55,775 nucleotides of DNA, from positions 1 to 55,775 of the forward strand of contig JAOARJ010000008.1 of assembly GCA_025210615.1 (NCBI GenBank), written 5' to 3'. Source of the DNA: Candidatus Altimarinota bacterium (GTDB lineage Bacteria; Patescibacteriota; Gracilibacteria; BD1-5; UBA6164). Below the pieces are notes generated by a model. It had not been told where the DNA came from. It ran no database searches and saw only the letters and a program-made list of their open reading frames with translations. Positions 1 to 55,775 of this stretch are shown in pieces (within the stretch, counting starts at the first letter, position 1; every line of letters begins with the position of its first letter). The position numbers and the translations under genes are program-made.

Positions 1-279
1 TACTCAAGATTTACTCTAAACACAAAAAAATTTTACAATTTTTTTATATTAGTTAGAGAAAAACTTTTTAGAGTAAATGATTACTCATCTTTTACCCAAA
101 AAGTGCTTTCTCTTCTAATTTCTCTTCGGTTTATTTTAAAGAATTTTGAAAGGATTTTTTCGTCCGTTTCAACTTAACGCTTAAGGAGTATATGCATATG
201 AAATTAAAAGTCAAAACTTTTTTTGACTTTTTTTAATAAAAATTATTAAATAAACAAAAAATAGCTATTTAAAGCTATT
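1..279. other. Gene-free left edge with hairpins and possible small RNA
   Basis: No family-recognisable gene is seen in these 279 bases. TTTACTCTAA near 11 can pair with TTAGAGTAAA near 69, and GAGTAA-ATGA-TTACTC at about 71-86 forms a second hairpin. A Shine-Dalgarno-like AAGGAG lies at 183-188, before ATGs at 192 and 198 that open a 12-14 codon reading frame ending at 236, inside the T-run of the terminator hairpin. This could be the end of a small plus-strand RNA or a leader peptide. Which one is not decided by the sequence. Confidence 0.35.
206..234 (+). terminator. Rho-independent terminator
   Basis: AAAAGTCAAAA (206-216) pairs with TTTTGACTTTT (221-231) across a four-base loop and runs into a T tract. 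It would end a plus-strand transcript coming from the left edge, and may also serve the minus-strand methyltransferase gene that stops at 280. Confidence 0.6.
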
Positions 280-1035
280 TTAATTTATTAATTTTATACT
301 ATAACTTCTCCACTTACATCAAATATCCTCATATTCTTCAACTTTATCTATATAGTATCAATATTGTTCTATTAATTTTTCTAATTCATCAAAATCATAA
401 TCTGGCGTACTTGTATCCTGACTTTGTAAATTTGCATGAGTAAAAATTATCTCTCAATTTTCTGACAACTTATATTTAGCTTCTTCAAATAATCTTTTAT
501 GTAATTTAAAATCTTCATCATATAATGCATCAAAAATTTTTTGTTTCGCCGTATCAATAGCTCACTCTATTCAATTATTCGGATTATAATTAACTATCGG
601 TAAATTAGCAATTATTAAATCATAACTTTTATCTTCAGGAAAATTTTCAAATAAATCAGAATAAAAAACATTCGCTCTATCTCATACTTTATTATTATCC
701 ATATTTTTTCTAGCACATTTAACAGCATTTTCATTTATATCTCACGCATCAACACTTTCAGCTCATCTTTTTAAAGCTACTATACTTTCTATTCAAGTTC
801 AAACTCAAATTTCAGCCACAGCTTTTCATTCCATATTTTCTATTAATCATAATAATGATTTTGAACTAACGCTATATTCAGATTTTGGAGGAAAAACAGT
901 AGGATCTACTTCTAATACTATAATATCTTCTCAAAATTGTACTTCCACCACATAAGATTCATTAGAAGTTTCTTCTATATATTGAACAAACTCTTGTGTA
1001 TTTTTTGGATCTATATCTTCTATTCTAGAATTCAT
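280..1035 (-). CDS. SAM-dependent methyltransferase, PrmC/RsmC-like
   Basis: 251 aa with TGA read as Gly. It is a class I methyltransferase: the SAM-binding motif I reads VAEIGVGTGIESIVAL at about residue 75, followed by the acidic motif DINENAVKCARKN and a motif IV of ANLPIVNY. The last resembles the NPPY of N5-glutamine (PrmC/HemK) and N2-guanine methyltransferases, but has Leu and Ile in place of Pro-Tyr. The substrate is therefore uncertain: protein glutamine, RNA guanine or something else. Several motif glycines are TGA codons. The start ATG at 1035 is the first one in frame. It lies downstream of the pentapeptide gene on the same strand. Confidence 0.7.
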
Positions 1036-1094
1036 AAAAATATTTATAAAAAATAATTAATCAACCACATTATATCACAAATTTAAATAAAAAG

Positions 1095-1649
1095 CTATTT
1101 TATGACTATACTAAGATATTTTAATAAATTATAAGCATTATCATTTGAAAAAATCGTTTTATTAAATTTATTTTGTTCAAAACTTATATCAAAATTCTTC
1201 GCAAAACTAAAATCAGTTTTTTCTAAATCACATTCTATAAATCTAGTTTTCTCTAAATCGCAATATATAAAATTCGCTTTCTTTAATTTACTTCTCATAA
1301 AATCACTATCTATTATAGAAGAATCTCAAAAATTCATATTTTCTAAATCCATATCACTAAAACTAGATAAACTTATTTGACACTCTTCAAATTCAAAATT
1401 TGAAATAAACTGGCTTATCTCATAAAACTTTACTCACATTATTTTAGACTTAATAAACTTTACATTATTAAGACTAGTATTTTTTAATGTTATATTAGAT
1501 AAATTACAGTTTTCAAACTCGCAATCATTAATTTTTTTCAAATCAAATTTATAATCACTGAAATTTATTCAACTAAATAATACATTATTAATTTCTTTTT
1601 CATTAATAATACTTTCCAAATTATCTTGAGTTATTATTTTTTTCTTCAT
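1095..1649 (-). CDS. Pentapeptide-repeat protein
   Basis: 184 aa. Much of the chain is built of five-residue units with a central Leu or Phe, such as FENCNLSNITLKNTSL, FIYCDLEKTRF and FIECDLEKTDF, which is the pattern of pentapeptide repeats that fold as a right-handed quadrilateral beta helix. No signal peptide or membrane segment is seen, so it is probably cytoplasmic. Members of the family range from gyrase-protecting DNA mimics to proteins of no known role, and nothing here allows a choice. Three in-frame TGA codons read as Gly. Confidence 0.75.
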
Positions 1650-1699
1650 AATTATATTTTATTTAATTTATTATTTTCTCTTACTTTATTATATATAAC

Positions 1700-1855
1700 C
1701 TACTTTTTATTAACAGGAATAAAATAAATTATCCACACAAGCCATACAAGCCGAACTAAATCAAGCCAATTATTTGTTTCAAAATAACGCAAAGATAAAA
1801 AAGAAAGTAAAGCAAGAAATCCTAATCACCAATTATCTCTAAATTTTTTTCCCAT
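1700..1855 (-). CDS. Small membrane protein
   Basis: 51 aa. It opens MGKKFRDNWGLGFLALL and is mostly hydrophobic, with two predicted membrane-spanning stretches (about residues 10-22 and 31-47) and a basic end, NKK. One glycine (residue 10) is TGA, so this gene is invisible under the standard code. It lies between the aminotransferase and pentapeptide genes on the same strand. No family is recognised. The composition and clean start and stop argue for a real gene, but this is not certain. Confidence 0.5.
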
Positions 1856-1884
1856 ATTCTAAAAATAAAAATATAATAATTTTT

Positions 1885-3189
1885 TTATACTAGTCACATT
1901 GAATATCTAATATAAGTTCAATCACTTAAATCCACTCAAACTCAAATTACTCAAGTTTCAATATAAACTTCTTCTTCTTTTATTCAGTCTTTTAATTTCA
2001 AAAATAAATATAATCATTCTCTCTCTTCTGGCACTAGAGAATTATCTATATCAAATAAATGAGAAAAATTTTCTTTAAAATAATCATAGGTTTGTAATCT
2101 AATTTCTGACCAATAATTATAAATTTCTTTTAAATTAATTATATCTGTTTTATTTTGTAATAATCATTTTAAGTATAAAGAAGGAAGTTTTGAATATCAG
2201 GCAGTCGTAGCGCTCGCTGATTTTTGCATCTCTATAAATAAATTATCATTATAAGTAAATAAAGTTCAAATTCTCAAACCAGTTAATCATAATGATTTAG
2301 AAAAACTTTCTATAAAGATAATTCTGTTTAATACTTTTTTGTCATTAAATATTTTTTGATAATATTGTTTAGAAGCTGTCGCTTCTAGTAATCACATATA
2401 AACGCTGTCTAATATAATGATAGCATTTTCATCTTTTTCTATAATTTTTTTAGAAATATTATATAGTTCTTCTTCGTCTATTTTTACTCAAGTCGGATTT
2501 CAGACAGGAATAAAATAGAAAATATTTTGAGAATTATCTTTATTATTACTATATATATTATCTATATCATTAGAATTTATAAAAAAATTTGTACTATTTT
2601 TTTGTTTTAAAATTTTACAAGGAGCATTCTCTCAAAATCTCATTTTAGCTACATCTACAATAGGCATAAAACTCGCCTCATTATAATAAAACTTTTTTTC
2701 ATTATTATTCATCGAATTTATCGCATCACAAATTATATTAAATCCCTGCATTCATCAATTTGTAATCACCATATTTTTCGCAAAAATATCTTTTAACTCT
2801 CAAAAATCATAAATTTCATCTAGATAATTAGCTATAATTTTCTTTATTTCAAAGTTTCAACTACCAGTTACATCATATCATTCAAGCTCTTGCCAAGGCG
2901 AATCTAATAAATATTGTTTCGCTTTTTTATCAAGATTTTTCATAATCTCACGATATTTTCATTTATATTTGATATCTCAAATAGCCATTACTTCTATATC
3001 TTCATCGCTTTTTAACAGTTCTAAAATTTTCTTCGCGATAAATCAAATTGAAGAAATATATCTTATTTTTCAAGGAAAAGCCTTTTTTAATTCTTTATCA
3101 TTAAATAAAATTTTTAAAATTTCACTTCTTGAATTAATGTTTTGATTATTTTTGATAAACTTTTCAGCTTCTTGTGTTATAAAATCCAT
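1885..3189 (-). CDS. PLP-dependent aminotransferase, class I/II
   Basis: 434 aa. Fold-type I aminotransferase: YDVTGSGN near the N-terminus, the substrate-side NGGMQGF, PVGNPTG around residue 225, ILDSVYMG with the cofactor-contacting Asp and Tyr, and the Schiff-base lysine in SFSKSLGLTGLRIG near residue 297. It lies directly downstream of prephenate dehydratase with an 18-bp gap on the same strand. This suggests that it transaminates phenylpyruvate, or supplies another amino donor in that pathway; the substrate is inferred from context only. Many family glycines are TGA. Confidence 0.8.
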
Positions 3190-3207
3190 ATTTATTTTTA
3201 TTACTTT

Positions 3208-4026
3208 TTAATATTTTCATAAAATATTTATTTCTGTCGTATAATATTTTAGCTCATTCATTGCATATTTTACCCACTCATTATCGAGTTCTCCTTCAAA
3301 ATCTATCCAAAACATATAAGTAAAAGGATTTTTCAGAGAAGGAAGACTCTCTATTTTCGTCAAATTTATCCTATTAGTCGCAAAACATCAAAGGCATTTA
3401 TAAAGCACCGCTGGTTCATGTTTTGTTTCAAAAATTATACTAACCTTCTTTTGTTTATCAGAATAATTTATTTCGTTATCAACACTTGTTACAACAAAAA
3501 ATCTTGTTCTATTTCCATCTTGATCTTGTATTTTTTCTTCTAAAATATTCAGTCAATATATCGCGCAAGCTTGCTTAGAAGCTATTGCTGCGATAGTATT
3601 ATCATTTCATTCTCATACCATTTTTGCAGCAGCTGAAGTATCAGCAAAATTATTTCATTCTATATTATTTTTTCTCAAAAAATTATGGCATTGCGCTACT
3701 GCTTGCGGATGAGAAAATACTTTTCTTATATCTTTTATATTATCAGTCTTTGCTCATAAACAATGATTTACTGACAAAGTATATTCTCAAATAATTTTCA
3801 TATTATTATGGCGAAGAAAATTATAAAGATTAGCATGTACACTTCACGCATAAGAGTTTTCAATAGGTAAAACTCAAAGAGCCGTTTTATCTTTTTCTAA
3901 CTCTTGCCAAACTAAATCAAAATTTGGTTTTCACTCCAAATCATATTTTCCTCCTAATTTTTCGTTAACGATATTTGATACATTGTGAGAGTATGCTCAA
4001 GCGATTCCTTGATAATATATTTTCAT
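3208..4026 (-). CDS. pheA: Prephenate dehydratase
   Basis: 272 aa, the normal length of a monofunctional enzyme. It converts prephenate to phenylpyruvate, the committed step to phenylalanine. N-terminal motif IAGAYSHNV, then LPIENSYAGSVHANLY, VFSHPQAVAQC, and the catalytic-site DGNRTRFFVV with the conserved Thr-Arg-Phe. A C-terminal ACT domain follows (IIFETKHEPAVLYKCLGCF, then ESLPSLKNPFTYMFWIDFEG), the site of feedback by Phe in relatives. No chorismate mutase domain is fused. It is transcribed with the aminotransferase gene. A Phe-specific gene is notable in a lineage usually short of amino-acid biosynthesis. Confidence 0.9.
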
Positions 4027-4098
4027 TTTTTTATTTTATTTTCTAAATTTGCTATAAACAAGAAGTATTATATTATAAAAAGTTTTTTGAGCAAGTTA

Positions 4099-4962
4099 TT
4101 AATCTAATATAATTTTCTTTTCCTGTATATTTGCTCAATATCATCAAACTTTTACTCACAATATCTTATTATCCTTACTTTTTATAGAAGCTAAAATTTT
4201 AGATGGTCTATTCATTTTATATCATTGCTCAAAAATTAAATCATTTCAATTAATTTTTTTATATTTATTTAGGTAACAACTTAAAGCTCAACTAGATGTT
4301 CAAGTTGCAGCCTCTTCATTTATATCATATAAAGGCGCAAAATTTCTACAATGAGCTGTTGAAGAAAATAATGTACCTAATGTAAATAAATGATAACCTA
4401 TCACATTATATTTTTTACTAATCTGAGATATTTTTTCAAAATTAGGCTCAATATTATTTAAATCTTCTAATGTTTTTATAGAAACAAAAATATCCCTCAA
4501 TCATGTTGACACTATTTGAATAGGTAAATCTGAAATAAATATATCACTAGTTATATTTAAGGAATCTGCAATTTCTTCTTTTTGTAAAATATCACTATAT
4601 ATAGGAATATTTTGAGCCATATAAACTAAATTATCATTTTTTACTTCTATATCTAAAATTCAAGCTTTTGTTTCTTGTTTATAGTTTCATTTTTTTATTA
4701 AGTTAATTTTAGACATAAGAAAAAATGTAGCAATTGTCGCATGCCCACATAAATCTACTTCAGAAGTAGGAGTAAAAAACCTTACTTTATAATCAGCAAA
4801 ATTAGTTTTACTTACAAAAGCAGTTTCAGAAAAATTTATCTTTTTCGCTATTTCTTGCATTTGATTATCTGATAAATTATCAGCATTTAAAACTACTCAA
4901 GCAGGATTTCATCAATTTATATCTTGTGTAAAAGCATTTAATGTATAAACTTTAACCTCCAT
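4099..4962 (-). CDS. PhzF-family isomerase/epimerase-like protein
   Basis: 287 aa, the family's usual size. The two-domain diaminopimelate-epimerase-like fold is marked by DINGGNPAGVV at the start, the acidic catalytic site in FSETAFVS, FFTPTSEVDLCGHATIAT in the first half, and the mirrored RNFAPLYDINEEAATGTSSG in the second half. PhzF proteins isomerise small metabolites, but most bacterial members have no known substrate. It stands between the pheA pair and a peptidase gene on the same strand. The start ATG is followed by GAGG, so the apparent SD falls inside the gene and not before it. Confidence 0.85.
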
Positions 4963-5029
4963 AAAAAATTTAACTATAAAAATAAAATTTAAAGTATTAT
5001 ATTTATATATAAATTTCTCGCAAACAAAA

Positions 5030-5056
5030 AACTCACTAATTAAAGTGATTTTTTTA
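5030..5056. terminator. Bidirectional hairpin terminator
   Basis: TCACT (5033-5037) pairs with AGTGA (5044-5048). There is a T-run on each side, read TTTTTTG on the minus strand and TTTTTTT on the plus strand. It ends the peptidase transcript, and separates it from the PhzF gene. Confidence 0.6.
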
Positions 5057-5578
5057 TTCTAAAACAAGCCACATACCATCTTCTCAATCTCAACTTATTT
5101 CTAAACTAGCCTTGTACATGTGATTAAAAGTAACATCAACTTTCTTATCATAATTACTACCATCATATAAATAATGTCATCATTCTTCCTTAGGTATTAA
5201 TACTACATAATGAGCTCAAGGTCATCAATCAATATTTCTTATTTTATACCAATCCACATTAATAAGAACGACTTTTCATTCTATATCTTCTTCATTAGGA
5301 ATTTTTTCTTCAAATATAAAATTTTTTTTATATTTATTTATTTCTTCTTGAAAAGAGTTATCAATAGGTTTATTATTTCAATTAGAAATTAATTTAGTTT
5401 TTATTCATTTGTTTTCTAAGTATACTCAAAGTTCTGGTATCCAACATCAACAAGCACCATTTATTGTTAAATCTCTTTCGATTTCTTCAAATGTTGGATA
5501 CATATCTAAAAAAGACAATACATGTTGAAGCGCTATTATATTACATATACCATTTCTATCTTGTGTAAAAAATTTCAT
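5054..5578 (-). CDS. Papain-like cysteine peptidase, C39-like
   Basis: 174 aa without a signal peptide. The arrangement is that of a papain-fold C39-like peptidase: a Gly-Ile-Cys-Asn near the N-terminus (NGICNIIALQHVLS, Cys12), a His in GAHYVVLIPKE near residue 129 and an Asp in YLYDGSNYD. It may cleave a small peptide or act on a cytoplasmic substrate. It has no transporter beside it, as bacteriocin-processing C39 enzymes do. The stop at 5054 falls in the flank of the terminator. Several TGA glycines, including the doublet in NIDGGPGAH. Confidence 0.6.
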
Positions 5579-5643
5579 AATTTATTTTAATAAAAAATAA
5601 TTAAATTAATTAATAACGATTTATTTAAAAAAAGCAAACAAAA

Positions 5644-5664
5644 AACTCACTATTTCTAGTGAGA
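5644..5664 (-). terminator. Terminator of the tRNA cluster
   Basis: Perfect 7-bp stem CTCACTA/TAGTGAG with a four-base loop. On the minus strand it is followed by TTTTTTG. It lies just downstream of the last tRNA of the four-gene array. Confidence 0.75.
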
Positions 5665-5686
5665 ATCTTGTTAATAGTTTTTATTA

Positions 5687-5762
5687 TGGTGGGCCTGGTT
5701 GGAATTGAACCAACGACCAATTGGTTATGAGCCAACTGCTCTAACCCCTGAGCTACAGGCCC
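5687..5762 (-). tRNA. tRNA with CAU anticodon, probably tRNA-Ile2
   Basis: Cloverleaf with GGGCCTG/CAGGCCC acceptor stem, TTGGTTCAATT-type T arm and encoded CCA. The anticodon loop is CTCATAA. The stem around the loop (GGCTCATAACC) is like tRNA-Ile2 of Bacillus, whose C34 is changed to lysidine to read AUA. Two other CAU tRNAs in the window fit initiator and elongator Met, which leaves this one for Ile by elimination. Confidence 0.75.
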
Positions 5763-5775
5763 AGTTAGAGAAAAA

Positions 5776-5863
5776 TGGCGGAAGGGATGGGATTCGAACC
5801 CACGGAACCCGAAAGTTCACTCCCTTAGCAGGGGAGCCCGTTCAACCACTCTGGCACCCTTCC
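5776..5863 (-). tRNA. tRNA-Ser(GCU)
   Basis: Class II tRNA with GGAAGGG/CCCTTCC acceptor, long variable arm, anticodon GCT in loop CTGCTAA, discriminator G and encoded CCA. Reads AGC and AGU. Confidence 0.93.
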
Positions 5864-5928
5864 GTACTGCTAATGCGTATAGATTATAATAAATCAATAC
5901 TAGTTTGCAAGTTTATTTTCAAAAAAAA

Positions 5929-6016
5929 TGGCGGAGAGACAGGGATTCGCACCCTGGGCAGCTTGCACTGCGACGGTTTTCAAGACCGTTCCATTCGACC
6001 ACTCTGGCATCTCTCC
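5929..6016 (-). tRNA. tRNA-Ser(UGA)
   Basis: Class II tRNA with GGAGAGA/TCTCTCC acceptor, long variable arm, anticodon TGA in loop CTTGAAA, discriminator G and encoded CCA. It reads UCA and other UCN codons. Its anticodon has the letters of the recoded codon but does not decode UGA. Confidence 0.93.
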
Positions 6017-6051
6017 GCAAAACATTTTATGTTCTAGTTCCAATAAAAAAA

Positions 6052-6126
6052 TGGCTCCCCAGACTGGATTCGAACCAGTGACCAAAGGATTAACAGTCCT
6101 CTACTCTACCGCTGAGCTACTAGGGA
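6052..6126 (-). tRNA. tRNA-Asn(GUU)
   Basis: Cloverleaf with TCCCTAG/CTGGGGA acceptor stem (one G-U pair), anticodon GTT in loop CTGTTAA, GGTTCGAATCC T arm, discriminator G and encoded CCA. First gene of the four-tRNA array on the minus strand. Confidence 0.93.
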
Positions 6127-6254
6127 ATATAAACATATTTTTACAAGCATTTTTGTAGAATGCAAAAAGGAGTTTATACATTTTTTTCAATAAGTCAAAT
6201 TTTTTTTTAATTTTTATTAATTTTTCTTTTCTTTTAGAGTAAATTTAATAACTA

Positions 6255-7367
6255 TTATGGACGAACAACTATTCTAAAATAACGCCCATGATGGTCTCAA
6301 GGATGTTGAGCTGAATGAGCCAAATTATTATTAATAAAACGAGCTACATCGTCAAAACGGTTTCATCCATCCCCAATCGCTGCTCACCAAATAGTTTCTC
6401 AAGCAGGAAAAGCATTTAATTCTGCTGCTGCTTCATATTCTCATTGAGCTGAATCTCAACATCAAGCGCTCACACAAGAACCTCATCAAGCATTTGTATA
6501 ACTAAAAACACTAGGAATATGACTTCATTTTTTTTGAGTCCATCCTACTAAATACTGTTGTCTTACCTGAAAAAGTGGATTAGTAGAATCTCTTGTTCAA
6601 GTATTATCAACATTATATTGAGCATAAGTTATTGTAGATTCTACTCACGATTCATTTTTATAAACCATTTCACTTCACACTCATAAATCTTTTACTCAAT
6701 CTAGACAATCTGATAAATATAAGGCTGGAACTGCTTCATGTCAACCAGGTTTAGCATTACTACTTATCCAAGCAATTGATCACAATTGAGTTTTTGTTTT
6801 ACCCACAAGCCATTTCATTCTTCATACAATGGTATCTTCTCAAATATATCCTCCTGTAGCACTTCATAAAGCAGTGCAAGAATAAGGAGTAGGAGAATCT
6901 ATTGTTCTTGTTTGTCAATATTGAGGATATGGGTTTGTTGAATCATCTACAGAAGTAGAACTCCATCAATTCCGATAATCTCAATATCAATTCCAAGAAA
7001 TTCATTTATCAGTAGCTAATTGAGGAGAAATACAAAATCACTTTCATCTAACTCATCAAATATACACATCTTTTTCTGGTGGTACCCACATCCATCAAGC
7101 GTCATTCTCACAAGAACTCTTGTCTATCAATGATTTTCCTAAACAATTTCAATCACCATCACAAATTTTTCAAGTTACATATAATTTTCAATTTAACTTA
7201 ATATCACTTCAAGATACATCTATTTTATCTGTTAAGCTAGAAATATTTGTCCAAGTTATATTATCTAATACCTCTCAAGAATTTTTGGTAACAGTAATAG
7301 CTCAAATAAAATTAGCTAAATAAATTCAGCTTAAAATTAGACTTAAAGATAGGATGATTTTTTTCAT
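6255..7367 (-). CDS. Secreted surface protein, unknown family
   Basis: 370 aa. It opens with a signal peptide (MKKIILSLSLILSGIYL, then ANFIGA) and continues as a Gly-, Ser- and Trp-rich extracellular chain with about nine cysteines, so disulfides are likely. About 50 of its codons are TGA, among the highest densities here. The features GWMWVPPEKDVYIGG and FCISPQLA near residues 90-115 and the ending GRYFRIVVRP recall C-type-lectin-like folds found in formylglycine-generating-enzyme-like domains and diversity-generating-retroelement targets. This is a resemblance of pattern, not a confirmed family. Probably exposed on the cell surface. It sits alone between tRNAs. Confidence 0.55.
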
Positions 7368-7440
7368 GACTTTAAAAATTATTTAATAATTAAACAGATT
7401 ATATATTATATTAAATTTTAAACAAGTTTTTTAATTATAA

Positions 7441-7470
7441 AAAACACCTCATAAAAAGGTGTTTTTTTGA
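7441..7470. terminator. Bidirectional terminator
   Basis: AACACCT and AGGTGTT form a stem with an A-run on one side and a T-run on the other. On the minus strand it ends the tRNA-Glu/tRNA-fMet transcript before the secreted protein gene. Confidence 0.75.
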
Positions 7471-7477
7471 TTTTTCT

Positions 7478-7553
7478 TGGTTGCGGAGACTGGACTCGAA
7501 CCAGTGATCTTCAGGTTATGAGCCTGACGAGATACCAACTTCTCTACTCCGCG
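7478..7553 (-). tRNA. Initiator tRNA-fMet(CAU)
   Basis: Anticodon CAT in loop CTCATAA. The first base C faces A72, leaving the unpaired 1-72 end that marks bacterial initiators. The body matches the initiator pattern (CGCGGAGTAGAG...GGCTCATAACC), and CCA is encoded. Hence this is the starter tRNA among three CAU tRNAs in the window. Confidence 0.92.
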
Positions 7554-7563
7554 ATATAAAAAA

Positions 7564-7638
7564 TGGTACGGCTACGGGGAATCGAACCCCGGTTGCCTGG
7601 ATGAAAACCAGAAGTCCTAACCACTAGACGATAGCCGC
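7564..7638 (-). tRNA. tRNA-Glu(UUC)
   Basis: GCGGCTA acceptor pairing with TAGCCGT (G1-U72 wobble), anticodon TTC in loop TTTTCAT, discriminator A and encoded CCA. Upstream partner of the initiator tRNA on the minus strand. Confidence 0.92.
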
Positions 7639-7748
7639 ACACAATATACTCAATATTTTTACTGGTTTTATTCCAGCGCTCAAGTATTATATAGATTTTA
7701 AAAAAATGTCAAAACTTTTTTCAAAAAAATAATTTTATAGCTTTATAA

Positions 7749-8912
7749 TTAATCTTTAAAAAAATAAGAAAACAGATAAGAACCTAATATAGAAGACAAA
7801 AATATAATATAAAAAATATTATCTCATATGAAAAAAGCTAATAATGCAAAAAGTGATAATGCTATAATTTCTACAAAACATAAAATCATTTGCACTCCCG
7901 TCATAAACAAAAATGACAATTTTTTTGCTTTATTATATTGTCTAACTTGAGAGCTTGAAAAAAACAAATCCCGAGTTATTTGAGTGTAAATATTTGCTAA
8001 AGTTAATGAAAAAGGATTTGCTATAAAAATCATTAGAGATAAGTTTCATATCTGATTTAGTAACCCAGTACTTTTATTTACTTTTTCACTTCCTTTTTTA
8101 TCTACTAATCTTCAGAATAAAAATAAGAATAATGCTTTAGCAAAAAATATTATAAACATAATAATTCAAAAAGATGAAAAATCTTGTACTCTAGAATAGA
8201 TAAAAAGTGGAATAAAACTAATATGAGCAATTATGGTTAAAGCAAAACCAGATAATGGCAAAAGATTGTCTCTAAACTCATCTCAAACTAAATATTTATA
8301 AGAATCTTTATAATTATAATTTTCTCAAAAAGAAAAATCTTTCAAAAATAAAAATGGTATAGTGGATAAAAATAATGCAATAGAAACACTTATTACAATA
8401 ACATTATAAGAAAGACTATCTAATACATATGAACCGAATGCTATTCAAACAAGACCTGCCGTTGATTTTAATATCAACATTAAGCTTTGTTGTTTTCATC
8501 TATTATGGTTATTTATTAGCTTTGATTGTAATCCTTCTACAATAGGTAGTTGTAATCAACGAGCAAAAGAATGAAAAATAAATGCACTGAATCATAAGGC
8601 AAGAGAAACTTCACTTAATCAAATAAATACAAAATATAATACATAGGCAATATTAGCAAGTATTATAGCTTTTGTTACTCATAATTTTGTTGCTAAACTA
8701 GGTCAAAGAGGTGATAAAATTCATCTTAATCAAAATTCTAATCAAAAAAACAATAGTATAAAATGAAGTGGCATTCATAATGAATAAAAAAATGCTCCTG
8801 TAAAAAATGTTACTATCGAACTGGCAAAATTATACAAGAAGTTAAAACTGTACAATATTAAATAGTTTTTATCTTCAAAATAATCTGTTTTTACTTTTTT
8901 TAATCTTTCCAT
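7749..8912 (-). CDS. Multi-pass transporter, MFS-like
   Basis: 387 aa, almost entirely hydrophobic helices, about 11-12 membrane segments. Early residues read NYLILYSFNFLYNFASSIVT. A basic loop (GKQQSLMLILKSTAG) and a charged mid-protein linker (LKDFSFGENYNYKDSYK) divide it into two halves, as in the major facilitator superfamily. FLFGRLVDKKGSEKVNK resembles the MFS loop motif G-x-x-x-D-r-x-G. Substrate unknown. It is divergent from the foreign-looking membrane gene at 9065, with a shared promoter region of about 150 bases. Confidence 0.65.
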
Positions 8913-8998
8913 TTATATTTAGCTAGAATTTAAATTTAACAGATTATATAAAAATAAATTTATTTGTAAAATAAAATTAATTAAAAAAATTGTTAGAT

Positions 8999-9026
8999 TT
9001 GACATATTTAATAATAATTGTATATT
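8999..9026 (+). promoter_or_regulatory. Sigma70-type promoter of the gene at 9065
   Basis: Perfect -35 TTGACA (8999-9004), 16-bp spacer and -10 TATATT (9021-9026). It is followed 32 bases later by a Shine-Dalgarno AGGGAGG (9054-9060) placed 4 bases before the ATG. Such a full set is rare among the window's native genes. Confidence 0.75.
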
Positions 9027-9064
9027 TTTAATGTCCTATATTTTGAAAAACAAAGGGAGGAAGT

Positions 9065-9550
9065 ATGGATAAAAAATTATTGCTAGAGCGATATCTCTAT
9101 AACTTCGTTCCTGAGGTTATGTTGATATCAACATTATTAATGTTAATTATAGTGATTAACATTGTTGGAAATATTCCTTTATATGGTTACAAAACTTCTT
9201 CTATTTTTGATATTTGGAGTTTTGAGCATGTGGCATCAGGAATATTTATATCATCTTTTACTATTTCTTTTAGAAATAAGTTTCAACACCCCCTTGCTCT
9301 GACAATTCTCATATCTTTTATTTGGGAAACGATAGAGCATTATATTGAAACTGTTGGACCAGATTTTTTGGTACTATGGTTTGGTGGGGTTGAACATTGG
9401 TCAAACAGAATTTTGGCCGATGGATTGATGATTACCGTTGGGTTTTTGCTTGTAAAAGCATTCCCTAGCTGTAGGCTTCCAGCAAGAGGCTTTTCATTAA
9501 TTTTTATTATCTTCCATATCTATGTGGGAGATAGTATGTATTTTCATTAA
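9065..9550 (+). CDS. Membrane protein, unknown, probably acquired
   Basis: 161 aa with about four membrane segments. Conserved-looking polar residues lie in or near the membrane: FEHVASG (His), WETIEHYIE (Glu, Glu, His) and GGVEHWSNRILADGLM (Glu, His, Asn, Asp). That could be a metal or catalytic site, but no family is recognised. All ten glycines are GGN codons and none is TGA, unlike every neighbour, and the GC content is visibly higher. It has its own perfect promoter, a strong Shine-Dalgarno sequence and its own terminator. This is a good candidate for recent transfer from a standard-code bacterium. Confidence 0.8.
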   Translation: MDKKLLLERYLYNFVPEVMLISTLLMLIIVINIVGNIPLYGYKTSSIFDIWSFEHVASGIFISSFTISFRNKFQHPLALTILISFIWETIEHYIETVGPDFLVLWFGGVEHWSNRILADGLMITVGFLLVKAFPSCRLPARGFSLIFIIFHIYVGDSMYFH

Positions 9551-9590
9551 AAAATTATATAAATTTTCTGATGAAAAACATTATATATAG

Positions 9591-9622
9591 AAGCCTTTTG
9601 AAAATAATTTCATAGGGCTTTT
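9591..9622 (+). terminator. Terminator of the gene at 9065
   Basis: AAGCCT (9591-9596) pairs with GGGCTT (9615-9620), and inside it TGAAA pairs with TTTCA around an ATAA loop. A short T-run follows. Confidence 0.6.
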
Positions 9623-10406
9623 ATAAATCTATTTTTTTCTTCGCCACAAAATAAACCCTAGATGAATCTGGTCTTAATTCAATATTATGAAAATCAATTA
9701 TTTCTTCTATTTGAAATAACTTATTTAAAGCATCTTTTATTTTATAAATTTCAAAAGTATTTTCACTAACACGTTCTCTAATTAGTTTATAATTATCTTC
9801 TCATTGATTTAAAAATAATCTTAAATCCCAATAGAAATGATTATTTATTTCTTTATTATTTTTATAGTCAGTTTTTTTAACTTCCATACATAAAATATCA
9901 GAGTTTTCTCATACTTCTCTTGAATACATATAGCTTTCTGCTAGATTATTGAATTCAAATAATGTATTAATATCAAAAACTAAAATTCAATCTTTATTTA
10001 AATGATTATAAGCTTGTTTAAAGAATTTTTTCCAGTCAGAAAAATCAGTTAAATGACAAATAGAATTATAATTACATAAAACAATATCAAATTTTTCTTC
10101 CAAATCAAAATCTGTCATATCACCTTGAATCAATACTTCTTCAGGAAGTATTTTTTTTGCTTTATTAAGCATTTTATCAGATAAATCTAGTCATTTGATT
10201 TTATATTTTTTACTTAATCACTTTAAAATTAATCCTGTTCAACAAGCGCATTCCAATAACTTTTTAGCTTCTGGATTATATTCGTCAAAGATATCTAACA
10301 AGAAAAATAATTCTTCTTCTAGCTGATTATCATAAGGGCGAACAACTTCATCATAATAATCTACAAATAAATCATATTCTTTTATTTTTTTATTATATTC
10401 TAACAT
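9621..10406 (-). CDS. SAM-dependent methyltransferase, type 11/25
   Basis: 261 aa. Class I methyltransferase with motif I LLECACGTGLILKGLSK at about residue 52, acidic GLDLSDKMLNKAKK, then VLIQGDMTDFD and DIVLCNYNSICHL (motif IV region). It has no membrane or signal sequence. The small size and lack of extra domains suit a small-molecule or unspecified methyltransferase of the ubiquinone-biosynthesis/sugar-modification type. The substrate cannot be told. Its upstream region is divergent from the four-gene unknown cluster that starts at 10565. Confidence 0.75.
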
Positions 10407-10564
10407 TTTTTATAAAAATTATTTATTTTAATTAAATTAGTTGTTATTTTATATCAAAAATTTGTTTTTACAAAAGAAATATGATAAAATTATTATAATT
10501 AATTTAAAATATAGTATAAAAAACTAAAAATTATAGTAAAAATATTATTTTATTTCAAAAAAAT

Positions 10565-10846
10565 ATGGGGAATAAAGCATATGTTATAAATATCTTGCAA
10601 GAATTAGAATGAGAGGTAAAAGAAGCCAAAGGTTTATTAATCTTGCTTGAAATGTGAATGATGAATGAAGATAATATTGATACTGTTATTATGCTTTTAA
10701 AAAATGCTTTAAAAACAACAAAAGATAATCAAAAAATCCAAAATATTGAACAAAATATACAAAAATTAGAAAAAATGAAACAAGAAGAAAGCTCTGACAA
10801 AAATGAAGAAATGAATTCACTAGAAAGATTACTTAGTAATTTATAA
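10565..10846 (+). CDS. Small helical protein, unknown
   Basis: 93 aa. Starts MGNKAYVINILQELEGEV, with charged, probably helical segments and a Gln/Lys-rich coiled stretch (QKIQNIEQNIQKLEKMK) towards the C-terminus. Two TGA glycines lie in the first 35 residues, so under the standard code only the last two thirds would be seen. It is the first of four plus-strand genes spaced 17-31 bases apart, and probably co-transcribed with them. No family recognised. Confidence 0.65.
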
Positions 10847-10863
10847 AAATAAATTATAGAATT

Positions 10864-12966
10864 ATGAACGCTGAAGCTACAAAACAATTTGACATAAAAA
10901 TTGATACAGATTGAAATAATTCCTTATCAAAACAAGAATTTGGTGATATTTTAACTTTCTTAAAAAGACCTGAAAGATGAGATGAAAAATTTGCTGAAAA
11001 ATCTAATTTTAGAGATGATTTTAAAAATAATATTCGTGAAACATTCTCTAGTAATGGAGAATTAAAAGCATCTCTACAAAAGAATATAATTAGTGCTTTT
11101 GATTCTTGATGATTATCCGATGAGCAAGTTAGTAGTGCTGCTGTTGCTTATTATTTAGTTTTTTGAGAACAATTTAAATATGAATGAATAGAGATAGCTA
11201 ATTTGACTCCCGAGCAAGCATTTGAAAATTTTATTGAAAACAAAAATATTCCAGAAGAAACAAAAAAATGATATTTAAGTTTTTTAACTGATGTTTTAGC
11301 CTGAAAAAGTAGTGTAGTTGACTTAGGTGATTTTAAAGGGACTTTAGATTATCAAGAATTAAAAGAACTCAGAAAAACAATAGATGAAAATATAAGTAAA
11401 ATTAATAAGTTATGAAGTTATGAAAAATTTAAACAAGTTATTTGAGAAATAGACTGAGATATAAACTTCTTTAGATTACCAGAAAATGCAACTCCTGACT
11501 TTATAAATAAACTTTGTAATATCTCTGAAAGAGATGCTCAGATTTTATTAAAGAAAAAAACTTGAGAAGATTGATTTGATATGTGAGTTATATATGGACT
11601 TGCTAGAGTTATGTTAAAACAAGCTGAAACTACTGTCTACTTATTAGATGATTTAGCTAGATTAAAACAAGATTTAAAATTACTGAATTTTAATAGTTTT
11701 ATTATGCAGTATTATGACTATTCTAGTCAAAATACTCCTGAAGCACAAATGAAATTAGAAGCATTAGTTAAAGCTCATCCTGTTTTATGAATGATACAAA
11801 TAGCTGAAAATCCAAAAGAAGCTATTAAAAAATTACAAAATGCTATTAATAATTCTGATTGATTAACAGCGGAAACTACTGCTAATATATTAAGTATTTT
11901 TGTTGTATGAGCAGGGACAAAAGTAGGAAAGGTATGATGACAAGTAGTACAAAAAACAACAAAAGAAATAAAAAATGCTGCTCGTGTTACTAGACAAATG
12001 GCTCAACCTAAATTAGTCCCTGCTTATGCTACTGTTAGCAGTGAAACATGAATAGTTTGAGGAGTTTGAGCAAACTTAGCTGATGATCTGACTAATTGAT
12101 GATTAACATATAAAACAGCTTTAAAATGATGAACTGCTGAAGCTGCTGCTGCACAAGAAGCATGAAAAGCTATTGAAAAAGCTAAAGCAAGAACAGTAAA
12201 AACATCTCCCAAAGAACCACAAAAACCAGCAACAAATACTGATAAAGCTCCAACAAAACCATCTCAAGAATCTTGAAAAACTGCATGAACTGAAAATACC
12301 CCAAAACCAACATCAAAAAAAGAAACTACAGCAGCTAATGTAGACAAAAATGGTACGACACAACCTTCTTGAGAAACTGTAAAAAACACTTGAACAAATA
12401 CAAGAGAAAGAGTTCCTGCTAAAAGTAGAGAATGAGTCCCTAATGAAGGTAATAAAGCCCCTACTGAAATTCCTCAAATGGTATGACAATTTAGATTATT
12501 AAAATTATCAGATAAATGAGAAATCTTAAAAAAAATGAAATTCGGTCCTGCTATGGAAAACATGAATAAATTTTATGATAAAATGGAAGATATTGTTGTA
12601 CTGAATAGTCTTAGTAATAAACCAATGATGGATTGATTTAAAGAAATTGTAGCAGGACAATATAGATATATGAAAAGTTTAGATTTATCAAAACTTTCTT
12701 TGTGACAACTTGAACAATTACAAGAAATAATGAATTATGGAATGGTTCGCACAATGAGACGTTTATGAGCTGAGCCAATCAAAAAATGAAAATTTCAAAA
12801 TATTGCTGAGTATTTATGATTAAAAAAATCACAAGTAACAGAACTAAAAACAACAACAGAAATGACTAGGTTTGCAAAAAATTTCTTAGAAAACACAAAA
12901 AGAAGAGCTTTTAGAGAAAAACTTTCTCAAGCTGTAAATAATGCTAGAAAAGCGAATAAAAAATAA
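10864..12966 (+). CDS. Large protein with EF-hand loop, unknown
   Basis: 700 aa, no signal peptide. At residues 14-26 it carries a canonical EF-hand calcium loop, DTDGNNSLSKQEF, with acidic or polar ligands at positions 1, 3, 5, 7 and 12. A long helical region follows to about 370, then a hydrophobic/Gly-rich patch near 345-420 (IFVVGAGTKVGKVGG and GIVGGVGANLADDL), a low-complexity Thr/Pro/Lys/Glu linker (about 440-545) and a helical C-terminal domain. The layout of two folded ends joined by a disordered linker suggests a scaffold or structural role. No family recognised. Very rich in TGA glycines. Confidence 0.7.
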
Positions 12967-12983
12967 TTTATAACTATAAAAAT

Positions 12984-13409
12984 ATGCAAGCAACTATATT
13001 AGGAGATAATTTTAAAGCAGAAAAACAGCAAATAGAAGACATAAATAATTACTTAAAAGAAAAAGCTGATAACCTTCAAAAGATTTTAGATTCAGATGAC
13101 TTTTTAAAGCTTGCTTATGCAGAAGTCTATAACTGAGCAACTCCAACTGAAGCAGAATTAGAAAAATTTCAAGAAGAATTAAAAGAATATCAGCAAGAAT
13201 TATTAAGGGATACTTCTTGAGATGATGATTTATTTTGAGAAAATGATAGTAGAATATCAGAACTTTGAGAAAAGTTTGCAATTTTACTTGACAATTTTGA
13301 AGAAATAGATACAAAATATAGAAATATAAAAAATTGAAATCATACAAGTTCCTTAGTTGGTAGAGTTACTGCAGGAGTATACTCAATAGCAAAATGGTTA
13401 AAAGAATAA
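12984..13409 (+). CDS. Acidic helical protein, unknown
   Basis: 141 aa. Mostly charged helix (KQQIEDINNYLKEKADNLQK, then ELEKFQEELKEYQQELL) with an acidic patch DTSGDDDLFGENDS in the middle. It has a short C-terminal tail, SLVGRVTAGVYSIAKWLKE, that could be an amphipathic helix. Five TGA glycines. Third gene of the four-gene plus-strand unit. No function assigned. Confidence 0.65.
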
Positions 13410-13440
13410 TTAAATAATTTTATTTTATAAATATAAAAAA

Positions 13441-13920
13441 ATGATGTTAGATTATCCAGAAGAATTAAGTCATACTAGAGATATTTCAAAAAAACTGAGA
13501 GACATTACAAAAAGTAGAGAAGCTCTAGTAAAATTTATTGTAGATAACAAAATATATAAAACAGATGAAGAAAAAGAAGAAGGTAAAAGAGTTATGAAAG
13601 AATGGGATGAAACGGAAAGAGAACTTAGAGAATATGCTGAGTTATCAGAAAATTTTGATAATTTGAGTGATAAAGAAAAAAGTAGAATGTGGGACTTAAG
13701 TGGTAAGTATAAAAAAATTATAGATGCAGTATTTGATGAACTTGGTCTCAATGGTAACGACTCTTTAAAGCAAATTTATTGTGATTTAGAATGAGGAACA
13801 AAAGAAGAAGAACCAAGTAAAGATAGTGATGATATATTAGATGGAGTTGATTTAAAACTTAGATGAGATGTTGACGAATTATTGAAATGAACTCCCATTG
13901 AAGAAGAAAAAACTACTTAA
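13441..13920 (+). CDS. Charged helical protein, unknown
   Basis: 159 aa. Starts MMLDYPEELSHTRDISKKL. Predicted to be mostly helical and very charged, with alternating Glu/Lys (KTDEEKEEGKRVMKEWDETE), and ends in an acidic tail (DSDDILDGVDLKLRGDVDEL). Three TGA glycines come only in the last 45 residues, so a standard-code reading would stop at residue 117. Last gene of the four-gene unit, followed by tRNA-Met. No family recognised. Confidence 0.65.
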
Positions 13921-13975
13921 AAAAATTTGACTTTTTAAGATTGTGAATATAATTCTTATCGCAATCTTTAAATTT

Positions 13976-14052
13976 GTCAGTATAGCTCAGTTGGTTAGAG
14001 CGCAGGATTCATATCCCTGAGGTCGGTGGTTCAACTCCACCTATTGACACCA
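13976..14052 (+). tRNA. Elongator tRNA-Met(CAU)
   Basis: GTCAGTA/TATTGAC acceptor stem, anticodon CAT in loop TTCATAT, T arm GGTTCAACTCC and encoded CCA. The anticodon arm pattern GGATTCATATCCC is like bacterial elongator tRNA-Met (GGTTCATACCC). The 27-43 arm has one A-C mismatch next to the loop. Confidence 0.85.
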
Positions 14053-14065
14053 TAAAAAATTAAAC

Positions 14066-14093
14066 AAACTCTAGTGAAAGCTGGAGTTTTTTT
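14066..14093 (+). terminator. Terminator after tRNA-Met
   Basis: AAACTCTAG (14066-14074) pairs with CTGGAGTTT (14081-14089), one G-U pair, and runs into TTTTTTTG. Confidence 0.75.
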
Positions 14094-14161
14094 GTAATAA
14101 AAATTGCAACAAAAAATATTTATATATAATTAAAATATTAAATTTTAACTAAAAATAAATT

Positions 14162-14872
14162 ATGGAAAATATAAGATTTAAAGTATGAAATAGAGAAGTA
14201 GAACTAGATATTCAAAAACAAGAATTAAAATATAAAGATAAAGTTTTTACAGCGAGTGTTAGAAGTTTTTGAGATATGAAAACTATGTATAAAAAAGAAG
14301 ATTATAGTGATAATACACCAATGTATCTAATGTTCAGAGAAGTTTATTTTGATGATAAAGATTTAGCTTTATACAGAGAAAAAAATATTAGATATGATAT
14401 TACAGTTCTTATGCCAAATAAAGTAGCAGGAGAATATAATAAAACTTATGGACACTTCCATACAGAAAATAAGACTTGAGAAAAATATAATGAAATTTAT
14501 GAAGTTTTAGATTGAGAAGCAATTTATTTATTACAAGATGATAAAAATTATTTTTATAAATCAGTTGCGTCAGAACAAGCATATGAAATGAAACATTATT
14601 GACATGTATCTTCTAATAAATTAGAAAAGCCTCTTGTTATGGCGAATTTAGTAAGTAATGAATTTATGTCTGAATATTGAGATTATTGAGAAAATAAATG
14701 AGCTATAATTTATTTAAGTTGAGATGAAAATAATATAACAGAAGAAAAAAATCCAAATTATAAAAATAATTTAGAAAAAACAGATGCTCATAATTTATAT
14801 AAAGCTGATAAATGAAATATTTATGATGATTTTTTAGATAATAGTGAAAAATATTTTAAAATATTAAATTAA
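14162..14872 (+). CDS. Cupin-type glucose-6-phosphate isomerase
   Basis: 236 aa. It interconverts glucose-6-phosphate and fructose-6-phosphate. The metal-binding cupin motif is plain: YGHFHTENKTGEKYNEIYEV at about residue 97, with two His, then Glu ligands, followed by GEAIYLLQ and a second motif HYGHVSSN with the third His near 147. That is the archaeal-type (cPGI) family, unrelated to the usual bacterial Pgi. The N-terminal lead-in (RSFGDMKTMYKKED) also fits. In this genome it may replace Pgi and link to galU downstream. Many glycines are TGA. Confidence 0.85.
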
Positions 14873-14907
14873 GTTTATTAATTAAATTAATATTTAATAG
14901 ACAAATT

Positions 14908-15489
14908 ATGAAAATATTTGCTATAAGACATCCACAAACACAATGGAATTTGATAAGAAGATTTCAGTGACATTTGGACTCTCCTTTGACAGATTTATGA
15001 ATAGAAACTGTTAATAAATTAGCTGATGAATTAAAAAATAAAAATATCACTAAAATTATTTCTAGTGATTTGTGAAGATGTGTCCAAACTAGTCAGATTA
15101 TTGCGAAAAAATTAAATATAAAAAATATTGAATTAGATAAAAATTTAAGAGAGAGAAATTTTTGAATTTATAATTGAAAATATAAAAAAGATATAGTAAA
15201 TATTTTTGATGAAGATGACTATTATTTTATTGCTCCTGAGTGAGAAAGTTGCAAAGACATGCAAAATAGAGTTTTAACTTTCTTAAATAATTTTAAAGAA
15301 AAATTTAATTTAGAAAAAGAAGATAGAATTTTAATAGTTACTCATTCTTGAATATTAAAAACTTTATTATTTTATTCACAAAATAATAGTTTTAATGATA
15401 AATCTAATAAAACAACACAAAAAACTATTTGTAAATTTAGTTTAGAAAATAATAAATTAAATATTATTCGTAAAAAAGAAATATTATAA
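14908..15489 (+). CDS. Histidine phosphatase, phosphoglycerate-mutase-like
   Basis: 193 aa. Histidine-phosphatase superfamily: the N-terminal catalytic motif reads IRHPQTQWN (usual RHGET/xWN; the Gly is Pro here and Glu is Gln), then SSDLGRCVQTSQIIAKKL, the acid residue in RERNFGIYNGKYKKD, PEGESCKDMQNRV and the second His in VTHSGILKTLLF. It has an intact catalytic His pair. Could be a phosphoglycerate mutase, alpha-ribazole phosphatase or general phosphatase, undecided by sequence. Its position 35 bases after the isomerase gene suggests sugar-phosphate work. Confidence 0.8.
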
Positions 15490-15501
15490 TCTAAAAAACT
15501 T

Positions 15502-15544
15502 GCCTAAATAAACTTTTTTATTATTATGAAACAGTAATTTAGGC
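15502..15544 (+). terminator. Inverted repeat, possible terminator
   Basis: Perfect 8-bp arms GCCTAAAT (15502-15509) and ATTTAGGC (15537-15544) across a 27-base loop, 13 bases after the phosphatase stop and 16 before the next ATG. The loop is long for a simple terminator, and the T-run is weak (TTATTTA). It may be a terminator or an operator for the HTH gene. Confidence 0.4.
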
Positions 15545-15560
15545 TTATTTATTATAAAAT

Positions 15561-16154
15561 ATGTATAACTTAACAAGAGAAGAGGCTTCTTTAATTTTAG
15601 AAATTTCTGTTCGTAGCGTAGATAGATATATAAAATCTTGAAAATTAAGATCAAAAAAAGACTGAAAAAAAGTCTTGATAAACACAGAAGATGTAGAAAT
15701 ATTAAAATCTTGATGAAATAAAAACAAACAAGAAATTATTACGCCAGAATCTAATAACAAATCTTCTAAAATTAGCCCTGACATTAACTCTAAAGAAATA
15801 AAAAATATAGAAAAAGTAGATAATTCTAACACTAATAATGCGTTAGATAATATTTATAATGACCTAAAAAATGAGATAGATGAAAAAAATAATATAATAA
15901 CAGAGCTTTCTTTTAAATTATGAAAACTTGAAGAAATAGCTAAAAATTCTATAACTTTAGCTGAGCATAATAAAAATCAATTTTTATTAGAAGAATCAAA
16001 ACAAGAAATAGAAGAACAGTTAAGTAATAAAAATAAAGAAAATATCGTGCTAAAAAAGAAATTCAAAGATGAAAAATATGCAAATTTAATTCTTATAATT
16101 ATATCATTAGTTTTATTTGTAATTTTAGCTTTTGTATGGTATTCTAAGATATAG
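15561..16154 (+). CDS. HTH protein with C-terminal membrane anchor
   Basis: 197 aa. The N-terminal 55 residues look like an excisionase/MerR-type winged helix (NLTREEASLILEISVRSVDR, then YIKSGKLRSKKDGKKVLIN, then TEDVEILKS). A polar linker and a long coiled coil (NEIDEKNNIITELSFKLGK onwards) follow. It ends in one transmembrane helix, about residues 173-195 (NLILIIISLVLFVILAFVW). So it is a membrane-anchored DNA-binding-type protein, a plan found in some DivIVA-partner and RodZ-like systems. Target unknown. The inverted repeat upstream could be its own operator. Confidence 0.6.
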
Positions 16155-16164
16155 AATACTCTTT

Positions 16165-16238
16165 GTCCCTGTAGTTCAGTGGAAGAATACCTCCCTCCTA
16201 AGGAGTAGACACTGGTTCGATCCCAGTCGGGGATACCA
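16165..16238 (+). tRNA. tRNA-Arg(CCU)
   Basis: GTCCCTG acceptor with CGGGGAT, anticodon CCT in loop CTCCTAA, T arm GGTTCGATCCC and encoded CCA. It reads AGG. It starts only 10 bases after the preceding gene's stop. Confidence 0.92.
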
Positions 16239-16258
16239 TTAAATATGAAAAATAAATT

Positions 16259-16284
16259 TAAACTCTAAAGTAGAGTTTATTTTT
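16259..16284 (+). terminator. Terminator after tRNA-Arg
   Basis: AAACTCTA-AAG-TAGAGTTT hairpin followed by ATTTTTTATT. Confidence 0.75.
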
Positions 16285-16370
16285 TATTAACTAAATATTT
16301 ATTATTTAAAATTTGCATAAAAAATAAAATTTCTTACTATAATATACACTTTATTTCTAATTCTTTTTGT

Positions 16371-16706
16371 ATGGATATTTTTTGGATAGATATAAAATAT
16401 TTAACTTTATTTTGAATTTTTACTTTAATATGATGATTATTAATCAATTATGTTTTTAATAAAATTAAAAAGTTTAATATGGAACAATTAACATGAATAA
16501 TAACATTGATAGCGGTCTACTCTTTTGTTTTAATTATTTATGAAAGGCTTTTACCTTACTTTTTTAAATTTTTACAATATTTTTTCTATTGAACTGATGA
16601 AAAATTATTTTCTTCTCTTAAGTGAGAATTTTTGTTTCTTTTTTCATGTTTATTTTGATGATTTGGATATTGTTTTCAAAAAGCTATAGATAAAAATCTA
16701 AAGTAA
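16371..16706 (+). CDS. Small membrane protein, unknown
   Basis: 111 aa with three hydrophobic segments: near residues 8-28, 43-70 and 85-103. Between the second and third is a short polar stretch, YGTDEKLFSSLKGE. It has about seven TGA glycines, including doublets, and was otherwise not readable. No family motif is visible. Stands alone between tRNA-Arg and a terminator. Confidence 0.55.
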
Positions 16707-16792
16707 AACAATAACCTATTTTTTTGTAATATTGTTTACTTTAATGATATGAGTTATAACTTTTGAAGTTAGTTTAGAAATTTTTAAATAAT

Positions 16793-16831
16793 AAAAACAG
16801 CGAAACTTAACTTGCTGTTTTTATTTTTTTT
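16793..16831. terminator. Strong terminator
   Basis: AAAAACAGC (16793-16801) pairs perfectly with GCTGTTTTT (16814-16822), followed by a long T-run. It separates the small membrane protein gene from galU. Confidence 0.8.
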
Positions 16832-16883
16832 CTTATTATACTTTAGATTTTTATTCAGATTTTATTTAAAAAATTAAGTTTTT

Positions 16884-17759
16884 ATGAAAAAAATTAGAAA
16901 ATGTGTAATTCCAGCTGCTGGATTCTGAACAAGGTTTTTACCAGCTACAAAAGCTTTACCAAAAGAAATGTTTCCTCTTATAGATAAACCCATAATGCAA
17001 TATCTTGTAGAAGAAGCGGTGAACGCTTGAATAGAAGAAATTGTGATTATCACTTGAAGAAGCAAAAGAGCTATTGAAGACCATTTTGACGCAAATTTTG
17101 AGTTAGAACATATATTAGAAAAAAAATGAAAAGACCATCTTTTAGGTGAAGTTATGAAACCATCAAAACTCGCTAAAATCGCTTATGTAAGACAACCTTA
17201 TCCAAAAGGAGATTGAAACGCTATTTTGAAAGCAAGACCATTTATTTGAGACGAGCCATTTTTAGTTTTATTCTGAGATGATATTATAGATAATGAAAAA
17301 TCAGCTGCCGCTCAACTTATAGAAAGTTATGAAAGAAAAGGCTCTAGTATTATTGCTACAACAAGAGTAACTGACGACGAAGTTTCTTCATATTGAATTA
17401 TAGAAAGCGCGACTTGTAATAGCTGAAATAAAACTCACGGGGTTGAAAAATTTTTAGAAAAACCAAATAAAGATGAAACAGAGTCTAGAATTTGAGTTAT
17501 TGGGAAATATGTTATCACGCCAGATATTTTTGATTATCTTGAAGAAGTAAGTAATACTAAACAAACAGGTGAAATTAGACTCGCTGATGCTTTTGAACTA
17601 ATGAGACAAAATAAAGATATTTATTGATTAGAAATAGAAGGAGATAGATACGATACTGGTAGTAAAATAGGTTTTCTAGAAGCGACTATTGCATATGCTC
17701 TAAAGAGAGATGAACTAAAAGATGAATTATCAGATTTTATTAAAAACTTAAATATATAA
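16884..17759 (+). CDS. galU: UTP-glucose-1-phosphate uridylyltransferase
   Basis: 291 aa, usual length for GalU. It makes UDP-glucose from UTP and glucose-1-phosphate for glycans. The nucleotide-binding start is [20 protein letters not shown] followed by [10 protein letters not shown]. Further signatures are [14 protein letters not shown] and, for the metal-binding Asp, [29 protein letters not shown] and [13 protein letters not shown] match the sugar-binding half. The motif glycine in GFGTR is TGA. It overlaps no gene, but yvcK starts two bases after its stop, so the two are one operon. Together with the cupin phosphoglucose isomerase it points to UDP-sugar supply. Confidence 0.92.
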
Positions 17760-17761
17760 AA

Positions 17762-18967
17762 ATGAAATTAGTTACTATTTGATGAGGAAATGGACAATCA
17801 AATTTATTGTCAGGATTTTTTGAATTTTTACCTAACGAAGTTGAATTAGCGTCTATTGTAAGTATGAGTGATGACGGTAGAACAACTTGAGAACTTATGC
17901 GTAAATTTGCTGAGCATTTATGACAACATTTGCCACCTCCAGGAGATTTAAGGAAATGTTTGTATTCGACATCGGGTTCTTATTATAGGGAATATTTTAT
18001 GAAAGCTTTTGAAACTATTTTTACAATAGAAAAAAATATTTCTGATTTCACTATTCTTGAATTATACAGAGAAATTTCTAAAGAAGTTTTAAAAGATAAT
18101 TATTTGCCTCGTGCTATTTTAGACGATGTAGAATTTTTTACAGCAAAAAATAAATGACCACTTGCTGAATATATTGCCAGAAAAAATAAAAATGTTTTAG
18201 ATTATAAATTACCCTTAGATTCTCCTATAAAATGACATAAATTTTGAAATATTTTAATGGCAAGTATTTATCATAATTTGTGAGATTATAATGAAATGCT
18301 TTATGGAATGCATAAATTACTTGAAGTAAAATGAAGAATTCTTCCTGTTACTATAAATAGAGCATTAATAAAAGCAAAATTAGAAAATGGAAAAGTTATA
18401 GAAACTCAAGATAGAATCAGTAATGTTGCTGATTATAACTCTGCTATTTCTGATTTAGAATTAATGGATTGTTCAAAGTCTGCGAGTTATAACGAAGCAT
18501 TAAAAGAAGCTATTTTAACAGCAGATTTTATAATGATTTGACCTTGAGATTTGTATACTTCGATTATTTCAAATTTGATTATTTGATGAGTATGAGAAAT
18601 ATTAAAAAAATCTAATGCTGAAATTATTTATGTATTAAATTCTACGAATAAATGAGGAGAAACAGATTGATATAATGTATCTGATTTTGTGAATAGATTA
18701 GAACAGTTTTTATGAAAAAACATTGATTATTTAATAGCTAATAATAAAAAATTAAATCTAACTTGAAGTGAATTAGAAAGATTTAAAAATGATATTTCAG
18801 TAAAATGATGAGATTATTTATATATCACAGATGAGGAAATAGAAGATTTTGAAAAAAGATGAATAAAAGTAGTCGAGAGAGATTTTCTTGATAAAGTTAG
18901 TTTATATAAACACAATAAAAAGAAAATTTCAAAAGCAACAAACGATATTTTAAGGTGAAGCGTTTAA
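17762..18967 (+). CDS. yvcK: YvcK/CofD-like gluconeogenesis factor
   Basis: 401 aa. Rossmann-type family that binds UDP-sugars in relatives (Bacillus YvcK, Mycobacterium CuvA) and affects cell-wall growth on gluconeogenic carbon. N-terminal VTIGGGNGQSNLLSGF holds the glycine loop (two TGAs), then SIVSMSDDGRTTGELMRKF, and HLPPPGDLRKCLYSTSGS matches the family's PPGDxRN. ILTADFIMIGPGDLYTSII corresponds to the conserved GPGD(L/S)xTS. Longer than most YvcK by about 80 residues, mostly in the middle. In a two-base-spaced operon with galU, which fits a sensor of the UDP-glucose pool. Confidence 0.87.
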
Positions 18968-18973
18968 AATAAA

Positions 18974-19008
18974 AAAACTACTATTATAAAGTAGTTTTTT
19001 ATTTTTTT
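18974..19008. terminator. Terminator between convergent genes
   Basis: AAAACTAC (18974-18981) pairs with GTAGTTTT (18991-18998), followed by TTATTTTTTT. It serves yvcK from the left and the secreted repeat protein from the right. Confidence 0.75.
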
Positions 19009-20956
19009 AACTTTGGTATATGATTATCATTTCATATTCATATCAAGCTTCAGTTCAATAATCTACATAAAATTCTATATTCTCGTCATCATCGATTTCA
19101 GATATTTTATCTAAAACAGCATTAGTATCTTCCATCTTAATTCTTTCGTAATCAGCAAACGGAAATAGTCTTCAGTTTATTTGAAGAACTGTATTATCTT
19201 CTCATCCACTATATGATTTAACCATTTTTTCTGGAAATATATCTTCAACTTTCATGTCTTCAGCATTTGTTCATCAGTTTCATTCTGGAAATATATCTTC
19301 CATTTTTACTTCATCACTGTTATCATCCTCAGATGCATTATTAAACATTTCACTTACATCTATAGTTTCAGTATTTTTTAAAACTATTATGTCATATTCA
19401 TATCATTCTTTTGAAGAAAAAGTTGTAATAAAGAATTCTATATCATTTTGATCTTCTAATTCTGCTATTTTATCAAAAGCTTCATCACTATTTTTCATAT
19501 GGATCATTTCATAATCATTGTACCCCATGTATATAGTTCCATTTATTTCTGGCATATTGTTGTTTCCTCAAAGATCATATGAATGAGCTATTTTATTTTG
19601 ATAAACATCTTCAACTTTTATTTCGTTTGTACTTGTTTTTGCATTTGATTCTTCATTAGATAAATATAGAATATATTTTTTTATTGAACCATCATTATTA
19701 GTTTCTTTAGTTATCGTAACATAATATTCTTTTCATCCAAATAATTCAAAATGTATTATAGCATCATCTAAATCATTTATATTATCAAATATTTTTTCTT
19801 CAAAGTGTCATTTTTTTAACAAAGTAACTCATAATACATCAACAAGATTTCAATAATTATCTACACTTATGTAATCATAACTATAATATTTTAAACTATA
19901 TTTATCTTCTAGAGCTATATTTCATCTCCAAAATAAGTCAGCAACATATAATATATATTCAGTTTCTCCTCAGGTAGTACTTATATAATAATCATCATGT
20001 TTTAAATTTGCTATTTTGCTTTCTAATTCATCTACTGTATTAAAACGCGTTTCTACATATCAAGTGTTAGAAACTTTATCATAACCTATTGAAAGAATTC
20101 AATAATCTCATCAAATAAAATCTATTTTTTCATTACTTGCATGTTTAGAATATTTTTTTAAAAGATAAGCAAAATCTTTTTTATTTGTACCAAATAAATC
20201 TAATAAATCTCCTTCATTTTTTTTACAATATTGTTCGCCAAATGCATATATTCTATATTTTTTACCTAAGAATTTACTTCCTGTAATATAATAATTATTA
20301 TGACCTAAATCTTTAATCCCTTTTTCAAATTCTTTTAGAGTATAAAAATCAATATTTTCATTACAATCTGCTACTTGTTTTCAATCTACGACAAGTCCTC
20401 AGTCTGTGATTCAATCAATGTTTGTTGCAATATGTCAAGAATATTTTTTCTTCAAATATATCCCATCTTTTTGTTCTTGATCTAATTCATCGTATTCTTT
20501 TTGAGTTAGGCCGCCATATTTTGCTTGTTTTTTATTAGAATTACTTGTACTTTTGTCATTATTTTTCTTCTTATTATTATTGGTATTAATAGTAGGAGTT
20601 TTCTTAGTATTAGTAGAAAAAACCTCTTTAATAAGTTTTTTGTTATCTATAACTTCTTCTTTTTTCTTTTTATTTTTATGTTTTCTTACGAGTAATTCTT
20701 TTTTTACTAAAAATCTTACTCATTTTAATAAATTTACAGTGGCTCTTTTAGTAAATTTTGGTAATAAAGTATCTATTTTTTTTGTAATAGTAGATAATTC
20801 ATCGTCTGTTTTTTGGTCCATTAAAGTATCTATAAGAGCTACTTCTTCTTCTCCGAATCAATATTTTGCAGCATAATTAGCAGCAAACATTTGATTAATA
20901 GGCATCATAAAAAATAATAGCATTAATGCTAACACTTTTTTTACTTGTTTTCTCAT
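19007..20956 (-). CDS. Secreted repeat protein, unknown
   Basis: 649 aa with signal peptide (MRKQVKKVLALMLLFFMMP, then INQMFAA). After a helical, basic part (about 30-165) come several diverged units of about 80-100 residues. The two C-terminal ones share VED(V/I)-x-K, (I/L)NG, (E/R)MI-x-MK, (S/D)EAFDKIAELEDQND and GYEYxxI. Earlier units repeat FxTxDELExxIxxL followed by DYYIST and ILYVAD. The repeats suggest an extracellular binding or structural protein. No catalytic motif, cell-wall anchor or membrane segment after the signal is visible. Rich in TGA glycines. Confidence 0.65.
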
Positions 20957-21024
20957 AACAAATAGTTAAAAATTAATATACAAAAAGAGTATATCATATT
21001 TATTACATAAATGCAAAATTTTTC

Positions 21025-21507
21025 TTACATTTCAAAATCTATCTCATCAGATAAATCACTAGGAGTTGAGGCTAGGACTTGTAAAACTCATCATTTATTT
21101 TTAGATATTACCTTATGAGAAACTCAAAGAGGTATATATATTCAAATTACATTTTCTCACTCTTCTCATTTTGGTGCTGAAATATTTAAAACAATAGATT
21201 TTTTAGTTTCTACATCTATTAAATGAATTTCAAATTCTCCTGCTAAAGGAATTAAAATTTCTTTTTTTACTTTGTGATAATGTCATCAAGAGGCATTATT
21301 TTCTTCAAAAAATACTGAATTATAGACAAATCTAATTTTTCAAAATTCTTCTAATAAACTATATCTATCATCATAAGTTGGTATAAAATATCTTCCTTTC
21401 TTAGAGTCTCTTGGATTTAAATAAATCTTTTTTGCTAGCAAAATTCCGTCTTGTTCAATATTTTCTACTTTTTTAGCTTGAGAGTGAAGGTCTAGACTTT
21501 TTGTCAT
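21025..21507 (-). CDS. FdtA/WxcM-like sugar cupin
   Basis: 160 aa. Single-domain cupin like dTDP-3,4-ketohexose isomerases (FdtA) and the WxcM C-terminus: RYFIPTYDDRYSLLEEFGKI, VYNSVFFEENNASGGHYHKV with the active-site His pair, KKEILIPLAGEFEIHLIDVE, and IPLGVSHKVISKNKGGVLQVLAS. In this family R...GxHxHK is typical. Here an SGGH replaces RGxH. Probably acts in making a modified sugar for surface glycans, but the pathway partners are not in the window. A start 11 codons further up (21540) is also possible; 21507 was preferred because the upstream extension is poorly conserved in kind. Confidence 0.7.
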
Positions 21508-21605
21508 AATTTTATAATTATAAATAAATTTTATATACAATATTTATTTTTATTTTTTATGCAAATAAAAAACTCTAGTTATTAGCTAAAGTTTTATTTT
21601 TTTAT

Positions 21606-22142
21606 TTATGTATTTTCTGGATGTCCTTCATCTCAAGGTTCTATCATTGTTCCGTCAGTATCTCTATATTTGTCTACTACATTTAGAATTTTTCTTGATG
21701 TTTGGATTGGTTGTGGAGCAAAATTTATATCAAAGTTTGATACTGTTCAGGCTGTTTGTACCATAACATCACCATAATCTAAAATATTTGCCCAAAATCA
21801 TTTTGTTTTAGAATTTACTTCTTGTACTTGTCATAAATTCGCTTCAGAAACAGTTCTATTAAGAAAAGAAATTTGTTCAACTCAGATAATTCTGTTATTC
21901 GTGATTATAAATAAATCTAGTTCGTGATTTAGCCATTGAATATAAAACCAAATTAGATAAACAAGCCAAAACATAATAGTAACTAAATATCCTACACTAT
22001 TATTTCAAAGTAGAACAAGAATTAAAAGTGTGAATAAAATAGCTAAAATAAAGTAAAATCATAATATAGCAAAGACAATCCAGTGTCTTCTTATTACCAT
22101 TTCAACTTTTTCTCCCTTACGCAAATTTAATAAAGTAAGCAT
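21606..22142 (-). CDS. Membrane protein with bacterial PH domain
   Basis: 178 aa. Two membrane helices (about residues 22-46 and 53-70) follow a cytoplasmic head, MLTLLNLRKGEKVEMVIRRH. A globular domain comes after them, with FIITNNRIIGVEQISFLNRT, then LGQVQEVNSKTKGFWANIL and DYGDVMVQTAG. That succession matches the YdbS/bPH2 family, in which TNxRxI and GTVxxxxG are typical. These proteins are widespread and of unclear role, possibly in lipid binding. It ends at 21606 before a stem of AAAACT/AGTTTT. No operon partner is obvious. Confidence 0.72.
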
Positions 22143-22155
22143 TTTTTATCTTTTT

Positions 22156-22734
22156 TTAAAAAATATTAGGTTTTTTTACATAAAATGGTGTTATTTTTTC
22201 TTTTTTTTCTAACTCTATTTTATGTATTAATTTATCATAATTTATATTTTTATTTATCTTTAAGTCAAGATTATTTTCATTTATTTCTCAATATATTTCA
22301 CTAATGTTATTATTTTTTAGATAATCTTCAAGCGCTTTATTAGATAAAATTTCTATCTCACTAGTTTTATTTTTTAAAATGAAAACATCACGTTTACTAG
22401 AATTTTTTATAATAGGATATTTATTATATTCTAGTTCATATAAATCAAAAAAATTTATCTCTGTTAGATTTATTTTTTTTAGATAACTTATTGTATTAGC
22501 TGTTAATACTGTTGTTCTAACTCAAGTAAAACTTCAAGGTCCATTTACAATAATAATATTATCTAAATTTTCATATTTTATATTATTTTTCTTGAGAATA
22601 TTATCTATATTTGGCATTAAAGTACTAGCTTCATTATAGATTCACTCCCATGATATTTCATCTATCTTTTGCCTATTTTCATCAAACAAAATTACAAAAC
22701 TCGGTTTATTTATACTGTCTATTAATAATATCAT
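22156..22734 (-). CDS. tsaB: t6A synthesis protein TsaB
   Basis: 192 aa, typical for TsaB. It forms the TsaBDE-C pathway that adds threonylcarbamoyladenosine at A37 of ANN-reading tRNAs. The actin-like N-terminal ATPase half starts ILLIDSINKPSFVILFDENR and carries the family mark VNGPGSFTGVRTT near residue 71. The last two glycines of that motif are TGA. It stops 13 bases before the PH-domain gene begins, so the two may be co-transcribed. The other Tsa genes are not in the window. Confidence 0.88.
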
Positions 22735-22822
22735 TATATTTCTTAAATAAATCTAAATAACTTAAAAATAAATTTACTGCCTTATTATATCTATTTTTTT
22801 ATAAATCTCAAAATAAAAGTTA

Positions 22823-22848
22823 ATCACCGGCTTTCACCGGTGATTTTT
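22823..22848. terminator. GC-rich hairpin terminator
   Basis: ATCACCGG (22823-22830) pairs with CCGGTGAT (22837-22844) around a six-base loop, and TTTTTT follows on the plus strand. It is 4 bases after the stop of the foreign-looking gene at 22848, and is much richer in GC than native terminators here. Confidence 0.7.
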
Positions 22849-23222
22849 TACGCCCACATTTGCCACCACTTTTTGTGGGGAAAATGTTTCCTAATTATTT
22901 TAGAACGGCGAGGCCATAGCCAAATTTTCATACCAGGGGGAAGCCATCCTCTCTGAATTAAAAAGTCAGTCAGCGAGAAAAATTCTTCTCGTCCCCAGTA
23001 CTTTTCTCCGTCTGAATAGGCGTATCCCCATTCGCATCCCCATAATCCTGAGCGGATAGGAGTTTCGACTCCATCAACCCAAATTATTTTATGAGAATGA
23101 ATCCAATGAGCAACTCCCTTAGGGGCAGTTTTTCCTTCTGAAAGACGCCATCCTTCTGTTTTAATTGTTTCTATGGTATGAATACCATAGTATCTTACCA
23201 ATTTTTTTTTGTGTTTACTCAT
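22848..23222 (-). CDS. Trp-rich small protein, unknown, probably acquired
   Basis: 124 aa, with about a dozen tryptophans (for example HWIHSHKIIW, SGLWGCEWGYA, KKWWQMWA). No signal peptide or membrane helix. All glycines are GGN codons, none is TGA, and tryptophan is TGG. The GC content stands clearly above its surroundings. It has a strong Shine-Dalgarno AAAGGAG 7 bases before ATG, and TTGACT/ATTATA promoter elements. No family is recognised. Taken together these signs indicate import from a standard-code organism. Confidence 0.75.
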   Translation of the reverse strand: MSKHKKKLVRYYGIHTIETIKTEGWRLSEGKTAPKGVAHWIHSHKIIWVDGVETPIRSGLWGCEWGYAYSDGEKYWGREEFFSLTDFLIQRGWLPPGMKIWLWPRRSKIIRKHFPHKKWWQMWA

Positions 23223-23244
23223 TTTTTACTCCTTTGTTTACCTT

Positions 23245-23273
23245 TATAATAAACTTTTTTAAGTAAAAGTCAA
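23245..23273 (-). promoter_or_regulatory. Promoter of the gene at 23222
   Basis: On the minus strand TTGACT (23273-23268), a 17-bp spacer and ATTATA (23250-23245), then Shine-Dalgarno AAAGGAG before the ATG. Confidence 0.65.
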
Positions 23274-23362
23274 ATTTACAATATTTATATAAATAAAATT
23301 ATTTGCTTTTTTTTGCTCAAAAAATATAATACTTCTTGTTTATTTCTATATCAAAAGAAAAT

Positions 23363-24820
23363 ATGAATTTTAAAGATATGAGTTTAGAAGAAATTATTTC
23401 TAAAATAAAATCAGGTGAAACGACCAATAAAGAAGTTTTTGACTATTTTATGGCAAGAACTAAAAAATATGATGATAAAATTAAATCTTATAATTTTCTT
23501 AATGAAAATTGATTAAATAATAATACTGAAGGGAAACTTGCTTGAGCTCCTCTTTGAATAAAAGATATTTATTGTGAAGTGGGAATTCCTACAACTTGTA
23601 GTTCAAAAATGCTTCAAGATTTTAAACCTCCTTATAATGCGACAACTATTGAAAATTTATTATCTGAATGAATGAGTAGTTTAGGTAAATTAAATATGGA
23701 TGAGTTTGCTATGGGGTCATCAACTGAAAATTCCGCATTTAGACAAACTATAAATCCTTGGGGAACAGACAGAATTCCTGGTGGTTCTTCAGGTTGAAGT
23801 GCTGCTGCTGTTGCTGCTGGATTGTGTCCTGCTGCACTTTGAACTGACACTGGTTGAAGCATTAGACAACCAGCAAGTGTTTGCTCAGTTACTGGTTTTA
23901 AACCTAGTTACGGTAGAAATTCTAGATTTTGAGTTATACCTATGGCATCAAGTTTAGATACTCCAGGAACATTTACTAAGACGGTAAAAGATGCTGGATT
24001 ATTATATGAAATAATGAACGGAGAAGATGAAAATGATTTAACAATGTTAGAGGGGAAACATATTTTAGACCCAAAAATATGGGAGAAAAAAGATTTGAAA
24101 GGAAAAGTTATTTGAGTGCCTAGTGAATTTTTTTGAGAATGAATAGATGCTTGAGTTAAAAAAACAGTAGAAGAAGCTATTGAAAAAATGAAAGATTTAT
24201 GAGCGGAAATTAAACCAATTTCTCTACCTATGACAAAATATGCATTAGCAGCTTATTATATAGTTATGCCTGCTGAAGTATCTACAAATTTGGCTAGATA
24301 TGATTGAATTAGATATGGACATACTTCAGAAAAAGCAAGAGAAAGTTTAGATGAATTTTATAGAAACAATAGATGAGAAGGTTTTTGAAAAGAAGCTCAA
24401 AGAAGAATTTTATTATGAAGTTATGTATTATCCGCTTGATTTTATGATGCTTATTTTAAAAAGGCTGCTGAAGTAAGAACTTTAGTTATAGAAGATTTTG
24501 AAAAAGCTTTTAAGGAAGTAGATGCGATAGTATCGCCAGCTAGTCCATCGGTTGCTTGGAAAATTTGAGAAAAATCAGAAGACCCATTAAAAATGTATAT
24601 GTCAGATATGTATACTATTCCTTCTTCATTAGCTGGATTACCTTGAATAAGTATTCCTTGTTGATTTACTGAAAGTGAAGATGAAGAAAAAGAACTTTTG
24701 CCAGTATGATTACAAATTGTAACTCCATATATGAAAGAAGAATCATTATTTGAAATAGCAAATGTCTACCAAACAAACACGCCTTGGCATACTAAAAATC
24801 CAGAATGATTTGAAGATTAA
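23363..24820 (+). CDS. gatA: Glutamyl-tRNA(Gln) amidotransferase subunit A
   Basis: 485 aa, full length. In GatCAB it frees ammonia from glutamine to turn Glu-tRNA(Gln) into Gln-tRNA(Gln). The amidase triad is visible: Lys in GAPLGIKDIYCE (about residue 71), the Ser-rich [14 protein letters not shown] and cis-Ser/Ser in GTDTGGSIRQPAS. C-terminal AGLPGISIPCGF and PVGLQIV fit the family. Amidases of unrelated use share the fold, but length and sequence match GatA best. GatB and GatC are not in the window, so the genes are unlinked. Divergent from the acquired gene at 22848. Confidence 0.87.
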
Positions 24821-24850
24821 GTAGACAATTTAATAGACATTAAGTAGACA

Positions 24851-24882
24851 AAAAAAGTTAGCTTTAAAGCTAACTTTTTTAT
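24851..24882. terminator. Bidirectional terminator, perfect 14-bp palindrome
   Basis: AAAAAGTTAGCTTT (24852-24865) joins AAAGCTAACTTTTT (24866-24879) with no spacer. It lies between the convergent gatA and the 909-aa secreted protein gene. Confidence 0.85.
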
Positions 24883-27611
24883 TATTTAGATTTTTTTAAT
24901 AACAATGTTTTTACTCTAGTTTTATTTAAAACTTCCCTTATCAAAGGTCAAATATCTTTGTTTTTATATTGATTATACATATCTTGTAGTCAAACTTGTA
25001 ATCATTCATAAATTTTTATTTTTATGTTTAGATTTCATTTAGATTTAGAGTTTACAATTTGTTCTAGTTTATCCATTATAATTTCTACTTTTTTAGAATC
25101 GACTTCTTGAGTTTTATTTTCTTGTTTAGTAGACACTTCTTCTTTTTTGTCTACTTGCGTGTCTAACTTGTCTACATTATTATTAATCGGTTTTTCTTGT
25201 ATTTTTTTATCTTCTTTAATTTCTTGAGTTTCATTTAATATAGCTCTATTACAATTTGATTTGTCTTTTTCACTATCTATACAAGTATCTCATAAATCAG
25301 CAATAACCTCAATAGATTTTTTATTATCAATAATTTTTATATAATCAGAAACATTATTTTTATCTGAATCTTTAGCCGTTATATCAATTAAAGAAATATT
25401 AAAATTCATAGGTTTTGTAAATACAGATTCTTTATATAATTTCATAGTTTGATCTGATGTCTTCGATGGAATTATAACATTTTTGAATTTTAAATATCCT
25501 TCTGGATCAATAATATTTGTAGAATATTTTATTCAATTTATATCTAATTTAAAACTTCACATATCATTTCTATCAGCAAAATTGTCTACTTTAAATTTTA
25601 TATTGTCTACAAAAAAATCTTCTAATTTATTAACTATATTATATTCAGCTACTATTTTATCTGTTAAAGAAAAAGTTTTAAATTTCTTTGTCATAGAAGG
25701 GTTTTTAAGAGAAACAGAAACTGTTCTATCATCTAAATCAGATAATACAATTATAGAGTAGTTTTTTGCCTTTTGGCTATTTTCAGCTCTTTGTACTGAC
25801 AAATTAATTTTTCATTTCACTCATTCTGGGACTATTGTTTCAATATATTTATTATCAAAGTTTTCTTCCTTCAAAGCGTAAGTTTTTATATTTCCAAATA
25901 AAATTATATCATCTGATTTGAATCCTGATCAATTTATTCTAATTTTATCTCATACTTTTATCCCTGGTTTATCCGTTTGTACTCAGTATATTTCAGGCGG
26001 TAAAGAAACTTTATTATTTACAATATCGCTAGATTTAAAATTCCTTGATAAAGATATACCGTTTTTTTTCAAAGTAAAGCTTGAATTTGCAGTTGGATTA
26101 TAATCTCTTCATAAAATAGACTCTATTTTTGTTCAAGAATTTTTTATTCTAGAATATTTTTCTTTTTCTTTATCTAAAATATTTGATGTAGTAATATCGG
26201 CATTATGCAATTTATCTCATGAAATATAAAAAGTTTTGTTTGGTTTTCTATCTCAGGTAAAGACAAATTCATCTACATAAAAACTATTATTTCTTCTAGC
26301 ATCATAAAAAATAGTATTAGAAACCTGTTCTCATCCTCTATAAATCGCTAGATATCAAGTTAATTTTGAAACTGGTACTTTTACTCTAATAGTATTATTA
26401 AATACGCTATCTATTTCAACTTTTGAATTACTTATTTTTACTTCTTCTTTGGCTTTATTTGGTAATCCATTACTAAGCATTAAAGTTACTTCAACCTTAT
26501 TATCAATAACATCTCAAAAAACATAAGAGCTTATATTATATTCTTTATCTGAAGAATTAAATTCAAATAAATCGCTATAATTTCACAAAATTTCTACTTG
26601 TGCAAAATTTATTTCTCTACCTGCCTTATAGCTGCTTAATACAATTTCCTTATCTGTCACACTATATACTGTTGTAGTTTGTCCATTTACCATAACTTTT
26701 ACATTTGCTTTTTCTGTTCAAAATTTTTCTCAATTAATAACTAATCTACGAATTTCATCTCCATTTGAATTAGTAGAAGCAACAATTTCTCAGATATATT
26801 TTATTTCTGGTTTATATCAAAGAGGTTTAAATTTAATTTCATTACTTTTATAATATTGATTTTCTACATAAATATCCACTTCTTTTTTATCTATTTCTGG
26901 AATTTTTATATAAAAACAATTATTTTTTAATTCTTTTGTTTCTTCAAAAAGTTTATTATTTATATAAAGGTCATCTTCATCAGTAAAATATTTTCAACAA
27001 ATTTGCATTGTCTCTCCCACTCAAAAATTTGTATCTGTTTTTAAATAATCAATATGAATTAGGTCAAGAGGAATTTCAATCTTGTTTGATTTTTTACCAT
27101 CAGCTATTACATATAATCATAATTTATTTAAATCGTTTGGAAGTGTTCAAAATAATGAAGTAAGCGTAGAATTTTTTAAATCAAACTTTCCAGATTCTAA
27201 AGTAACATTTATTTTAGGATAAAAGTTTTCTCACTGAATATAGATATCTCTACTTCATTTTTTTGTAAATTCTATTTTTTCTATATGAGGAAAAGCAAAA
27301 CTCTCTATTAATGTTTCTCATTCACAAGTTAATTCCAATTTTCAATTATAAGCGTTATCAGCTTCTCTATGATTGTAATTCACTCTTGTTTCTCAGCTTT
27401 GAGTAAAATTTACATATTTATCATTTATTTTTAACTGAGTACATTTTCAAAAATCTTCTCATTTAATATTAACAACTGTCTTTTCAGATAACTCTGAGGA
27501 ATAAGTTATTTCTTTTATTTTTGGTTCCTTTATTTCATTATCTTTGGCTAAAGTTAGATTAAATAATCAAAATAACAAAACAAAAGACAAAATTATTTTT
27601 TGTATTTTCAT
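24882..27611 (-). CDS. Large secreted Ig-like repeat protein, unknown
   Basis: 909 aa with signal peptide MKIQKIILSFVLLFGLFNLT. The mature chain looks like a string of beta-sandwich units of 80-100 residues (for example EKTVVNIKGEDFGKCTQLKI and ILSGTKIESIL-type repeats with GxxF-G(K/T) turns), typical of IPT/TIG or Ig-like domains. It has about eight cysteines in the first 300 residues. A polar stretch QEIKEDKKIQEKPINNNVDK near residue 790 leads to a basic helical tail. Its neighbour upstream is the SLH-type protein, so a place in the cell envelope is likely. TGA is used for many of its glycines. Confidence 0.65.
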
Positions 27612-27734
27612 AAAAATTTTTTTAATAAATAAACTTATGTTTCATTATATATTAATAAATAACTATTTCAAATTTTTCCTTTAAATAAAGCTAGATTAAT
27701 TTATTATTTAATTTTTAATTAATTTTTAAACAAT

Positions 27735-27769
27735 AAAAAAAGACTCCCTATAAAGGAAAGTCTTTTTTG
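27735..27769. terminator. Terminator of the surface-layer gene
   Basis: AAAAAAGACTCCC pairs with the GGAAAGTCTTTTTT half. On the minus strand the stem is followed by TTTTTTTATTG. Confidence 0.8.
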
Positions 27770-27792
27770 TTTGATGTATAAACAATGAATGT

Positions 27793-30700
27793 TTATTTAG
27801 CAGTAACTTCAGCACCAGTAGCGTATACTTTAGTGAAGATAGTACCAGATGTACCAGCAGCAAGACCACCAGTTAATGTACCTCCACCAAATGCACCATT
27901 ACCACAAGTTTCAGTAGTAGTAATTGCGTTTCCAGCAGTACCAGAAGCATCAGCAGTAATAACAACTGTATCATCAGCAGTACTAGCTTTAGCATTAACT
28001 TTAGCAGCAGTTGTAGTATCACCATTAATAGCAGCAGCTAAGGCAGCAACAGCATCATCAGCAGTTACACCTCCAGATACATCAACAGCAACATCACCAC
28101 CGATAGCACTATTAGTATCGAATTCGAATGTTCTACCATCGATTACAACAGTTTCACCATCAGCAACAACACCTGAGAATGTTAATGTTCCTGTAGCGTA
28201 ATCAGCAGTACCATCTCTAAATTCAACAGTATCTCTGTTTAATTTAACAGTAACTTTAGCATCAGCATCAACTGAAGCATCGTTAGTAGCGTTTTCATTA
28301 ACTTCTAGAGATAATACGAATGTAGTAGTACCATCAATCTTAGCAGCATCACCAGCTAATCCAGTATTTAAATTATCAAATGTATAGTTTCCGGCATTTA
28401 ATTCAACAGAAGCTGTAGAAGCACCTGAATCTTTTTCTCTTAATTTAAGAGAGAATTTACCATCAGCTTGAGCATTTGGTTTAGTTATACCAGAAACAGC
28501 AATATCTGATGTTCTAAATACAACTTTCTTAAGAAGCGCTTTGATTGGATCATCACTAGCGTCTACATTAACTGTAGAAGTTGGAGTGATAACGATTTCA
28601 GCAACATCAATAAATGAAGTAACAGCAGGAGTATTGTCTAATTTCTTAAGATCAATACCAGCAATATCAGAAGCAATTAGAGTTACTTTCTTAGAAGTAG
28701 CATTACTTAAGTTAGCTGAAATGTCTTTATTAGAAGCATCACCTTCAATATCACCAGCAACAGTACCTTTAAGAGTGAAAGTAGTATTTAGTCCAGAAAC
28801 AGCAGAAGCAGCATCAGGATCTAAGTCAACTTTTTTAACATCAGCAATTAAGTAGTATACTTCTTTATTTTCAGTATCAACTACTAAGTTTTCCATGTCT
28901 TCAAATTTAACAGCAACTTTATCAGAAGAAATAGTTACAGTACCATTACCTACAACAGTAGATTTGTTTTCTTTAACCATTCTAACGTTTTCGATAGAAT
29001 CTCTGAATTCAGTAGCTAAGTCAGCAGAAGCGAATGAAGCAGTTTCAAAGTTTAAGTCTTTAACTTTAACTTTTTCTTTCTTAGCATCCATTTCTAATTT
29101 AGCAAGCATTACATTATCAGTACCACCTAATAGGAATCTATCAAAGTAGTTAAGGTCAGCTTCTTCAGAAGAATCGTTTTTAACGATATCAACATCAATA
29201 GTAAGAGCACCTTTGTTAGTTAATGAAATTACATTAGAGAATTTATCAGTTAAGTCACCACTAATATCAGCAGCAGCTAAGTTAGTACCAACTTCTTTAT
29301 CTTCTGCATCAATATCAGTTGCAGCGTTGATAGCTAATCTAATCTTATCTGTATTATCATTAGCAGTAGTTATATCATCATCAGCACCATCAATTGCATC
29401 ATCATCAGCTGATTTGAATTGAAGAGATACTTCCATATTTTGTTTATTAGAAGAACCTGCTTTGATAATTTCATCCATAGAAGTGAATTTAACAGTAGTA
29501 CCATCAATTTCAGTAGTTTCTATAGTTTTAGTACCAATCTTTAAGAATGCTTTAGCAACAACTAAATCTAAGTTAACTTTATTATCACCAGTATTAGTGA
29601 ATGTTAAGTTTCTAATTCTTACATCAGCTGAAGATCCAGCTTCAATAGTACCTTTATAAGCTTGAGTAATAACGTTTCCTAATACAACATCTTCAGAATC
29701 GATTTTGTTATTAGTAACTTCTAAACTAGCAGCTTTAATTTCTACGTTTCTAGTATCAAAACCAGAGTAAGAAGAAAGAACATCTTTAGCTAGAAGACTT
29801 CCAGCTCCTGTAACATTAGTATATGTTTTATCAGAGTCTTCATCTTCTAATTTAAATTCACCGTTTTGGAAATCAACAACGAATTTATATTTAGTACCTT
29901 TTCTTGCTTCTTTAGGAATATCAGCAGTTAATTTCATTTCTTTAGTTTCACCTTTTCTTAAAGTGATATCTTTGAATTCAACAGCAAAATATTTAAGGTC
30001 TGCATCAGCAGCAGGAGCTAAAGGATCAACTCCACCAAATTTAGTAACTGCATCAGCTAGTTTAACTTCATCTTCAGAAGAAATTCCACCTAATCTAATA
30101 TCAGTTAATAATTCATCTTGAATTAAATCTTTAGTACCAACATCAGTAGCATTTTTACCATCAACTGTTAGTAAGATTTTAAATGATTCTAAGTTATAGT
30201 TACCTGAATTAGCTTTTAGGCTAAGAGTACCAAAATCAAAATCATCAACATCAACATTTGAAGCATCTTTATCAGCTCTAGTGAAAGAAGCAGTAATTTC
30301 AGAACCTTCAATAGTTAATTCTTCACTTACATCTAAGTTACCTGTGAATGTAGTGTTAGAAGTATTTCTAACTGGAGCATTAAATCCATTTTTATCACCG
30401 ATAGCGTAAACATCATCTGATTTTTCAATTTGGAATTGAAGAGTATCAGCTGGTTCACCAGTAACTACACCTTTAAGTGCAAAGTAAACGTAAGCAGATT
30501 TTTCTTTAGGAAGAACATATCCTTCTCCAAAGTTAATTGTTACATAATCTTTAGCGAATGTTAAATTTTCAGCAACTTTTTTACCGTCAGCTTCAACATA
30601 CATTCCTTCAATATTTGATTCATTAACTGAACCAGTTTGTTTTAATCTGATAGTTTTGATAGAGATATCTTCTTTATCATTATCATTTTTAATTTTCCAA

Positions 30701-31959
30701 CCAGCTAATTTAGCATCTTCACCGATTGTAATTTTTTGACTAGCTTTATCAGCTCCTAGTACAAGGATACCTTGATTACTAATTTCAACTGATTCTAATT
30801 CAGCACCCGCAACAGGAGTTCCTTCTACAGAAGTAGAAGCTTTAACTTCAGTTACTTTAAGACCGAATACATCACCATTATTAGTATCAGCAATTTGAGC
30901 AGAAACTGTTAAAGTTTGAGTAGTTCCAGCTTTAACTGTAAAGTTATCTAAGAAGTCTAATTCAACGTTTAAGTCAGAACTAGAAACACTTCTTTGTCTA
31001 GTAACTTTTTCTCCTTCAGCGTTGTATAATACAACATCATCGATTTTACCAGCATCACCGAAACCGATAGAATCCATTTTAATTGTTTTTAATTCTACAT
31101 CTTCATCACCAGCAGCAAAATCTAATTTTAACATAGTGATTCTAGGAGTTTGTTCTGGAATTCTTTCACCTTTTCTTGGAGAATCTGGAGAAAGAGAAAC
31201 TTCTAATACTTTTCCTTCTACATCAGATGGAGTAGTAGGAGTAGTAGGTTCAGTTGGTTCAGTAGGAGTAGTAGGTTCAGTTGGTTCAGTTGGTTCAGTT
31301 GGTTTAACTGGATCTGTTGGTTCAGTAGGAGTTTCTTCTCCACAAGTACCAAAGATTTCACATAATTTAACTTCACCACCTTCTGAATCAGTAGGTTTTA
31401 CTTCTAATGCGTTAGCACCAGCTGTAAAAATCCATCCTCTTTTAGCAGAAGTATTATAATCTGTAAAAGATTCAGCAATTATCTTATTAGCTACAGCAGA
31501 TTCAACGTAGTCTTTTTGGTAGTTATCACCAGTTTCTACATTTATCCCTCTAGCTTTTTGGATAAATTTTAATGATTCCCATTTAGAGATGTTTCTATCA
31601 GCTCCAAATGTAGGGTTTCCTTTAACGAAACCTTTTGCTAAAGCAGCTTCAGCATATTTACATCCCCAATCTCCAGCTTGAAGATCAGCGAATTTTCCTT
31701 CACAAGTATCAGTAACTTCGATACCAGCAAGGTTAATCATAACTTTAGCCATTTCTCTTCTTGTAATGTTGTCTGTTAATTTATATTCAGCAACATTAGC
31801 AGAATTATCTTTGATAATTCCTTGACTGGCTAATTTATTAGCAGCTTCAATTTCAGCGCTTGCAGCAGCAGAAACGCTTGATACAGGAGCTACTATTGAC
31901 AAAGTAATTGCTGTAGCGCTAACACCAGCAACTATTTTTTTCAATAAAGAATTACTCAT
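27793..31959 (-). CDS. SLH-domain surface-layer-like protein
   Basis: 1388 aa. Signal peptide (MSNSLLKKIVAGVSATAI, then TLSIVAPVSSVSAA) and SLH-like repeats (AANKLASQGIIKDNS, REMAKVMINLAG, FADLQAGDWGCKYAE, and WESLKFIQKARGI). A PTEPTEPT-type linker (about 215-245) leads to repeated beta-rich domains through the whole C-terminal part. It should bind the cell wall by SLH and build the outer layer. About 107 Gly residues, all in GGN and none in TGA, and codon choice is narrow (GCA/GCT, GTT/GTA), as in highly expressed genes. Its long leader carries hairpins. Under the standard code it would still read intact. Confidence 0.85.
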   Translation of the reverse strand: MSNSLLKKIVAGVSATAITLSIVAPVSSVSAAASAEIEAANKLASQGIIKDNSANVAEYKLTDNITRREMAKVMINLAGIEVTDTCEGKFADLQAGDWGCKYAEAALAKGFVKGNPTFGADRNISKWESLKFIQKARGINVETGDNYQKDYVESAVANKIIAESFTDYNTSAKRGWIFTAGANALEVKPTDSEGGEVKLCEIFGTCGEETPTEPTDPVKPTEPTEPTEPTTPTEPTEPTTPTTPSDVEGKVLEVSLSPDSPRKGERIPEQTPRITMLKLDFAAGDEDVELKTIKMDSIGFGDAGKIDDVVLYNAEGEKVTRQRSVSSSDLNVELDFLDNFTVKAGTTQTLTVSAQIADTNNGDVFGLKVTEVKASTSVEGTPVAGAELESVEISNQGILVLGADKASQKITIGEDAKLAGWKIKNDNDKEDISIKTIRLKQTGSVNESNIEGMYVEADGKKVAENLTFAKDYVTINFGEGYVLPKEKSAYVYFALKGVVTGEPADTLQFQIEKSDDVYAIGDKNGFNAPVRNTSNTTFTGNLDVSEELTIEGSEITASFTRADKDASNVDVDDFDFGTLSLKANSGNYNLESFKILLTVDGKNATDVGTKDLIQDELLTDIRLGGISSEDEVKLADAVTKFGGVDPLAPAADADLKYFAVEFKDITLRKGETKEMKLTADIPKEARKGTKYKFVVDFQNGEFKLEDEDSDKTYTNVTGAGSLLAKDVLSSYSGFDTRNVEIKAASLEVTNNKIDSEDVVLGNVITQAYKGTIEAGSSADVRIRNLTFTNTGDNKVNLDLVVAKAFLKIGTKTIETTEIDGTTVKFTSMDEIIKAGSSNKQNMEVSLQFKSADDDAIDGADDDITTANDNTDKIRLAINAATDIDAEDKEVGTNLAAADISGDLTDKFSNVISLTNKGALTIDVDIVKNDSSEEADLNYFDRFLLGGTDNVMLAKLEMDAKKEKVKVKDLNFETASFASADLATEFRDSIENVRMVKENKSTVVGNGTVTISSDKVAVKFEDMENLVVDTENKEVYYLIADVKKVDLDPDAASAVSGLNTTFTLKGTVAGDIEGDASNKDISANLSNATSKKVTLIASDIAGIDLKKLDNTPAVTSFIDVAEIVITPTSTVNVDASDDPIKALLKKVVFRTSDIAVSGITKPNAQADGKFSLKLREKDSGASTASVELNAGNYTFDNLNTGLAGDAAKIDGTTTFVLSLEVNENATNDASVDADAKVTVKLNRDTVEFRDGTADYATGTLTFSGVVADGETVVIDGRTFEFDTNSAIGGDVAVDVSGGVTADDAVAALAAAINGDTTTAAKVNAKASTADDTVVITADASGTAGNAITTTETCGNGAFGGGTLTGGLAAGTSGTIFTKVYATGAEVTAK

Positions 31960-32010
31960 ATGTATTAAGTAATTAATAAAATAAATAAATAAACATTAAT
32001 CAATGCTTAT

Positions 32011-32110
32011 ACATCGGTTAAAGCTTTAACCCAATGTTATAACCAATAACAAAGGGAAAATAACAACTAAATTTTCTTCCAATTAGTTATCATTATTCCC
32101 ATTGTTATTT
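32011..32110 (-). promoter_or_regulatory. Two hairpins in the surface-layer mRNA leader
   Basis: Between promoter and ATG lie two strong stem-loops. GGTTAAAGCTTTAACC (32016-32031) is a perfect 16-base palindrome, flanked by ACAT/ATGT pairs. The second has arms AATAACAAAGGGAA (32045-32058) and TTCCCATTGTTATT (32096-32109) with one mismatch, and an inner AACTAA/TTAGTT pair (32065-32070, 32083-32088). Neither has a T-run, so they are not terminators. Such leaders often stabilise surface-layer messages; this is inferred. Confidence 0.65.
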
Positions 32111-32186
32111 AAGTTTTTTAATTGATATTAAATATTCAACGCGATTTGTAATTGCAGAATATGTCAATGTTCATTAAACGCTTCGC

Positions 32187-32214
32187 ATTATATTCATAAA
32201 AAGACGTAGGTCAA
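32187..32214 (-). promoter_or_regulatory. Promoter of the surface-layer gene
   Basis: On the minus strand TTGACC (32214-32209), a 16-bp spacer and a perfect TATAAT (32192-32187). Transcription would begin near 32180, giving a leader of about 220 bases before the ATG at 31959. Confidence 0.6.
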
Positions 32215-32280
32215 ATAATATAATTCACATTTCACGTAATCTTCACATAAAAACAAACTTTTCTTACTTCTTCACACAAT

Positions 32281-32754
32281 CTACACATTTACAATTCAAG
32301 TAGACCACCATCAATGTTTTATACATCTAATCCTTATTTCAAAGCTATCTAAGAATTTTATATCACTAGAAAATTCTAAACTCTCTCATGATTTAAATAA
32401 TTTATTATAAATTAAATCTCCATATTCATCATATAAAGCAATTTCACTTATATAATGGTTTTCATCTTCCATTTCATGATTTAAAATATTTCAAAATAAT
32501 TCTAAAATATTGTTATTGATTTCATAATTTATTAAGTGTTCTTGTTCAACTTTATTTAAAACTTTTGTCAACTTGTCTATATAATTAATTTCTTCTTTAA
32601 TAAGGGAAAAATGTTCTTTTCATTCACCACAATGTGGACACTGCCAATCATTAGAAATGTCATCAAAAAAAGTTTGAGGCAGAATATTTTCTTCCTCAAA
32701 TCAAAATGTTTCATCATAAATAAAATTGCAATTTGTACACAAATATCTTGCCAT
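32281..32754 (-). CDS. Rubredoxin-superoxide reductase fusion
   Basis: 157 aa. Residues 1-55 are a rubredoxin: C6-T-N-C9 and C39-P-H-C42-G, with WQCPHCG and the F-x-L ending. The rest matches the superoxide reductase (desulfoferrodoxin) iron centre: EQEHLINYE (family EKHVPVVE), NHEMEDENHYISEIALYD (family PHPMEEKHYIEWIEL), FKSGESLEF (family LKPGD) and the closing IRCIKHGWWST (family YCNLHGHW). The four His and one Cys ligands are all present. In the first motif, the usual Lys is Glu. So electrons from rubredoxin can reduce superoxide within one chain. The active-site changes are small enough that activity is expected. Confidence 0.78.
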
Positions 32755-32776
32755 ATTTTTATTTTCTTAATTATTT

Positions 32777-33940
32777 TTATAATAGAATAACTGTCTCTGA
32801 AATAGTATCAGCTAAATTCATAATCGGTTGCATAATCGCAATAGCTATTCATCATACAACCACTGCCATAAATACTATAATAAAAGGCTCAAGTAGCTTA
32901 TTTATCATTCAAACTAAATTATCTACTTCTTCATCATAAAAATCCGCTACTTTTATAATTATTTTATCTAATTGCGCTGTTTGTTCTCAAACCTGAATCA
33001 TTTGTACAAACATAACAGGAAATAATTTATCTCATTCTAACGCTTCCCAGATTTTTAATCATTGTTTTACATCTTCACGCACAAGCATAACTTTATCTCT
33101 ATATGCTTCATTTCATAATGCTTCTGAAGTAATTCTTAAAGATTCTACAATTGACACTCAAGATGATAACAATCAAGACAACACTCTAGCAAATTTTGAT
33201 AAAACTACTTTTTGTATAATTCATCAAAAAACTGGTACTCTAAGCATAAATCTATCAAATTGATATTTTCATCTTGGCGTTCTTTTCCATATCATAACAG
33301 AACCTATAATGAAAATTACTCATCATACCATTAGAGGCCAATGGTAAACAAAAGCATCTGATACTTTTATTAAAATTTGTGTTGAAGTAGGAAGTTTTGA
33401 TTTATCAGAAAATATTTCTAATAACTTTGGCACTACCATAGTCATCATAACAGCAACTACTCAAATAACAACAACAACTATCATCGCTGGATACATAAGA
33501 GCAGACCTAATTTTTCAAGTTAGAGAAGCAACTTTTTCTACTTGTCAAGCTAAAGTCATCAAAGCATCTTTAAGCTTTCAAGTTTTTTCTCAAGATTCTA
33601 CTATTCACCTTTCAGCTTCATCAAAACTTTTTGAATATAATCATAAACAATCTGATAAACTTGCTCATTCTTTTAATTTTTCTCTAAATTGTGATAAAAT
33701 TCTTTTCATCACAGCATCTTTTTCTTGTTGTTCTAATATAGAAATAGATTTTAATAAACTTATTCAAGCATTTACCATCGTAGCAAGCATACGATAAAAC
33801 ATCACTTTTTGCTTTACTTTTATTGATTGTAAGTCTAAAAAGGTATCGTTTATCCTATCCATTAAAGGTTTTGATGTCTTTAATTCTAGTGAGGATTCTT
33901 GTTTCTTCTCATCCTCATCTAATATGAAAAAATCTGACAT
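32777..33940 (-). CDS. pilC: Type IV pilus inner-membrane platform protein PilC
   Basis: 387 aa, GspF/PilC family. Two GspF domains, each followed by membrane helices: RMLATMVNAGISLLKSISIL and KTGKLKDALMTLAGQVEK (first half), then MLRVPVFGGIIQKVVLSKFA and VGEQTAQLDKIIIKVADFYD (second half), ending in VFMAVVVGGIAIAIMQPIMN. It lacks the short beta-rich N-terminal domain that GspF proteins often have; a similar segment is found at the N-terminus of the protein at 49673-51037. It forms the platform on which the pilB motor works. The gene follows pilB on the same strand (24-bp gap). Confidence 0.88.
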
Positions 33941-33964
33941 AATCTATTTTTATAAAATATTAAT

Positions 33965-35230
33965 TTATCCATTTTGAGTTTTAGCTACTGAATATACTTC
34001 TTCAAGTGAAGTTAATCAATTTAATGCTTTAATAACTCAGTCCTGCTCAAGAGAAATCATTCAATCTTTTATCGCTTGTCTATTTATATTAAAAGCTGAA
34101 TCTCAATTTAATACCATTTCTTTTATATTATCTGTAATTTCAAGCACTTCATATAATCATAATCTTCATTTATATCAAGTATGATCACATTTATCACATC
34201 AAACAGCTTTATAAAAAACTGGTGATTTTATCTTTTCTCCACATCTATTTTCTAATTCTTTTTTATCGGTTATAGACATAGCATGTTTTACATCTTTAAT
34301 TGTTGTTTCTCAAATATCTTTTGCAGTAGCTTTTGCTTTACAATGAGGACAAAGTCTTCTTACTAGTCTTTGTGCTATAACTACATTAAAAGAAGCTGGA
34401 ATTAAAAATGGAGGAACTCACATTTGAGTAACACGAGTAATAGTTTCAGCAGCTGAATTCGTATGAATTGTAGATAATACTAAATGTCAAGTAAGAGAAG
34501 CCTCTACTCAAATTTCAACAGTTTCTTTATCTCTTATTTCTCATACCATTATAATATCAGGGTCTTGTCTAAGAGCTGTTCTCAATCAATAAGCAAAAGT
34601 ATATCAAATATCTGGCTTAACTTGTGATTGATTTATTCAATCAACTTGATTTTCAACAGGATCTTCAAGAGTCATTATATTAACTCAAATCTTATTTAAT
34701 TTTGTTAAACAAGCATAAAGAGTAGTTGACTTACCAGAACCAGTAGGTCCACTTGTCAAAATAATACCATTTGGCATAGAAATAGCCTTCATAAGCAAAT
34801 CGTAATTTTGTCATTCGACTCATAAATCTTCTAATTTTGGAATTTTTTTACTCTTATCCACGATACGCATCACTATTTTTTCTCCGTTTACAGTAGGAAG
34901 GGTAGAAACCCTCAGATCAAGAGGTTTACTGTTTATTGTTTGACTAATTCTTCAATCTTGAGGAACACGAGATTCATCTATTTTCAAATTAGCTAAAATT
35001 TTAAATCTAGCAACAATAGACGGATGTAAAAATGATTGATATTCTAAGATTTCTTTAAGTCATCCATCAACTCTATATCTAATCCTCACAAAAGATTCCA
35101 AAGGTTCAATATGAATATCTGAGCTATCTCATAAAACAGCTCCTAATATAATATAATCACATATTTTTTGTATGTCATCTCATGAATATATTAAATCTTT
35201 TAATGATTCTACTATTTCTTTATAATCCAT
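33965..35230 (-). CDS. pilB: Type IV pilus assembly ATPase PilB
   Basis: 421 aa. Secretion ATPase: Walker [16 protein letters not shown] at about residue 161, Asp box (DSSDIHIEP), Walker [15 protein letters not shown] and the His box [11 protein letters not shown]. The zinc-binding part LCPHCKAKA and GCDKCDHTGYKGRLGLYEV mark PilB, not PilT. It drives pilus extension. It is shorter than typical PilB (about 560), lacking the N1 domain. Several motif glycines are TGA. Heads a set of pilus genes transcribed pilB, then pilC; the two membrane-anchored genes lie upstream. Confidence 0.9.
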
Positions 35231-35256
35231 TTTTATTTTTATTATTCTTTAATTAA

Positions 35257-36600
35257 TTATTTTCAAGCATTAGCCGTATTAAGCCCTTCTTGAATATCAT
35301 TTAGTGTTCATTCTAATTTTTTAAATACTTCCGCATAATCCACAAATTTATTGTACATCAAATTTATGTTTCAAGGTTTTTTATAATTCTTATAATCCGT
35401 TTGTATTTGAGTTGTTATACTATTTAAGTAATTAAAAATTTTTTGAGCATCTTTTCTAAAAAGTACTGCTTGATCTAAATTAGCTATAACATTTCTACTA
35501 TTTAATTTGGCTATTTGATTAACTGCTAATTTTTTTAATTCTTTATATTTTTGATTTGTTAATTGAATAAACTGTTCTTTTTTATACTCTGGTTGTCATC
35601 TTACAAAAAATGTAACAATAACTTGAGCTTTAAATTCTTCTCTTGGTTTAGTTCTTTTTACGAAATTTGTAAAACTCTCACTTCTTCATCTTAAATTCAA
35701 AGAATTATCAAGATAATCTGGCATTATAATAGATTTTATTTCCATAATTGGATGAGCAAAAATATTCTTTTCATCATCTCATGGTATTCTATTTTTTAAA
35801 TATCTATTTTGATTAATTTTTATAGCATCTCATATAACTTCAATATTTCAAACATTTTCTATATAGGTTACAAAATCCAAAAAATCTTTTTTTGAACCTA
35901 TTAAATCAAGACTAATATCAAAACTATATATTCCGTTATCTATTTCAGAAAATTTTTCTAAATTATAATTTTCATCACTATCAACAGATATTAAATTTGC
36001 TATTCAAATATCTCATTTATTTTCCAAATTAAAAGCTTCTGCTAGTCTTTCTATATAAAGAATAAAATCTGTATCATCATAAATTCAAGTTATTTTTTCT
36101 TCTCATTCAATATCTCTTCAAATTAAATTTTTATCTCAGTAAAAAGGTAAAATTTTATTTAAACTCTCGCTTCTCTCTTTTACATCATCTGACAAAATTT
36201 TAGCTTCTAATTCTTCTTGTTTTTTAGTTAAAAAATCTAAATAATTTCAAACTCTACTTATAAAAAATAAATTATAAAAATTTTCTGATAAATTATCAAA
36301 CAGTTTTTGATTATAAATTTTTTTAGCTTCTTTTTTTAATTCATCAACTTTTTTAGATAAAATTCATTTTTTTCTATATGTTTCTATTTGTCAAATTTCA
36401 GCTTTAAAATCTTCCCAAGAAAACCCTTCTTTTTGAATTTTATGATATTCATCTGCTGTTTTAGCTAAATCTAATTTTTTTGCTCAAATCTCAAAAACTT
36501 GCGGTAACAAAAAGAATAACACCACAGAAAGTATTATAATAGCATAAACATAATACATTATTCTACGCTTCAGATTATTACTATATTGTTCTAGTCTCAT
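35257..36600 (-). CDS. Membrane-anchored coiled-coil protein, PilO-like
   Basis: 447 aa. A short cytoplasmic start (MRLEQYSNNLKRRIMYYVYA), one transmembrane helix (about 15-36) and a long coiled-coil and alpha-beta part outside. That order is the plan of PilN/PilO alignment proteins of type IV pili, and the gene is 26 bases upstream of pilB. Sequence similarity is not evident by eye. The segment SLDLIGSKKDFLDFVTYIEN is like PilO's ferredoxin-like fold. If right, it would link the motor to an outer pilus part. Confidence 0.6.
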
Positions 36601-36609
36601 GATAATTTC

Positions 36610-37425
36610 TTAAAAATTAATAGTGTTACCTCATTCATATTTTAAATGAAGTCTTAAATCTGTTTTTTTCGATACTAATGGCTTATCAAAAACAGGATAA
36701 GAAGAAAAATTTCTTTGTTTTTCTATTAAACTAAATTTATTACTTTTTTCAAATTCTGCTTGAAATAAAGCAGCTAATGATTGACTTGTTCCATTAATAT
36801 CCGTTTGCCAATCATAAGAATAAACTGTACAATCAGCCGTTATTTCTTCTTCTTTATCAATAGTAATGTTTTTGCATTCAATGTCAGACTTTCAAACCGA
36901 TGAAAAACCTCTCTTCACATCATCAAATTCGCTTAAAATAGTCAATGGTCTAACTTTATTTTTTGTTTTATCTAAAAGAAAAACAATTTCCTTAGAGTTC
37001 ATAAAATCCTCTACTTTATAAGTATTTGGAATAAGCCTTAAAGTTTTATCTAAGATTTGAAATTTTTCATTAGTAAGATTATTCTCATATTTTTCTTGAA
37101 GTGCTGTAACAGAACTACAACCTGCTGAATTATCAACATCAGCCTCTCCTGAAAATAAATTACAAGTCATAGGTGGCAAAAGCGTGTTTGTAGCATCACT
37201 TTTTTGAAACCAAACATAACTATGAGTTAAAACAACTGATATTATTAAAACTACAGTAACTCACAATAAAACATTCGTTATAATCTTCATTCTTTTGAGC
37301 TCTGGAGTTAACTCTAACTCTTGCTCTTCTTCCTCAAAATCATCCTCAAATCAAGAAGAAATCTCATCAAAAATGTTATCAGTCTCTACTATTTCAGGAG
37401 TTTTATTTTCTTCCTCAAAATTCAT
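36610..37425 (-). CDS. Single-pass membrane protein of the pilus block
   Basis: 271 aa. An acidic cytoplasmic start (ENKTPEIVETDNIFDEISS, then GFEDDFEEEEQELELTPELK), one transmembrane helix (about 55-75) and an exported domain of about 190 residues with cysteines in TCNLFSGEADVDNSAGCSS and SDIECKNITI. The stop lies nine bases before the next gene, so it is translated with the PilO-like protein. It may be a partner in the pilus base. No family recognised. Confidence 0.6.
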
Positions 37426-37511
37426 AATTTTTTACTTTTAAATTAGTATTTAGTACATAATAACACATTTTAAAAAAAAACGCAAAGATTTATCAATTGA
37501 CTAAAAACAAA

Positions 37512-37541
37512 AAAAAAGGGTAATATATTTATACCCTTTTA
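37512..37541 (-). terminator. Terminator of the DNA repair/cell wall gene run
   Basis: AAAAGGGTA (37514-37522) pairs with TACCCTTTT (37532-37540). On the minus strand the stem is followed by nine T. The stop codon of the exonuclease-helicase gene (37529-37531) lies inside the loop of the hairpin. Confidence 0.82.
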
Positions 37542-40189
37542 TTCAAAGCTTGAAAAAACTCTTGACTTTGTCATTTTCTTACAGTTATTTCATCTGGGAA
37601 AGCCTTATATAAAGCATTTCACCAGCCACTTGAATAAATTCTATCATCAAGTAATATTACAATTCATTTATCATTTTTATTTCTAATTAATCTTCAAAAT
37701 CATTGTTTTAACTTAAGTATAGTTTTTGGAATTGAATAATCTCTAAAAGCATCTTTAAATAATTTACTTCTTGCTATAAAAATAGGGTCTGTCGGTACTG
37801 GAAAAGGAAATTTATGAATAACTAAATATTTCAAATCATCTCAAGAAATATCTACTCATTCCCAAAAGCTATCTGTTCACATTAAAACAGAATTTTTCGC
37901 ATTTTCTTTAAAAAATTCAATTAATTTATTTTTCCCTCATCATATAGATTGAGAGAACAAAGTTATTCAATTATTTTTCAATTCACTATTTAATCACAAA
38001 TAATATTCTTTAATTTTTGCAAAAGAAGTTAATAATAATAGTGTCTGTCATCAAACTATCAGCAAAAATTCTTTTAAAAATTTTATAATACTAACATCAT
38101 TAAATTTTATACTTCATAAATCTGTCGGGATATATAGTAATGATTGCTTTTTATAATCAAAATCCGTTTCTAAAGCTATTTTATCAAAATCATCAGTAGA
38201 CAACATTTTGTCTATATAATCAAAACTATCGCCTATTTTAAGAGTAGCACTAGTAAGTAGACAACTGTCTAGTTTATCCCAAAGTTTTTCTTTTAAGCTC
38301 TTTCAAGGATTAAGAAGCGTATAATAAAGATTTATTCAAGTATTTTCAGTAAAAAAACAAACTAAAATATAATCTTCTCTAGAAAGCGGGTTTTTCGAAA
38401 TTTTTATTATATTTAAAATTTCTTCTAATTTCTCAATTTGTCCCATTATAGCAGCATATTCTTCATCATCATAATTATTAAAAATATCAAATAATTCTAC
38501 TAATTTTATTTCAAATATATGACTAACTTCTTCATATTTTTCTAAAAAATCACTATAAAAATCATCTTTTAATAAAGTTGTAACATATCTTTGTTCTCAA
38601 AATACAGGAAACTTAGTAGACAAATAATCTGATAATATTTCAAAAATTTCCCTTAAATTGAATAAAAGTTGTTCTTTTATCTCTAAAATTTCTTTTTTAT
38701 TTTTCTTATTTTTTTCTAAGATTTTTACTAATTCATCAAAAATTTCTGACACATAATTATAATTCATATTACTTTTCAAAGCATCTGTTGCAGTATCTTC
38801 AAGATTATGAGATTCGTCTATTATTAAATTATAATATTCTCAAATTATCGGCTTTGGAGCTTGCATATCTTGTAATAATAACGAATGATTTATTATCAAA
38901 ATATTTGATTTTTGCGCATTATTTCTTGCTTTATAAATAAATTCTTCTTTCTTATACGGATTTTCATCACTTTCTACAGAAATATAATTGTCTGCTGTTA
39001 TTTCCTTTAAAATAGGATATTCGTGAGGAAAAATATTTATTTCGTCAAGCTCTCAGTAGACAGTGTCTAGTAACCACATAGACAACTTTCAAAATAAAGC
39101 AGATTCTTCCCAACTCATATTATTTGAGTCTAAAGTAACTTTCTCTAAAAAAGGGAAAAGTCACAAATAATTACTTCTTCATTTTAATTTGGCATAAGAA
39201 AATTTTAAATCCAAGGTAGACAGCTTGTCTAGGTCTTTAAAAAACAATTGATCTTGCAAGTTTTTTGTTTTAGTTGAAATAATAACTCTATTTCAAGTCA
39301 TCGTTGAATACTTAATTGATGGCAATGTATAAGCGTAAGTTTTACCTACTCAAGTAGGAGCTTCTATCAAAGTTTTCTTACTTTCAAATAAATTATCCCA
39401 AACAGCTTGTCACATTTCAATTTGATTTTGTCTACTTTCAAAATTGTCTATTTGACTAATATATTTATTATCAAAAATGTTTTTTTCATCAAAATTATTC
39501 GCATCTTCATCCTGGATTATCTCATTATATTGAAATTTTTTTATGCTTTTCAAAATTATATCTACAAATTTTTCACTGTCTATTTTTTTATCTTCTTCTA
39601 TTAAATCCAAAAATTTTCTCAAATAAGCAACATTATTATCACTACTTTTTGATAAAGTATAATTTAAAATTTTTCTTTGATTTATCTTTAATTTTTTAGC
39701 ATATTTAACCAGAAAAATGAATAAATCTTTTGTCGCCAACGTATCTTCCAAAGCTCTATGAAAATTCTCAGACTCAATATTCAAGTATCTTTTAGCCAAA
39801 GCTTCTAAATTAAGAGATTTTTCTTCTCTTAGTAAAATATTCGCCATAAAAAAAGTGTCGATATAAATGTTGTCTACAATGTCTACTCATGCGGCAACCA
39901 AAAATTTTATATCAAATTTAATATTATGTCAAACAATAACCAAGTCACCTATAAATTCTTCTATTTTTGTCTTAACTTCATCAAAAAAAGGTGCTTTTTC
40001 AACATCTTCATTGCTAATTCAAGTCAGATTTTGAATAAGCTCCGGAATAGGTTCAAATGGCTTTACAAAAGTCTCAAAAGTATCCACAACCTTTCAAGTA
40101 TTTTCATCAAATTTAACGATTGCAATTTCTATAATTTCGTTATCAATAGCATCAAGTCAAGTTGTCTCCAAATCCAAACAAACAAACAT
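37529..40189 (-). CDS. dinG: DnaQ-like exonuclease-DinG helicase fusion
   Basis: 886 aa. Residues 1-170: 3'-5' exonuclease with DEDDh motifs FVCLDLETTGLDA, GHNIKFDIKFL and HRALEDTLAT. After a helical linker: superfamily 2 helicase of the DinG/XPD type, with Walker A IEAPTGVGKTYAYTLPS, box IIDESHNLEDTATDALKSN (DESH for DEAH) and QGFGRLIRNKNDKG near the end. The four cysteines that hold the [4Fe-4S] cluster in E. coli DinG are missing: LKGRSNYLC is LKGRSNYLG, and the ENPYKKEEFIYKARN part has none. Gram-positive DinG with this exonuclease also lacks the cluster. Probably acts in DNA repair. Confidence 0.88.
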
Positions 40190-40206
40190 CAAAAAAAAAT
40201 TATAAA

Positions 40207-40584
40207 CTAAACTCTTTTAATAAAAACAAATCTATTATAAACAAAAAATTTCAAAATAAAAAAGAAACTTGTAACAAAAAAAATTATGACATATCTAAAG
40301 CTTTCTCACAACAAATTTATAAAAAAAGTTGTTATAAAAAAATTACAAAACATAAAACTTATTAAAACAACTAAATAACTAATCAAAGTTTTATGATAAT
40401 AATTTACTCAAAAAATTAATTTTAAACTTGATAAAAAATTAATAATAGATACTAATAAAAGCGCTATGAAATAAGATAAATCACTATTTAAAAATATTAT
40501 GTTAATAAGTACATATGTTAATCATAAATTAATTCAAAAAGTCAATCATCATATCACAAAAAATTTCAAAAATTTTTTTTTCAT
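40207..40584 (-). CDS. GtrA-like membrane protein
   Basis: 125 aa with four membrane helices. FLKFFVIGGLTFGINLGLTY at the N-terminus and the ending VYNRFVFIKRV are the signature ends of the GtrA family, whose members help move or modify lipid-linked sugars. Here it lies between rluB and the exonuclease-helicase gene with gaps of 6 and 17 bases, so it is in their transcript. Function in this species unknown. Confidence 0.78.
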
Positions 40585-40590
40585 AATTTT

Positions 40591-41301
40591 TTAAGCTTTA
40601 ATTCATAATTTTTCAAATAAATTTTTCTTTTCTTTATTACTTAAATGAACATATTCTCAAGGCTCTAGACTTCATAATTCAATATTTTCTATTCTAATTC
40701 TTTTTAATGTCTTTACATCATATCATACGCGTTCAATCATTCTTCTTATTTGTCTATTTTTTCCCTCTGTTATAGTAATTTTTACTTTTCAACTGGATGC
40801 TCTTTTTACTTTAGCTCAAGCAGTATAACTTCATAAAATAAACATCGGTTTTTTAAGTTTATCTATAGCTTTATCGCTTATCGGTCAAAAAGTAGACACT
40901 AAATATTCCTTCTCATGATTATATTTTGGATGCATTAAAAAATTTGCTAATCTTCAATCATTCGTAAGCAAAATAAGTCAAGTTGTATCTTTATCAAGCC
41001 TTCAAATAGGAAAAACTCTTTCTTTTATGTCTACAATGTCTATAATAGCATTTTCCTTATATTGAGCGCAAGTTGTAACTATTCATCTAGGTTTATTTAA
41101 TTTATAATAGACAAAGTTTTCTTGTATTTTGACAGCTTCGTCAAGTAATTCAACTTTGTCTACTTTGCTATTAATTTTTTGTCAAACTTCAGCAATTTTT
41201 CAATTTACTTTAACTAATCATTTAGAGATATATTCCTCTGCTTTTCTACGGGAACAAATTCCTGCCTGACTTAAATATTTTTGAAGTCTCATTTCTTCCA
41301 T
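40591..41301 (-). CDS. rluB: 23S/16S rRNA pseudouridine synthase, RluB/RsuA
   Basis: 236 aa. N-terminal S4 RNA-binding domain (MRLQKYLSQAGICSRRKAEE) then the pseudouridine synthase domain with the catalytic Asp in FPIGRLDKDTTGLILLTND near residue 103, KEYLVSTF and the closing EGKNRQIRRMIERVGYDV. All are RluB/RsuA-type. RluB was chosen over RsuA because of its length, but this is not certain. It modifies a uridine in ribosomal RNA. It follows the DHH phosphoesterase gene (14-bp gap). Confidence 0.88.
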
Positions 41302-41315
41302 AATTTTTTATTTTT

Positions 41316-42272
41316 TTAATCAATAGATATTGTCGTTTTCACTTTTAATTTTCATTTTACGGTAAATCCAGAAGCTCTTTTATGACCTCATCAACCATAT
41401 TTAGAAGCAACCTCTGTCAAATCAACATCTTCTCTAACTGTTCTTAAAGAACCTTTGATATTTTCTCAATTTTGTGATAAAAGCATAGAATAATTCACGC
41501 CTTCACATTCGTTTAATATAGAAACAACAGGAGAAATATCTCACAATTCTACTCAATACATCATCATCTCTTCGTGGCTTATAAATCAGTTTAAAACATT
41601 ATTTCAATCAATAAAACAATTTGACAAAACTCTTCACCAAGCCTTTAATTTATTCACATTGTTGTTTTTAAATAAATTTTTGATAATAATTTGGGTGTCT
41701 ACCCCTAATTTTACTATCTCTCAAGCTATTTTATAAGTTCTATCCAATACATTTGCATTTTTAAATCCTAATGTATCACTATAAATTCAAGTAAGTAGAC
41801 AAAGTCATGCTTTTTTGTCTACTTTCAATCCTGTTTTTGTAGCAAAATCGTATAATATCGCTGTTGCTGATGAAAATGTACTGTCTACAATATTCACATT
41901 TCAAAAATTCGTATTCGTATAATGATGGTCAATATTTATAACGTTTTTTAACTGTTTTTTATCAAAAGAAAAATTATCACTTTCTGCTCTAGTTTCATCA
42001 CTACAATCAAGAAAAACAACTAAATCATAACTTCAAATATTAGCATTATTTTTTATTTTATTGACTCAAGGTAAAAAATGATATTTTTCACTTATTTTAT
42101 CATTACATAAAATATCTACTTTTTTAAAAAAACAACTTTTTTCAACAATATATTTAAATCCTAAACAAGAGCCAATAGAATCTCCATCAGGATTAACATG
42201 TCAAATAGCTAAAATTTTTTTAGCCTCTTTTATTTTATTATAAGCCATTTCATAAGTATTTTGTTCCTTCAT
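41316..42272 (-). CDS. DHH phosphoesterase, NrnA-like
   Basis: 318 aa. DHH-DHHA1 family: the metal-binding motifs GHVNPDGDSIGSCLGFKY (motif I), VVFLDCSDETRAES (II), INIDHHYTNTNFG (III, the DHH), and GIYSDTLGF (IV). The C-terminal DHHA1 domain ends in YGGGGHKRASGFTVKG. Fits bifunctional nanoRNase/pAp phosphatase (NrnA), which degrades 2-5-nt RNA and removes pAp. Related pyrophosphatases share the folds. Transcribed after murB with a 93-bp gap, and before rluB. Confidence 0.85.
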
Positions 42273-42365
42273 ATTCCCCAATATTAAAGTTAAACAAGGT
42301 TCAATAATAATACTTTTATGTAATTTTGCAAATATAAATTAATTGATTTTATATATTTTTTGTTT

Positions 42366-43247
42366 CTAATTATTTTTAAGTATTTGAACTTCGTTCACTA
42401 AATCAATTTGATATTCCTTTTTTACTTTATTTTGAGCTAATTTCATCAAATCTAATAAATCTTTAAAAGTTGCATTTCAATCACTCATTAAAAAATTTCC
42501 ATGTTTTTCAGAAAAAAACGCTCATCATAATTTATATCACTTGAGTCATACTGCATCTATAAGTCTTCAAGCAGAATCTCACTGCGGATTTTTAAAAAAT
42601 GACCCACAACAAAATCACTTTGGCTGTTTATTTTCTCTAAATTCAATATTGTCTACCTGCGAAGAATATTTTTCTTCAACTTTAGATAAATCAAATTTTA
42701 CGCTTATAATAAAGTATTTTCAAGTTTTTTTAGGCTTACTGTTTCTATATTCAAAAAACATTTCCTGTCTACTTAACTCTAATCTTTGTCCACTTTCTAA
42801 ATCTAAAACTAGTGCTGATAAAAAGTTATTTTCAGCTTCAAGTCAAAAACATCAAGCATTTCAAAATACAGCTCATCCAACACTTCAAGGTAATCCAATA
42901 AATCTATGCCAAACTTTATTATCATATTTTTCTTCAACTATTTCAGCTAAATAAGAAATCATTTCGTTACTATACGCTTCCAAAATTTTATTATTTTCAT
43001 CATAATTATATCAAGACAAATTATTTTTTATAATCACTCAATTATATTCGTCAAAAGCAAATAAAATATTCGTCCCTGCTCATAAAATTTTATAACTTAA
43101 ATTTTCTTGTCTACAAAAATTCACAATGTCTACTAACTTGTCTACATCATCTAGATTATTTATTTCAAAATAATATTTTGTTTTAGCTGGTGTTTTAAAA
43201 CCTGATAAATGTCTTATATCCTTGTTTTCTTCTAAAAATTCTAGCAT
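42366..43247 (-). CDS. murB: UDP-N-acetylenolpyruvoylglucosamine reductase
   Basis: 293 aa. Reduces UDP-GlcNAc-enolpyruvate to UDP-MurNAc. FAD-binding motifs: KILGAGTNILFAFDEYNGVI and GLPGSVGGAVFGNAGCFGLE, and the active-site region CGSFFKNPQGDSAGRLIDAVG, KGYKLGGAFFSEKHGNFLMS. The Ser for proton transfer is in CGSFF. Many of these glycines are TGA. Gene is 11 bases after uvrA stops. It shows the cell makes its own peptidoglycan precursor. Confidence 0.93.
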
Positions 43248-43258
43248 AAAATTTATAA

Positions 43259-46081
43259 TTATTTATTATCAAAATATTGTTTTATAGCCTGTCCAGTATA
43301 ACTTTTTTTATTTTTTACAATCTTTTTTATATCTCATTTGTCTACCACTTTTCCTCAAGCATCTCATCAAGTTGGTCCAATGTCTATAATATAATCACTA
43401 TTCAAAATCACGTCCATATTATGCTCAATAACTAACACAGAATTACCTTTATCAACCAAAGAGTGAAGAATCTTAAGTAATTTTTCTACGTCTTGAAAAT
43501 GAAGTCAAGTAGTCGGTTCATCTAAAATATAAAAAGTTTTTCAAGTCGAACGTTTAGATAATTCAGTCGCTAATTTTATTCTTTGAGCTTCTCATCCTGA
43601 AAGCGTAGTAGAGCTTTGTCAAAGTCTAAGATAACCTAATCATACTTTATTTAATACCTCTAAAATTTTTTTAATCTTAGGATGAGCAGAAAAGAAATCC
43701 AACGCCTCTTCAACTGTCATTTCAAGCACATCACTAATACTTTTTCATTTATACTTTATCGTCAAAGTTTCTTTATTAAATCTTTTTCATTTACAAGATT
43801 CACAAGTTACATAAACAGGAGGTAAAAAGTGCATTTCTACTTTTTTAACCCCATCTCAATCACAATTTTCACATCTTCATCATTTAGTGTTAAAACTAAA
43901 TCTTCAAGGCTTATATCATCTAATTTTAGCCTCTTGCGTTTCTGAAAAAACATCTCTTATAAAAGTAAAAACTCAAGTATAAGTCGCAGGGTTAGAACGC
44001 GGTGTTCTACCAATTGGTGACTGGTCAATAATTACAACTTTGTCTAGTTTGTCTAGTCATTCTATCTTGTCTACTTTCCCTACACTTCTCCTCGCTCAAT
44101 TAAGATTATTCGCTAAGTAAGGGGAAATAATATGATTAACTAATGATGATTTTCAACTACCTGAAACTCAAGTTACAACTGTCAAGTTTGACAAAGGAAT
44201 GTCTACATTAACTTTCTTCAAATTATTTTGAGCCGCTCAATAAACACTCAAATAATCTACTATTTTTCTATCTTCCCTTTTTATATTAATAGTTTTTTCT
44301 CCTGATAAATAAGGTGCTGTTATAGATTTTTTATTTTTTAAAACTTTCTCTGGTGTCCCTTCTGCTATGACCAATCATCCATGTTTTCAAGCTCCAGGTC
44401 AAATGTCTATAATATGGTCACATTGTTTCATAATATCTTCATCATGTTCTACAACAATCAAAGTATTTCAAATATCTCTAAGCCTCTTCAAATTATCTAT
44501 AAGCATCTGATTGTCTCTCGGATGAAGCCCAATAGAAGGTTCATCTAAAACATAAATTATCCCTTCTAATTTAGTTCAGATTTGCGTAGCAAGCCTTATT
44601 CTTTGTCCTTCTCAACCCGACAATGTCCCCGATTTACGAGAAATAGTAATATAACTAAGACCAACTCAAGACAAAAATTCTAACCTGTCTACTACATTTT
44701 TAAAAATTCATTTAATAATTTTCTCTTTATTTTTCGGATATTTATAATTTTTAAAAAATTCTATCGCTTTGTCAACAGATAAATCAGCAAGTTCTCAAAT
44801 ATTTTTTCATTCAATATAAATACTTAAAGATTCTGGTTTTAATCTACATCAGCTGCAGCTAGGACAAGGCATTAAAGTAGTAAATTCTTTTAATCTATCA
44901 CTATCTCTATCACCACTAAAATATCTTCTTGATAAAGTATTAATTACTCACTCAAATCTAGAATGATAAGTATTTGTTCTCCCATCATCTGTCGTATGTT
45001 TTACTCTATATTTTTGTTCTCCAGTACCATACATAAGCAATTTTCTCTCTTCTTTTGTATAATTTTTATATGGAATATTAGTTTTAAATCAATGCTCTTT
45101 TCATACCTCTATCATCAAATTTATATAATAACTTCAAAAACCATGAGCAATAATAGCTCATTCCTCTATTGATAAATTCGGCTTAACTAAGCTAGACTCT
45201 AAAAAGACTGCTTTCTCTCATAATCCGTGACATTCCGTACAAGCTCAATAATGAGAATTAAATGAAAATGATGATATTGTCAATTCTTCAGGAATATGTC
45301 AACAACTCGAACACACAAAAATATTACTATATTTCACATTTTCTTTATTGTCTATATAGTCTATTTCAAGTAGTCATTCTCACGTTTTAAAAGCCAATTC
45401 AATAGAATCTTGTACTCTTTTATAATCTGTACTTTCTTCATCTGAAAAATCTTTTACAATAAGTCTGTCTACTACAACATAAATTTCATCATCTTTGTCT
45501 ACTTTAATATTGTCATTTATAGTATAAATCTCTCAATTAAGAGAAAATCTAATGAATCATAAATTTAAAACTGTCTTTTTTACAAGCTCAAAACTTTTTT
45601 CTTCTCATCTCAAAATAGGAGCTTTTATAATAAATTTTTCTCACTCTTTTCTATTTGATAAATCTTCAAAAATACTCTCTAAACTATCTTTTTTTATAAC
45701 ACTTCCACATTTTATACATTTTCTCTCTCATAAATGCAAATAAAGAAGTTTATAATAATCATAAATTTCTGTTATTGTTCAAACAGTACTTCTAGGATTA
45801 TTTGAAACCGTTTTTTGGTCAATAGAAATAGTAGGAGAAAGTCCTTGAATATCTACTACATCAGCCTCTTCTCACATACCTCAAACAAACATTCTCGCAT
45901 AAGTCGATAAACTCTCCAAATACTTCTTTTTTCACTCATTATAAATAGTATGAAAAGCCAAAGATGACTTCCCACTCCCCGAAACTCAAGTAATAACTAC
46001 AAGTTTATCCTTTGGAATATTTACATTAATGTTTTTTAAATTATGCGTTTTCGCTCAAATAACTTTTAACTCCTTAGACAT
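43259..46081 (-). CDS. uvrA: Excinuclease ABC subunit A
   Basis: 940 aa, full length. Two ABC ATPase halves. N-terminal Walker [21 protein letters not shown] (about 31-50) has TGA for the first Gly of GVSGSGKS, and zinc-finger Cys pairs (CIKCG) follow. The C-terminal half also carries [10 protein letters not shown] and a signature with [12 protein letters not shown]-type residues on the minus strand near 43580-43620. It finds lesions in DNA for nucleotide excision repair with UvrB and UvrC, which are not here. It is 24 bases after the comF gene and before murB. Confidence 0.94.
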
Positions 46082-46105
46082 CGAAAAATTATAACAAAAT
46101 AAAAA

Positions 46106-46813
46106 CTAATGGGACGCGATAGCCAAACCTATAATTTCATCAGGTTTTCCCTTTATAATATGCTTACTAATCTCATTTAAAGTACTTCAAGTCGTCACAA
46201 CATCATCAACTATCACTATTTTTTTTCCGTCCATACATTGTACATATTTTTTATTAATTTCAAAGGCTTTATTTAAGTTATTTTTTCTTTCCTCTGGAGA
46301 ACTGTCTACTTGCGCCCTTGTATTAGCTATTTTTGTCACTAATTCTACAACTTCTATATTTAACTTTTTTCAAATATGCCTAGCTAAAATTTCTGCCTGA
46401 TTATATCACCTTCTATATTGTTTTTTCTTATGCATAGGCGCAAAAGTCAATATTATATTATCATTTTTTATATTAATATTTTTTTCTAATAATTCAGCCA
46501 AAATCTCTCAAAAATCTTCAAAAATATCTTTTTTAGAGTAATATTTTGCATTTTTTATTAATTTTGCTATTTTTTTATTTTTATATTTTGTGAAAATAAT
46601 AACTCTATCTAATAAAAAATTTTCTTTCTTTTTACACTCTTTATGTATTTTATATTTTTCATTATTATCCCCACAAATAAAACAAAAAGGAGAATATTTT
46701 TCTACCTTCTCCTTACATTTATCACACAAAAATTTTCATTCTACTGAACAAAAAATACATTTTTTCGGAGCTATTAAGTCTTTTAAAAATTTTATAATTT
46801 TTTCAAATTTCAT
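46106..46813 (-). CDS. comF: ComF-like phosphoribosyltransferase
   Basis: 235 aa. N-terminal zinc ribbon (CIFCSVEGKFLCDKC and CFICG) and a C-terminal phosphoribosyltransferase fold with the PRPP loop IVIVDDVVTTGSTLNEI, close to residue 210. MHKKKQYRRGYNQAEILAR is the family's RGFNQ region. It is linked in other bacteria to DNA uptake and late competence. Here it heads the uvrA run and might help repair or transformation together with the pilus genes; that link is inferred. Confidence 0.86.
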
Positions 46814-46824
46814 AATATATTAAT

Positions 46825-46893
46825 TTAAGAACCTGCAATAAAAAATATTATAAAAATAATCAAAAATACAATTATTCATCCTATTATTAACAT
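46825..46893 (-). CDS. Possible 22-aa membrane peptide
   Basis: MLIIGGIIVFLIIFIIFFIAGS, read with one TGA glycine, is a perfect single hydrophobic helix with a clear start and stop. It lies in the 97-base gap between comF and the broken peptidase gene. Could be a real micro-protein or chance. No ribosome site is seen. Confidence 0.3.
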
Positions 46894-46910
46894 AAAAAGT
46901 TAATTAAAAA

Positions 46911-48325
46911 TTATTTTTCTAACTCTCTATAAAATTTACTCAAACTATCCACTCAAAAACCAGCTGCTCATTTTGCAAATACACTATAATTATCAGTCCT
47001 ACTAACACTTCCCGCAATATCTAAATGCATAAACGGTTCTTCATTCAATATAAAATGTGATAAAATGATCCTCAAATTGTACTACCAGCATAAACTTTTT
47101 TATTACTAGTATTAACTACATCTGATACTGCCCCCGTTACTGCTTCTTTATAATAATTTCCAAAAGGCAATTCCCAATATTTTTCATAATGCTTTTTAGA
47201 TTGATTCAAAAATTTATTTATAAATTATCTATTATCTCACATAATACCTGCATAATTGTGTCCCAAAGCGAATAAACAAGCTCAAGTCAATGTAGCAATA
47301 GTAGTTATAGAGTCTAGATTATAATTTTTACTCGCATAACTAATAGCGTCAGCTAAAATAAGTCTACCTTCTGCATCAGTATTAAGAATCTCTACTGTTT
47401 TTCAGCAATAAGATTTTATAATATCCCCTGGTCTATAAGCTTCGCTTCAAAGCATATTTTCAGCTAATGGAACGACTGCAATCAAATTCACATTTAAAAC
47501 TTTATCATCTAATTCTTTCATTAAATGAATAACCGCTCCAGCTCCTCACATATCATCTTTCATAATAGGAAGCCATTCTGCTGTTTTTAGATTTAATCAT
47601 CCTGAATCATAAGTAATTCATTTTCAAATAATAGCGTGAGTTGGCGCATTTTTATCCACTATTTTTTCAAAAATTATCATAGCAGGTTTATTTGCACTTC
47701 CTCATCATACTGCTTTGATTAAATTTAATCATTTTTTATCAATATCACTAGAATCAAAATATTTTACTTTTGTCTTTTTTAATTTAAAACTTTTTACATA
47801 ATCTACGATTTTTTCAGGCGTTTTATCATTACTTCAAGTAGAAACTAAATCTCTATTTAAAATAATATTTTCAATAGTAGAATATCTTTTTTCTAAAATT
47901 TCATTATTGTCTGAAATAAAATATACTTCTAATTTATTTTTTTCTACTTGTTCTCCAGTTTTATATTTATCAAACTCATATTTAGCTAAAAAAGCCATAT
48001 CTAAAAGTAGTATTTCTCTTTCTTCTTTGTTTGGAATTATAGTTAATTTTTTAGGTAATTTACTAAATTGCTCTCATAAAAATTCTTCTATTGTTTTTTC
48101 TTTTTTGTCTAAATAAAACAAAAAATAAATGTTTTCTATGTTTTCTTCTCATACAAAAATATTAAAACTTGTATTTTTTTTGTTTTCTAAAATTTTAGTA
48201 ATTTTTTTATCAACATTATCTTCCCAATCAAAAATCTCATAATTTTTTAAATCAGCTTTTGATTCAATTAAAATTACTAAAGAAGTGTTTTTTCCATTTG
48301 TTAAACTATCTGTTATTTTTAGCAT
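46911..48325 (-). pseudogene. Leucyl aminopeptidase (M17), broken
   Basis: The first 366 codons (48325-47225) read as M17 leucyl aminopeptidase: Lys/Asp metal site GKGITYDSGGLNLK, MKDDMGGAGAV and [17 protein letters not shown]. After GIMGDNR comes an in-frame TAA (47225-47227), where the family continues (AAA to TAA would explain it). The following codons still read KFLNQSKKHYEKYWELPFG. A second defect, a missing base in the run at 47062-47065, shifts frame: downstream the expected SHFILNEEPFMHLDIAG is in another frame, ending at 46911. The catalytic residues lie before the stop, but the last 100 residues that complete the fold are lost. Sequencing error is possible, two errors less so. Confidence 0.8.
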
Positions 48326-48353
48326 ATTCTTCTAATTATTTTATATTTTAATA

Positions 48354-49649
48354 TTAATTTATTTGCTTTAATTTATTATAGCTTGCAAAAAAATACAATG
48401 AGTCTAAAACCATTACAACTCAAAAATTAAACAAGCTAAACTCAGTATACATAAAAAATAAAATAAGTGAAACTATATTTATAAAATACGAAGAAAAACT
48501 GATAAAATAATAATCTTCCCTATATTTAAATTTAATAGTGTAATTAGCTAAAATAAATATAAAACTCGTAAATAATGAAATTACAAAAAAATCAAAAGCT
48601 TGATAATTTAATTTTAATATATTAAGCAGAATAAAATACCACACAAAAACTATATTGAACACCGATATCCCAAACGAAATATAGTTTTGGTACTTATAAT
48701 GTATAAAATAATTAAACGCCGCTGAAAACGCAAGAGATAAGATTATAGCTAAATTTTTTCAAATAAAAATTAAATATCAAATTCAAACCAAAGTTCACAA
48801 ATATAAAAATATTATTCATAAAATCCTAAGCGAAACGTAATATTTCTTAAATAAATTAATTCTGGTAAAAACAGAAAATAAGAAAAAAGAATAAAAAACA
48901 GATATAAAACTAAGCCAGAAATAAATATCTTGTTTAAATAAATAAAAATAACTATAAAAATAAATTATTGAAAATAAATAAATAAAAAAATATCTAAAAA
49001 TAACTAAATCTATTCAATCAGAAAATCATAAATCCTGATTTTTTAAATTAGAAAAAAACAATAAAATTCAAAAAGAAATGATAATTAAAAAAGAATTTAT
49101 AATATCTACTCAAGCAAAAACTTGATTATTATTTAATATAATATTTCAATAACTAAATAGATAAATAAGCGAAAATAATATAGAATTAATTTTTAAAAAA
49201 TCATAAATTAATTTATTTTTTGGCAGTAATAAATATGTCAAAATAGTAATTATATTTATTCAAAAAATTATTTGAGAAAGACTAATATTATAAGTTTGTC
49301 CAATAAAATAAATTCAAATATACAGCATTCAAAAGCCAATATAATAAGAAAAACTATACAAAATGTCTTGCCAAAAATCTTTTGAAATAATATTATCTAG
49401 TGAAAATTTTCATTTTTTTAATTCTTCAAATTCATCTCATTCTTCTAAAAATTCTTCATCATCTTCATTATTTTCATCCTCAGATTTTTTTATTTTTTTA
49501 TTAGATGATAAAAAATATACAAAACTTAAAATTCAAAATATTCAAAATCAAGCAGCTTCAATAAGCAAATTTCTAGTAGTATAAACTTGGCTTAATAAAT
49601 AAAACACTCAAGAATATATCAAACTAATAAATAAAAATAAATATCACAT
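48354..49649 (-). CDS. Multi-pass membrane protein, unknown
   Basis: 431 aa with about 12 predicted membrane segments. A conspicuous acidic cytoplasmic loop (KKSEDENNEDDEEFLEE) lies at about residues 58-85. The last part (LGTLVGIGYLIFIGKNLAII and LAFSAAFNYFIHYKYQNYI) resembles the GtrA family's helices with the N-Y-x-x-x-Y-K-Y turn, so it may be a GtrA-type domain on a larger transporter or glycan-related protein. Substrate unknown. Starts 22 bases before the next gene end. Confidence 0.55.
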
Positions 49650-49672
49650 AAAGAAAAAATTAGCAGTAATTT

Positions 49673-51037
49673 TTAAAAATTAACTGCTAAAAATATAATT
49701 ATAAACCAGAAAAATGCAACTCATAAAACAAGAGAAATTAATCATCTTATAAAATATGCTATAATCAAGAATATTTGAGTGATGATAAAATATAATATTC
49801 AAGTCTTACTAAAAGTTAATCATGAATCAAATAAATAATTTCATGACATCACTATTATTATTGCAATTCAGTATAATAAAGTTAGAAGTAATAATGGATC
49901 TTTTAAGAAATTTATAAATTTCAAAACTTTATCTAAAAAGTATAAATATCATTTTTTTACTCTTGTATAAGAAAATTTATTTCATCTAATTTTATTTTTT
50001 AATAAACTTATATTTTGATTTATTACAGCTCTTTTTAGAACTAATTTATCTTTTGTTTCTAAAAATTTTCAAAATGGCAATAAAAATACATAAAATTCTT
50101 TTAACATTTCCTTATGTGTTTCTCTTAATTTTGCTTTATATTTATATAAAAGAGATAATGTTTTTAAATAATTATGACTTGTTTTATCTATTTTTATTTT
50201 TTGTTTTTTCTCTTTCTTTTCTTGTTTAAAAAATTCTTTTAATATATTAAAATATTTTTGAGCTATAAACTTAATATCTTTTTCTTTTTCTATAAATTGT
50301 TTTCTAGATCACATTTGTTTTAATAAAGAATTCGTTTCTTTTAGCGAATCTTTATATTTTTGTGATTTTTTTTGTTCTAGTCATATTAATTCTATTTCTC
50401 ATAGTTTTAATAACGCTTTTTCTCAAACTTCTTTTAGTCTATCAATATTTGTTGATTTTTTTATTTTAATTATAGCCTCTCTTAATTTCATTAAAGTTTC
50501 TCTCTTTTCTGAAGTTAGTTTTATATGACTATCTGGAGCTAATATTTTTTCTAACTTAAATATTACAAAATCTATTGTTTTTTGAGTTTTTTCTAATGTT
50601 TTTTGTGCAAAAAATGGATCTTGTTTTTTAGTTTTTTCAAATTTTGATTTAGTAGGTTTAGTTCATCATAATTTTTTCTCTTTATAAATTCTATATTGTT
50701 CTAACAACGAATTCATAAGTAATCATTTTTGTTTTTCATCTATTTTTTGGTCATCATAAAGATAAACTATATTATATTTTAAGTCTTCTACTAATTTTAT
50801 ATAAATTTTCAAAATATCTTTTCAGATAATAGTTCACGATTTTTTTTGTCAATCAATAATAGCATCGAAATAAAATTTTTTTCATTTTATATCAACGTTT
50901 TCAACTTCTTTAAGCGATAATATAGTATATCACTCTTTATGTATTTTATCTTTTGCTTCTGCTATATTCGACGCTTTTACGATGATGTTATATCTCTTCG
51001 TTCATTTCGATACAGAAGCCTTATAATTCTTCATCAT
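49673..51037 (-). CDS. Coiled-coil membrane protein, PilC-N-like start
   Basis: 454 aa. The N-terminal 90 residues (YKASVSKGTKRYNIIVKAS, NIAEAKDKIHKEGYTILSLK) match the N-terminal domain of GspF/PilC proteins, which reads Y-x-a-...-G-T-i-x-A-s-x-x-x-A-...-I-L-x-l. A long Lys/Glu coiled coil (about 110-360) follows and three or four membrane helices close the chain. Not a known architecture to me. It may tie a pilus or secretion platform to the membrane. Upstream of the 12-helix protein on the same strand. Confidence 0.55.
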
Positions 51038-51069
51038 GATACTATTATTATTTGTTTTTAATTATTTTT

Positions 51070-51423
51070 TTATGCAGCATATAAATCTCAAGTTTCTAAT
51101 CAATGTTTTATTCATTTTTGAGCAGCAAATGGCATTGCTTCTGCAAATAATGTTTCAACTCTAAAATGTTGTTCATTATTTATATTTCAAATTTCTACTC
51201 TTGCTCTCATATCAATTGCTTCATTCTGAATTTTTTGAGATTCAATTTTAGCTTCAGCTTGTATTGAATTAATGTTTGTTGTTAACTTATTAACTAATTC
51301 TGTATCTCATACTTTTTTAGCAGTAGCTAAAATATCATGAACTTTTGGTTTTTGTTCTTTAGCTTGTTCACTTAAACTTAATCCTTCTAGATTATTATTT
51401 GTTTCATTTCCTGTTACTGACAT
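51070..51423 (-). CDS. Small helical protein, unknown
   Basis: 117 aa. Starts MSVTGNETNNNLEGLSLSEQ. Mainly charged helix (VNKLTTNINSIQAEAKIES, QKIQNEAIDMRARVEIGNINNEQHFR) with TGA at five glycines. No signal or membrane part. It has 32 bases to the membrane protein downstream and 5 to the next gene upstream, so a three-gene unit. Confidence 0.6.
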
Positions 51424-51428
51424 AATTT

Positions 51429-51740
51429 TTAAAGGTTATTAAGTAAAAAATTCACCGAATTTATTTCTTCTTGCTTATTTTTTGCATCTTTTTTTCTCAT
51501 TCATTCTACTGAAGAAAAATTTGTTTTATATATTTCTCAAATGTTTTCTATTTCTATTTGTTTTACAAATTTTGTTATAGAAACATACAATTTATCTAGC
51601 TCTTCATCTCATAATACATCTAATGATTCTCTGTATAATTCTTTTTGGCGTTCAGGAATTCTAAGATTATTTAAAACGCTTTTTATAAGATGAATTTTTC
51701 TAGACTTTTTGGTTTGTTTCTTAAAAAAATCAAAAAGCAT
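51429..51740 (-). CDS. Small charged protein, unknown
   Basis: 103 aa. Starts MLFDFFKKQTKKSRKIHL, a basic amphipathic start, then helix-rich sequence with conserved-looking ERQKELYRESLDVLGDEELD. Only three TGA glycines. First gene of the unit that runs left to 48354. Its stop is five bases before the next gene's ATG. Function unknown. Confidence 0.6.
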
Positions 51741-52122
51741 AATTATTTTTATTTATCATATAATAATTTTCACAACTTTATTTTATCATAATTTTTAAAA
51801 TAAAACAAATTTTAGACTATAAAAATTTTATTTTATAATTTTTAATTTCTTTTTATTAGTTATTATTATAAATATATTAAATTAATTATAGTAGTATTAT
51901 ATAGTAAAAAATGTTAAATTTATTTTTTGGCTTTGTTAAAACAAGTCAAATATTTTTTATTTTTTTTACTTGTTAAAAATACATAATTTACGGCTTATTA
52001 TATATAAAAAATAGTTTTTAACAATATTTTAAATAAAAATTATTTTTTAACTTGATTTGAGTTTTTTTAATAAACGGTTATTATAAACTTGTTTAATAAA
52101 ATTTATTTATTTATAATAAAAA
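51741..52122. other. Divergent intergenic region
   Basis: About 380 bases, extremely AT-rich, between divergent genes. No ORF or RNA is recognised. One inverted repeat stands out: AACAAGT (51940-51946) with ACTTGTT (51968-51974), in the wider TTAAAACAAGT...ACTTGTTAAAA. This could be a regulatory site. The promoters of both flanking genes must lie here, but no confident -10/-35 pair was picked. Confidence 0.4.
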
Positions 52123-53433
52123 ATGAACACAAAAAATAATAGAGTGATATTTTTGTCAGCAATTTTGATTTTTTTAACATGAGTTTTAACAGGTTTTTGA
52201 ACATTGTTTATTATTCCTCAATATAGAGCTAAAATCGAAGATGTTAAAAAAGTAGACATAAAAACTCAAATCGCAGAAAATAAAGAAAAACTTAACCTAA
52301 GTGAATTTTGGAAAATTTATTCAATTGTTAAAAACAATTATTATGACGCAGATAAAATAACAGATTTACAGTCACAAGAGGGAATAATAAGGGGATTTAT
52401 AAAATGATTATGAGATCCTCATAGTGAATATTTTAACACTCAGGAAAATAAAGAATTTGATAAATATGTTAATTCTTGATTTGAATGAATCTGAGCTTAT
52501 ATAGAAGAAAACCCGTTATGAATAAGAATAAGTAAAGTAATGAAAGGTTCTCCAGCAGAAAAAGCTTGAATAATAACTTGAGATATTTTAGTAAAATCTT
52601 GAGATATAGAATTAGCTTGATTAGAAATAAATGAAGCTAGGAATCATATAAAATGAAAATCATGAAGTAAAGCAATTTTTACTATTTATAGACAAGGAGA
52701 AGAAGATTTTATAACAAAAGAAGTTATTAGAGGACTTGTTACTGTTCCATCTGTTTTTTCTGAAAAAATAGATAGTTTATGATATATTTGAATTAATAAA
52801 TTTGCTGACCATACGTCAGAGGAATTTGAAAAACAATTAACAAAATTAGAAAAAGAAAAAATAGATTGATTGATTATAGACTTAAGATTAAATTGATGAT
52901 GATATTTATTTTCAGCAGTACAAATTGCTTCTAATTTTATAAAGTGAGATGAGACAATTGTTACTACAAAATATAAAAAATTCTGGCAAAATGAAGTTTA
53001 TACAAGTATAAATGGATGAATTATTTTTGATAAACCTGTTGTTATTTTGATAGATAGAAATTCAGCTTCTGCTTCAGAAATACTAGCTCTAGCAATGAAA
53101 GATTATAAAAAAGCGATTTTAGTATGAGAGAAATCTTATGGAAAATGAAGTGTTCAAGCGCCAATTCCTTTAGATAATTGAGATATGTTAAAATTAACTA
53201 TTGCAAAATGGTTTTCTCCAAAAGATAAAAATATAGATTGAGAGGGAATAGAGCCAGATATAGAAATAAAATTCAAAAAAGAAGATTATAAGAATTTATA
53301 TGATAGACAGTTTGAACAGGCAAAAGAAATTTTAAATAAATATATAGAAAATAAAAATTTAGAAAAAACTATAAATCACTTTAACAATTTAAATAATAAT
53401 CAAGAAAAAAATGGCGAAGACACTAATAGATAG
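52123..53433 (+). CDS. Carboxy-terminal processing peptidase, S41
   Basis: 436 aa. N-terminal membrane anchor (residues 7-30). Then a short helical part, FLWDPHSEYF-like (here IKGLGDPHSEYFNTQEN) and a PDZ domain (NSGFEGIGAYIEE, VMKGSPAEKAGIITGDILVK). The Ser-Lys catalytic site follows: VVILIDRNSASASEILALAM with the nucleophile Ser at about residue 314, and GEKSYGKGSVQAPIPL with the Lys about 27 residues later. It cuts C-termini of envelope proteins. Overlaps the next gene by 23 bases, so translated with it. Many TGA glycines. Confidence 0.9.
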
Positions 53434-54997
53434 TAGAACAGGAGAAGAAGTCTTACTTGTTAAAAAAAGAAAATATAAAAAAAAGAAAAGTTCTTTTAAA
53501 ACATTATTATTTTTAATTATTTTATTTTTAATGTTTTACTTAAATTTATCTAATATTGAAACTCTTATGACTTTTCCTTGAATGTGAAAAGACACTTTAC
53601 AAGAGCATTGAATGGAAAAAATTTATGCTGATTATAGCGAATGAAAAGTTGTTTGATTATTTTTAGATAATGGCGTGCAAGATACTATTATCTATTTTCA
53701 TTGAAATTGAGAAAATCTAAATTATTTTTATCAAGATATGCAATATTTAGGGGATTTATGATATAATGTAATAGCTCCAGATTATCCTTCTTATAGCGAA
53801 ACAGAAGGTTTTCCTTATGAAGAAAATGTTTATGCTGCTAATACTGCTTTTTTTGAAAAATTAATTAAAGAAAGAGGAATAAAACAAGAAAATTTAATTA
53901 TTTATTGATATTCTGTTTGAAGTTGAAGTGCTGTTGAGTTTGCTAAAAATAATCCAAAAAGTAAAGCATTAGTTATAATGTCAGGATTTACTTCTCGTTA
54001 TGGAATGAGTGAAAAATATTTTTGAATGTCAGTGCAAAAAATATTCTGATTAAAAAATAGTTTTAATAATAAAGAAAAATTAGCAAGCATTACTGTTCCT
54101 ACTTTAATTATTCATGGAAATAAAGATAGTATCGTCCCTTATTATATGTGAGAACAAAATTTTGAAGCAAGTTGATTTAAGAATAAAAGATTTATAGAAT
54201 TAGACTGAGCTGGACATAATTGAATTTTAGCTAACAGATTTTGAGATTCTACAAAAGAAAAAGTTATGAACATTGCTGATAACACAATGACAAAAAATTT
54301 AAAATATGGGCAAAGTTTAAAGTCTTATTTAAAATTATTTTTCGAATTAAAATGATGGAAACAAGATAAAATAAAATTAACTTGAGATAAAAAATTAGAT
54401 ATGCAATATTTATTTAATTTAGAAGATGATAATAGTTTGCTTAAATATGTCAGCGCTAAAAAAAGTTTTAATGATAAAAATTATGTTCCAGAAAATTTAA
54501 TCGAAATAAAAAGTAAAAATTTAATAAAACAAAAATCATCAATGAAACTTAGACCAGAAGCAGTTTATAATTTAGAAAAAATGTGAGAAGATTTTTATAA
54601 GCAGTTTTGAAAAAAATTATTATTAGTGTCTACTTATAGAAGTTATAATACTCAAAAAGCGATAAAAGACTGATGATGTCCGGATGAATTTTGTAGTAAA
54701 GCTGGTTTTAGTGAACATCAAACTTGATTGGCTGTTGATTTATTTGAAGCGACGACTAAAACAGAATTTTTAAGTAAACCTCATTTAAAAAAATATTTTG
54801 AATGGTTAGAAGAAAATGCTCATAAATATTGATTTCATAATAGTTATCAAAAATGATTAGAAATTGATACTTATGTAGCTGAACCTTGGCATTGGAGATA
54901 TTTATGACTTGAATTAGCTGAAATTTTAAAAGAAAATAACCTTACATTAGCGCAGTATTATAATTTATTAAATCCTAATTTAGAAACAAAATGATAA
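53411..54997 (+). CDS. Alpha/beta hydrolase-VanY carboxypeptidase fusion
   Basis: 528 aa. One membrane helix (about 28-48). Residues 75-300 are an alpha/beta hydrolase: oxyanion FHGNGENLNYFYQDMQY, nucleophile IIYGYSVGSGSAVEFA (Ser about 167), Asp in IIHGNKDSIVP and His in ELDGAGHNG. Residues 370-520 are a VanY-type D-Ala-D-Ala carboxypeptidase: LVSTYRSYNTQKA, SEHQTGLAVDLFE (zinc His and Asp, about 433-443) and EPWHWRYLG (the last zinc His). Both catalytic sets are complete. The two together might cut cell-wall peptides and act on a nearby ester or amide. The gene overlaps the S41 peptidase by 23 bases and ung by 7. Confidence 0.85.
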
Positions 54998-55668
54998 AAA
55001 AATTGGATATTTCGCAAGAATGGGAAAATGTTTTACAAGAAGAATTTCAAAAAGATTATTTTAAAAAAATAAAAAAAATTATTACTGATGATATTGAAAA
55101 ATGAATAATGATTTATCCTCATCCAAAAAATTTTTTTAGAGCTTTTGAATTATGCGATTGGGATAATTTAAAAGTTGTAATAATTTGACAAGACCCATAT
55201 CATTGACCAAATCAAGCTCATGGATTATGTTTTAGTGTACAAAGATGAGTTCAAAATCCACCAAGTCTTAGGAATATGTTTAAAGAATTAAAAACAGATT
55301 TAAATATAGAAAATAATGAGCATTGAAACTTAGAAAAATGGGCGCAGCAGTGAATATTGATGCTAAATGCTACATTATCTGTTAGAGCGTGAGAAGCTAA
55401 TAGTCATAGTAATATTTGATGGCAAAATTTTACAGATGAAATTATAAAATATATTTCTGATAAAAAATCTTGAATAATTTTTGTTCTATGGGGAAATTAT
55501 GCAAGAAGTAAGAAAAAAATAATAAATTTAGAAAAACATTTTATTTTAGAATGAGTTCATCCTTCTCCTTTGTCAGCTTCTAGATGATTTTTTTGATGTA
55601 AGCATTTTTCAAAAATAAATGACATTTTAGAGCAAAATAATAAGGAAAAAATAGATTGGAAAAATTAA
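54991..55668 (+). CDS. ung: Uracil-DNA glycosylase, family 1
   Basis: 225 aa, typical length. Removes uracil from DNA. Catalytic GQDPYHGPNQAHGLCFSVQ with Asp at about residue 68, the PSLRNMFKELKTDL and LNATLSVRAGEANSH parts, and the closing [20 protein letters not shown] with the catalytic His. Two glycines of the active loop are TGA. The ATG overlaps the end of the hydrolase-carboxypeptidase gene (ATGATAA: TGA is Gly, TAA is its stop), so translational coupling is likely. Confidence 0.94.
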
Positions 55669-55696
55669 AAAAAATAATAAAGATGGACTATAGATA

Positions 55697-55752
55697 GGGG
55701 CGTCGCGTATTACACGACGCCCCTTCGTGCGGAGCGACAAAGTCGCTCCGCA
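55697..55752 (+). terminator. Tandem GC-rich hairpins after ung
   Basis: GGGGCGTCG (55697-55705) pairs with CGACGCCCC (55715-55723). Four bases on, TGCGGAGCGAC (55728-55738) pairs perfectly with GTCGCTCCGCA (55742-55752) over an AAA loop. Both are far richer in GC than the flanks. No T-run follows. They may stop transcription, protect the mRNA end, or be a copy of a dispersed palindromic repeat. Confidence 0.7.
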
Positions 55753-55775
55753 CATCAATAATATTCATTATAAAA

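Follow-up and report, generated by a model that had tools for sequence, protein, structure and literature searches.

The recoded glycine codon UGA is absent from a putative S-layer gene and scarce in probably heavily translated genes of a code-25 gracilibacterium

The gene of a putative surface-layer (S-layer) protein with a probable SLH domain, located at 27793..31959 on the minus strand of the 55,775-nucleotide stretch analysed here (the window), encodes 1388 amino acids and uses 107 glycine codons, none of which is TGA. The gene belongs to a member of Candidatus Gracilibacteria (BD1-5) that uses code 25, in which UGA encodes glycine. The purge of UGA is tied to the native codon usage of highly expressed genes, and it recurs in relatives of the host. 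The reading that we favour, with a probability of roughly 0.87, is that translational selection acts against UGA and that ribosomes most likely decode this codon slowly. AT-biased mutation would drive most glycine codons to UGA, and translational selection would restore GGU or GGA where translation is heaviest, above all in the S-layer gene. UGA would most likely be slow through its dependence on a single, structurally unusual tRNA, so that in an mRNA of high abundance every such codon would cost ribosome time.

The SLH gene runs from an ATG to a TAA and is open under both table 11 and table 25. Its glycine codons comprise 76 GGT, 30 GGA, and a single GGG, with neither GGC nor TGA; the first-pass annotation, which had described glycines encoded only by GGN, is therefore borne out in full (107/107). 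Among the 909 genes with at least 8 glycine codons, it ranks first for TGA deficit (binomial p = 1.2e-52), which excludes chance as the origin of the zero count. It is followed in this ranking by another secreted protein without TGA (C5:88772-89935, 0/35) and then by EF-Tu and EF-G. That TGA is frequent around the SLH gene was also correctly noted before: 36 of 49 glycine codons are TGA in its downstream neighbour, a TIG-domain secreted protein that serves as contrast gene (24882..27611, minus strand), and the share is 33–100% in almost every other gene of the window. The exceptions, besides the SLH gene, are two ORFs with no TGA, at 9065-9550 (10 Gly) and 22848-23222 (12 Gly); a search for a phage homologue of the latter returned none. 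A terminator-like hairpin followed by a T run lies just past the SLH stop codon (27736..27768, minus strand). The match of the protein to the Pfam SLH model is weak, just below the cut-off (E 4.7e-4, about 5e-4; 20.5 bits against 20.8), and its best matches in the PDB are S-layer proteins (E 0.008-0.045, residues 37-116). Gene identity and codon usage together suggest that the protein is highly expressed.

The use of code 25 by the host is supported by long ORFs that are open only when UGA is read as sense, and by the dominance of UGA among glycine codons: 15917 of the 23652 glycine codons in 1197 ORFs are TGA (67.3%), a count that covers 1.23 Mb of a 1.25-Mb genome. Release factor 1 is present, and no release factor 2 was found in the genome, the lone match to the prfB model lying below the cut-off and carrying what, judged by eye, is an RF1-type PTT motif. 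The genome encodes one tRNA-Gly with a UCA anticodon and one with UCC, and none with GCC was found in it. The tRNA-Gly(UCA) (C9:73572-73650) has the glycine identity elements G1:C72, C2:G71, G3:C70, and U73, according to published criteria (PMC8629427). It is a single-copy gene in each of 53 of 60 relatives, with 84-100% identity. In the ARAGORN fold, its D arm is atypical and its anticodon stem has 6 bp, and the Rfam tRNA search, which recovered 32 other tRNAs, missed it.

With E. coli K-12 proteins as probes to locate housekeeping genes, a graded picture of UGA usage was obtained. In 38 ribosomal proteins, 81 of 421 glycine codons are TGA (19%, against 67% genome-wide), with individual values of 0/14 for L7/L12, 0/12 for L10, and 1/18 for S2. 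The elongation factors are depleted as well, namely EF-Tu (2/41, 5%), EF-G (9/55, 16%), and EF-Ts (0/14, 0%). RNA polymerase is intermediate (52% in rpoB and 45% in rpoC), and ordinary shares are found in gspE (72%), gspF (96%), PyrH (82%), and uvrA (43259..46081, minus strand; 54/85, 64%), the latter being used below as a low-expression control across relatives. TGA is also kept in trmD (64%) and thrS (62%). The removal of UGA where translation is heavy, as proposed in the first-pass annotation, is thus upheld by ribosomal proteins and all three elongation factors. Its expectation that ribosomal proteins and chaperones would alike be TGA-poor holds for the former, with the exception of L9 (11/13), and fits the chaperones only in part, since GroEL (61%) and GroES (4/6) keep TGA and DnaK stands at 40%. 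A codon adaptation index computed on non-glycine codons only and trained on ribosomal proteins places the SLH gene 4th of 855 genes, beside EF-Tu and a probable ATP synthase c subunit, and its narrow codon choice, already remarked upon from the sequence, is accordingly the native high-expression pattern. Across genes, the TGA share drops as this index rises (rho -0.18, p 7e-8; -0.20 as a partial correlation on GC3), a modest correlation that resides almost wholly in the top decile, with 48% TGA against 67-75% in the other deciles.

The same avoidance is found in relatives. Orthologues of the SLH protein in other Gracilibacteria share about 24-36% identity with it, and most of their genes have 0-9% TGA. 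In 19 of 19 relatives (G001 and G005 being excluded from the pairs), the TGA share is lower in the SLH gene than in uvrA, averaging 6% against 66% (Wilcoxon p = 4e-6). Eight genomes had both the SLH and the EF-Tu gene counted, and the mean share there is 2% for the former and 6% for the latter. With glycine totals taken approximately, EF-Tu is below UvrA in 41 of 41 genomes, and the values of both increase in parallel across genomes (rho 0.74), as a mutation-selection balance would predict. In one UGA-saturated relative (G071), with 81 TGA codons for UvrA and 35 for EF-Tu, avoidance has almost gone, which indicates that selection against UGA can be overwhelmed. In a published complete genome (CP042461.1), TGA represents 52% of glycine codons genome-wide, but 1/91 in the SLH orthologue and 0/40 in EF-Tu. 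In many genera, a glycosyltransferase gene, so named from sequence resemblance judged by eye, lies between the leader described below and the SLH gene, 30-143 nt before the latter, a spacing that suggests co-transcription. In 11 of 11 such pairs, the glycosyltransferase gene has 47-94% TGA and the SLH gene 0-9%. A TGA-rich gene adjoining a TGA-poor one implies that the purge acts per gene and not per region.

The first-pass annotation had left open whether UGA decoding is slow or leaky. If leaky, UGA would be misread, by termination or by tryptophan insertion, and its cost would lie in error and not in slowness. Single peptides with UGA read as Trp, Ala, Lys, or Asp in a BD1-5 proteome (PMC4032931) speak for this, as does the possibility in principle that a UCA anticodon wobble-reads UGG (PMC8629427). 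Error should however leave fewer UGA codons at conserved glycines, and a comparison of two genomes gave a Mantel-Haenszel odds ratio of 1.22 in the opposite direction, a value biased above 1 as new glycine codons arise as GGN; for UvrA over 26 genomes, the odds ratio at conserved glycines was 1.04, not significant. Selection for accuracy was rejected on this lack of depletion, although some weak accuracy selection against UGA may act. Similarly, if ribosomes dropped off at UGA, the codon should become rarer towards 3' ends or with increasing gene length, whereas a comparison of gene halves gave a weak or opposite trend and gene length had no effect (rho -0.016), so that a processivity cost was also set aside. 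The absence of RF2 further counts against termination at UGA. As UGA is avoided neither at conserved glycines nor towards 3' ends, slow decoding is likelier than leaky decoding, which we regard as doubtful, and elongation speed or tRNA supply is probably the cost that UGA imposes.

A different explanation is ordinary codon bias, with GGU as the optimal codon and UGA declining passively along with the other non-optimal ones. The share of GGU, starting from 12%, does reach 45% in ribosomal proteins and 71% in the SLH gene, and other four-codon boxes likewise favour codons ending in U. Highly expressed genes of this host prefer GGU, GCU, and ACU, and have raised AAC, TAC, and TTC. Passive bias would however keep the ratio of UGA to GGA, the other A-ending glycine codon, constant, whereas the observed ratio, 15836:3192 outside the ribosomal proteins, is 81:128 within them, a roughly 8-fold fall. 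As TGA falls relative to GGA too, the depletion is more than a preference for GGU. Moreover, glycine is alone among the amino acids in having a genome-wide major codon that differs from the major codon of ribosomal proteins. We hold passive bias to be quite improbable; the difference between it and selection against UGA is one of degree, UGA being disfavoured under both. First-position GC pressure was rejected as a cause because leucine codons do not shift between TTA and CTN, the TTA share being 0.64 in ribosomal proteins and 0.60 elsewhere.

The other alternative raised in the first-pass annotation, that the SLH gene came from a standard-code donor and so never had in-frame UGA, does not hold. 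The gene is indeed open in the standard code, and the genome does contain other TGA-free, foreign-looking genes, with GC3 of about 0.25-0.35 and a mixture of GGA, GGG, and GGC. The SLH gene itself, by contrast, has a GC3 of 0.11, at the native level, and a codon usage that is that of the ribosomal proteins and EF-Tu of the host, and orthologues with the same leader element occupy the S-layer locus throughout the UGA-recoding family. Nearly all matches of the protein are from Gracilibacteria/Patescibacteria, the top ones having 34-37% identity over long stretches; the highest identity (53%) is limited to the N-terminal 186 residues, the lone match in Parcubacteria has 24%, and a search of 84,980 species genomes turned up no close relative with the standard code. 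Foreign origin is on these grounds very unlikely. Equally hard to credit is mutational robustness, which the code table permits in that a UGA glycine codon is one transition from UAA and might be avoided by important genes, given that gene length has no effect on UGA share and that UGA persists in genes that are probably essential but expressed at lower levels (pyrH 82%, trmD 64%, thrS 62%, rpoA 54%).

Upstream of the SLH gene lies a structured leader RNA (31996..32127, minus strand; 59.8 bits with covariance model R1), composed of a long covarying hairpin followed by an invariant GGTTAA-hairpin. The claim of a structured leader, made from the sequence, was confirmed by folding and by covariation across relatives: the 225 nt upstream of the gene have a folding z of -4.8, against a mean of -1.1 for 60 leaders sampled from the same genome. 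In an alignment of 34 leaders, 18 of 26 pairs have changes on both sides, 88% of cells can pair (37-53% when the alignment is slid), and the covariation score is 0.487, compared to 0.10-0.17 slid and 0.21 shuffled. The long hairpin is followed at the S-layer loci of relatives by a near-invariant GGTTAAGGCTTTAACC (GGTTAAGGCTTTAACC/T in the 34 aligned leaders), which is here the palindrome GGTTAAAGCTTTAACC (32031-32016, minus strand). This end hairpin is conserved without variation and could instead be a protein-binding site. With the covariance model, 34 of 36 family members, the present host among them, each show a single sense copy, and 7 genomes of the sister families have weaker ones, three of which lie just upstream of the SLH gene; the short motif occurs in the host DNA in this leader only. 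No match above the gathering score was found in Rfam, and a literature search on structured S-layer mRNA leaders yielded no report. We regard the leader as a strong candidate new RNA family, and one that plausibly aids high expression of the SLH gene. The promoter proposed further upstream is less convincing: the promoter-like TTGACC-16-TATAAT (32214-32187, minus strand) matches sigma-70 at 11/12 positions, but such matches are no commoner in real sequence than in shuffles.

A more speculative extension, and an unlikely one, is that UGA density acts as a graded, heritable throttle on translation that sets protein ratios, so that behind one leader, itself a new family dedicated to the S-layer, a UGA-rich glycosyltransferase gene would be translated slowly and a UGA-free SLH gene at full speed.

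The folded untranslated leader on the S-layer mRNA of Lactobacillus slpA, possibly serving mRNA stability, is comparable to the one described here. The latter differs by its lack of an Rfam match, its conserved hairpins with the near-invariant GGTTAAGGCTTTAACC motif, and its single copy per genome, and is so far found mainly at Gracilibacteria S-layer loci. Translational selection in bacteria is known to restrict highly expressed genes to few codons. Such a restriction is seen in the present host, with the difference that the codon selected against is a reassigned one and the commonest for glycine. The assignment of UGA to glycine was already known (PMC8629427, which cites Campbell et al. 2013 and Rinke et al. 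2013; Hanke et al. 2014, PMC4032931), and the host resembles other code-25 bacteria in its tRNA-Gly(UCA), the absence of prfB, and the presence of RF1. A search of the open-access literature uncovered no account of UGA avoidance linked to expression level in these bacteria. Two eukaryotes are reported to avoid reassigned stop codons in their highly expressed genes, the trypanosomatid Blastocrithidia (PMC12153298) and an oligohymenophorean ciliate (PMC10553269). In both, the reassigned codons are common genome-wide and depleted in, for example, cytosolic ribosomal proteins, a pattern that the authors tentatively ascribe to inefficient or burdensome translation. The present case is similar in that the recoded codon is common and yet scarce in ribosomal proteins. 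However, the eukaryotic examples concern nuclear codes with UAR=Glu/UGA=Trp or UAA=Lys/UAG=Glu, whereas here a bacterium reads UGA as glycine with four GGN alternatives, UGA is the majority codon, RF2 has been lost, and one gene with 107 glycines is fully purged.

These results suggest that a codon reassignment kept across a bacterial family still bears a translational cost, since the favourite glycine codon of the genome is the one removed from its most heavily translated genes. The tests at conserved glycines and along genes are a first step towards telling whether recoding is costly through slowness or through error. In uncultured Gracilibacteria, for which expression data are scarce, UGA content offers a gauge of translation load that requires only the sequence, and this gauge singles out the S-layer protein, above EF-Tu, as the product of the most strongly purged gene.

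The genome encodes a single tRNA-Gly(UCA) (contig C9, 73572-73650), whose sequence is almost identical from genus to genus (relatives' loci L237-L266). It combines an odd D arm with a 6-bp anticodon stem, is labelled SeC by ARAGORN, and is not among the Rfam tRNA matches in this genome. The tRNA set lacks tRNA-Gly(GCC), and the tRNAs of four-codon boxes are mostly U34. Despite this, highly expressed genes prefer U-ending codons in these boxes.

Avoidance of TGA has exceptions. Ribosomal protein L9 (contig C9, 2825-3280) is TGA-rich, with TGA at 11 of its 13 Gly codons, in contrast with the remaining ribosomal proteins of the genome. In G071, a relative from the same class with a small genome (0.7 Mb), UGA is close to saturation, EF-Tu included (TGA counts of 81 in UvrA and 35 in EF-Tu).

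Two TGA-free ORFs of the window, at 22848-23222 ((-) strand, GC3 0.34) and 9065-9550 ((+) strand, GC3 0.28), matched nothing above the cut-off in a family search; their GC3 is high, and they look like foreign or recent acquisitions.

At the S-layer locus, a structured leader RNA (31996-32127, (-) strand) shows strong covariation and is conserved at relatives' loci, including L298-L327, with no match in Rfam. The next gene downstream encodes a glycosyltransferase in some genera and the SLH protein itself in others. A second secreted protein free of TGA is encoded on contig C5 (88772-89935, (+) strand; TGA at 0 of 35 Gly codons, 27 of them GGT). It ranks third for ribosomal-like codon usage and is likely another abundant surface protein.
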